Source: an uncultured Clostridia bacterium (GTDB lineage Bacteria > Bacillota > Clostridia > TANB77 > CAG-508). Taken from it: DNA of 40,336 bases. Shown here one piece after another: positions 1 to 40,336 of the stretch. Location: the NCBI GenBank assembly GCA_944388625.1, contig CALXJM010000003.1:1-40336 (forward strand), in the 5' to 3' direction. A program made the position numbers and the translations under genes. The number at the start of each line of letters is the position of its first letter. Position 1 is the first letter of the stretch. The notes below the pieces were generated by a model. The model did no database searches and was not told the DNA's origin. It worked only from the letters and a program-made list of their open reading frames with translations.

Positions 1-66
1 TTGCTCTTCTTTCGGTTTTGTTTTAGCAATTTCTCCGATGGGCGGGAGAACACTGTTCTCCCCTAC
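1..66. repeat. Partial copy of dispersed GTAGGGG palindromic repeat
   Basis: This matches the right half of the element at 18319-18385: the same TTTCGGTTTTGTT stretch, then AGCAATTTCT, then GGCGGGAGAACA-TGTTCTCCCCTAC. The inverted repeat GGGAGAACA/TGTTCTCCC is perfect in both copies. The left half would lie outside the window. It is non-coding and looks like a REP/BIME-type element. Confidence 0.7.
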
Positions 67-94
67 AAGTGCTCTGCAATTTTTTAGAAAGCGC

Positions 95-155
95 AAAAAA
101 CCTAACCATCTCTTATATAATTAGTTTTGCCTAATTTTAAGATGGTTAGGTTTTT
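95..155 (-). terminator. Rho-independent terminator after split transketolase
   Basis: A long stem is formed by 95-111 and 139-155 (AACCTAACCATCT paired with AGATGGTTAGGTT). The loop holds a second small stem. Both flanks are A/T runs, so it could work in both directions. It closes the transketolase operon read on the minus strand about 160 bases past its stop. Confidence 0.8.
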
Positions 156-183
156 ATTTTTTATTTCTTTTTTAATATTTACT

Positions 184-203
184 TGTGTGTGTGTGTGTGT
201 GTG
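184..203. repeat. (TG)10 dinucleotide microsatellite
   Basis: Ten uninterrupted TG units lie in the 3' untranslated stretch between the transketolase stop and its terminator. I see no credible gene across it. Confidence 0.9.
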
Positions 204-313
204 TTACAGCCCCAACGGTTTGCAGTCTTCATTTGTTTTTCCCCTTTATCTTTTTTCTCTTTTATATTTATATATTACCATATTAGTTTATTTTTTGGCA
301 AGAGTTTTTGCTT

Positions 314-1243
314 TTATGTTTTAATTGCTGTTATAATTGCTTCTTTTTCTATTCCATAATATTTCATTAGTTCTTCTGCTTTTCCGGATTTTCCAAATGT
401 ATCTTTAATTCCAAGTTTAGTTACTTTGCAAGGATAGTTTTCTGCTAATACTTCACATACGCTACTGCCTAATCCCCCTATTATACTATGATCTTCAACA
501 GTAATTATTTTTTTGGTCTCTTTAGCGCATCTAATAATAATTTCTTTGTCTATAGGTTTTATAGTATGCATATCCACTATTCTTATATGAATTCCTTGGT
601 TTTCTAATTCTTCTTTTGCCATAATTGCTTCTGCTACAGTTACTCCTGTTGCTATAATTGTAGCATCTATTCCATCTCCTATCTGAATTCCTTTGCCAAT
701 TTCAAATTCTTGTTCTTCTTTGTATAAAATAGGAGTTCCTAATCTTGCTAGTCTTACATAAGTTGGCCCTTCTAACTTAGATATTGCTTCTATCATCCAT
801 TTAGTTTGCGTATCATCTGATGGGGAAAGAACTAACATATTAGGTAGTGTGCGCATTAAGCTTATGTCTTCTAGCATTTGATGAGTTGCTCCATCTTCTC
901 CTACAGTAATTCCAGCATGTGTTGCACAAATTTTTACATTTAATTTTGGATATGCAATACTGTTTCTAATTTGATCATATGCTCTTCCAGCAGCAAATAC
1001 GGCAAAAGTACTTACAAATGGAATATTTCCGCAACTTGCCATTCCGGCTGCTGTAGCCATCATATCTTGTTCTGCAATTCCCATATCAAAAAATCGTTCT
1101 GGAAATTTTTTAGCAAATATATTAGTTTTTGTTGCTTCACTTAAATCTGCATCTAAAACTACTATTTTTTTTTCTTTTTCTCCTAGTTCTGCTAGCTTTT
1201 CTCCATAACTTTGCCTAGTCGCTATTTTTTTACTTATATCCAT
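314..1243 (-). CDS. Transketolase, C-terminal subunit
   Basis: This is the 309-residue C-terminal half of transketolase: the pyrimidine-binding domain followed by the C-terminal domain. The GIAEQDM segment carries the Glu that activates thiamine diphosphate, and EDGATHQMLEDI is the usual downstream motif. Together with the N-terminal subunit encoded 28 bases upstream it should form the two-subunit enzyme of the non-oxidative pentose phosphate pathway, as in many Clostridia. The start ATG follows AAGGAAGG at a spacing slightly longer than usual. Terminator at 95-155. DXS-like proteins share the fold, but the paired N-half is transketolase-like. Confidence 0.93.
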   Translation of the reverse strand: MDISKKIATRQSYGEKLAELGEKEKKIVVLDADLSEATKTNIFAKKFPERFFDMGIAEQDMMATAAGMASCGNIPFVSTFAVFAAGRAYDQIRNSIAYPKLNVKICATHAGITVGEDGATHQMLEDISLMRTLPNMLVLSPSDDTQTKWMIEAISKLEGPTYVRLARLGTPILYKEEQEFEIGKGIQIGDGIDATIIATGVTVAEAIMAKEELENQGIHIRIVDMHTIKPIDKEIIIRCAKETKKIITVEDHSIIGGLGSSVCEVLAENYPCKVTKLGIKDTFGKSGKAEELMKYYGIEKEAIITAIKT

Positions 1244-1271
1244 AATAGCAATACATCCTTCCTTATTTAAT

Positions 1272-2081
1272 TTATTTTAGCTCTTCCATAGCTATTTTAT
1301 ATTGTTCTTCGTTTGGTGCTTTTCCGTGCCATGCAACTTGATTTTCCATAAAATAAATTCCTTTTCCTTTGATTGTATGGGCAACAATAGCTGTTGGTTT
1401 TCCTTTTATGTTTCTTGCTTTTTCAAAAGCTTGTGTGATTTCTTGATAATTGTGCCCATCAATTTCTATTACTTCAAATCCAAAACTTTTTAATTTTTCT
1501 CCTATTGGATTTACATTCATCACATTTTCTACTTTCCCGTCAATTTGGAGTTCATTATTATCTACAATTAGGCATAAATTATCTAGTTTATAGTGAGCAG
1601 ATGTCATAGTGGCTTCCCAAATTTGCCCTTCTTCTATTTCTCCATCTCCTACTAAACAGTATACTCTATAATCTTTTCTGTTTAGTTTTCCCATCATTGC
1701 CATACCATTTGCAACTGAAAGCCCTTGTCCTAAAGAGCCGGTTGTCATATCTACTCCTGGGACTTTGTTTTTATCTGGATGCCCTTGCAAAAAACTATCT
1801 ATTTTTCGAAAAGATTTTAATTCTTCTTTTGGGAAAAAGCCATATTCTGCTAAAGTTCCATATAGTGCTGGAGTTGCATGGCCTTTAGATAATACAAAAC
1901 GGTCTCTTTCTGGTAATGTTGGTTCATCTTTTTTAATGTGCATTTCTTTAAAATACAGTACTGCGAGAATATCTGCACAAGATAATGAACCCCCTGGATG
2001 ACCAGATTGTGCATGGTAAACAGCCTCTATAATATTTTTTCTAATTTCTTTGCTGATTTTTTTTATATCTTCTATATACAA
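1272..2081 (-). CDS. Transketolase, N-terminal subunit
   Basis: N-terminal thiamine-diphosphate-binding half of split transketolase, about 269 residues. Visible motifs are SGHPGGSLS, SKGHATPALYG, GSLGQGLSVANGMA and the GDGEIEEGQ...NN cofactor motif that holds Mg and the diphosphate. It is the first gene of the two-gene operon with the C-terminal subunit. Start choice: a GTG six bases further upstream (2087) is only one base from the GGAGG site, so TTG at 2081, seven bases from GGAGG, is the better start. The difference is two residues and does not affect function. Confidence 0.93.
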   Translation of the reverse strand: MYIEDIKKISKEIRKNIIEAVYHAQSGHPGGSLSCADILAVLYFKEMHIKKDEPTLPERDRFVLSKGHATPALYGTLAEYGFFPKEELKSFRKIDSFLQGHPDKNKVPGVDMTTGSLGQGLSVANGMAMMGKLNRKDYRVYCLVGDGEIEEGQIWEATMTSAHYKLDNLCLIVDNNELQIDGKVENVMNVNPIGEKLKSFGFEVIEIDGHNYQEITQAFEKARNIKGKPTAIVAHTIKGKGIYFMENQVAWHGKAPNEEQYKIAMEELK

Positions 2082-2160
2082 TTTCACTCCTCCTATCTTT
2101 TAAATAATATCATACCCAAAATAAAAATAAAATAAATTTTTTTAAAAATTTTTTTATTTT

Positions 2161-2190
2161 CTTTGTCACATTTTGTCATATTTTGTAGTT
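2161..2190. repeat. Three tandem decamers TTTTGTCAYA upstream of Xre gene
   Basis: The bases read CTTTGTCACA, TTTTGTCATA, TTTTGTAGTT in exact ten-base register, one helical turn each. They lie in the divergent region between transketolase and the Xre regulator, about 140 bases before the latter. A binding site for a DNA-binding protein is possible; no direct evidence. Confidence 0.5.
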
Positions 2191-2328
2191 TGCACCCAAT
2201 AGTACTTGCGCAGCTTTTTTCTTTTGTTTTTGTTTTCAAAAATTATTTTCAGAGTAATTATTTACTTTTTAGTTTCTGTAACTCTAAACTTTTCAATGCT
2301 ATATTAACTTTCAAGAGAGGTGATTCAA

Positions 2329-2652
2329 TTGGCAATTGATTATAAAATTGTTGGTGAAAGATTAAAAGCTGCTAGAATTCGTAAAAAATATACACAAGAA
2401 TATTTAGCAGAACAAATGGATGTTTCTGTTGTTTATATAAGTAGAATAGAAAGAGGAAATTCAAAAATTAATTTGCCTAGATTAAATCAAATGTGTAATC
2501 TTTTAGGCGTTTCTGAAGGTCAAATTTTAAATGGTGTTGCAAGTACTTCTAAAATGTATTTGAATGGTGAGTTAGCAACTCTACTTAAAAATTGCCCTCC
2601 TGAAAAATTAAAGCTAATTTATGAGTTGTCAAAAGTAATTGTTCACAGTTAG
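2329..2652 (+). CDS. Xre/Cro-family HTH regulator
   Basis: Small DNA-binding regulator of about 107 residues. Residues 8-62 form a classic HTH_3 domain (GERLKAARIRKKYTQEYLAEQ, then VSVVYISRIERGNSKINLPRL). The short C-terminal helix region (LKNCPPEKLKLIYELSKVI) resembles stand-alone regulators that dimerise, as in SinR-like proteins. Start choice: a GTG at 2320 overlaps the ribosome site, whereas TTG at 2329 sits five bases behind GAGGTGA and is the natural start. It diverges from transketolase and faces the ribosomal operon across two hairpins. Target genes cannot be told from the sequence; autoregulation is plausible. Confidence 0.85.
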   Translation: MAIDYKIVGERLKAARIRKKYTQEYLAEQMDVSVVYISRIERGNSKINLPRLNQMCNLLGVSEGQILNGVASTSKMYLNGELATLLKNCPPEKLKLIYELSKVIVHS

Positions 2653-2720
2653 TATAGGCAGTATCATTCACTTTTTAAAATTAAACATAAAGTTTATTAT
2701 AATTTTATTTATGTAATGAT

Positions 2721-2825
2721 AAAAACCCTTTCTTAGTATGAGCTAATAATTATATATTTTAGGTTTTTTTCCTTTGTTTAGCACCTAGAATACATTATTA
2801 GCTCATATTAGGAAAGGGTTTTTAT
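2721..2825. terminator. Long imperfect inverted repeat, bidirectional terminator
   Basis: Arms of about 42 bases (2721-2764 and 2782-2825) share AAAAACCCTTTC and TATGAGCTAATAAT and enclose a loop of about 17 bases. The outer ends are A5 and T5, so the hairpin can stop transcription from the Xre gene on plus and from rpsR on minus. The stem is far longer than a normal terminator needs. Confidence 0.7.
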
Positions 2826-2842
2826 TTTATTTCTACCTTAAA

Positions 2843-2874
2843 GGCTGTAACTTATTTTGTTTTTAGTTACAGCC
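2843..2874. terminator. Hairpin after rpsR
   Basis: A perfect ten-base stem, GGCTGTAACT (2843-2852) and AGTTACAGCC (2865-2874), lies nine bases beyond the rpsR stop. The T tract on the minus strand is only three long, so it probably acts with the larger hairpin next to it. Confidence 0.55.
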
Positions 2875-2882
2875 TCTTTAAA

Positions 2883-3170
2883 TTAGTTTTGCGTATATGG
2901 TAACATAGCAATATGTCTTGCTCTTTTAATTGTTAATGTGATTTCTCTTTGATGTTTTGCACATGCTCCTGTTGCTCTTCTTGGTAAGATTTTTCCTTTA
3001 TCATTAATGAATTTTTTTAATTGTTCTGGATTTTTATAATCTAAAACTAAATTTTTGTCACTACATAAAGCACACACTTTTTTTCTTACTTTTCTAAATT
3101 TTGGATTGAAATCATCATCTATATTATTATTGTTTCTATATTTTTTATTGTTTTGCTTTTTATCTGCCAT
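2883..3170 (-). CDS. rpsR: 30S ribosomal protein S18
   Basis: S18 of the small subunit platform, which binds S6. The conserved core [34 protein letters not shown] is present. It has a CALC pair and a later Cys and His (GACAKHQ), as expected for zinc-binding (C+) S18. The N-terminus is a basic, Asn-rich low-complexity tail. ATG at 3170 (MADKKQ) is preceded by GGGGGTGG; the GTG three codons earlier overlaps that site and is not the start. Third gene of the rpsF-ssb-rpsR operon, an order conserved in Firmicutes. Confidence 0.96.
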
Positions 3171-3212
3171 TTTTTCCACCCCCTGATTTTCGTTTTGTTT
3201 TACTATGTATTT

Positions 3213-3629
3213 TTAGAATGGTAAGTCATCATCTGAAGATACAGAAAATTCTGAGCTTGTTGCTACATTTTCTCCAAATGTGTTTTCAAATCCAGCAGTA
3301 TCTCCATCTTTTTTGCTGTCTGCAAAATAAGCCTCTTCTGCAATAACTTCCGTTACATAACGTTTTTGCCCCTGTGCATCATCATAGCTTCTAGTTTGAA
3401 TTCTTCCAATGACACCCACTTGTTGGCCTTTTTTAAAATATTTACTACAAAATTCTCCAGTTTTATTCCAAGCAACAATATTAATAAAATCTGCTTGTCT
3501 TTCTTCCCCTGGCTTTGCAAATCTTCTATTTACAGCTAGGCTGAAGCTTGCTACTAATGTATTATTGGTTTGTGTATATCTTACTTCTGGATCTCTTGTT
3601 AAGCGCCCCATTAAAACTACTTTGTTCAT
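3213..3629 (-). CDS. ssb: Single-stranded DNA-binding protein
   Basis: SSB of 138 residues. The OB fold is at 1-105 (MNKVVLMGRLTRDPEVRYT, FSLAVNRRF, DFINIVAWNK, GQQVGVIGRIQTRSY). A short disordered linker follows, then the acidic tip DDDLPF that recruits replication and repair partners. It sits between rpsF and rpsR as in most Firmicutes. The linker is short compared with Bacillus SSB. Confidence 0.97.
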   Translation of the reverse strand: MNKVVLMGRLTRDPEVRYTQTNNTLVASFSLAVNRRFAKPGEERQADFINIVAWNKTGEFCSKYFKKGQQVGVIGRIQTRSYDDAQGQKRYVTEVIAEEAYFADSKKDGDTAGFENTFGENVATSSEFSVSSDDDLPF

Positions 3630-3665
3630 TTTTGCACCTTACCTTTCTTCTTACAAGGCTTTAAT

Positions 3666-3947
3666 TTAATCTTTTTTTACTACTATAAATTTTAATATTG
3701 TATCTGTAATTCTGTAGATTCTTTCTAATTCAGCAATTAAAGCTGGATTTGCTTCAAAGTTTACTACAACATAATAGCCTTCTTTTTGCTTTTTAATTTC
3801 ATAAGCTAATTTTCTTTTGCCCATTTCTTCAACATTTTCTACTTTACCGTCAGAATTAATTAGGTCTGTAATTTTTTGAATTAAACTTTTGATTCCGTTT
3901 TCTTCAAGACCTGGATTAATAATGACAACACTTTCGTATTTGTTCAT
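3666..3947 (-). CDS. rpsF: 30S ribosomal protein S6
   Basis: S6 of 93 residues, first gene of rpsF-ssb-rpsR. The motifs NKYESVVIINPGLEE, GKRKLAYEIKKQKEGYYVVVNFEA and ERIYRITDTILKFIVVK are typical. ATG at 3947 is set by AGGAGGTG six bases upstream; a GTG inside that ribosome site at 3956 is in frame but not the start. A promoter lies at 4023-4051. Confidence 0.96.
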   Translation of the reverse strand: MNKYESVVIINPGLEENGIKSLIQKITDLINSDGKVENVEEMGKRKLAYEIKKQKEGYYVVVNFEANPALIAELERIYRITDTILKFIVVKKD

Positions 3948-4022
3948 TATTTTCACCTCCTTTTGGATTTATAACCCATATAATTATGAGTAAGGATTAA
4001 AATTTAAAATTTTAACATTGCT

Positions 4023-4051
4023 ATTTTACCATATTTTTCTTTTATTTGCAA
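4023..4051 (-). promoter_or_regulatory. Sigma-A promoter of rpsF-ssb-rpsR
   Basis: Read on the minus strand: TTGCAA (4051-4046), 17-base spacer, TAAAAT (4028-4023). Predicted start near 4016 gives a leader of about 70 bases before rpsF. Confidence 0.6.
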
Positions 4052-4058
4052 GCATTTT

Positions 4059-6509
4059 TTAAAATCCAATTGTCCTTTTTTCATCTCTTTTTGCAATTAG
4101 TTCACTTGGATTTAAATCTTCTTCTACTATTGTCATTAGTTCTTTTTTATTTGTTACATTTTCCACATTTTTAGCGTGGGCAATTAAGATATTTTGGTAT
4201 AAGTTATGAATATATCTTGCATTTCCAAAACCTTCTATTTTTTTTGAACTTTCGACAATATTTATAATTTTTTCTTTTGCTTTTTGAGTTATTTTAAATT
4301 TATTTTCTTCTAACAATCTGTCAAAAATTTGTATTAATTCCTCTGTTGTGTAGTCTTCAAATAAAATATTGTATCCTATTCTAGAGCTTAATCCTACATT
4401 TGCCTTTATAAAGTTTTTCATTTCTTCTTGGTATCCAGCAAAAATAACAACTAAGTTATCTTTTTCGTCTTCCATAACTTTAACAATTGTAGATAAGCAG
4501 TCTTCTGAAAAAGTATGCTCTGAAACTAAAGCATATGCTTCATCAATAAATAGTACTCCACCCAATGCAGATTTCATAACATTATAGGTTTTCCCTGCTG
4601 TTTGCCCTATATATGGAGCAATTAAATCTTTAGCAGATACTTCTATTAATTTATTTTTTCGTATATACCCCAAATTATAGAATATGTCGCTGATTAGTCT
4701 TGCAACTGTTGTTTTCCCTGTTCCTGGATTTCCCATAAATACCATATGTAGGTTTAATTTTGATATATCTAAATTTGCATTCTTATTAAATTTTAATAGA
4801 CTTACTAAGTTATTAATTTCTTTTTTTATTTTTTCTAAGCCTACTAGATTATTTAGTTCTGCTAATATCTGTTCTAAGTCTTTCGTATTATATACTGTTG
4901 GAATATCATCCAATCCAATTTTTATACATTCGCCATTATACATCTTTCTATTTTCATTTAATATGATTCTATTATATAAGTTTTTTACATATTCCATATT
5001 TTTAATTTCGCTATTTTCATATGATTGTTTAATATAATTATAAATTTTTTCTTTTACTTTTATGTCTAATTTTTCATTTTTCTCTATTGTTTCTATTAAA
5101 AGTTGATAGATTGTTTCTACATTTAATTCATCTATGTCTAACTCAATATTAAATAAAGTAGTATTTAGTTTTGGATATTCGTTTAAGATTTTTTTTATGG
5201 TTTCTTTTTTCCCATAAATAACTGTACATACTCTTTTATTATTTTTTTCTATTTGCTCTGTTAATAAATTCAATATTCTGTTTTTTTCTACTGCTTCTAT
5301 ATATGCTAAGCTTTCGAAGTTTTCAATTAGCATCATTCCAGTTTTATTAATTATTTCTTTTTTTTCATTTTGTTTTACATATAGTCCATTAATTGCGAAT
5401 TTATCAAGTATAATTTCATTCATTGATTTTTCATAATACCTCATGTCATTGCTAAAGTAGTTGTAAAACCACATAAATTCGCCAATGATACCTTCTACTT
5501 TTTTTACAATTTCTTTGTCTTCTGTATAAAAAATAATATTAATTGGTATATAAGGAATAGTCTTGTCAACATAGTAATTAAATACATAGTTTAGTAGTTC
5601 GGTAATTTGTTTTTTTACTTTTTCGTTACATGGAAGTTCTTCTATCTGGCTTAAACTATCTTGCGTAAAATATTTAGAACGATTTGCAATAATTTTAGTA
5701 TCCATTTCTTTTAAATGTTTTTCTATGCCTTGTAATACATCTTTTTTCTCTACTTTTCTTAGATATTCTAAGTATCCTGCTACTTTATAAAAATACTCAT
5801 AATCATCTACCTTTTTTTTCTTTTCATTAAAGTCTTTTACTTTTATTTTAAATGTATTGTATGTCATATTATCATAATAGTCTCTTAATTTATTGCTAAA
5901 GTATTTATAGTCCTCGATTTTAGACAAATCAACATATTTAATAGTGGCCACTTTTTTTTCGTCATCATAATTGTCTAATTGTACTAAATCTCCATCTAAT
6001 ATGACTTGTGCAAAAAGCAAGGTGTATACATCAAATTTTTCTAGTTCACTTTTTTCTAGTGATATTGTTTCTTGCATTTTTGGTTCTTGTAAAATAGTTT
6101 CTACGATTTCTACACCAGATATTTTATCTTTTCTTTTTTCATTAATTCGTTCCATTTCTTCTAATAGTGTATGTACCAAGTATAAAATACAATTTTTAAA
6201 ATTGCATCCTCTACATATATTACTTACAATTCGTTTTTCTTTTCTTCTTGTAACTGCTGAAGATATATTAACTCTGTTTTTGTAATTTAGTATGTATTTT
6301 AAATAACTATAGTCTTCTTCTAAGCATGCTTTTACATTGTCATATCTAATTAGATTGTCTTTTTTTTCTTCTTCTGTAAGTTCTTCGTTTTTTAATACTA
6401 TTAAATTGTTTTTTAAATAAAATAGTACTGTTTTTAGCTCACATTTAGGTATCTTTGTGTATATATTAATAATATCATTTTCTGCAATTATTTTTTCAAT
6501 TTCTTCCAT
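4059..6509 (-). CDS. CbxX/SpoVK-like AAA+ ATPase with degenerate first module
   Basis: This protein of 816 residues has one intact AAA+ domain at the C-terminus: Walker A GNPGTGKT (593-600), Walker B LFIDEA (653-658), a sensor segment VVIFAGY and GLSSRIGY with the putative arginine finger. This is the CbxX/CfqX/SpoVK family, whose members remodel proteins. The region of about 300-500 looks like a second, decayed AAA domain: LIENFESL stands where Walker B should be and no Walker A is visible. The N-terminal third is charged and helical, with a CRGCNFKNC cluster (C99, C102, C107) that may bind metal. Its partner is unknown. It lies between rpmA and rpsF. The start follows AAAGGAAA. Confidence 0.8.
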   Translation of the reverse strand: MEEIEKIIAENDIINIYTKIPKCELKTVLFYLKNNLIVLKNEELTEEEKKDNLIRYDNVKACLEEDYSYLKYILNYKNRVNISSAVTRRKEKRIVSNICRGCNFKNCILYLVHTLLEEMERINEKRKDKISGVEIVETILQEPKMQETISLEKSELEKFDVYTLLFAQVILDGDLVQLDNYDDEKKVATIKYVDLSKIEDYKYFSNKLRDYYDNMTYNTFKIKVKDFNEKKKKVDDYEYFYKVAGYLEYLRKVEKKDVLQGIEKHLKEMDTKIIANRSKYFTQDSLSQIEELPCNEKVKKQITELLNYVFNYYVDKTIPYIPINIIFYTEDKEIVKKVEGIIGEFMWFYNYFSNDMRYYEKSMNEIILDKFAINGLYVKQNEKKEIINKTGMMLIENFESLAYIEAVEKNRILNLLTEQIEKNNKRVCTVIYGKKETIKKILNEYPKLNTTLFNIELDIDELNVETIYQLLIETIEKNEKLDIKVKEKIYNYIKQSYENSEIKNMEYVKNLYNRIILNENRKMYNGECIKIGLDDIPTVYNTKDLEQILAELNNLVGLEKIKKEINNLVSLLKFNKNANLDISKLNLHMVFMGNPGTGKTTVARLISDIFYNLGYIRKNKLIEVSAKDLIAPYIGQTAGKTYNVMKSALGGVLFIDEAYALVSEHTFSEDCLSTIVKVMEDEKDNLVVIFAGYQEEMKNFIKANVGLSSRIGYNILFEDYTTEELIQIFDRLLEENKFKITQKAKEKIINIVESSKKIEGFGNARYIHNLYQNILIAHAKNVENVTNKKELMTIVEEDLNPSELIAKRDEKRTIGF

Positions 6510-6528
6510 TTTTACATTTTCCTTTCTA

Positions 6529-6570
6529 TAAAAGCAAAACCATCCCCTTAAAAGGATGGTTTTGCTTTTA
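6529..6570 (-). terminator. Terminator or attenuator between rpmA and the AAA ATPase gene
   Basis: A perfect 17-base stem, 6529-6545 with 6554-6570 (AAAAGCAAAACCATCC and its complement), has an eight-base loop. It follows rpmA by 71 bases and ends 19 bases before the ATPase start codon, directly against its ribosome site. T-rich bases within the 3' arm support termination on the minus strand. Confidence 0.7.
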
Positions 6571-6641
6571 TTGTTGAAGATGACAAGGTTATAAAGTAAT
6601 TGAGCTACAATTTTAAATTGATTATCCTAGTCAGGTTCTTA

Positions 6642-6905
6642 TTATTTACTTTCTACTGGATAAACACTTACTTGCTTCTTGTCTTTTCCTTTTCTTTCAA
6701 ATTTTACTGTTCCATTTTCTAAAGCAAATAATGTATCATCACTACCAATTCCAACATTTGTTCCTGGATGAATTTTTGTTCCTCTTTGTCTTACTAATAT
6801 ATTTCCAGCTAATACATATTGCCCGTCTGCTCTTTTTGTACCTAATCGCTTTGACTCACTGTCTCTTCCGTTCTTTGTACTTCCGCCACCTTTTTTATGA
6901 GCCAT
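6642..6905 (-). CDS. rpmA: 50S ribosomal protein L27
   Basis: L27 of 87 residues ([22 protein letters not shown], then [27 protein letters not shown]). The mature N-terminus AHKKGGGST reaches the peptidyl transferase centre. ATG at 6905 sits behind GGGAGTGA; a GTG at 6914 overlaps that site. In most Firmicutes L27 begins with a short extension that the protease Prp removes; here no such extension exists and no prp gene lies between rplU and rpmA. See the finding on this pair. Confidence 0.96.
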
Positions 6906-6940
6906 TTTGTTCACTCCCTTCTAAAGTTATTTTTTCCAAA

Positions 6941-7279
6941 TTACTCTGCTTTTTCTTTTTTAGCACTAGCAATTTTTATATCTGTAATTTCTACTTTTGA
7001 ATAAGGTTGTCTATGTCCTTGTTTTCTTCTATAGTTCTTTTTTGGTTTCATTTTGAAAACAATGATTTTCTTTCCTTTCCCGTGAGAAACTACTTTCCCT
7101 TCTACTTTTACACCTTTTACATAAGGGTTTCCAATTTGTATTTTTTCATCTTCAGACATAAGTACTACTTTATCAAAAGTTACTTTTTTACCTTCTTCTG
7201 CGTCTAATTTTTCAAAAAATACAATATCTCCTTTGCTTACCTTATACTGTTTTCCACAGCTTTCAATTATTGCGTACAT
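6941..7279 (-). CDS. rplU: 50S ribosomal protein L21
   Basis: L21 of 112 residues ([29 protein letters not shown] and [36 protein letters not shown]). First gene of rplU-rpmA. TTG (7282) and ATG (7279) stand side by side, 7 and 10 bases from GGAGG; I prefer ATG because L21 normally begins MYAII. Transcription should start near 7376, giving a structured leader that likely controls expression. A short, Lys/Ala-rich tail closes the protein. Confidence 0.96.
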
Positions 7280-7311
7280 CAAATGTACACCTCCTTTTAC
7301 GTATACTCGCT

Positions 7312-7371
7312 AACCGTAAATTTAGGTAGTTATTTATTTCATTAACTTTTTTGTACCTTTATTAAGCGGTT
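7312..7371 (-). promoter_or_regulatory. L21-type leader RNA structure before rplU
   Basis: Read on minus, three nested stems can form: AACCG (7371-7367) with CGGTT (7316-7312), AGGTA (7358-7354) with TACCT (7328-7324), and GTTA (7346-7343) with TAAC (7332-7329). They lie in the transcribed leader just upstream of the rplU ribosome site. An L21 leader is a known autoregulatory RNA in Firmicutes; equivalence here is inferred from position and pairing. Confidence 0.55.
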
Positions 7372-7382
7372 TACAGTAAATT

Positions 7383-7411
7383 ATTTTAACATATATTTTT
7401 ATGTTTGTCAA
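7383..7411 (-). promoter_or_regulatory. Sigma-A promoter of rplU-rpmA
   Basis: On the minus strand: TTGACA (7411-7406), 17-base spacer, TAAAAT (7388-7383); start near 7376. Its -35 box occupies almost the same bases as that of the divergent CDF promoter. Confidence 0.75.
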
Positions 7412-7433
7412 ATATTATTTTTTATGTTATAAT
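7405..7433 (+). promoter_or_regulatory. Sigma-A promoter of the CDF transporter gene
   Basis: TTGTCA (7405-7410), 17-base spacer, TATAAT (7428-7433). Predicted start near 7440 gives about 50 bases of leader before ATG at 7492. Confidence 0.75.
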
Positions 7434-7491
7434 TTGGAATAAATTAAACTTTAACCATATTTTAAATGTTATTTTTAAAGGATTTGATTTT

Positions 7492-8349
7492 ATGGATAAA
7501 TATAAGGCTACAAAAGTAGCTGGAATTTTAGGTATATTAGGAAATGTTTTTTTACTTTTTATAAAAGGAATTACAGGTTTTACCTTTAATAGTCAGGCTA
7601 TGATTGCAGACGCTGCTAATAGTGCTGGAGATATTTTTGCTTCTCTTATGACTTTTATTGGAAATAAAATAGCTAGTGAGCCTGGTGATTCGACTCATAA
7701 TTTTGGGCATGGAAAAGCAGAATATATTTTTTCATTATTTATTAGTATTTCTATGATTATAATAGCATTAAAATTATTTTATGATTCTTGCCATAGCTTA
7801 TTTTATGGCAGTAATTTTAGCTTTTCATGGACTTTAGTTATAGTTTGTATTATTACAATTGTTTTAAAGTTTGCATTGTTCTTATTTACTCACATTTTAT
7901 ACAACAAATATAATAATATTTTACTAAAGGCAAATTCTGAAGATCACCGTAATGATTGTATTGTAACTACTTTTACTTTGTTTTCTGTGTTTTTAAGTTT
8001 ACTTGGTATTAATTGGTTTGATGGAGTTGTTGGATTAGGAATATCTATTTGGATTTGCTTTGCTGGAATTAAAATTTTTATAGAAAGCTATAATGTTTTA
8101 ATGGATATTGCTTTAGATACTGCTACTTCTGATTTAATTTTAGATTTGGCTCATAGTTATAAAGATATAAAGAGTGTTGGAGATATGTATTCTACTCCTG
8201 TTGGTTATCAATATATTGTAGTTCTTACAATTTTTGTTGATGGGAACATGTCCACTTTTGACAGTCACAGTCTAGCAGATAGCTTAGAAAAAGATATTTC
8301 TAAGTTAGAACGAATTTATCATGTTATTATTCATGTAAATCCAATTTGA
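7492..8349 (+). CDS. Cation diffusion facilitator (CDF) metal transporter
   Basis: Membrane antiporter of 285 residues that exports divalent metal (Zn, Mn or Fe) against protons. Six hydrophobic segments are followed by a cytoplasmic domain of about 90 residues (LDTATSDLILDLAHSYKDIKSVGDMYSTPVGYQYIVVL...HVIIHVNP). Metal-site segments are visible: DAANSAGD at 40-47 in helix 2, FGHGKAEY after helix 2, and EDHRND in helix 5. The start is ATG at 7492 behind AAAGGA; an ATG at 7405 lies inside the promoter. Single gene, transcribed away from rplU and ended by the hairpin at 8392. Metal specificity cannot be read with confidence. Confidence 0.9.
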   Translation: MDKYKATKVAGILGILGNVFLLFIKGITGFTFNSQAMIADAANSAGDIFASLMTFIGNKIASEPGDSTHNFGHGKAEYIFSLFISISMIIIALKLFYDSCHSLFYGSNFSFSWTLVIVCIITIVLKFALFLFTHILYNKYNNILLKANSEDHRNDCIVTTFTLFSVFLSLLGINWFDGVVGLGISIWICFAGIKIFIESYNVLMDIALDTATSDLILDLAHSYKDIKSVGDMYSTPVGYQYIVVLTIFVDGNMSTFDSHSLADSLEKDISKLERIYHVIIHVNPI

Positions 8350-8391
8350 TATAAAGTTATTCGTATAAGGCGATATTTTTATTATTTGATC

Positions 8392-8420
8392 AAAAGGGAA
8401 GGCATTATGCCTTCCCTTTT
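8392..8420. terminator. Strong bidirectional terminator
   Basis: A perfect 13-base stem (AAAAGGGAAGGCA and its complement) with a TTA loop, flanked by A4 and T4. It stands between the convergent CDF gene and the small ORF at 8429-8599. Confidence 0.85.
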
Positions 8421-8428
8421 AGGTCTGT

Positions 8429-8599
8429 TTATTCAAAATCGTTTCTGCTTTCTTCTTCGTGTGTCTCAAGGCCAATCACATAGAGTAATACTCGCCACAA
8501 AGCTGTCCGTTTTGAATCTCCCTTATTTCGGCAGTCTAAATAAAGCAGTTGCCAGTTTCTCGGTCGTAGCCAATAAAGTCGTTGTTTTTTCTTCTTCAT
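8429..8599 (-). CDS. Unrecognised 56-residue basic protein downstream of clpC
   Basis: A short ORF of 56 residues (MKKKKQRLYWLRPRNWQLLY to the acidic end HEEESRNDFE), rich in Arg, Trp and Leu. I do not recognise the family. Five of seven Arg codons are CGN, and CTG, CTA, CCG and CTC occur, unlike the AGA- and TTA-rich neighbours; the stretch is visibly richer in G+C. This suggests recent transfer or a mobile-element remnant. It begins 46 bases behind the clpC stop, has its own possible promoter (8631-8659) and ends at the terminator at 8392-8420. The ribosome site is weak (GGGGG nine bases upstream). The opposite strand also holds an open frame, which runs through the terminator and is less likely. 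Confidence 0.5.
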   Translation of the reverse strand: MKKKKQRLYWLRPRNWQLLYLDCRNKGDSKRTALWRVLLYVIGLETHEEESRNDFE

Positions 8600-8630
8600 G
8601 TTCTCAGACCCCCATATTTGTTATTTATTT

Positions 8631-8659
8631 ATTATACAACTTATTTTAATTTTCAGCAA
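8631..8659 (-). promoter_or_regulatory. Possible promoter of the 56-residue ORF
   Basis: On minus: TTGCTG (8659-8654), 17-base spacer, TATAAT (8636-8631). The -35 lies in the last codons of clpC. Predicted start near 8624, 25 bases before the ATG. Confidence 0.45.
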
Positions 8660-11102
8660 TCTTTTTTGTGATTTGAATTTTATCGTCCTTAGCTTCTACT
8701 ATAATACTAGATCCTGAACTCATTTTTCCATCTAAAATTTCTTCTGCTATTTTATCTTCTATTAAATTTTGAATTGCTCTTCTTAGTGGTCTTGCTCCAT
8801 AGGTAGTGTCTGTTCCTTTTTTGGCTATTAATTCTTTTGCACTTTCTGCTACTTCCATATGAATATTTTGCGTTTCTAGCCTTTTTTCAACTTCTTTTAA
8901 CATAAGATTAATTATTTGTTTAATTTCTTTTTCTGTTAGTTTATGAAATACTATAATCTCGTCGATACGATTAATAAATTCTGGTCTGAATTGTTTTTTT
9001 AGCTCTGCCATGACTTCTTTTTTTACTGTTTCGTATTCTTTTTCTTCTTTGTTTTCTTCTGTTGCATTAAATCCTAATGTTTTCTTTTCTGCAATTAATC
9101 TTGCCCCTACATTAGAAGTCATAATGATAACAGTATTTTTGAAATTTACTGTTCTACCTGTTGAATCTGTTAATCTTCCATCTTCCAAAATTTGTAGTAA
9201 CATATTCATAACATCTGGATGAGCCTTTTCAATTTCATCAAATAAAATTACGGAATATGGTTTTCTTCTTATTTTTTCTGTTAACTGTCCTCCTTCGTCA
9301 AATCCTACATAACCTGGTGGAGAACCAATTAATTTTGAAACTGAATGTGATTCCATATATTCTGACATATCAACTCGAACAATAGCATTTTCATTTCCAA
9401 ATAAACTTTCTGCTAATGCTTTTGACAATTCAGTTTTTCCAACACCAGTTGGACCTAAAAATAAGAATGAGCCAATTGGTCTTTTAGGGTCTTTTAATCC
9501 TACTCTTCCCCTTTTAATTGCTTTGCTAACTGCTGTTACTGCCTCATCTTGTCCTACTACTCTTTCATGTAAATTATTTTCTAGATTTTTTAATTTTTCT
9601 GTCTCTGTTTGGTTGATTTTTTTTGCTGGTATACCTGTCCAGTTGGAAATTACTTCTGCAATATCTTCTCCTGTAATGTTAACAATATTTTTAGTAGTTT
9701 TATTTTTCCATTTTTCTTGTTCTTTTGCTAATTCTTCTTTTTTCTTGTGTTCCTCATCCCTTAGCTTTGCAGCTTTTTCAAAGTCTTGTACACGAATAGC
9801 TTCTTCTTTTTCTTTTTGCATTTTTTCTATTTTTTCTTCTAGTTCTTTTAAATTACTTGGTTGTGTATATGTTTTTAGTCTCACTCTAGATGATGCTTCA
9901 TCTATTAAGTCTATTGCTTTGTCTGGCAAGTATCTATCATTAATATATCTAGTAGATAATTTTACTGCAGTATTAATTGCTTCATCTGTGATCTTTACGT
10001 TGTGATGTGCCTCATATTTGTCACGAATTCCTTTTAAAATTAAAATAGTATCTTCTTCGCTTGGTTCATTAACAGTAACTGGTTGAAATCTTCTTTCTAA
10101 AGCTGCATCTTTTTCTATATATTTTCTATATTCATTTAAAGTAGTAGCACCTATTAATTGAATTTCTCCTCTTGCTAGTAATGGCTTTAATATATTTGCT
10201 GCATCAATTGCCCCTTCTGCTGCTCCTGCTCCAACAATAGTATGAATTTCATCGATAAATAAAATTACATCTCCTGCTTTTTTTACTTCATTTAGTGATT
10301 TTTTTATTCTTTCTTCAAAGTCACCTCTGTATTTTGCACCTGCTACCATAGATGTAACATCCATAGTAACCACTCTTTTATTTTTTAATACTTCTGGGAC
10401 ATCGCCAGATACAATTTTCTCTGCTAGTCCTTCTACAACTGCTGTTTTTCCAACACCTGGTTCTCCAATTAAACATGGATTATTTTTAGTTCTCCTAGAT
10501 AAAATTTGAATAATTCTTTCAATTTCCTCTTTTCTTCCAATAACAGGATCTAATTTTCCTTCTTTGGCTCTTTTTGTTAAATCGCTTCCAAATTGATTTA
10601 AAGTAGATGTTGAATTAAAACTTCCGTTTTCTTTTCCGCTTCGTCTTCCTTCTTGTTCTTCAGTTTCGTATTCATTTAGCACTTTTACAATTTCATTGTA
10701 TAGTTTTTGTGGATTTACATTCAAGTCCATCATAATTCTAACTGCTACACTGTCTCCCTCTTTCATGATTCCTATTAGTAAATGTTCTGTTCCTATATAA
10801 TCAGACCCTAATTTTTTTGCTTCTATAAAAGCATTTTCTATAACTCTTTTTGTTCTTGGAGTAAATCCTATAGTTGCACTTATATCTTCATCTTCTCTTC
10901 CAATTAGTTCTTCTATTTTTTCCATTACATTTTCTGGTGTTACATTTTGATTTTCTAATACTCTACTTGCTACTCCTGTGCCTTCTTTTACAATTCCATA
11001 TAGCAAATGTTCTGTTCCTACATAATTATGTCCTAATTCAATTGCAATAGTATTAGCTATTTCAATAGCATTTTGCGCACTTTTAGTAAATTTGTATGTC
11101 AT
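8646..11102 (-). CDS. clpC: ClpC, AAA+ unfoldase of the ClpCP protease
   Basis: ClpC of 818 residues, the Hsp100 unfoldase that feeds ClpP and acts on arginine-phosphorylated proteins marked by McsB. Order of parts: N-domain with two Clp_N repeats (1-145), first AAA module with Walker A GEPGVGKT (213-220) and [10 protein letters not shown], a middle coiled-coil/UVR stretch (about 420-465, [10 protein letters not shown]), second AAA module with GPTGVGKT and [12 protein letters not shown], and a C-terminal D2-small domain. Start ATG follows AGGAGGTAAAA. Last gene of ctsR-mcsA-mcsB-clpC, 18 bases after mcsB; radA, a frequent next gene in Firmicutes, is not here. Confidence 0.97.
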
Positions 11103-11120
11103 ATTTTTACCTCCTATTTC

Positions 11121-12137
11121 CTATGATTTGATAATTTGCTTAATTACTTCTGCTCTTTTTATATCTCTTTCGTAATCGTTTAAATGGTTGCCTACGTATT
11201 TTTGTAAATTAGCCGGCTTTGTATAAATAATTAGTTTATTAACTTTTAAGTCATCCAATTCTTGAATTATACCCATATCTGTTCCTAACTTAACATCTGA
11301 CAATAGTTTTTTGCATTCTTCTGATGTAATTCTTTTTGCATTTGTTAGTATTCCATAAGATCTATATACTCTATCTTCTAATTCTATACTTTCTTGAGTT
11401 AAATACCTTCTTGCAGTTCTTTCTTGTTGAATTACCTTTTCTATTAATATTTTCATGTTTTTTATAATTTCTTGTTCTGAAATTCCTAAAGATTGCTTAT
11501 TTGATATTTGGTAAACATTGCCTTGTGTGTTACTTCCTTCTCCATAGAGTCCTCTTACATTCATATTAAATCCATTTACTGCTCCTAATACTTTACTAAT
11601 GTTTCCTGTAATGCTTAAAGCTGGTAAGTGTACCATAACCGAAGCTCTCATTCCAGTGCCCACATTAGTTGGGCATGCTGTTAAAAATCCATATTTCTCA
11701 CTATAAGCATAGTTTACTAATTGTTCTATTTTTCTATCGATTTCTATAGCTAAATTAAGTGTATTTTCTAGTTCTAGTCCTGCTGCCAATACTTGTATTC
11801 TCAAGTGGTCTTCTTCATTTAACATAATACAAATATTTTCTTCTTCATTTAATAAAATAGCAGTCAAATCACTTCTGCTCATGGCTAAGTCTGCACTAAT
11901 AATATGCTTTTCTATTAGACTTAGTTTTGTAACATCATCCATATTACTTAGTCTTAAAAATTTTAATCCATATCCAATACTTGGCGTAATTTCTTCTATT
12001 TTATTTAAAATTTCAATTAAATCTTTTCTTTGTGCTTTAGCCATAAAAGGATAGTCTTGTATATTTCTTGCTAACCTTATTCTTGTACTCATGACAATGT
12101 CAGAGCAATTTCCATTTTGTAAATACCAATTTTCCAT
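11121..12137 (-). CDS. mcsB: Protein arginine kinase McsB
   Basis: McsB of 338 residues phosphorylates arginines on CtsR and on damaged proteins, making them ClpCP substrates. Guanido-kinase motifs are intact: STRIRLARN (17-25), the NEEDHLRIQ segment, and CPTNVGTGMRASVMVHLP with the reactive Cys at 155. McsA, encoded just before, is its activator. The start is fixed by an in-frame stop four codons upstream, so the AAAGGAG site must act from 35 bases away across a small hairpin at 12151-12167 (see finding). Confidence 0.96.
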   Translation of the reverse strand: MENWYLQNGNCSDIVMSTRIRLARNIQDYPFMAKAQRKDLIEILNKIEEITPSIGYGLKFLRLSNMDDVTKLSLIEKHIISADLAMSRSDLTAILLNEEENICIMLNEEDHLRIQVLAAGLELENTLNLAIEIDRKIEQLVNYAYSEKYGFLTACPTNVGTGMRASVMVHLPALSITGNISKVLGAVNGFNMNVRGLYGEGSNTQGNVYQISNKQSLGISEQEIIKNMKILIEKVIQQERTARRYLTQESIELEDRVYRSYGILTNAKRITSEECKKLLSDVKLGTDMGIIQELDDLKVNKLIIYTKPANLQKYVGNHLNDYERDIKRAEVIKQIIKS

Positions 12138-12150
12138 ATCATTTTTCTAT

Positions 12151-12167
12151 GTTAGTTTAAAACTAAC
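12151..12167 (-). promoter_or_regulatory. Hairpin between the mcsB ribosome site and start
   Basis: GTTAGTTT (12151-12158) and AAACTAAC (12160-12167) are complementary. AAAGGAG lies at 12179-12173, 35 bases from the ATG. Folding would shorten the gap to about 18 bases. Confidence 0.5.
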
Positions 12168-12179
12168 TTTTTCTCCTTT

Positions 12180-12713
12180 CTATTTTTCATTTTCTATCTT
12201 TTTTATTTCATCTCTAATCTTGGCAGCTTCTTCATAATTTTCTTCTTTAATTAATTGTTTTATTTTTTCCTTTAATTTTTCCACATCTTCTAGTTTAGTA
12301 TTTTTATTTGTATGGATTCCTTTTGGCTCTACTATATTTTTGCTTTTTCTTCCCAAATGATTTGTACTGCCTTGTAACCTTTTTATAAGTGGCTCTATTT
12401 TATTTGAGAAGGCTTCATAGCAATTAGCACAACCCATTTTCCCATTTTGCCTAAATTCTTCATATGTCATTTGACATTGGTTGCACTTTAGTTGCTGTGT
12501 CCCTAGTAAGTTTGTTGAAAAGTTTGTTCCGTCATAATCATTTAATATATCATCAAAAAAATTAGATAAGTGAATTGGCATGTCAAAATTTAAAGTATCA
12601 ATGCCCATTTCCTTTGCACACTTATCGCAAAGAAACATTTCTTTTTTTTCTCCATTAACAATTTGTGTGTATTTTACATTTGCTTCATTGTAATTGCAGT
12701 GTTCACATAACAT
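12180..12713 (-). CDS. mcsA: McsA, zinc-binding activator of McsB
   Basis: McsA-type protein of 177 residues. Four CxxC pairs (CEHC, CDKC, CNQC, CANC) build two zinc fingers in the N-terminal part, and the last 35 residues form a UVR motif (LEDVEKLKEKIKQLIKEENYEEAAKIRDEIKK) that contacts ClpC. It switches on McsB kinase activity and moderates CtsR. ATG at 12713 lies behind GGAGTGA; the GTG at 12722 is part of the ribosome site, which also overlaps the ctsR stop. Second gene of the operon. Confidence 0.95.
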   Translation of the reverse strand: MLCEHCNYNEANVKYTQIVNGEKKEMFLCDKCAKEMGIDTLNFDMPIHLSNFFDDILNDYDGTNFSTNLLGTQQLKCNQCQMTYEEFRQNGKMGCANCYEAFSNKIEPLIKRLQGSTNHLGRKSKNIVEPKGIHTNKNTKLEDVEKLKEKIKQLIKEENYEEAAKIRDEIKKIENEK

Positions 12714-12724
12714 ATTTATCACTC

Positions 12725-13177
12725 CTATTCTTCTATTATATTAAGCAATACATTTTTTAAGATGTTTGCTCTTAAAATATCTCTTTTTTCTTTTTCTATC
12801 CTAAGTACATTATCGCTGGTTACTACTTTTAATAGTTTTGCCTCTTTTTCGGAAATAATTCCCAATTCTAAAAAGTTATGAATAAAAATACTACTTTCAT
12901 TACTTGTAATTCTTTCTCCTATATTGCTAATTATATGCATGAAATAATCGCTTTTAGTCATAGGAATTCTTTTAATTTTTATACTTCCTCCTCCTCCACG
13001 TTTACTTTCTACGTAGTATCCGTGATTTGGTGTAAATCTAGTAGCAATAACATAATTAATTTGTGAAGGTACACAATGGAAATGTTCTGCCAAATCGTTT
13101 CTTTGTATTTCAACTAGCTCATCGCCATCTTCAAATAAATCTTTAATAAATTCTTCTATAATATCTGATATTTTCAT
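12725..13177 (-). CDS. ctsR: CtsR, repressor of class III heat-shock genes
   Basis: CtsR of 150 residues: N-terminal winged helix-turn-helix (MKISDIIEEFIKDLF, NDLAEHFHCVPSQINYVIATRFTPNHGYYVESKRGGGGSIKIKRI), including the glycine-rich wing that binds DNA and senses heat. The C-terminal dimerisation domain is the substrate of McsB. First gene of the operon. Start ATG follows AAAGGAGGAACA. A perfect CtsR box lies 15 bases upstream of the start codon, so the operon represses itself. Confidence 0.97.
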   Translation of the reverse strand: MKISDIIEEFIKDLFEDGDELVEIQRNDLAEHFHCVPSQINYVIATRFTPNHGYYVESKRGGGGSIKIKRIPMTKSDYFMHIISNIGERITSNESSIFIHNFLELGIISEKEAKLLKVVTSDNVLRIEKEKRDILRANILKNVLLNIIEE

Positions 13178-13192
13178 TGTTCCTCCTTTGCC

Positions 13193-13209
13193 TTTGACTT
13201 TCTTTGACT
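13193..13209 (-). promoter_or_regulatory. CtsR operator
   Basis: Read on minus: AGTCAAA-GAA-AGTCAAA, a perfect match to the heptad direct repeat RGTCAAA-NAN-RGTCAAA known as the CtsR box. It begins about two bases after the predicted transcription start, where a bound repressor would block initiation. Confidence 0.9.
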
Positions 13210-13217
13210 TTTGTTAA

Positions 13218-13246
13218 ATTATATATTATCGAAAAAAAACATTCAA
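13218..13246 (-). promoter_or_regulatory. Sigma-A promoter of ctsR-mcsA-mcsB-clpC
   Basis: On minus: TTGAAT (13246-13241), 17-base spacer, TATAAT (13223-13218), start near 13211. The -35 box lies at the edge of the upstream terminator stem. Confidence 0.75.
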
Positions 13247-13269
13247 ATGCGAAATTCGAATGTTTTTTT
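13233..13269 (-). terminator. Terminator after the 55-residue gene
   Basis: A 12-base stem, AAAAAAACATTC (13233-13244) with GAATGTTTTTTT (13258-13269), followed on minus by a run of eight T. It ends the GH18/small-gene transcript and overlaps the ctsR -35 box. Confidence 0.75.
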
Positions 13270-13279
13270 CGTTTTTGGA

Positions 13280-13447
13280 TTATTTTTCTTTTTTAGCTCT
13301 TATTATCTCTTGTTTTGTCATGTTTTCCATTCTTCTTGCTTGTTTCTTTTGTTGTTTTATTGGTAGCCAATGAAAATTTGAACACACATACTCTCCATAT
13401 TTAGTTGCATCTTCTATTAATTCAGCTCTGTTATATCTTTCTTTCAT
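13280..13447 (-). CDS. Unrecognised 55-residue basic protein
   Basis: Short protein beginning MKERYNRAELIEDATKYGEY and ending in a strongly basic, helical tail rich in Lys, Arg and Gln. There is one Cys and no membrane segment. A good ribosome site (AAGAGGTGAATGT) precedes ATG. It lies 43 bases behind the GH18 gene and 10 bases before the terminator that precedes the ctsR promoter, so it is probably the last gene of that transcript. I do not recognise a family; the charge could suit nucleic-acid binding, but that is a guess. Confidence 0.6.
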   Translation of the reverse strand: MKERYNRAELIEDATKYGEYVCSNFHWLPIKQQKKQARRMENMTKQEIIRAKKEK

Positions 13448-13490
13448 ACATTCACCTCTTACTGTTTAGTATGAAATTTTTTCTTTCGTT

Positions 13491-15200
13491 TTATTCTTGT
13501 TCTATAGGTTTTTCTAAGTATTCTTTTGCATTAGTCCATATATTTTCTTTTTCCATATCTTTTACCCAAAAGGCAACTCCACCTAATTTATATTCTTGTG
13601 CCATATCTAGTTTTCCCTGTACAGTTTCTTCATCTTCTATCCACATTTTATAGGTAAAATCTCCCATTGCACGTTCTAAGTAATATTGTTTTCTTCCTTC
13701 ATCCCAAGTTTTTTCTATACCTGGGAAATATTGATTAATTGCGTTATCTATGTTTTTCATTGTAACAACACTGCTTTCTGGGTTTTGCTCAGCATATTCT
13801 CTCCATAGTCTTGTATAAAAAGGAATTCCAAGAATTATTTTATTACTCTCTATGTCTCTTACAAATTTCTTTAAGCTTACTTCTGTCCAATCATATCCTG
13901 CTGTAGGCCCTGGTTTTGTACTACTTTGTCCGTATTGATCATATGCCATAAATATTATATAGTCAGCATTTTCAGCTATATTGTATCTGTCAAAGCAAAG
14001 AGACCATGTATCTCCTCCGTCTGGTGCTGTTACATCTACTGATAATGTCATTCCACATTGTTTTACTCTTGGGTATAATTCTATTATAAATCTTGTAAAT
14101 AAGTCTACATCTTCCTTATACATATTTTCAAAGTCAATATTAATTCCATCTAAATTATACTGCACAGCTAATTCTACAATTTTATTAATGGTTTTTTCTC
14201 TTAATTTGTAGTCTCTCATAATTTGGCTTGTTGTTTCTATCATTCCTTCATTTGCAAATAGTCCCCAAACTTTATATCCATTTTCTTTAGCCCATTTTAC
14301 ATAAGCTAGTCCTTCTTCTCCCGCCTTGTCTATAATTTCTCCACCGCCTAGTCTTTCTAATGCAAAAAAAGTAGGTGAAACAACATTTACTCCATCTATA
14401 TGTTCTCCTGTTCTATCTGGTGCAGTAGCATATTCTGAATAATAATCCCAAACCAAACTTACTTTTTCTAACTTTTCTTCCTCATCCATGTCTTCTCTTA
14501 CAACAATTTGATTTGCTATATTTTTTTCTTTTACATAGCCAATTTTTCCTCTTTCTGTTCTTATTCTAGCCCATCCGTTTTCTAAAACTTCAATAACAAT
14601 AATTTTTTCACCTTGTTCGACTTTATCTACTGTTCTGGATAATACTTTCGTTCTAGATTTTACACTCATGTCTTTTGCAACATCTGCTTTTACTTGCTTT
14701 CTATCCATTGAATCAATAGTTATAATTTGAGTATCTGCTCTATATTCTATTTCCATGTCGTACACATCTTCCATTTCGCTCATAGGTATATAGTATGTAT
14801 CGTCTCTTTTGATGACAGGTGCTGATATTCTTACTGTTGAAGAGTTTACTTCCATTTCATTTTCTCCTACAACTATAGCAGCAACTTTATTTCCATAAGT
14901 CGTAATAATTTGGTTATATTTTTCATCATATTCTATATATTTATCAAAAAAATTGTCAATATCTTGTTTTGATAAATATACAGTTCCAGCTTCATCAATA
15001 TAAACATCTTTTTTCAAATAATTTGTTATGTTATTATTATTTATTATTACATTAATTCTATCTGTGATTTCTTCATTTTTATAATTTGGTGCGATTTTTA
15101 AAATAGCAAATGCTATTCCAAGTGCAATTAGTACAACAATGCTTTTTGTAATCCAATTTCCTCTACTTTTTCTTTCTTCTGCGTGTTTTGTTTTTTTCAT
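13491..15200 (-). CDS. Membrane-anchored GH18 family glycosidase with SH3 domain
   Basis: Envelope protein of 569 residues. A signal anchor lies at 17-37, followed by a copper-amine-oxidase-N-like stalk domain (about 65-165), a bacterial SH3 domain (about 172-230, TVDKVEQGEKIIVIEVLENGWARIRTERGKIGYV) and a GH18 barrel (about 245-560). The catalytic motif reads DGINIDFE (351-358), with E358 as acid; Asn in place of the second Asp is common in the YaaH/SleL type. The likely substrate is peptidoglycan or spore cortex glycan rather than chitin. Start ATG follows AAGGAG. Divergent from the NfeD pair. Confidence 0.85.
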   Translation of the reverse strand: MKKTKHAEERKSRGNWITKSIVVLIALGIAFAILKIAPNYKNEEITDRINVIINNNNITNYLKKDVYIDEAGTVYLSKQDIDNFFDKYIEYDEKYNQIITTYGNKVAAIVVGENEMEVNSSTVRISAPVIKRDDTYYIPMSEMEDVYDMEIEYRADTQIITIDSMDRKQVKADVAKDMSVKSRTKVLSRTVDKVEQGEKIIVIEVLENGWARIRTERGKIGYVKEKNIANQIVVREDMDEEEKLEKVSLVWDYYSEYATAPDRTGEHIDGVNVVSPTFFALERLGGGEIIDKAGEEGLAYVKWAKENGYKVWGLFANEGMIETTSQIMRDYKLREKTINKIVELAVQYNLDGINIDFENMYKEDVDLFTRFIIELYPRVKQCGMTLSVDVTAPDGGDTWSLCFDRYNIAENADYIIFMAYDQYGQSSTKPGPTAGYDWTEVSLKKFVRDIESNKIILGIPFYTRLWREYAEQNPESSVVTMKNIDNAINQYFPGIEKTWDEGRKQYYLERAMGDFTYKMWIEDEETVQGKLDMAQEYKLGGVAFWVKDMEKENIWTNAKEYLEKPIEQE

Positions 15201-15420
15201 GAATTTTCTCCTTTACTACATATATGAAAACATCTAATCTCCCTTTAAACAACAATAAATCGTTATTTTCGTCATATGTTTAATCCATAATTTTTTTATT
15301 TACTATATCATAAAAATATCATTTAGTGAATACATATTATAAATATTTTATAAAACTCTTTCTTTTTGTCAAATTTTAGTGTATAATATTATTGTGATTT
15401 TATTTTAAGGAGGTTTTGTT

Positions 15421-15861
15421 ATGTGGCAATTGTGGTTAATTGTTGCAGGTATTTTTTTCATAGGTGAAATTATTACTGTTGGCTTTCTTATTTTTTGGTT
15501 AGGTATTGGGGCATTACTAGCTATGATTGTTAGCTTTTTTACAGATAATATTTTAATTCAAACTGCAGTTTTTGTTATGTCTTCTACAGTGCTTATATTA
15601 TTCTCCAGATTTTTTGTAAACAAATATATATCAAAAAAAACAATTCGTACAAATGCCGCATCTTTAATTGGAAAACACGCTAAAGTCACAAAAGAAATTT
15701 CTCCAGTCGACAGTATTGGCCTTGTTAAAATAGGTGGAGATACTTGGTCTGCTGTTTCTGAAGATGGAGCTCAAATCAAACAAAATACAGAAGTAGAAAT
15801 TAAAGGAATACAAGGAGTAAAACTAATTGTATCTCCTGTAAAGGAAAAAACAAATATATAA
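15421..15861 (+). CDS. NfeD-family membrane protein
   Basis: Short NfeD protein (NfeD1b type) of 146 residues: two or three hydrophobic segments up to about residue 70, then a C-terminal OB-fold domain (about 80-143, LIGKHAKVTKEISPVDSIGLVKIGGDTWSAVSEDGAQIKQNTEVEIKGI). The start follows AAGGAGG. It stands 20 bases before the slipin gene; NfeD and SPFH proteins are commonly paired and are thought to organise membrane microdomains. The long form with a protease domain is absent. Confidence 0.9.
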   Translation: MWQLWLIVAGIFFIGEIITVGFLIFWLGIGALLAMIVSFFTDNILIQTAVFVMSSTVLILFSRFFVNKYISKKTIRTNAASLIGKHAKVTKEISPVDSIGLVKIGGDTWSAVSEDGAQIKQNTEVEIKGIQGVKLIVSPVKEKTNI

Positions 15862-15881
15862 ATTATAGGAGGAAAAATATA

Positions 15882-16784
15882 ATGGTATTTTTAATCATTT
15901 TTTTAATTTTCATTTTAATTATTGCTTTTAGTTCGATTAAGGTTGTTAAGCAATCTGAAGTATACATTATCGAAAGATTAGGAAAATTTTATAAAATAGC
16001 TGATGCTGGTCTTAGTATTATTATTCCTTTCTTTGATCATGTAAGAAGTGTAGTTAGTTTGAAACAACAAACTATGGATATTCCACCACAAGGTGTTATT
16101 ACACAAGATAATGTTACTATTACAATTGATACAGTTGTATTTTATCAAATTACTGATCCTGCTAAGGCTGTATATGAAATTCAATCTTTGAAAAAAGGAA
16201 TTGAATATCTAGCTATCACGACTATTCGTGATATCGTTGGTAAAATGGATTTAGATGCTACATTTAGTTCTAGAGATGCTATTAATGATAAATTAAGAAC
16301 TATTCTTGATGAAGCTACTGATAAATGGGGCTGTAAAATCGATCGTGTTGAAATTAAAGATATTAATCCACCAGCTGATATTCGTGATGCTATGGAAAAA
16401 CAAATGAATGCAGAAAGAAATAAAAGAGCTTTAATTTTACAAGCAGAAGGTGAAAGGCAATCAGCTATTTTGCAAGCAGAAGGTCAAAAAGAAGCTGCTA
16501 TCTTACAAGCAGAAGCTGATAGAGAAGCAAGAATTAGAAGAGCTGCCGGTGAAGCAGAGGCTATTAAAAAAGTAGCTGATGCCAAAGCAAGAGAAATTCA
16601 AATGGTTTACGCAGCTATGAAAGATGCTGCGCCAAATGATAAAGTAGTTCAATTAAAGTCTTTAGAAGCTTTACAAGAAGTAGCTAAAGGAGATGCCAAT
16701 AAAGTGTTTATTCCTTTTGAAGCAACAGCTGCTCTATCTAGCTTAGGTACAGCAACAGAAATTATTAAAGATAGCAAAAAGTAA
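15882..16784 (+). CDS. SPFH/band 7 protein (slipin, QmcA-like)
   Basis: Membrane scaffold protein of 300 residues. N-terminal membrane anchor (1-18), then the SPFH domain (ERLGKFYKIADAGLSIIIPFFD, PPQGVITQDNVTITIDTVVFYQITDP), then a coiled coil with repeats of LQAEG/AILQAEA (about 185-225) that drives oligomer assembly, and a short hydrophobic tail. It pairs with the upstream NfeD gene in a two-gene operon with AGGAGG in the 20-base gap. Such proteins influence membrane proteases; FtsH is encoded elsewhere in the window. Ended by the terminator at 16807. Confidence 0.93.
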   Translation: MVFLIIFLIFILIIAFSSIKVVKQSEVYIIERLGKFYKIADAGLSIIIPFFDHVRSVVSLKQQTMDIPPQGVITQDNVTITIDTVVFYQITDPAKAVYEIQSLKKGIEYLAITTIRDIVGKMDLDATFSSRDAINDKLRTILDEATDKWGCKIDRVEIKDINPPADIRDAMEKQMNAERNKRALILQAEGERQSAILQAEGQKEAAILQAEADREARIRRAAGEAEAIKKVADAKAREIQMVYAAMKDAAPNDKVVQLKSLEALQEVAKGDANKVFIPFEATAALSSLGTATEIIKDSKK

Positions 16785-16806
16785 TTTATACATATGAATT
16801 TTATGC

Positions 16807-16841
16807 AATAAGGCACAAGCTTATTTTGCTTGTGCCTTATT
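16807..16841. terminator. Terminator between slipin and the 46-residue gene
   Basis: A perfect 14-base stem, AATAAGGCACAAGC (16807-16820) and its complement (16828-16841), with a TTATTTT loop. It serves convergent transcripts. Confidence 0.8.
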
Positions 16842-16888
16842 GTTGTATACTTTTAATTTGCTATGTGGATTTTTCTTTGCTATTAAAT

Positions 16889-17029
16889 TTACATCATTCC
16901 AAATTTTCTTACTAGCTGTTTCCCTTTTTTTATCATTTTTTTCTTATTATCGCACATTCCATCTGCGCATATTAAAGCAATTCCTGCAGACAACATTCCT
17001 CCGACTAGCATTCCTTTAACAAAACTCAT
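16889..17029 (-). CDS. Unrecognised 46-residue membrane-associated peptide
   Basis: Small protein (MSFVKGMLVGGMLSAGIALI, then a basic tail KKKMIKKGKQLVRKF). One glycine-rich membrane segment of the GxxxGG type with two Cys (C21, C26) is followed by a cationic helix, somewhat like YtxH-type peptides. A strong AGGAGG precedes ATG. It is the last gene of the small operon that also encodes the two half-length TauE proteins, 13 bases after the second of them. Function unknown. Confidence 0.65.
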   Translation of the reverse strand: MSFVKGMLVGGMLSAGIALICADGMCDNKKKMIKKGKQLVRKFGMM

Positions 17030-17042
17030 ATATCTTAACCTC

Positions 17043-17438
17043 CTATTTGCTTTTATTTTTATTATTTGTTTTTTGTTCTAAAATATACATTTTTATTAAG
17101 TTATATATTTCATTTAAAGCAATTATTCCCAAAAATATTCCAAAGTATTTTCTCAAATTTGTGCTTTCTATTTGTATTGCAAATTTTGCTCCTATAATAG
17201 CTCCTAAAGTACCTGAAAGTGCAATAGGAATTCCGACTTTCCAATCAATTCTTTTCTTTTTAGCATTTATAACTGTTGCGACTATTGATGTTGGTATAAA
17301 AAATAATAAATTAGATGCTTGTGCCACATGCTGTTCAATGTTCATTAATAAAATAAGAGCAAGTATTAATATTGTTCCTCCGCCCATTCCTAGACCACTA
17401 ATAATACCTGCTACTATTCCAATTCCAATTTCTAACAT
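17043..17438 (-). CDS. Half-length TauE/SafE permease subunit, second copy
   Basis: Membrane protein of 131 residues with about four hydrophobic segments, equal to one repeat of the usual TauE/SafE transporter of about 250 residues. The family signature appears as SGLGMGGGTILILAL near the N-terminus; HVAQASNLLFFIPTSIVAT and KVGIPIALSGTLGAIIGAKF are also typical. A basic tail ends the protein. It follows the sister gene by 37 bases; the two are likely to form one transporter together. Substrate (sulfite, organosulfonate or other anion) cannot be told. Start ATG is 12 bases behind AGGAG. Confidence 0.85.
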   Translation of the reverse strand: MLEIGIGIVAGIISGLGMGGGTILILALILLMNIEQHVAQASNLLFFIPTSIVATVINAKKKRIDWKVGIPIALSGTLGAIIGAKFAIQIESTNLRKYFGIFLGIIALNEIYNLIKMYILEQKTNNKNKSK

Positions 17439-17475
17439 TTCTATTTTGTGCTCCTTAGTTCCCTCACTCTCTTGA

Positions 17476-17823
17476 TTATATAATTAGCTTTATTGAAGCA
17501 TAAATTAAAAAAAGCGTAAACATTATTTTTAACGTTTTTATTGAAAATCTTTCCAATAATTTAGTTCCTATAATTCCTCCTATAATTCCTCCTATAATGC
17601 ATTTAATTCCTAATTGTAAGTCTAAATAACTTTTTTGTACGTAAAATAAAGTACTTGCTAGTACCATTGGCATAATGGAAAATACAGAAGTTGCTCGTGC
17701 TTTTTTATCAGGCATTTTTAGTATATACATATATGCTGGCACGAGTATCATACCACCACCAGCTCCAAAAAAACCACTAATCAACCCTGACATTATTCCA
17801 ATTATTACTTTTTTTGTCATCAT
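17476..17823 (-). CDS. Half-length TauE/SafE permease subunit, first copy
   Basis: Membrane protein of 115 residues with about four hydrophobic segments and the signature SGFFGAGGGMILVPAY, typical of the first repeat of TauE/SafE permeases. KARATSVFSIMPMVLASTLFY and GGIIGGIIGTKLLERF match the second half of the repeat. It ends cleanly with IYASIKLII and a stop, without trace of frameshift into the downstream sister gene, which is in another frame 37 bases on. ATG at 17823 lies 11 bases from GGAG; a second ATG follows at once. Confidence 0.85.
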   Translation of the reverse strand: MMTKKVIIGIMSGLISGFFGAGGGMILVPAYMYILKMPDKKARATSVFSIMPMVLASTLFYVQKSYLDLQLGIKCIIGGIIGGIIGTKLLERFSIKTLKIMFTLFLIYASIKLII

Positions 17824-17840
17824 GATTTTAGTTTCTCCAT

Positions 17841-18056
17841 TTACAGTTTTTTTATACTGTCTTTATATCCTTTTTTATAGCAATCATGAAAAGCTCTCTC
17901 TGCCAATTCAGTTAATAAATTGTCGCATTTTAGCATTTGCTTAATAATATCTTCTTTTAATTCTTTCTCTTTAATATTATCTGCTCTGTCCAAAAATTTT
18001 TGCAGTTCTCTTAAATATTCTTTATTTTGTTTCCAAGATTTAGTTGTTATTTCCAT
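17841..18056 (-). CDS. Unrecognised 71-residue helical protein
   Basis: Soluble, charged, probably all-helical protein (MEITTKSWKQNKEYLRELQK ... HDCYKKGYKDSIKKL) with two Cys. It is the first gene of the operon that continues with the two half TauE proteins and the 46-residue peptide, 17 bases before the first permease gene. AAAGGAACAAA precedes ATG. No known domain is recognised; a regulatory or partner role beside the transporter is an inference from position only. Confidence 0.7.
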   Translation of the reverse strand: MEITTKSWKQNKEYLRELQKFLDRADNIKEKELKEDIIKQMLKCDNLLTELAERAFHDCYKKGYKDSIKKL

Positions 18057-18083
18057 TTTGTTCCTTTCTCTCCATTTGGCATG

Positions 18084-18096
18084 TTACTATTAGTAA
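18084..18096 (-). promoter_or_regulatory. Palindromic operator candidate TTACTA-T-TAGTAA
   Basis: A perfect 13-base palindrome, flanked by GTTAC-type half repeats (18083-18102). It lies 6-18 bases downstream of the predicted start of the half-TauE operon, a usual place for a repressor. Confidence 0.5.
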
Positions 18097-18108
18097 TGTT
18101 ACCATATC

Positions 18109-18137
18109 ATTTTAATACACTTTATTCGAAAATACAA
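18109..18137 (-). promoter_or_regulatory. Sigma-A promoter of the half-TauE operon
   Basis: On minus: TTGTAT (18137-18132), 17-base spacer, TAAAAT (18114-18109); start near 18102. Confidence 0.55.
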
Positions 18138-18468
18138 GTAAATTCGTCATTTTTGTGTAAATATATTGTTTTAAATTAATTAATACGTTTTTAGTATGTA
18201 ATACTTGTATTTTTATTCATATTTTATAAATTTTTACTACTTAAATTATTGTTTGTCTCTAATATTAATTCTGTTGTAATTCCGTAGGGGCGAACATCGT
18301 TCGCCAGTTAGCGTTATTGCTGTTATTTCGGTTTTGTTATAGCAATTTCTTCGCAGTGGCGGGAGAACAATGTTCTCCCCTACGGTTGCTCTACCTATTA
18401 TTGTTTGTATATTAATATAAGAGTGTGTATTTTTTTAATCAGTGCTATTTTCCTATAGCGCAAAAAAT
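18138..18468. other. Gene-free intergenic stretch holding a palindromic repeat
   Basis: Between the half-TauE operon promoter and the rarA terminator I find no ORF with a ribosome site. The first half is plain AT-rich DNA; the second half holds the composite repeat at 18284-18394. Confidence 0.6.
18284..18385. repeat. Composite palindromic repeat (BIME-like)
   Basis: The left end reads GTAGGGGCGAACATCGTTCGCC, where GGCGAAC pairs with GTTCGCC. The right end is GGCGGGAGAACA-TGTTCTCCCCTAC, the same design in inverted orientation. The 55 bases between contain AGCAATTTCTTCG. The right half recurs at 1-66 with few changes. Total about 102 bases, bounded by GTAGGGG and its complement. Confidence 0.75.
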
Positions 18469-18506
18469 AGATTTGGTAATAAATTTGATATTTTATTACC
18501 AAATCT
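18469..18506 (-). terminator. Terminator of ruvA-rarA
   Basis: A perfect 15-base stem, AGATTTGGTAATAAA (18469-18483) with its complement (18492-18506), followed on minus by ATTTTTT. Ten bases past the rarA stop. Confidence 0.85.
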
Positions 18507-18515
18507 TAATTTTTT

Positions 18516-19748
18516 CTATTCTTCTATTTTATAATATTTTGTTCCTAGCATTTTATCAGGTAAGTATTGTTGCTCAACATAGTGTCCTGGATAATCATGT
18601 GGATACTTATATCCTTGTCCGTATCCAAAGTCTTGCATTCCTTCTGCTGGTGCATTTCTAATATGCATTGGAATTTCTCCTGTGTCCTTTGTTTGTACAT
18701 CTTCTAATGCCTTATTAATTCCCATGTAAGTTGCATTTGATTTTTTAGAAGTTGCCACATAGGTCGCTGCTTGTGCTAATATGATTCTTGCTTCTGGCAT
18801 TCCAACCATATGAACCGCTTGCATAGCTGATGTTGCTAGAATAAGCGCGTTAGGGTTTGCCATTCCTACATCTTCTGAAGCGCATATTACGATTCTTCTG
18901 GCTAAAAACATAGGATCTTCTCCACCATTTAATGCTCTTGCTAAATAAAAAATAGTAGCATCAGGGTCGCTCCCTCTCATGGACTTAATAAAAGCACTTA
19001 TATTATCATAATGGCTATCTCCATTTTTGTCAAATATAGCTTTTCTGTTTGCAACGCTTTCCTTTACAATTTCATCTGTTATGCATATTTCTCCTCTTTC
19101 GTTCATTTGTGTTGTAAGAACAGCTACCTCTAATCCATTTAAAGCTGTGCGTACATCCCCACCAGATACATCTGCTATTTTCTCTAGTGTTGAATCTTGT
19201 ATTTTTACATTAAAACTTTTTAATCCTTCTTCTTTTTCCAATGCTTGTTTTAATATTTTAAATATATCTTGCTTTTTCAATGGTTCTAACTTAATTATCA
19301 TTGAGCGTGAAATTAAAGCTTTGTTTACTTCGAAATAAGGATTTTCTGTAGTTGCTCCAATTAGAATAATCGTTCCATCTTCTACAAATGGAAGTAGTGC
19401 GTCTTGTTGTAATTTGTTGAAACGATGAATTTCGTCTATAAATAAGATACATCTTCCACTTGGGTTTAATATTCTATTTTGAGCCTCTTGAATTGCATTC
19501 TTTATATCTGGTACTCCAGAAGTTACAGCATTTAATTTTGTAAATTTATATTTTGTTGTTTCGCTAATTACCTTAGCTAAAGATGTTTTCCCACATCCAG
19601 GTGGTCCCCATAAGATAATACTAGATAACCTGTCTGCTTTAATCGTTCTATATAGTATTTTGTCTTTCCCAACAATATGTTCTTGCCCTACAAATTCTTC
19701 TAATGTTTTTGGTCTTACTCTATATGCCAAAGGTTGATTTAAATCCAT
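18516..19748 (-). CDS. rarA: Replication-associated recombination protein RarA (MgsA)
   Basis: AAA+ clamp-loader-like ATPase of 410 residues that acts at stalled replication forks. Walker A GPPGCGKT (48-55), Walker B FIDEIHRF, sensor GATTENPYFEVNKALISRS with the arginine finger, then the MgsA tetramerisation domain (VGMANPNALILATSAMQA, GMPEARIILAQAATYVATS) and the conserved end GQGYKYPHDYPGHYVEQQYLP. Start ATG follows AGGAGGAATAAAC. It lies 11 bases behind ruvA, where ruvB is usually found; its N-terminal part resembles RuvB, but the C-terminal domain is clearly RarA. Confidence 0.96.
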   Translation of the reverse strand: MDLNQPLAYRVRPKTLEEFVGQEHIVGKDKILYRTIKADRLSSIILWGPPGCGKTSLAKVISETTKYKFTKLNAVTSGVPDIKNAIQEAQNRILNPSGRCILFIDEIHRFNKLQQDALLPFVEDGTIILIGATTENPYFEVNKALISRSMIIKLEPLKKQDIFKILKQALEKEEGLKSFNVKIQDSTLEKIADVSGGDVRTALNGLEVAVLTTQMNERGEICITDEIVKESVANRKAIFDKNGDSHYDNISAFIKSMRGSDPDATIFYLARALNGGEDPMFLARRIVICASEDVGMANPNALILATSAMQAVHMVGMPEARIILAQAATYVATSKKSNATYMGINKALEDVQTKDTGEIPMHIRNAPAEGMQDFGYGQGYKYPHDYPGHYVEQQYLPDKMLGTKYYKIEE

Positions 19749-19759
19749 GTTTATTCCTC

Positions 19760-20356
19760 CTATTTTGCCAATACTATTAATGCTTTTCTTATAATATCTT
19801 CTACGCTTAAATTATTTGTGTCTATTTTTTCAAAGGCTTTCTCAATTTCCTTTTTGGCATATCCTAAAACTTGTAAAGCAGATATCGCCTCTGTTTGATT
19901 GTCCCCTCTTACAATTATTTCTTCTGCTTTTTCATTTTTCTGAATTGCTTGTTCTGTTTTCAACTTATCCTTTAATTCTAATACAATCCTAGCTGCTGTT
20001 TTAGTTCCTATTCCCGGTATTTTTGTGAGATTTGAAACATCGTTAGAAACAACTGCTAGAGCAAACCTAGATGGTGTAATTTCAGATAACATTGTAAGAG
20101 CAGATTTTGCTCCAATTCCACTTACAGAAAGCAAAAGTTCAAACATTTTTAATTCTTCTTTGGTAATAAATCCATATAAACTAATATTGTCTTCACGAAC
20201 ATAATAGTAAGTATTAATTTTAATAGTTTCTCCTATTTCTGGTAATTTTTGAATGGCGGAGCTTGGCATAAAAATTTTATAGCCAATTCCCCCTGCTTCT
20301 ATTACTATATGTGTATTCCATTTTTCTTCTATTGTTCCTTTTATATATGCAAACAT
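19760..20356 (-). CDS. ruvA: Holliday junction DNA helicase subunit RuvA
   Basis: RuvA of 198 residues binds four-way junctions and holds RuvB rings. Domain I OB fold (MFAYIKGTIEEKWNTHIVIEAGGIGYKI, YYVREDNISLYGF), domain II with two helix-hairpin-helix motifs (SVSGIGAKSALTML and KIPGIGTKTAARIVLELKDKL) and domain III at the end (EAISALQVLGYAKKEIEKAF). ATG at 20356 lies behind GGAGGAACT. The same 12 bases ATGTTTGCATAT occur again at 20377-20366, giving a false in-frame start. Confidence 0.96.
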   Translation of the reverse strand: MFAYIKGTIEEKWNTHIVIEAGGIGYKIFMPSSAIQKLPEIGETIKINTYYYVREDNISLYGFITKEELKMFELLLSVSGIGAKSALTMLSEITPSRFALAVVSNDVSNLTKIPGIGTKTAARIVLELKDKLKTEQAIQKNEKAEEIIVRGDNQTEAISALQVLGYAKKEIEKAFEKIDTNNLSVEDIIRKALIVLAK

Positions 20357-20390
20357 AGTTCCTCCATATGCAAACATTTTTTCTTTATTT

Positions 20391-20418
20391 ATTGTATCAT
20401 AAATTATTTTTTTTTCAA
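20391..20418 (-). promoter_or_regulatory. Promoter of ruvA-rarA
   Basis: On minus: TTGAAA (20418-20413), 16-base spacer, TACAAT (20396-20391); start near 20384. Confidence 0.5.
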
Positions 20419-20454
20419 GTGTCCTACAAAATTTCTCTTTTCAAATTTCTTTAC

Positions 20455-20483
20455 TTGATTTCCTTTTACTTAACATATATAAT
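20455..20483 (+). promoter_or_regulatory. Sigma-A promoter that places transcription start on a start codon
   Basis: TTGATT (20455-20460), 17-base spacer, TATAAT (20478-20483). Seven bases past the -10 box is 20490, the A of the ATG of the pseudouridine synthase gene. Confidence 0.7.
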
Positions 20484-20489
20484 ATTTTT

Positions 20490-21380
20490 ATGAAAAAATT
20501 AATTGTTGATAAAAAATTTGATAATAAAAAATTGCATGATTTCTTATTATATTCATTCCCTAGTTTGAGTTCTAACGCAATTTATAAAGCCTTGCGAAAA
20601 AAAGATATTCGTATTAATGGAAAAAGAGTATCTGAAAATAAAACTATTTTCTCTCAAGATGAAATTTGTATTTATATTCCAGATAATATTCTGTTTAATA
20701 CTAATTTAGATATTATTTTTGAGGATTCAAATATTATTATTTTAAATAAGCCTTTTAATTTAGAAATAACTGGTAATAATAGTTTGACTTCTTTAGTTCA
20801 AAATAACTATTCATCAGAAAAAGAGTTTCCTCTTCCTTGTCATCGTCTAGACAGGAATACTACTGGCCTAATAATTTTTGCTAAAAATGAAGTGGCTTTG
20901 TCCATTTTGTTAGAAAAATTTAAAAATAAAGAAATAGAAAAGCATTATGCTTGTATTGTTTATGGTATACCGCAAAAGTCTAGTGCTACTTTAAATGCTT
21001 TTCTATTTAAAGATAGTAAAAAGGGTATGGTATATATTTCTCCTAATAGAAAAACTGGTTACTTACCAATTACTACAAAATATCATGTTTTAAAGTCAAA
21101 TCATAAAAAGAATATTTCTATTTTAGATGTAGAATTGGTTACTGGTAGAACTCATCAAATAAGAGCTCATTTAGCTTTTATTAACCATCCTATTATAGGG
21201 GATGGAAAATATGGAACAAATGAAATAAATAAAAAATTTAAAGTTAAACATCAATTATTGTGTAGTTATAAAATAACATTTCGCTTTAGAGGAGATAGTG
21301 GAATATTAGAATATTTGAGTGGGAAGAGTTTTGAAATTCCATATGATAATTTTTACAATATAATAGAAGAGCATAACTAA
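20490..21380 (+). CDS. RluA-family pseudouridine synthase, probably leaderless
   Basis: Enzyme of 296 residues that converts uridine to pseudouridine in structured RNA, most likely 23S rRNA. An S4-like RNA-binding domain lies at 1-65 (KLHDFLLYSFPSLSSNAIYKALRKKDIRINGKRV), and the catalytic motif HRLDRNTTGLIIFAK carries D121. GRTHQIRAHLAFINHPIIGDGKYG is the usual second motif. There is no ribosome site before ATG; the promoter at 20455-20483 predicts an mRNA that starts at the ATG. Single gene, ended by the hairpin that begins in its last codons. RluC, RluD or another target cannot be settled. Confidence 0.9.
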   Translation: MKKLIVDKKFDNKKLHDFLLYSFPSLSSNAIYKALRKKDIRINGKRVSENKTIFSQDEICIYIPDNILFNTNLDIIFEDSNIIILNKPFNLEITGNNSLTSLVQNNYSSEKEFPLPCHRLDRNTTGLIIFAKNEVALSILLEKFKNKEIEKHYACIVYGIPQKSSATLNAFLFKDSKKGMVYISPNRKTGYLPITTKYHVLKSNHKKNISILDVELVTGRTHQIRAHLAFINHPIIGDGKYGTNEINKKFKVKHQLLCSYKITFRFRGDSGILEYLSGKSFEIPYDNFYNIIEEHN

Positions 21381-21397
21381 ATTTGCTTATGCTCTTC
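21366..21397. terminator. Bidirectional terminator overlapping the pseudouridine synthase stop
   Basis: An 11-base stem, GAAGAGCATAA (21366-21376) and TTATGCTCTTC (21387-21397), encloses the TAA stop. T-rich on the plus side. Confidence 0.75.
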
Positions 21398-21494
21398 TTT
21401 ATTTTCTAATTTTTTTATCCTTTGTTAATATTGATACTTAGTGTAACCTAGTTCAGGCACTACTACATATTTTAATCATACTGTAATTTCATTT

Positions 21495-23303
21495 TTAATT
21501 TTGAAAGAATGTTTCAAATTCTTCGGCAGATATAATCTCTTTTTCTAATAGTCTCGTTGCCACTGCTTCTAATTTGTCCATATTATGAGTAATAATATCT
21601 TGTGCTTTTCGATAAGCTTCATCAATTAGCTTTTTAGTTTCTATTCCCACAATATCTTCCATATTCTCTCCAAATATCTGCATTTCATATGGATCATTTG
21701 TCTTTAAGAATAAAGGTCCTAATTTGTCGCTCATTCCATAAACAGTAACCATATCTTTAGCAATTTCAGTCGCTACTTGTATATCATTACTTGCTCCTGT
21801 TGATATATCATCTAAAGCTATTTTTTCCGCTGCTCTTCCTCCAAGTAAGGCTACTAACTTTTCCTCCATTTCTGTTTTAGATATATAGTATTTATCTTCG
21901 TTTGTTTTGTACATAGTATAACCGCCAGCTACTCCACGAGGTATAATTGATACCTCTTTAACATCTTGTTGTGTTGGTAAGAATTTACTTACAATAGCAT
22001 GTCCAGCTTCATGGTAAGCTGTTAATTTTTTGTCTTTGTCTGAAATAATTCTTGTATGTTTCTCTAATCCTACTGTTACTTTCTTTACTGCTTCATCAAT
22101 GTCTTGCATTTGAATTTCTTTATGTTGGTTTCTAGTTGCAAGAATAGCAGCTTCATTTAAAATATTACTTAATTCAGCTCCTGTAAATCCAGCTGTATCT
22201 CCTGCAATTTCTTTTAAATTTACATTTGGTGCTAGTTTTTTATCTTTAGCATGGATTTTTAAAATTTCTTCTCTTCCATTTAAATCAGGTGCAGCAATAT
22301 TAATTTGCCTATCAAACCTTCCTGGTCTTAATAGTGCCTTATCTAACATTTCAATTCGATTAGTTGCTGCCAGTACAATAACTGTTTCATTAGTTTCAAA
22401 CCCGTCCATCTCTACTAACAACTGATTTAGTGTTTGATTATTTTCTGAGTCTCCTCCACTACCTCCATTTCTTCTGGCACCAATAGCATCAATTTCATCA
22501 ATAAATACGATGCAAGGGGAAATCTTTTTTGCTTTTTCAAATAATTTTCTTACTCTTGATGCTCCTAATCCTGCAAACATTTCGATAAATTCAGACCCAC
22601 TCATAGAAATAAAAGGAACTCCTGCTTCTCCTGCAATTGCTTTGGCTATTAATGTTTTACCAGTTCCTGGTTTTCCACAAAGTAAAATTCCTCTTGGTAT
22701 TTTAGCTCCCATATCTTGGAATTTTTTTGGATATTTCAAAAAGTCTACTATTTCTATTAATTCTCCCTTTTCTTCGTCCAAACCCGCAACATCTTCGAAT
22801 GTAACTCCTGTTTCGTTATTTTCTTCTCCTCCGTATATTTTTCCTTTATCTCCCAATCCTTGCATTTTAATAACTAAAACAAATAGGATAATAATTAAAA
22901 TTGTTGGTAATAGTGAAAATAATGTGTCTGCAATTCTTAAAATAACACTTGGCTTTTTTTGTTCAAAAACAATTTCTTTCCCATTTCTTACATTCTCTTG
23001 CAATAGTTCTACAAAGGTTTGAGTATTAGGTATAATACTAGATTTTTCTTCTTCAATATCTTTTAATTTTACCTTAATTGCACTTGAACCTACTGTCATT
23101 TCTATTTTTTCTACTTCTCCATTATCCATTTTTTTAATTAATTCTGTATAAGTAATTTCGTTTTCTTCTTGTTCTTCATTATTGTTTGTTGTTTTAAAAA
23201 GTAAAAATATAGAGCCTAAAATGAGTATAATTAATATTAATAATATTATAATTATACTTATCTTTTTTTTATTTTTGTTATTATTTTGTTTTTGTTTTTT
23301 CAT
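21495..23303 (-). CDS. ftsH: ATP-dependent zinc metalloprotease FtsH
   Basis: Membrane protease of 602 residues. Two membrane segments (about 14-36 and 128-146) flank an extracytoplasmic domain; the AAA domain has Walker A GKPGTGKT (210-217), Walker B IVFIDEID and RPGRFDRQI; the M41 protease domain has HEAGH (431-435). It degrades misfolded membrane proteins and regulators. The pore-loop region reads EMFAGLGASRV, where FVG is more usual. The N-terminal 13 residues are Lys, Asn and Gln only. Start ATG follows GGAG. It ends a run that begins upstream with the PBP gene. Confidence 0.96.
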   Translation of the reverse strand: MKKQKQNNNKNKKKISIIIILLILIILILGSIFLLFKTTNNNEEQEENEITYTELIKKMDNGEVEKIEMTVGSSAIKVKLKDIEEEKSSIIPNTQTFVELLQENVRNGKEIVFEQKKPSVILRIADTLFSLLPTILIIILFVLVIKMQGLGDKGKIYGGEENNETGVTFEDVAGLDEEKGELIEIVDFLKYPKKFQDMGAKIPRGILLCGKPGTGKTLIAKAIAGEAGVPFISMSGSEFIEMFAGLGASRVRKLFEKAKKISPCIVFIDEIDAIGARRNGGSGGDSENNQTLNQLLVEMDGFETNETVIVLAATNRIEMLDKALLRPGRFDRQINIAAPDLNGREEILKIHAKDKKLAPNVNLKEIAGDTAGFTGAELSNILNEAAILATRNQHKEIQMQDIDEAVKKVTVGLEKHTRIISDKDKKLTAYHEAGHAIVSKFLPTQQDVKEVSIIPRGVAGGYTMYKTNEDKYYISKTEMEEKLVALLGGRAAEKIALDDISTGASNDIQVATEIAKDMVTVYGMSDKLGPLFLKTNDPYEMQIFGENMEDIVGIETKKLIDEAYRKAQDIITHNMDKLEAVATRLLEKEIISAEEFETFFQN

Positions 23304-23347
23304 AATTGCTCCTTTATGATATATTTTTATTGCATTAAAGCTTATTT

Positions 23348-24130
23348 TTATCCATTTTCTCTTTCAGGTAATGGACTATTATTTTCTGGTAGTGTTTTCT
23401 CATCTTCGCTTTTTTCTTCTTTTTTATTTTCTTCCCCTTTTTCTTCTGTATCTTTTTCTTGTTTTTGTGTTTCTAATTCTTTTCTTACCTTTTCTTGCTC
23501 TTCCATAATTGCCATTAATTCTATATTTGTTTTTATAATGTCTGATTTAATTATTAAAATAGCTGCAATTAAATAAATATAAGATATAATGTTATATACA
23601 ATCGTAAAATATTCTATTGTAAATCCGGTAAGTAAATTTGCAGTAATATATAGCATATTTAATATTATAGATAATGTAAGTGCGTAGGCAGAAATATTAT
23701 AAACCGCTTCATATCTTAATTGTATTCTGAAAATACGTGAAATAAAAAATCCAAGCACAGATAGTAGTAAAATATCCATCATAACAAGTATAAAATAGAT
23801 GGTATAAGTGTATAATGCAGTTATTAAATAAAAGCCTACACACATTACAATTCTATTCGAGTTTTTAATCTCTTGTATCATCTCTTGTGTAATGTTACTT
23901 TCTAATCCATAGTTTTCCATCTCATGCATGTAGTCTTCTAATGTACCATCATCTAACATAGTATTAAATTTAACAGTAATTCCAATGCTTACAATTAGTA
24001 CAAATATTATCATTAATTTAGCTATATATTTTATAGTTTCAAATATTTTATCTGTTGCTAATTCTTGATATCTTTCTAATTTAATAGCTGAACTAATTCT
24101 TGTTAGGAAATTCAATTTTTGTTCTTTCAC
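23348..24130 (-). CDS. DUF1189-like polytopic membrane protein
   Basis: Protein of 260 residues with about five membrane segments (around 38-56, 95-120, 115-135, 145-165, 175-195) and a cytoplasmic, highly charged tail rich in Glu and Lys from about 205. N-terminal LERYQELATDKIFETIKYI and the overall plan resemble DUF1189 proteins of Firmicutes, whose role is unknown. Start is GTG at 24130, eight bases from AGGAAG. It stands between FemAB and ftsH with short gaps (18 and 44 bases), so co-transcription is likely. Confidence 0.65.
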   Translation of the reverse strand: MKEQKLNFLTRISSAIKLERYQELATDKIFETIKYIAKLMIIFVLIVSIGITVKFNTMLDDGTLEDYMHEMENYGLESNITQEMIQEIKNSNRIVMCVGFYLITALYTYTIYFILVMMDILLLSVLGFFISRIFRIQLRYEAVYNISAYALTLSIILNMLYITANLLTGFTIEYFTIVYNIISYIYLIAAILIIKSDIIKTNIELMAIMEEQEKVRKELETQKQEKDTEEKGEENKKEEKSEDEKTLPENNSPLPERENG

Positions 24131-24148
24131 TTCCTATTCTTCCTTTCT

Positions 24149-25195
24149 TCAGTTTGTCTGCTTTTTAAGTTTAAATATCAAAGATCTTAATTTTTTAAAC
24201 AATTTCTCTGATTTTACATATAATGTATAACGAATTTTACTAAAATGTTTATATAGTTCAAAAAATTCTATAAACTCTCCTCCGAACCTGCTTTTGAAAC
24301 GATATAAACCTTCGTTTTCATGTGCTCCTCCAATTCCTCTAAAATCATAAATTTCAATTTTCATAGCAAGTAACATTTTAATTAATTCCCATTGCAATAA
24401 ATAATTTGGCATTAATTCTCTGTCTTCATTACTACTTGCTGCATACATATACCAAGCTTTATTTCCATAAATGGCTATAAGCGTTCCTGCAATAGGCTTG
24501 TCCTCATGATATGCCATAAGCAATTTAATGTGCTTTTCGCCTAAAGTATCATAAATCTTCTCAAAGTAGTCTAGTTTTCTTATAATAAAGTCATCTCTTT
24601 CTCCTGTTTCTTCCATTATTTTTTGAAAAGTTGGCAAATCACTTCTTGTTCCTACTCGTACTTCTGCCCCTCTCTTAATAGCTGCTCTTACCATATTCCT
24701 ATGTTTAGAATGAAAACCTTGAAAAATTTCATCTTCTGTTTTCCCTTTTAAACTTAAACGAAATACTTTTTTAGGTTGAATTTCTTCGTCAAAGTTTTTT
24801 TCTTTATTTTTTATAGTATATCCTAATTCTATCATTATTTTCTTAAATTCTTCATCTTGTACTATGACATCTGGTTCAAATTTAAATGTAAATGCTTTAT
24901 ATTCTTTACCAAGTTCTTTTATACCATCTGTTAACTTGGATAAAACATTTCTATCATGAATGTCACAAATAGGTCCTCTTGGTGCGTACATAAGGTTTCC
25001 AAATAATGGTATTTTTCTAGTGAGTATACTAATAGAGCCAATAATTTTGTTTTCTTTATTTCTTACTAAAATTATATCATTTTTCCAATTACTTTTTATC
25101 TTAGCCCATTCTATGGATTGTTGAAAATGACATCTTTCATGTTTTTCTAAAAATTCTTTATACTCTTTTTCTGTAGTTTTATTTACTAATTCCAT
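24149..25195 (-). CDS. FemAB-family peptidyltransferase (lipid II bridge)
   Basis: Protein of 348 residues with the two GNAT-like folds of FemX/FemA/MurM enzymes, which add amino acids from tRNA to the lipid II stem peptide. Recognisable parts are HFQQSIEWAKIKSNWK, YAPRGPICD, FHSKHRNMVRAAIKRGAEVR, GTLIAIYGNKAWYMYAASS and DFRGIGGAHENEGLYRFKSRFGGEFIEF. The end is basic, suited to the membrane surface. It lies ten bases behind cysS. The amino acid added and the bridge type cannot be told from sequence. Confidence 0.9.
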   Translation of the reverse strand: MELVNKTTEKEYKEFLEKHERCHFQQSIEWAKIKSNWKNDIILVRNKENKIIGSISILTRKIPLFGNLMYAPRGPICDIHDRNVLSKLTDGIKELGKEYKAFTFKFEPDVIVQDEEFKKIMIELGYTIKNKEKNFDEEIQPKKVFRLSLKGKTEDEIFQGFHSKHRNMVRAAIKRGAEVRVGTRSDLPTFQKIMEETGERDDFIIRKLDYFEKIYDTLGEKHIKLLMAYHEDKPIAGTLIAIYGNKAWYMYAASSNEDRELMPNYLLQWELIKMLLAMKIEIYDFRGIGGAHENEGLYRFKSRFGGEFIEFFELYKHFSKIRYTLYVKSEKLFKKLRSLIFKLKKQTN

Positions 25196-25205
25196 TTTTA
25201 CCCCT

Positions 25206-26591
25206 TTATATTTTCTCTATTATTATACCATTATTTGTATCTTTTATTTGATATCCTTTATCTTTTATTTCATCTCTAATGCGATCAGATTCTTCCCAGT
25301 TTTTATTTTGTCTTGCTTTTTGTCTACGTTCTACTAATCTTTGAATTTCTTCTGGAATTTTTTCTTCATCTTTTGGATTTTCTTTTATTTTTATTCCTAA
25401 TACATTATCAAAATCTTCTAACAGCTCTGCTATCTGTTTTGATTTTTTCGTGTTTTTAACTGCTTCCCAAACTATACTCATAGCTAAAGGCATATTCAAA
25501 TCATCATTTATTGCTTCTAAAAATTTCTCACGATAACTTGTTAAAACTTGCTCTTCTATTATTTCTGTTCCTTCTTTGTGTTTTTTATATCCTTCTCTTA
25601 ATTTTATTAAAGCTTTACTACTTGCTTCTAATCCTTCCCACGTAAAATTCAATTTGTTTCTATAATGACATGTATAGTTTAACATTTTATATGCTAATGG
25701 TTCATATCCTTTTGCTTCTATGTCTTTTATTAAATAAGCATTATTTAAGCTTTTTGACATCTTTCCTCCATTGATAAGCAAAAATTCTCCATGCATCCAA
25801 AATCTTGCTGGTATTTTTCCAGTAATTCCTTTACTTTGCGCAATTTCGTTTTCATGATGGGTTGGTATCAAGTCTACTCCACCTGTATGAATATCGAATA
25901 CCTCTCCTAAATATTTCATACTCATAGTAGAGCATTCTATATGCCATCCAGGATAGCACAATCCCCATGGACTTTCCCATTTCATTATATGATTTTCTGG
26001 TGCTTTTATCCATAATGCAAAATCATAAGGATTTTTCTTTTCTGTATCTATATCCACTCTAGCTCCTGCTTTTTGTTCTTTTAAATTAATTCCAGATAAA
26101 ATTCCATAAGTATCTAATTTTGAAACATCAAAATAAATGGCTGTGGACGTCTCATATGCATATCCATTATCCATCAGTTTTTGCACGAATTCTTCCATTT
26201 CTTTAATATGATCTGTAGCTTTACAAATAATTTCTGGCATATCTATATTTAACTTTTGGCAATCTTCCAGGAATAATTTTGTATAATGCTTTGCTATTTC
26301 AAGTGGCGTTTTGCCTTCTTCCTTGGCGGATTTTTCCATTTTATCTTCGCCTTCATCGCCATCTGAAACTAAATGTCCTACATCGGTTATATTCATCACA
26401 TGTTTTAATTTATAGCCATTATATTTTAGAGTCCTCCTTAAATTATCCATAAATATATTTGTTCTCATGTTTCCAATAGTAGCATCTTTATAAACCGTAG
26501 GTCCACAAGAGTATAGTCTAACTTCTTCTGGGTTAATAGGTTTGAATTCTTCTTTTTGCTTTGTTAATGTATTATAAAAATAAATTTTCAT
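25206..26591 (-). CDS. cysS: Cysteinyl-tRNA synthetase
   Basis: Class I synthetase of 461 residues, monomeric, charging tRNA-Cys. Zinc ligands are visible: the Cys in SCGPTVY, the Cys in HIECSTM and the His in THHENEIAQ. KMSKS is intact (GGKMSKSLNN). The HIGH signature reads TIGN (KDATIGNMRT), with Thr for the first His. The C-terminal helical domain is complete (RRQKARQNKNWEESDRIRDEI). Start ATG follows AAGGAGGATTTT. Gap of 49 bases from the PBP gene, without visible terminator. Confidence 0.95.
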   Translation of the reverse strand: MKIYFYNTLTKQKEEFKPINPEEVRLYSCGPTVYKDATIGNMRTNIFMDNLRRTLKYNGYKLKHVMNITDVGHLVSDGDEGEDKMEKSAKEEGKTPLEIAKHYTKLFLEDCQKLNIDMPEIICKATDHIKEMEEFVQKLMDNGYAYETSTAIYFDVSKLDTYGILSGINLKEQKAGARVDIDTEKKNPYDFALWIKAPENHIMKWESPWGLCYPGWHIECSTMSMKYLGEVFDIHTGGVDLIPTHHENEIAQSKGITGKIPARFWMHGEFLLINGGKMSKSLNNAYLIKDIEAKGYEPLAYKMLNYTCHYRNKLNFTWEGLEASSKALIKLREGYKKHKEGTEIIEEQVLTSYREKFLEAINDDLNMPLAMSIVWEAVKNTKKSKQIAELLEDFDNVLGIKIKENPKDEEKIPEEIQRLVERRQKARQNKNWEESDRIRDEIKDKGYQIKDTNNGIIIEKI

Positions 26592-26640
26592 AAAATCCTC
26601 CTTATTCCAGTTGTGAAAGTTTTTCTAAAATTCTTCTTTT

Positions 26641-29367
26641 TTATGTTGTATTATTATCTATAGTATTAGTATTGGTACTGTTTTCACCTGCGCTATTGCT
26701 GTTTCCGCTTTGGTTTTGATCTCCTGTATTATTTCCTCCACTTGTTTTTTCTACTACTTTAATTGTCCTTTGAGCTGTAGTTTCATTTCCTGCATTGTCT
26801 TTTACCGTATAAGTAACTATATATGTCCCTATTTTACTAGTATCTACTTTTCCAGTAATTACAATTCTGTCTGTAATGTCTCCATCTTTGTCATCTGTAG
26901 CAGTAGCTCCTAGTTCTTCATATTCTTCGTTTTGTTGTATTGACATATTTAAAGATCCTTTTATCTTAATTACTGGTTTTGTTGTATCCTTTTCTTCTTG
27001 TGTATGAATATCACAAGTATCTACTAAATCTTCTGGCAACATATACTGTGCATCTTGTGCGTTTTTCCATGCAGTATTCTCTTTTGAATCTGGTCTCGTA
27101 ATATATATATTTTCAGTTACATTTGGGCAAAATTCAGTTGCAATTTTCCCTGTGTCATTACATGTTTTTACATTTACATGACAAGTACAAGTCTCTGTTG
27201 GTACAGTTCCTCTAACAAAAATTTCTGAATATGCTCGAGATCCTCTTGGATCTTTCTTACAGTCTTCTGTCGCTAATAAACCAGAGTCTCTACAAATGGT
27301 TGCAGTAACAATTCCTGAAGGTTGCTCAAACTTTTTATTTGGTAAATCTGCATGAATTTGTTCCATAACACTATCCCACATAGTTCCAGCAGGATTGCTT
27401 CCAGATAGTCTTCCTAAAGTTGTTTCACTATTGTAATCAAATCCAAGCCAAGTTGTTGCTACATAATATGGAGTAAAGCCACATAGCCATCTGTCTACAT
27501 AATTATCTGTTGTTCCAGTCTTAGCAGCTACATCCATACCTGTAATTCTACACATAGAAGCAGTTCCACTAGTTACAGGTCCTTTTAATATATCTTTCAT
27601 AATATATGCTGCTTGTTCTGACATTACTCTTCTAGTTTCTTGTTTTGGTTCTAGCACTGTATTTCCTTCCGAATCTACAATTTTAGTATAGAATGTAGGT
27701 TCGATATATACACCGTCGTTTGCTATCATTCCATATGCTCCTGCCATTTCTAATGAAGTAATTCCTTCGCTTAGGCCTCCTAAAGCAAGAGTTAAGCCTC
27801 TATCTTCATCTGTTAATGTAGTAATTCCTGCTTCTCGTAAAAATGCCAATGAATTTTCTACGCCAACTTTTTGTATGGCTTTTACATTTCCTATATTTGA
27901 TGAAATAGTAATTCCATAGCGAACTGTAATAAGCCCTTTATATCCTCCATAGGAATTATGTGGATCCCAACCGCTGAAATTTGTGTATACATCATCTACC
28001 ACGGTTCCAGCTGTTAAAGTTCCATTTGCAATTCCTGGTGCAACTGCTGCCAATGGTTTCATGGCAGATCCAGTTTGTTTTGGTTGCTGTGTTGCTCTAT
28101 TTAATCCTTGTGCTACAGTTTTTGGACCAGTTCCGCCAGCAACTGCTATTACATATCCTGTTTTTGGATCCATAACAGTCATGGCTGCTTGAGTTGTTAA
28201 GTATTCACCAGTGTTTGCGTCTTTTGTTTTTCTAGATTTTACTATGTATTTACTTTTTTCTACTTCTGCTTGTAATATGTTTTGTGCATTTGTATCTTGT
28301 GTTGTATAAATAGTGAAATTTCCTCCATATAAGTATGATCTTGCCATATTTCTATTCCAGCTTGGATTTTCTTCTTGTAATTGTTCTAATATTTGTTCTA
28401 TAGCGGCATCTGTATGGTAAGAGTATACTACCTGAGTAATTTCTCCTTTATTAAATGCTAATCCATTATTTACTTCTTCGACTGCTTGATTATATTCTTC
28501 TTCTGTTTCAATCATTCCTAATTCTTTCATTTTTGCAAGAACCACTTTTGTTCTGTTTTTTATTTTTTCTTGCATTTCTGGAATTTCTTCTTCATCTGTT
28601 TCAAACGGCTTATACCAGTTTGGTGAATGATTAATTCCTGCCAAATAAGCACATTCTGCTAAACTTAAGTCTTTTGCGGATTTATTAAAATAGTATTTAG
28701 AACCAATTTCTACTCCAAAAGCTTTGTCACCCATAAAAATCATATTTAAATATAATTCTAATATTTGGTTTTTAGAAATAGTTTTCTCTATATTATATGC
28801 TCTTGATATTTCTTTTACCTTTCTTTGCCAAACTCTGTCATCTTCTTTTGTGAGTAATTTAACCAATTGTTGTGTAATAGTACTACCTCCATAGTCAGAA
28901 GTGCCTATTCCTACTTTACTAAGTAACCAACGAACAGTAGCAGATAAAGTTCTAGAAATGTCCACTCCTTGATGTTCGTAAAATCTTTCATCCTCTATGG
29001 CTATAAAAGCTTTTGGCAGATAAGGAGCCATCTCATCTAAAGTAATTTTTTCTCTATTTTCATCTCCATTTAATACTGCTAGTAAATTTCCATCTTTATC
29101 TAATATTTTTGAATTTGCTGTTCCTATAATAAGTTGTTCTTCTGGGATTTTAAAATCATCATCTAAAATTCCAGAAACAAATCCAAAAGCTCCAGCTCCT
29201 CCTACAATAAAGCATACAAATATAAATATCACTAATGCTTTTAAAACTTTTTTCAATTTTGTATGTTTTTTATTTGTTTTTGCTTTTTTTATTTCATCTG
29301 TTTTATATTTCTTTGTTTTTTCATTTTCATTTGTATTTTTTTTCTTCTTGTTATTTTTCTCAGCCAC
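26641..29367 (-). CDS. Class A penicillin-binding protein (bifunctional)
   Basis: Protein of 908 residues that polymerises glycan strands and cross-links peptides. A Lys-rich cytoplasmic tail (1-40), membrane anchor (about 42-66), GT51 transglycosylase with EDERFYEHQGVD (125-136) and GGSTITQQLVKLL, then the transpeptidase with SAMK (434-437), SSN (489-491) and KTGTTD (616-621). After about 700 comes a Cys-containing region, then an Ig-like DUF5011-type domain (LGATATDDKDGDITDRI, KIGTYIVTYTVKDNAGNETT), then a Gly/Asn/Ser/Thr tail. PBP1A/PonA type. GTG start six bases behind AGGAGG. Confidence 0.94.
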   Translation of the reverse strand: MAEKNNKKKKNTNENEKTKKYKTDEIKKAKTNKKHTKLKKVLKALVIFIFVCFIVGGAGAFGFVSGILDDDFKIPEEQLIIGTANSKILDKDGNLLAVLNGDENREKITLDEMAPYLPKAFIAIEDERFYEHQGVDISRTLSATVRWLLSKVGIGTSDYGGSTITQQLVKLLTKEDDRVWQRKVKEISRAYNIEKTISKNQILELYLNMIFMGDKAFGVEIGSKYYFNKSAKDLSLAECAYLAGINHSPNWYKPFETDEEEIPEMQEKIKNRTKVVLAKMKELGMIETEEEYNQAVEEVNNGLAFNKGEITQVVYSYHTDAAIEQILEQLQEENPSWNRNMARSYLYGGNFTIYTTQDTNAQNILQAEVEKSKYIVKSRKTKDANTGEYLTTQAAMTVMDPKTGYVIAVAGGTGPKTVAQGLNRATQQPKQTGSAMKPLAAVAPGIANGTLTAGTVVDDVYTNFSGWDPHNSYGGYKGLITVRYGITISSNIGNVKAIQKVGVENSLAFLREAGITTLTDEDRGLTLALGGLSEGITSLEMAGAYGMIANDGVYIEPTFYTKIVDSEGNTVLEPKQETRRVMSEQAAYIMKDILKGPVTSGTASMCRITGMDVAAKTGTTDNYVDRWLCGFTPYYVATTWLGFDYNSETTLGRLSGSNPAGTMWDSVMEQIHADLPNKKFEQPSGIVTATICRDSGLLATEDCKKDPRGSRAYSEIFVRGTVPTETCTCHVNVKTCNDTGKIATEFCPNVTENIYITRPDSKENTAWKNAQDAQYMLPEDLVDTCDIHTQEEKDTTKPVIKIKGSLNMSIQQNEEYEELGATATDDKDGDITDRIVITGKVDTSKIGTYIVTYTVKDNAGNETTAQRTIKVVEKTSGGNNTGDQNQSGNSNSAGENSTNTNTIDNNTT

Positions 29368-29481
29368 TTTAGACCTCCTATATATTTTTAGTATATTTGT
29401 TTTAGCTTAATTTTTAACGTATTTATTATATACTATATAAGCTCAAATTGAAATAGTTTTAAGAAAAAATTCATATAATGG

Positions 29482-30336
29482 TCAAAAATCTTCTATTATA
29501 TCTTGTGCTTTTGTTACTATTTTTGCTCCTTGCTTTATAAGCTCATTCGTTCCTTCTGAAGTTATACTATTAATATTTCCAGGAACTGCATATACTTCTT
29601 TTCCTTGTTCTAAAGCAAAATCCACCGTAATAAAGCTTCCGCTCCTTTGTTTTGCTTCTACTACTAGTACTCCATCAGATAATCCGCTAATTATTCTGTT
29701 TCTTCTTGGAAAATTTATTGCCATTGGTTTTGTTCCAATAACATATTCTGAAATAATAGCTCCTTTATTTAATAAAATTTCTGTTGCTAGATTTTGATTT
29801 TCTACTGGATATGTTCTATCTAATCCACAGCCTAAAACTCCTATAGTTTTCCCTTTTGCTTGCAATGTTCCCTTATGTGCGTAAGAATCTATTCCTCTTG
29901 CCAATCCACTAATTATTACTATATTTTTTTTAGCAAGTTCATATGCAAACTTTTCCGTGATTGTTTTCCCATAATTGCTACATATTCTAGCTCCTACTAT
30001 AGCTATACTGTTTTGATTTAATATTTCTCTATTCCCTTGCAAATACAAGATTTGTGGCGGATCATAAATTTGTTTCAATTTTTCTGGATAGTCTTTATCA
30101 TATCTAGTTATTATTTCTATTTTATGGTTTTTCATATATTTTACATAAGATTCCAAATTTTGTCTGTATTTTGGATTTACAATCTCTTGTACTTGATTTA
30201 TTTCTACTCCATTATTAAGTAATCCTTTTGAAGTTTGCTTCCAAATTTCTTTTGGAGTTTTATATATAGACAATAACTTTTCTATTGTTTTGTTATTTAT
30301 TTTTTCTATTCTTGAGAGCCATACCCAATATTCCAT
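29482..30336 (-). CDS. dprA: DNA-processing protein DprA (Smf)
   Basis: DprA of 284 residues loads RecA onto single-stranded DNA that enters during transformation. N-terminal helical/SAM-like part (1-60) and the Rossmann core: IVGARICSNYGKTITEKFAYELA, IISGLARGIDSYAHKG, GCGLDRTYP, FPRRNRIISGLSDGVLVVEA and GSFITVDFALEQGKEVYAVPGN. There is no C-terminal winged helix, as in Bacillus. The AGGAGG is 30 bases from the ATG, with a perfect seven-base hairpin between (see finding). Confidence 0.95.
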   Translation of the reverse strand: MEYWVWLSRIEKINNKTIEKLLSIYKTPKEIWKQTSKGLLNNGVEINQVQEIVNPKYRQNLESYVKYMKNHKIEIITRYDKDYPEKLKQIYDPPQILYLQGNREILNQNSIAIVGARICSNYGKTITEKFAYELAKKNIVIISGLARGIDSYAHKGTLQAKGKTIGVLGCGLDRTYPVENQNLATEILLNKGAIISEYVIGTKPMAINFPRRNRIISGLSDGVLVVEAKQRSGSFITVDFALEQGKEVYAVPGNINSITSEGTNELIKQGAKIVTKAQDIIEDF

Positions 30337-30345
30337 TTTATTATT

Positions 30346-30366
30346 CTGTTAGATGTTTTCTAACAG
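30346..30366 (-). promoter_or_regulatory. Hairpin between the dprA ribosome site and start
   Basis: CTGTTAG and CTAACAG form a perfect stem around AAAACAT. GGAGG (30371-30367) touches one side, and nine bases separate the other side from ATG. Folding would restore a normal nine-base spacing. Confidence 0.6.
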
Positions 30367-30483
30367 CCTCCTTTCTATTTGTTATAGCCCCCAAACTTTT
30401 CTAATACAGTCAAAATCCCAGAAATTTCCTATGTATTGTTATATCTTGTGTATATCAAAGTCAATTTTCTATGTTACAAAAAA

Positions 30484-30508
30484 GGCGAAATTGCTTTTGA
30501 ATTTCGCC
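30484..30508 (-). terminator. Terminator of GH25-folD
   Basis: A perfect nine-base stem (GGCGAAATT and its complement) with a seven-base loop, then TTTTTTG on minus. Fourteen bases beyond the folD stop. Confidence 0.85.
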
Positions 30509-30521
30509 CCATCATATATTT

Positions 30522-31370
30522 TTAATCTTTGACATTTTTAGCTGCTTTTACGACATTTGTCATTAACATAGCAATTGTCATTGGTCCTACTCCTCCTGGT
30601 ACAGGTGTAATATATCCAGCTTTATCGATTAAATTCTCATAATCTGTATCCCCACACAATTTTCCATCTACTTGTCTGTTAATTCCAACATCAATTACTA
30701 TCGCTCCAGGTTTTATCATATCCTTTTTTACAAATTTTTCTTTGCCTATTGCCGCAACTAAAATATCTGCACTTTGAGTAATCGATTGTAAATTCTTTGT
30801 TTTTGAATGACACATTGTAACAGTAGCATTTTGGGCAAGTAAGCATTGTGCAATTGGTTTTCCAACAATATTACTTCTGCCAATAACCACTGCATGCTTT
30901 CCTTCAATACTAATTCCATATTCCTCCAGTATTTTCATAATTCCATAAGGAGTACATGAAATAAATGTGTCTCTACCCAATACTAAATTTCCTACATTAA
31001 CGGAATGAAAGCCATCTACGTCTTTATGATAATCAATCTTTTCAAAAGCTTCATTGATATTTAAATGAGCTGGAATTGGGCTTTGCAATAGTATTCCATG
31101 AATTTCTTTCCTTGCATTTAAATTACCTATTAGGTCTAATAATTCCTGATTTGTAGTTTCTTCTGGAAGTAAATATTCTTCATACTCAATTCCCACCTCA
31201 TTACATGCTTTACTTTTGTTTTTTACATATACTTTAGATGCTTCATTGTTTCCTACCATAATCACTGCTAGTTTAGGAATAATTTTTTCTTTTTTTAAAT
31301 CCTCTACTTCTTCTCTTAGTTTTTTTTGTATTTTTTTTGCTAGTGCTTTTCCATCCATAATTTTCGCCAT
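30522..31370 (-). CDS. folD: Bifunctional methylene-THF dehydrogenase/cyclohydrolase FolD
   Basis: FolD of 282 residues interconverts 5,10-methylene- and 10-formyl-tetrahydrofolate with NADP. VMVGNNEASKVYVKNKSKACNEVGI carries the active-site Tyr and Lys. Further motifs are GILLQSPIPAHLN, DVDGFHSVNVG, VVIGRSNIVGKP (cofactor) and TPVPGGVGPMTIAMLM. The first conserved block reads LLQSPIP where many family members have LVQLPLP. ATG at 31370 lies behind AAGGAG; an ATG nine codons earlier would overlap the end of the GH25 gene. Terminator follows. Confidence 0.96.
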   Translation of the reverse strand: MAKIMDGKALAKKIQKKLREEVEDLKKEKIIPKLAVIMVGNNEASKVYVKNKSKACNEVGIEYEEYLLPEETTNQELLDLIGNLNARKEIHGILLQSPIPAHLNINEAFEKIDYHKDVDGFHSVNVGNLVLGRDTFISCTPYGIMKILEEYGISIEGKHAVVIGRSNIVGKPIAQCLLAQNATVTMCHSKTKNLQSITQSADILVAAIGKEKFVKKDMIKPGAIVIDVGINRQVDGKLCGDTDYENLIDKAGYITPVPGGVGPMTIAMLMTNVVKAAKNVKD

Positions 31371-31383
31371 AAATTTCTCCTTT

Positions 31384-32262
31384 TTACTTCTTTTCAAAGT
31401 ATAAATTCAAATCTACATTTCCATTAATCCCATTTACTATTCCAGTTTCTGTGTATTGCCACATTTCAAAATGATATGGGTATAAAGGTTTATCTTGATA
31501 GTCTGCATACCATATAGAATAATCATTCAGTTTTTCTAGTTCGAGCTCTGTCGTTAACCATTTTGCATTAGCATAGAGCATAGTTTTATATCCTTTTTGG
31601 TTTAGATAATTACAAAATGTAATTGCATTTTGCGTGCGTTCTTCTTTTTTTAAATTGTTTGCTCTTGCGGTATCTACATATTTTATTTTTTCCAAATCAT
31701 AGCATATTGGATATTCAATTTTTTTATTCTTTATATGTTCTAGCACAAATTCTGCTTCTTCCTCTGCTTCTTGTATGCTAATTGCCTGAGAGAAAAAGTA
31801 AACTCCGACTTTTATTCCAGCATTGCATGCTCCATCCACATATTCTTCAAATCTGTCATCTAAAACTAATTTACCGCTTGTACCATATCCTCTAAATCCC
31901 AATCGAATAATTGCAAATTCAATACCGCTTTCCTTTACTTTTTCCCAATCGATTTCTCCTTGATAAGTAGAAACATCAATTCCTATATGTGTTTTATAAT
32001 TATCATCTTCATAATATTTATAATTTCCTATAAATTTTATATTGTTCCAATTATATACGTGTTTTTTTGCGTTTTTCACAGCTGGTACAGTTAAGTAGCC
32101 TTCTTCTATATCATAAATTTGTATTTCTTTTATTTCTTCTTCTTTTATTTCTTCTATTTTTTTGTTTTCACTCTGAATTTGTACTTCTTCTCCTGACTTT
32201 TGTAGTGAAATAAAACAGAAAAAAACAAAAGTCATTCCTAATATTATTGCTATTTTTTTCAC
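31384..32262 (-). CDS. Exported GH25 lysozyme-like muramidase
   Basis: Protein of 292 residues: short N-terminal hydrophobic segment (3-20) as signal or anchor, an acidic linker rich in Glu, Ile and Lys, then the GH25 barrel (from about 92). GIDVSTYQGEIDW at the barrel entry, PICYDLEKIKY with the catalytic Asp and Glu, YANAKWLTTELE and FEMWQYTETG are diagnostic. It cleaves peptidoglycan glycan strands. The start is GTG behind AGAGGAAAAA. Fourteen bases before the folD start, so likely one transcript, although the functions are unrelated. Confidence 0.92.
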   Translation of the reverse strand: MKKIAIILGMTFVFFCFISLQKSGEEVQIQSENKKIEEIKEEEIKEIQIYDIEEGYLTVPAVKNAKKHVYNWNNIKFIGNYKYYEDDNYKTHIGIDVSTYQGEIDWEKVKESGIEFAIIRLGFRGYGTSGKLVLDDRFEEYVDGACNAGIKVGVYFFSQAISIQEAEEEAEFVLEHIKNKKIEYPICYDLEKIKYVDTARANNLKKEERTQNAITFCNYLNQKGYKTMLYANAKWLTTELELEKLNDYSIWYADYQDKPLYPYHFEMWQYTETGIVNGINGNVDLNLYFEKK

Positions 32263-32374
32263 TTTTTCCTCTTTTATTTTATTTTTTTACATTATATAGT
32301 ATATTGATTATTTCTTCAAGGTGTATGAAGAATTCTTTTTTATAAAATCTAATATTGTATAATAAAGTAAAATT

Positions 32375-32415
32375 ATATAGGATTGCTTTTTTTATTATAA
32401 AAAGCAATCCTATAT
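32375..32415. terminator. Terminator after the Cys-rich membrane peptide
   Basis: A 17-base stem, ATATAGGATTGCTTTTT (32375-32391) with its complement (32399-32415), A/T-rich at both ends, about 60 bases beyond the stop of the 82-residue gene. Confidence 0.75.
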
Positions 32416-32476
32416 GTGTAAATTGTAAAAACTTGTATAAGTATAGCTAGCTTACTCTTGTTGTACTTTAGTTTTT

Positions 32477-32725
32477 TTAGCAACAAGTCCTCTTGCAGCA
32501 TAATAACATAATAATCCTTATAATAATTGCTAATACTAATAGGGTTATTAAAACAATAACAGCTCCTAGCCCTAAAACCTCAAATAGTCCAGTTACTGCA
32601 CCTATTAATAAACCTATTGTAAAAGCTAACAATAATGATAATATAAATAATATAGTATCAATGCAGCATCTTCTTCTGTTCCTATTTCTATTATTAGTAC
32701 AACATATACTTACTTGTGAGTCCAT
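32477..32725 (-). CDS. Cys-pair-rich small membrane protein, family unknown
   Basis: Protein of 82 residues with two membrane segments (about 24-44 and 52-73) and eight Cys in four CC pairs: C8-C9, C20-C21, C76-C77 and C81-C82. The N-terminal stretch is Asn/Arg-rich (NNRNRNRRR). If the two segments form a hairpin, all Cys pairs face the same side of the membrane. A strong AGGAGG precedes ATG. Single gene between two non-coding stretches. The layout suggests metal or heme binding or disulfide cross-linking, but I do not recognise the family and give no function. Confidence 0.75.
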   Translation of the reverse strand: MDSQVSICCTNNRNRNRRRCCIDTILFILSLLLAFTIGLLIGAVTGLFEVLGLGAVIVLITLLVLAIIIRIIMLLCCKRTCC

Positions 32726-32921
32726 ATAAATCCTCCTCTGCTTTAACTGTAGGTTATAGTATAATATATGCTGTATTTTCCTTCCTGCTACAACTTTTGT
32801 TAAAAATTGTCGATTATTTTTGTAAAAATATTATTGCTAAAATTTTAGTTCATATAATAAGTCTTAACAGTATAAGAATTTTCCTATACAATAATTAAAT
32901 AGAGAAAATCAAAGGTTTCCT

Positions 32922-33704
32922 CTATTTAATAAAGAATATAACTATTGTTAAAACTCCTATAATCACTCTATAAATGGCAAATATTTTAAAGCTTCCTTTT
33001 TTTAAATATTCGAGTAAAAATTTTATAACTAAAATTCCTACTAAAAAACTTGCTAATATCCCTATAAAAAATGGTAAATTAAAAACAAAATCTTTACACT
33101 TAAAAATTGTTGCAGCTAGTACAATAGGCGCAGATAGCATAAATGAATATTTTGCAGTAGCTTCTCTTTTTACTCCTAATAATCTTCCTGTTGTCATAGT
33201 AATGCCTGATCGTGACACTCCCGGAATGAATGCCAAGCTTTGTGATAATCCAATAATAAATGTTTGTTTAAAGTTTAAATCTTTGTAATTAGTTTCTGAT
33301 TTTGCTTTCTGGTCTACTACATAAAGTATAATTCCCATAACGATTAAGCAAATTGCAATAACAATAGGTTGTGTTAATAAATTGTCTGCAAAATAATCTA
33401 GTAAAAAACCTATGATTCCACCAGGAATAGTAGCAATAACTATGTACCAAAACATTTTTCCTTCAAAGCTTTTTTCTTTTTTTACTGCTTGTTTATATCC
33501 ACCAACAATTAATTGTATCCAATCTTTAAAAAAGAAAATTCCTATTGCAAGTAAAGTTCCAAAGTGCAATGCTACATCAAAATATTCTGGTATATTCCAA
33601 TTAAATGCCCATGGAATTAAAAATAGATGAGCAGAGCTAGAAATAGGGAGTAATTCGGTTAATCCCTGTACAATTCCTAATATAATTGCTTGTAATATTG
33701 TCAC
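32922..33704 (-). CDS. uppP: Undecaprenyl-diphosphatase UppP (BacA)
   Basis: Polytopic membrane enzyme of 260 residues that recycles the cell-wall lipid carrier by removing one phosphate from undecaprenyl diphosphate. Both active-site motifs are present: GIVQGLTELLPISSSAHL at the N-terminus and PGVSRSGITMTTGRLLG in the middle. About eight hydrophobic segments. GTG start eight bases behind GGAGG. It follows the TPR gene by 73 bases; together with PBP and FemAB it supports wall synthesis. Confidence 0.95.
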   Translation of the reverse strand: MTILQAIILGIVQGLTELLPISSSAHLFLIPWAFNWNIPEYFDVALHFGTLLAIGIFFFKDWIQLIVGGYKQAVKKEKSFEGKMFWYIVIATIPGGIIGFLLDYFADNLLTQPIVIAICLIVMGIILYVVDQKAKSETNYKDLNFKQTFIIGLSQSLAFIPGVSRSGITMTTGRLLGVKREATAKYSFMLSAPIVLAATIFKCKDFVFNLPFFIGILASFLVGILVIKFLLEYLKKGSFKIFAIYRVIIGVLTIVIFFIK

Positions 33705-33777
33705 TTTTCGTTCCTCCTTTGCTTTTTACATTTTATTTTTCTTTTGTTTATTTTATACTTTGTTTTACAATTAAAAA

Positions 33778-34989
33778 TTAATTTTTCTCCCTGTCTTTAG
33801 TTTCTTCTTTCTCTTTTTCCACATTTATTTTTACTTTTGGTTCATCTGTAATGCCTTTTACCCCCATGCTCTCAATAAGTTTAAACGTTTCTTCTAAGTG
33901 TTTTTCTACTTTCGTTTCTTTTTGGCTTTCCTCTATTACAAGTTCTTTCTCTGTTTGTATAGGTAAAACAATATATTTTCGTATAGGAATAAATATAGGC
34001 TCTTCTTCTGATTTTTTATAAAATTTTCTATCTAATTCAATTGCTTTATTTAAAAATATAATTGCTTTTTCTTTCTCTTTTTTCATCATATAAATTTTGG
34101 ATAATTGAAAATATGATTTTGCATCAATTTCTTCGCTTCCTAAGCTTTTTGTAAAATATTCTTCTGCCTTTTCTATATCATGATATATTAAATTAATTTG
34201 CCCTAATGTATAGTAAGCATTGTAGAATAAATGATTAATTGTAGCAGCCTTTTCATAACATATTTTTGCATTTTGAAAATCATTTAACAATGTATAGCTT
34301 ATGCCTAGGTTATAATATAAGTTATAGTCATTTGGATAATATTTAAGTGCTGATGTATATATGTTAATTGCTTCTTTATAGTTTTCTCCTTCAATCAATA
34401 TATCACCCAATAATATAGTTGCATCATAATAATCTGGCTTGCTCTTCAATAAATTATTTAATATTGTCGTTGCTTCTTCTTTTTGCCCTAATTGAAATAA
34501 CAAATCTCCAATTTTATAATACGAAAGATAATCTGTCTTGTTTATGTCTACAGTCTTTACATATTCATCAATTGCCTTTCGCATTCCGCCTTCTTTTTCA
34601 TATATGTGTGCAAGCAATTTATGTGCTTCGTAACTTTCAGGATATTTATTAATGATATTTAGTAAATATTTTTTAGCTCTCTTATTGTTTTTTAGTAATA
34701 GACATATTTTTGCAAGCATTCTATTTTTAATTTCTAAAAATGGAATTTGCTTTTTTTCCATAGAAATAACAGCAATTGGCAAAAAAATAGCAGCTATATA
34801 CATTACAAGCTTGCTTGGTATACTTGTAAAAGTTTCAAATATAATTTCTAAGAAATTAATAGTGATTCCAAAGGCTTGAAGCAATAGTAATGCAATATAA
34901 CTAGTATCGTTTCTGCGAATCATCAAAAAGAATATATATATAAATAAAAATAAAGCTAAAATACTAAAAATAACTTTTTCAGCAATCAT
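33778..34989 (-). CDS. Membrane-anchored TPR protein
   Basis: Protein of 403 residues. Two N-terminal membrane segments (about 4-22 and 28-78 in parts), then TPR repeats from about residue 100 to 340 (AKKYLLNIINKYPESYEAHKLLAHIYEKEG, YYKIGDLLFQLGQKEEATTILNNLLKSKPDYYDATILLGDIL, NLGISYTLLNDFQNAKICYEKAATINHLFYNAYYTLGQI). The C-terminus is highly charged. TPR units bind proteins; the partner is unknown. It lies 25 bases behind ppa. Start ATG follows AGGGATAGTGC. Confidence 0.85.
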   Translation of the reverse strand: MIAEKVIFSILALFLFIYIFFLMIRRNDTSYIALLLLQAFGITINFLEIIFETFTSIPSKLVMYIAAIFLPIAVISMEKKQIPFLEIKNRMLAKICLLLKNNKRAKKYLLNIINKYPESYEAHKLLAHIYEKEGGMRKAIDEYVKTVDINKTDYLSYYKIGDLLFQLGQKEEATTILNNLLKSKPDYYDATILLGDILIEGENYKEAINIYTSALKYYPNDYNLYYNLGISYTLLNDFQNAKICYEKAATINHLFYNAYYTLGQINLIYHDIEKAEEYFTKSLGSEEIDAKSYFQLSKIYMMKKEKEKAIIFLNKAIELDRKFYKKSEEEPIFIPIRKYIVLPIQTEKELVIEESQKETKVEKHLEETFKLIESMGVKGITDEPKVKINVEKEKEETKDREKN

Positions 34990-35014
34990 GCACTATCCCT
35001 TTCATTTTATTTCT

Positions 35015-35545
35015 TTAATTTTCAAATTTTTCTTTATATTTTTTTATGCATTTATCAATAATTTCTTCTGCAACTTCTCTTCCATTAATTTCTTCTATTA
35101 CTGTTTCTTTACCTTCTAACTGTTTATAAACTTCAAAAAAATGTTTAATTTCGTCAGCAATATGTTTTGGTAGTTCAGATAAGTCATGATAGCAATTTAA
35201 GAAAGGATCTTGCTTTGAAATTGCAATGATTTTTTCATCCTCCTCGTCTCCATCAATCATTTTTATAACTCCTATTGGATAGCAATCTACTAGTGTTAAA
35301 GAAACAATTTTTTCTTGACATAATACTAATACATCTAACGGATCCTTGTCATCTGCATATGTTCTTGGAATAAAACCATAGTTAGCTGGATAATGTGTAG
35401 CTGTATATAATACTCTATCTAGTTTTAGCATTCCAGTTTCTTTGTCTAATTCGTACTTGTTTTTTCCTCCTTTGCTTATTTCTATTACGGCAACAAAATT
35501 GTCTTTTTGAATCCTTTCTCCGTTGATATCATGCCATATGTTCAT
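35015..35545 (-). CDS. ppa: Soluble inorganic pyrophosphatase (family I)
   Basis: Family I pyrophosphatase of 176 residues, hydrolysing the diphosphate released in biosynthesis. The active site is intact: EISKGGKNKYELDKETG, YPANYGFIPRTYADDKDPLDVLVL (Asp ligands for Mg), MIDGDEEDEKIIAI and FFEVYKQLEGK. Promoter TTGTTA-17-TAAAAT is upstream; the ribosome site is weak (AGAAAGAAGATG). First gene of a probable ppa-TPR-uppP transcript. Confidence 0.96.
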   Translation of the reverse strand: MNIWHDINGERIQKDNFVAVIEISKGGKNKYELDKETGMLKLDRVLYTATHYPANYGFIPRTYADDKDPLDVLVLCQEKIVSLTLVDCYPIGVIKMIDGDEEDEKIIAISKQDPFLNCYHDLSELPKHIADEIKHFFEVYKQLEGKETVIEEINGREVAEEIIDKCIKKYKEKFEN

Positions 35546-35578
35546 TTAATCATCTTCTTTCTATAATTTAATATATCT

Positions 35579-35607
35579 ATTTTACGATATTTCTTACAAT
35601 TTAACAA
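35579..35607 (-). promoter_or_regulatory. Sigma-A promoter of ppa
   Basis: On minus: TTGTTA (35607-35602), 17-base spacer, TAAAAT (35584-35579). Confidence 0.55.
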
Positions 35608-35666
35608 GTATAATTTCTAAATTTGTGAAATATTTTTAATTTTTGGGACAAAATATAAAAAAATAG

Positions 35667-35696
35667 TTGACAAATACTACTTATATAGAGTAAAAT
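35667..35696 (+). promoter_or_regulatory. Strong sigma-A promoter of the tRNA operon
   Basis: TTGACA (35667-35672), 18-base spacer, TAAAAT (35691-35696), ten bases before the tRNA-His processing region. Confidence 0.75.
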
Positions 35697-35712
35697 GTAT
35701 TGGTAATGTTAT

Positions 35713-35790
35713 GGTGGATGTAGCTCAGTTGGTTAGAGCGCTAGTTTGTGGCACTAGAGGCCGTGGGTTCGAGTCCCATCTTCCACCCCA
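35713..35790 (+). tRNA. tRNA-His (GTG)
   Basis: Full cloverleaf with an encoded extra G at position -1 facing C73, the tRNA-His identity pair. D arm GCTC/GAGC, anticodon stem CTAGT/ACTAG with loop TTGTGGC (anticodon GTG), T arm GTGGG/CCCAT, encoded CCA. One acceptor-stem mismatch: T6 against T67. Confidence 0.95.
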
Positions 35791-35815
35791 TTACTATAAT
35801 GCAAATTTTATATTT

Positions 35816-35891
35816 TGGGGTGTAGCCAAGCGGTAAGGCACTAGACTTTGACTCTAGCATTTCGGCGGTTCGAATCCTCCCACCCCAGCCA
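35816..35891 (+). tRNA. tRNA-Gln (TTG)
   Basis: Acceptor TGGGGTG/CACCCCA, D arm GCC/GGC, anticodon stem CTAGA/TCTAG with loop CTTTGAC (anticodon TTG), T loop TTCGAAT, G73 and encoded CCA. The T stem GGCGG/CCTCC has one C-T mismatch at 51/63. Second gene of the tRNA transcript. Confidence 0.95.
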
Positions 35892-35895
35892 TTTA

Positions 35896-35940
35896 AAAAA
35901 CAAGCACAAGTATTATTAATTTAATCTTGTGCTTGTTTTT
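35896..35940. terminator. tRNA operon terminator
   Basis: A stem of about 15 bases, AAAACAAGCACAAG with CTTGTGCTTGTTTT, followed by T's on plus; A-rich flank on the other side makes it two-way. It starts four bases after the tRNA-Gln CCA. Confidence 0.85.
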
Positions 35941-35946
35941 TATATT

Positions 35947-35992
35947 CTATTATGCATAAAAGACTAGTTTCCTAGTCTTTTATGCATAATAG
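35947..35992. repeat. Perfect 21-base inverted repeat overlapping a stop codon
   Basis: Arms 35947-35967 and 35972-35992 are exact complements (CTATTATGCATAAAAGACTA plus G) around a TTTC loop. The last five codons of the 45-residue gene lie in the right arm. No T tract follows on either side. Confidence 0.85.
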
Positions 35993-36117
35993 GCATCTGT
36001 TGCACCTAATATGTAGATTTTGATTGCTAGTTCTGGATTTTTATTTATAATTTTTCTTTCTTGTGGTGTGAATATTTTTTCGTTTTCTCTCAATCTTTCC
36101 AAAATCAGGTTTTCCAT
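35980..36117 (-). CDS. Unrecognised 45-residue protein with Spo0A-box promoter
   Basis: Small soluble protein starting MENLILERLRENEKIFTPQE and ending IYILGATDAYYA, likely two or three helices. I do not know the family for certain; short Clostridial proteins of similar look exist. An AGGAG site lies 13 bases before ATG, somewhat far. Promoter TTGAAA-17-TATAAT lies at 36184-36212, with a TGTCGAA box five bases above the -35, as in Spo0A-activated promoters. The stop lies inside a perfect inverted repeat. It is the only gene between the tRNA operon and sortase. Confidence 0.65.
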   Translation of the reverse strand: MENLILERLRENEKIFTPQERKIINKNPELAIKIYILGATDAYYA

Positions 36118-36183
36118 AATTAATATAATACTCCTACTTATAGTGTTGCCAGATTGATTTTAATATAATATTCCTTGCTTTGC

Positions 36184-36212
36184 ATTATACATCTATCGTA
36201 AATTTTTTTCAA
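36184..36212 (-). promoter_or_regulatory. Promoter of the 45-residue gene
   Basis: On minus: TTGAAA (36212-36207), 17-base spacer, TATAAT (36189-36184). Start near 36177, leader about 60 bases. Confidence 0.65.
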
Positions 36213-36217
36213 CCTTT

Positions 36218-36224
36218 TTCGACA
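36218..36224 (-). promoter_or_regulatory. Spo0A box next to the -35 element
   Basis: TGTCGAA on minus, an exact match to the core TGNCGAA, five bases upstream of the -35 box of the 45-residue gene. Spo0A-activated sigma-A promoters carry the box at about this place. Confidence 0.6.
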
Positions 36225-36375
36225 CTTTTGTTTTTATTTTTTTATTTTTTATTTTTTTAACTAGTTTTATAATTAGTTAAATTAATGCAAGTTATTAATT
36301 TCAATATCTTTGTGATATTTATTTTAAGATTCATTTTCCTTATTTTTCCACTCTGTTTTTCCATATCATGGGATA

Positions 36376-36417
36376 TTTGTCGAATTTTGTTTTGACTTTT
36401 TTACATTTTTCGACAAA
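36376..36417. promoter_or_regulatory. Two inverted perfect Spo0A boxes
   Basis: TTTGTCGAA at 36376-36384 (plus) and TTCGACAAA at 36409-36417 (minus box) are exact complements with 24 bases between. Each matches the Spo0A box including its flank. Confidence 0.6.
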
Positions 36418-36455
36418 CTACTTAATAAGAAAAGTGTGAGCTATTGAAAACAAAC

Positions 36456-36485
36456 AAAAAAGACTCCAATTCATGAAGTCTTTTT
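36456..36485 (-). terminator. Terminator of the sortase gene
   Basis: Stem AAAAAGACTCC (36456-36466) with GAAGTCTTTTT (36475-36485) and one G-T pair, then TTTTTTG on minus; 14 bases beyond the sortase stop. Confidence 0.8.
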
Positions 36486-36499
36486 GCTAAATACTTTAT

Positions 36500-37201
36500 T
36501 TATTGTTCTCTTGCAAATATTACCAACCTGGTACTTGCATCTTCAGTACAAGTTGTCAAAGAAATTTCTCTTGCCCCATTAGTTTCTCTATTCAAATAAC
36601 TTGAATCGCTTTCAGAAAGAATTTGAGTTTGATATATCTTATATGTAATTTTTCTTCCGGATGTGTCGGTAATATATATCAAGTCTCCTTCTTTTAATTT
36701 ACTGTTATTTGAAAAGAAAGTTCCATTTCTATAATTATGTCCTGCTATTGTGGTATTCCTTCTTTGATTTAAAATTGGCTCTCCATTTTCCGATGTTGTT
36801 GGATATACTAATACAGTAGCAATTTCAAGCGACCTTTTTGTAATTTTATCCACAATTGGATAATGTATTCCAGTAGCTGGTATTTCAATGGTTCCTACAA
36901 CGACATATCCCTCATATGTAATAGTTGAACTGCTTCCATTATTTCCACCAGATATAATTGTATTTTGTATTTGTTCATATGGATTTTGTACATTTCCAAT
37001 TATAGTATTTTCTGTTACATTTTCATCTTCTTCATCATTATTTCCTTGATTTTCAAATTGGTTAATAATTTCCTCTGATTTTTTTTCTATATAATATTTT
37101 TGATACATATCATATCCAAAAAATCCAAGAAGTACAATAATAGCAATAATAGCAATAACCAATATAACTGTTAAAAAGGTACCATATTTACTATTAAACA
37201 T
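36500..37201 (-). CDS. Sortase family transpeptidase
   Basis: Membrane-anchored sortase of 233 residues. N-terminal signal anchor (about 8-30), a linker rich in Asn, Glu and Gly to about 95, then the catalytic domain: TIAGHNYRNGTFF with the active His, SLTTCTED with the Cys and STRLVIFAREQ with the Arg at the very end. Sortases join surface proteins to peptidoglycan or assemble pili or spore-surface proteins. No LPXTG-like substrate is encoded in the window. It resembles class D more than A or B, but that is not certain. A possible extended -10 promoter (TGTTATAAT, 37247-37239) is upstream. Confidence 0.9.
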   Translation of the reverse strand: MFNSKYGTFLTVILVIAIIAIIVLLGFFGYDMYQKYYIEKKSEEIINQFENQGNNDEEDENVTENTIIGNVQNPYEQIQNTIISGGNNGSSSTITYEGYVVVGTIEIPATGIHYPIVDKITKRSLEIATVLVYPTTSENGEPILNQRRNTTIAGHNYRNGTFFSNNSKLKEGDLIYITDTSGRKITYKIYQTQILSESDSSYLNRETNGAREISLTTCTEDASTRLVIFAREQ

Positions 37202-37238
37202 ATTCTTCTCCTCCTTAGTTTTTTTATATACTATTTAT

Positions 37239-37247
37239 ATTATAACA
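37239..37247 (-). promoter_or_regulatory. Extended -10 promoter of the sortase gene
   Basis: On minus: TGT-TATAAT, an extended -10 box, without a clear -35. About 35 bases before ATG. Confidence 0.4.
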
Positions 37248-37304
37248 TATTTTTTGCAAATTTCATACCTTTTTAACATTTTTCTTGGATATTTTCCAAT
37301 TAAA

Positions 37305-37337
37305 TAAGCACACTTATTATTGTATTAAGTGTGCTTA
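37305..37337 (-). terminator. Hairpin after the HIT gene
   Basis: Perfect 12-base stem, TAAGCACACTTA (37305-37316) with TAAGTGTGCTTA (37326-37337). The following bases on minus (TTTAATT) are T-rich but not a clean run. Confidence 0.65.
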
Positions 37338-37352
37338 CATAATTTATATTTT

Positions 37353-37700
37353 TTATCCAACTATTTTATCGCCTAGTCTTTTACCCCCCAAAATATGAAA
37401 ATGAATATGTTTTACTTCTTGTCCTCCATTTTCTCCACAATTTGCAATAACGCGAAAGCCATTTTCAGAAATCCCCATCTTTTCTGCTACTTTATTTATA
37501 ACTGTATATATCTTTCCAATAAGCATTTCATCTTCTGTTGTAATATCTGTTAATTTTTCAATATGTTTTTTGGGAATAACTAGTATATGTACTGGTGCTG
37601 CTGGATTAATATCTTTAAACGCCATAATTTCTTCATCTTCATATACAATTTCTGCTGGTATTTCTTTTTTTATAATTTTACAAAATACACAATTTTCCAT
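37353..37700 (-). CDS. HIT-family nucleotide hydrolase
   Basis: Histidine-triad protein of 115 residues (Hint/HinT type). CVFCKIIKKEIPAEIVYEDEE with a CxxC start, FKDINPAAPVHILVIPKKHI and the triad HIHFHILGG near the C-terminus. Such enzymes hydrolyse AMP-lysine-like phosphoramidates and aminoacyl adenylates; a place 24 bases behind alaS, an enzyme that makes alanyl-AMP, fits that role. ATG behind AGGTAGGATAGA. Terminator at 37305. Confidence 0.94.
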   Translation of the reverse strand: MENCVFCKIIKKEIPAEIVYEDEEIMAFKDINPAAPVHILVIPKKHIEKLTDITTEDEMLIGKIYTVINKVAEKMGISENGFRVIANCGENGGQEVKHIHFHILGGKRLGDKIVG

Positions 37701-37724
37701 TCTATCCTACCTTTCTATTATGCA

Positions 37725-39482
37725 CTACTTTACAAGTATGGCTTTAATTCGTCTAACTCCTGCTGAACTTGCTTCTTCTTTTTTTATAATAAACTTACCT
37801 AGTTCTGCTGTATGTGATACATGTGGTCCTCCACATATTTCTTTACTAAAGTCTCCAATAGTATATACTTTAACTTTCTCACCATATTTATTTTCAAATA
37901 AGCCTATTGCTCCGGATTTTTTCGCTTCTTCTAAAGACATTTCTTCACATGTTACTAGTAAATCTCGTTGAATTTGCTCGTTTACAATATCTTCTACCTT
38001 CTTTAGTTCATCTTTGGTCATTTTTTGTGGGTGTGAAAAGTCAAATCTTAATCTTTCAGCTGTTATGTTTGAGCCTTTTTGTGCTACATGGTCGCCTAAC
38101 ACAATTTTCAATGCTTTATGCAAAAGATGTGTAGCAGTATGATATGCTATGGTAGTTTCGTTTTGCTCAGCAAGTCCTCCTTTAAATTTTTGTTCTGAAC
38201 CTAATCTAGATTTTTCCTGGTGCTCCTTAAACAATTTTTCAAATTCTTCTTCATCAACTTTTAGATTTTGTTCTTGAGCCAATTCTTTGGAAACTTCTGG
38301 CGGGAATCCATATGTTTCATATAAGTTGAAAATATCTTTCCCTGGTATTGTATTTTGGTTATTTTTCATGATTTGAGTTGCTATTTTATTAAATTCACGT
38401 TCTCCATTAATTAAGGTTTTCGTGAATTTATCTTTTTCTTCTAAAATAATTTGTTTAATTGTTTCTTTTTTCTCTTCTAATTCTGGATACATATTCTTTA
38501 GGTTTTCGATATTTAAATCGATTAATATTTCTAATTTTGATAAATCAATTTCTAACTTATTTAAATGTCTTGTCATTCTTCTTATAATTCTTCTTAATAT
38601 ATATCCCCTATCAATATTGCTTGGTCTACCACCATCTGCAATAATCATCATACTAGCTCTTAAATGTTCTGCTACAATTCTTCTGCTATTAATGTTGTCA
38701 CTTTTAGCAAGTTTTTTTAATTCATCCATAATTGGTTTAAATAATTCAGTATCATATGGTGTTTCTTTGCCTTGTAATAGCATAGTCATTCGTTCTAATC
38801 CTAATCCAGTGTCTACATTCTGTTGTTTTAATTTAGTGTAAGTACCATCTTCATGTTTATAATATTCCATGAAAACATTATTCCATATCTCTACATATTT
38901 TCCGCAATCACAAGATGGATCACAATGTTCTGAACAAGCAGGTTTACCTGTATCATAAAACATTTCTGTATCTGGTCCACATGGACCTTCTGTTCCAGCA
39001 ATCCACCAGTTATTATCTTTTCCGAAAAAATAAATTTTTTCTTTTGGTAGTCCTGCTTCCTCCCAACATTTGGCTGTTTCTATATCTCTTGGTGCATCTT
39101 TGTCTCCGGCAAAGCAAGTAACTGATAATTTTTCAATTGGAATATTTAATTCTTTTGTCAGAAATTCAAAACTCATTTTTACGGCTTCTTCTTTAAAATA
39201 ATCTCCTAGAGACCAATTTCCTAGCATTTCAAAAAAAGTTAAATGCCTATTATCTCCTACTTCATCAAGGTCTACCGTTCTTAAACATTTTTGATAATCA
39301 GTTAATCGTTTTCCTTCTGGATGTTTTTCACCTAAAAGATATGGTACTAATGGATGCATTCCTGCTGTTGTAAATAAAACAGATGGATCATTTTCAGGAA
39401 TTAAAGGAGCACTTGGAATAATTTTGTGACCATGTCTTTCAAAAAATTTTAAGTATTTTTCCCTTATTTCTATAGCTTTCAT
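37725..39482 (-). CDS. alaS: Alanyl-tRNA synthetase, short form without C-Ala domain
   Basis: AlaRS of 585 residues; the common bacterial form has about 870. Class II aminoacylation core (FFEMLGNWSLGDYFKEEA, GPCGPDTEMFYD, DTGLGLERM), the tRNA-recognition helices, and the editing domain with HxxxH (448-452, HTATH) and CGGPH (550-554). It stops right after the editing domain (SSAGVRRIKAI), so the DHHA1/C-Ala part is absent, without sign of frameshift. A four-Cys insert lies at 183-193 (CSEHCDPSCDC). Wording such as LFTTAGMHPLVPYLLG recalls AlaRS of CPR bacteria. No T-box is visible upstream. AGGAG precedes ATG. Confidence 0.93.
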   Translation of the reverse strand: MKAIEIREKYLKFFERHGHKIIPSAPLIPENDPSVLFTTAGMHPLVPYLLGEKHPEGKRLTDYQKCLRTVDLDEVGDNRHLTFFEMLGNWSLGDYFKEEAVKMSFEFLTKELNIPIEKLSVTCFAGDKDAPRDIETAKCWEEAGLPKEKIYFFGKDNNWWIAGTEGPCGPDTEMFYDTGKPACSEHCDPSCDCGKYVEIWNNVFMEYYKHEDGTYTKLKQQNVDTGLGLERMTMLLQGKETPYDTELFKPIMDELKKLAKSDNINSRRIVAEHLRASMMIIADGGRPSNIDRGYILRRIIRRMTRHLNKLEIDLSKLEILIDLNIENLKNMYPELEEKKETIKQIILEEKDKFTKTLINGEREFNKIATQIMKNNQNTIPGKDIFNLYETYGFPPEVSKELAQEQNLKVDEEEFEKLFKEHQEKSRLGSEQKFKGGLAEQNETTIAYHTATHLLHKALKIVLGDHVAQKGSNITAERLRFDFSHPQKMTKDELKKVEDIVNEQIQRDLLVTCEEMSLEEAKKSGAIGLFENKYGEKVKVYTIGDFSKEICGGPHVSHTAELGKFIIKKEEASSAGVRRIKAILVK

Positions 39483-39518
39483 TTTGCTTTCTCCTATCTC
39501 TTTTTAAATTCGGATTAA

Positions 39519-39547
39519 ATTATATTACAATATATAAAAAAAAGCAA
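39519..39547 (-). promoter_or_regulatory. Sigma-A promoter of alaS
   Basis: On minus: TTGCTT (39547-39542), 17-base spacer, TATAAT (39524-39519); start near 39512, about 30 bases before ATG. The short leader leaves no room for a T-box. Confidence 0.6.
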
Positions 39548-39642
39548 GTCTTCAGTATCTACAAATATTAGGACTTAATCCTCTTTACTGTAAGCAAGAA
39601 TCTTTGGCTTAAAATTTAAACTCCTTTTTCTATGCAAAAAAT

Positions 39643-39670
39643 AGTAGGGGAACAATAAATTCCTCTACCT
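39643..39670 (-). terminator. Terminator of spoVT
   Basis: Stem AGTAGGGGAA (39643-39652) with TTCCTCTACCT (39660-39670), containing one mismatch or G-T pair, then ATTTTTT on minus. Confidence 0.75.
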
Positions 39671-39699
39671 TTTTTTAATCTACTTTTCTTATTTTTCTT

Positions 39700-40254
39700 T
39701 TATACTTCCATTTGACTTCCTAGAAATCCAGCTGCAGAACCTGCTACTTTTAACTCCGTTTCTCCCATTTTTGTATTTTGATCTTTAGATAAAAGTATAA
39801 CTGTTCCAATGGCATCTCCCTCTGATATAATAGGGTATATAATTTGTGCATTATACTTTTTTTCTTTGTTATCATTTTGCGTAATAGGTAAAGCTATTTC
39901 GTTATTTTCATGACTTGTATAAGCTTCTTTGTTTTCCATTACACTTTCCACTTCTGGGCTTAATGCTTGCTCTAGATATTCTTTTTTAGAACCTCCTGCT
40001 ACAGCTATAATAGTGTCTTTATCTGTAATACAGGCGATATGTCCTGTTGTTTTAGCCAAAGTTTCTGCATAACCTGTCGCAAATTCTGATAATTCTCCTA
40101 TTGGTGAATATTTTTTTAATATTACCTGTCCTTCTCTATCTGTAAAAATTTCTAAGGGATCCCCTTCTTTTATATGCAATGTTTTTCTTATTTCTTTTGG
40201 TATAACGATTCTACCCAGGTCGTCAATTCTTCTAACTACTCCTGTTGCTTTCAA
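39700..40254 (-). CDS. spoVT: Stage V sporulation protein T
   Basis: Sporulation regulator of 184 residues. AbrB-type swapped-hairpin DNA-binding domain at 1-52 (MKATGVVRRIDDLGRIVIPK, EGDPLEIFTDREGQVILKKY), then a GAF domain (about 57-180) ending GSAAGFLGSQMEV. In Bacillus it tunes sigma-G genes in the forespore. TTG start seven bases behind GGAGGG. A sigma-G-like promoter is upstream. Its presence indicates that the organism forms spores or did so recently. Confidence 0.95.
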   Translation of the reverse strand: MKATGVVRRIDDLGRIVIPKEIRKTLHIKEGDPLEIFTDREGQVILKKYSPIGELSEFATGYAETLAKTTGHIACITDKDTIIAVAGGSKKEYLEQALSPEVESVMENKEAYTSHENNEIALPITQNDNKEKKYNAQIIYPIISEGDAIGTVILLSKDQNTKMGETELKVAGSAAGFLGSQMEV

Positions 40255-40288
40255 TTTTTTCCCTCCTTTAATAATTTATGTCTACCAT

Positions 40289-40318
40289 TAGTATTGCAAA
40301 GAAGGAAATTTTTATACA
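40289..40318 (-). promoter_or_regulatory. Sigma-G-like promoter of spoVT
   Basis: On minus: TGTATA (40318-40313), 17-base spacer, AATACTA (40295-40289), near the sigma-G consensus TGNATA / CATACTA. The first base of the -10 differs. Position about 35 bases before the TTG start. Confidence 0.4.
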
Positions 40319-40336
40319 TTTTTTGCTTTTAAATTT

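Follow-up and report, generated by a model that had tools for sequence, protein, structure and literature searches.

A small gene behind Spo0A boxes in an uncultured Clostridia bacterium, probably orphaned prophage cargo

The stretch of DNA analysed here (the window, 40,336 nucleotides) is contig C3 of a Clostridia genome of 1.18 Mb that is 96% complete and belongs to a spore-forming gut bacterium. Between a tRNA-Gln gene and a sortase gene it carries a 45-residue ORF, and upstream of this ORF stand exact copies of TGTCGAA, the classical Spo0A core (C. difficile Spo0A, PMC3485338). A sequence-only reading of the window had described the ORF, a TTGAAA-17-TATAAT promoter, a box five bases above the −35 and two more boxes in inverted order further upstream. 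The ORF listing, a promoter scan and an exact motif scan recovered each of these elements, and the features of the locus are as follows.

35816–35891, + strand: tRNA-Gln (Rfam search), its 3′ end facing the 3′ end of the ORF
35947–35992, − strand: perfect hairpin of 21 bp with a 4-nt loop, overlapping the ORF stop codon, unique in the genome
35980–36117, − strand: the 45-aa ORF, MENLILERLRENEKIFTPQERKIINKNPELAIKIYILGATDAYYA (ORF listing, homologues, purifying selection, AlphaFold2 model)
36131–36135, − strand: Shine-Dalgarno AGGAG as read from the sequence, 13 nt from the ATG, which is rather far
36160–36175: second copy, 40 bp upstream, of the stretch AGGAGTATTATATTAA that lies at the Shine-Dalgarno (repeat search)
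36184–36189, − strand: −10 element TATAAT (promoter scan)
36207–36212, − strand: −35 element TTGAAA (promoter scan), with a 17-bp spacer to the −10
36208–36214, − strand: possible degenerate second box GGTTGAA, read from the sequence, in 10-bp register with the proximal box and overlapping the −35
36218–36224, − strand: proximal exact Spo0A box TGTCGAA, ending 5 bp above the −35
36378–36384, + strand: distal exact Spo0A box in inverted orientation (exact motif scan)
36409–36415, − strand: distal exact Spo0A box, its TGTCGAAAAAT common to the genus g7 loci L038 and L042

The promoter hexamers alone are unremarkable, because the DNA is AT-rich and five promoter-like sites were found against 3.9 expected, that of the 45-aa ORF being the best (11/12). 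The whole genome holds 42 exact boxes in 1.18 Mb, from which about 0.012 would be expected in the intergenic interval of ∼ 340 bp; three boxes in that interval are therefore far beyond chance (Poisson P(≥3) ∼ 3e-7 per interval). The window as a whole has four against 1.03 expected, a number reached by 1 of 100 shuffles. The fourth (4251–4257, − strand), which lies inside a coding ORF, contradicts the earlier statement that the window held no exact box elsewhere. On inspection, the sequence also allows the proximal site to be taken as a box pair, TGTCGAA-AAA-GGTTGAA, the second member overlapping the −35. In another species an inverted TGTCGAA pair, spaced like the distal pair of the window, was seen upstream of a TlyA-like gene (L142, 3060–3098).

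The hairpin at 35947–35992 possibly forms the mRNA 3′ end or a terminator that lacks a T run; a repeated element was ruled out, as the hairpin is a single copy in the genome. Hairpins occur at the same place in the homologues L043 (16 bp) and L050 (13 bp). Support was found neither for a promoter candidate on the + strand (TTTACA-17-TAATAA at 36400) nor for a 35-aa ORF that appears in the ORF listing at 36257–36364 (− strand). Elsewhere in the window, an alanyl-tRNA-synthetase-type ORF of 585 aa (37725–39482) is shorter than expected for AlaRS.

Relatives of the 45-aa ORF were detected by profile search in 29 of the 390 genomes of its family, and a class-wide profile search of 391 genomes matched its own genome only; from this spread we take the ORF to be a real gene that is fast-evolving and lineage-restricted. 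Nei–Gojobori estimates place dN well below dS, indicating purifying selection on the ORF family (dS 0.49 and dN 0.04 for L040/L041, a pair from two species; dS 1.45 and dN 0.36 for the window ORF versus L042). AlphaFold2 models the protein as three helices (pLDDT 94.7). How it acts is a guess, since Pfam at E ≤ 1 gave nothing (SinI, Sda and Spo0E, PF09388, included) and neither PHROG nor a fold search against viral models gave anything convincing. Foldseek against the PDB at E ≤ 10 also returned nothing, a weak test when a protein is helical and only 45 residues long, and there was no relevant sequence match to SinI or Sda, again a weak test at this size. Searches with the small protein in a phage collection (tblastn) and in viral contigs found nothing, a query of ∼ 50 aa being weak.

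An exact TGTCGAA lies within 350 bp upstream at 10 of 25 homologue loci (300 shuffles: mean 0.57, maximum 3), a count that overstates independence because the homologue loci, and the prophages described below, are related to one another. The downstream control DNA of the homologues has a box at 1 of 25. In an unbiased count of 7-mers in the upstream regions, GTCGAAA and TGTCGAA were the most over-represented. At the other 15 of the 25 the same 350 bp hold no exact box; near matches are visible by eye in several. The nearest relatives in promoter layout belong to genus g7, to which the distal TGTCGAAAAAT element is common and whose promoters have the same 5-bp gap from box to −35. Position just above or overlapping the −35, occurrence beyond chance and conservation together are consistent with a Spo0A-activated σA promoter. 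In L038 and L042, a short stem-loop is conserved between the distal and the proximal boxes, downstream of a box promoter and with T-rich sequence after it; it is possibly a Spo0A-controlled small RNA or an attenuator.

The host genome encodes a full-length Spo0A with receiver and Spo0A_C domains. Its DNA-binding domain is a close match to the B. subtilis counterpart and can be aligned with two solved Spo0A structures (1lq1, 1fc3), with identity throughout the stretch SRVERAIRHAIEVAWSRG. SpoIIID and SpoIIR are encoded as well, and boxes precede the host genes for a Spo0E-like protein (168 bp upstream of the start) and for AgrB. A yabG-like ORF of 120 aa (L086, 1576–1938) matches only the first 112 of the 280 positions of the YabG model, and we regard it as truncated, frameshifted or degraded. 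The sequence-only reading had named three ways in which it could fail, namely a genome that lacks spo0A, boxes that are not conserved and an ORF without coding constraint. It failed in none of them, since spo0A with a conserved DNA-binding domain is present, boxes are kept upstream of the homologues (10/25 against 0.57 expected) and the ORF is under purifying selection. Judged from these sequence features, control of the 45-aa gene promoter by Spo0A is likely, and activation rather than repression would be the best reading of the box–promoter geometry.

The homologues mostly lie at prophage ends, between lysis genes and either the 3′ end of a tRNA or tmRNA or an integrase. Endolysin, holin, tail or head genes were confirmed beside them, and a tRNA or tmRNA 3′ end faces the ORF at seven loci, the window included. 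With relatives inside or at the ends of prophages, the family has the setting of prophage cargo carried at the att end. Several homologues are divergent from an XRE protein whose C-terminal domain is Spo0E-like (PF09388, E 5e-9 to 2e-7), and others neighbour an XRE gene and a separate protein with a Spo0E-like stretch.

When loci were gathered by the partner protein, 28 XRE-Spo0E loci were obtained in 25 of the 390 family genomes, and the XRE-Spo0E protein, a longer query than the small protein, found five viral contigs, four of which are close relatives with boxes. For the box test, three loci already in the homologue set were left out and the four viral contigs were added (n = 29). A box lies within 300 bp upstream at 22 of the 29 (shuffle mean 0.82, maximum 4), and control regions beyond the XRE-Spo0E 3′ end have one in 5 of 25. 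TGTCGAA is the top 7-mer of these upstream regions. A promoter was scored for 27 boxes, of which 17 stand exactly 9 bp above the −35. Among XRE-Spo0E loci of the GTDB collection, 16 of 19 have a box; all are from uncultured Clostridia MAGs, several of them the same genomes as in the family set. Two viral contigs (L101 and L104) contain, by eye, a recognisable homologue of the small ORF that ends at a tRNA or tmRNA 3′ end. Most other XRE-Spo0E loci face different, unrelated small ORFs, and for this reason we read the promoter as conserved while the effector changes.

A two-hairpin leader RNA was observed ∼ 30–150 nt upstream of small ORFs at 13 loci (L040, L044, L045, L046, L047, L049, L051, L056, L058, L059, L113, L115 and L120). 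Its P1 helix, typically GAGATAG/CTATCTC, is followed by P2 and then by TGTCAA shortly before the Shine-Dalgarno. Compensatory changes are found in 11 of 14 pairs, and the observed covariation was reached by 0 of 500 shuffles. The leader also precedes unrelated small ORFs and is absent from the window copy. An Rfam search of the window and of homologue loci returned only tRNA, tmRNA and T-box, with no family for the leader at the loci covered.

In the prophages, such a promoter would drive a small att-end ORF, to which an XRE-Spo0E repressor often lies divergent, and the two together would form a sporulation-sensing switch. We tentatively extend this to temperate phages of gut Clostridia in general, which may carry a self-contained att-end switch: an XRE-Spo0E protein would sense or erase Spo0A~P and would face a box promoter activated by Spo0A~P, which would make one of several interchangeable small effectors, often behind the two-hairpin leader. 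Hosts would occasionally keep the effector alone, and the window would be such a case.

The divergent XRE genes near many homologues could also mean that the small protein is a phage antirepressor or induction trigger which, induced by Spo0A~P, disables the XRE repressor so that the prophage leaves the pre-sporulation cell. The small ORF of L080, convergent with a tyrosine integrase and placed between the lysis module and attP/int, would suit such a role, and SinI–SinR, as outlined in PMC3163267, is a pair of a Spo0A-controlled small antirepressor and an XRE protein. However, the small ORFs that stand opposite these XRE-Spo0E proteins are of unrelated kinds, and orphan copies persist without an XRE neighbour (the window and L070); we consider an antirepressor unlikely. 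The resemblance to SinI/SinR lies in a small helical protein under (here predicted) Spo0A control next to an XRE-type regulator, but there is no SinI sequence match, the window copy is without a partner, and the XRE protein carries a Spo0E-like domain and not a SinI-like tail.

Another reading keeps the box and replaces the factor that binds it, TGTCGAA being the operator of the XRE-Spo0E protein, whose gene the prophage boxes adjoin, or of a second Spo0A_C-like protein. The host does encode a protein with a Spo0A_C domain and no receiver match (G000, contig C59, 3995–4729; L002, L091), which has its own TGTCGAA box 94 bp upstream, so a Spo0A-like competitor is possible. XRE proteins, however, normally have palindromic operators, and palindromes distinct from the boxes can be seen between these and the XRE genes. 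The box is moreover the classical Spo0A core that also precedes the host spo0E-like and agrB genes, and the window copy has boxes although its genome is without an XRE-Spo0E fusion at E ≤ 1e-15. We think a factor other than Spo0A quite improbable.

Beside the window copy, the ORF listing and Pfam revealed no XRE, Spo0E, integrase or phage genes, and no second copy of the tRNA-Gln 3′ end, which could mark an att core, was found within the window. We call this copy orphaned because these elements, as well as an XRE-Spo0E fusion anywhere in the genome at E ≤ 1e-15, are missing; it is most likely a retained phage cargo gene. Relatives have the order (HIT-)sortase–tRNA-His–tRNA-Gln, and the small gene is absent from their orthologous interval. 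The window has this tRNA pair in inverted order, with the ORF and its boxes between tRNA-Gln and the sortase. The inversion of tRNA-His/tRNA-Gln (35714–35891) against the sortase (36500–37201) sets the window apart from most relatives; the same tRNA order occurs in G016 (L144), with other inserted DNA. The family, the adjacency to a tRNA and the insertion relative to relatives make a prophage origin of the window copy likely.

The sequence-only reading had seen in the gene an undescribed small sporulation-entry product. As a host gene it would be a native, vertically inherited regulator, SinI-, Sda- or AbbA-like, switched on by Spo0A. Boxes and promoter are present as this would have it, and vertical retention does occur: homologues in genus g7 (L068/L069) and in the rpoD–scpB region (L070/L071) are at the same chromosomal place with no phage genes, and the two-species pair L040/L041, with its low dN, can be read likewise. 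The gene is patchy, however (29/390; its own genome only among the 391 of the class), it is missing from the orthologous interval of relatives, its homologues are mainly at prophage ends, and at E ≤ 1 Pfam relates it to none of SinI, Sda and Spo0E, all of which makes a host regulator decidedly unlikely. Least of all would we expect a recombination directionality factor (Xis-like) made at sporulation onset to excise the prophage: the gene adjoins att sites and such factors are small, but the family has a mean net charge of 0.1, about 0 and unlike that of a typical basic DNA-binding Xis, orphan copies are under selection without an integrase, and there is no excisionase match in Pfam or PHROG.

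We suggest instead that the locus as a whole is probably best explained as an orphaned, selected prophage cargo gene activated by host Spo0A~P. Spo0A~P would bind the TGTCGAA box just above the −35, with the distal inverted pair adding affinity, and the bound Spo0A~P would recruit σA RNA polymerase, so that the 45-aa protein is made at sporulation entry. The three-helix protein would then probably bind a regulator, speculatively a Spo0A or kinase-pathway protein or the XRE repressor, and this would delay or bias sporulation or lysogeny, as DevI of ICEBs1 restrains development. That the protein is an effector which tunes sporulation or lysogeny we offer as a guarded proposal; it might restrain sporulation, disable a repressor or protect the prophage.

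DevI (YdcO) of ICEBs1 in Bacillus subtilis is an 86-aa protein whose gene lies in an ICE operon that Pxis drives and RapI induces (PMC8032392). The likeness drawn here is one of function: DevI is a small mobile-element protein that acts on the host Spo0A pathway, as the 45-aa protein would, and neither has a recognisable domain, but DevI is not reported as activated through Spo0A boxes. Phages of the phi29 family carry sites for Spo0A in their DNA (Meijer et al., 2005, cited in PMC9437464), and phage gene expression there follows the sporulation decision. According to the citing account, a virulent phage has its lytic development suspended by bound Spo0A, whereas the phages of the present family are temperate and the box stands where activation would be expected, above the −35 of a small gene that is dedicated cargo. 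Spo0E-like phosphatases have been reported on Brevibacillus phages (PMC4909266) and share the Spo0E-like domain (PF09388) with the divergent prophage partner; the partner's domain, however, is fused to XRE and stands opposite a Spo0A-box promoter, and the window ORF is not Spo0E-like. Human-gut phages of spore-formers carry sporulation regulators, among them a truncated Spo0A along with further genes already known (PMC10294663), but the main text of that survey does not mention Spo0E or 0A boxes. A Spo0A-box/XRE-Spo0E phage module was not found in the open-access papers searched, an absence that is no proof of novelty.

That mobile elements can delay sporulation is known from DevI, and that they can read Spo0A is known from phi29. 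The comparisons presented here suggest a small phage-borne switch that is wired into the host's decision to sporulate. If this is true, a compact phage module would both read Spo0A~P, through the boxes, and write it, through the Spo0E-like domain, and it would become directly testable how lysogeny and sporulation are linked in uncultured gut Clostridia. The case also shows that a small gene standing alone with 0A boxes may belong to the cargo of a phage instead of to host development.
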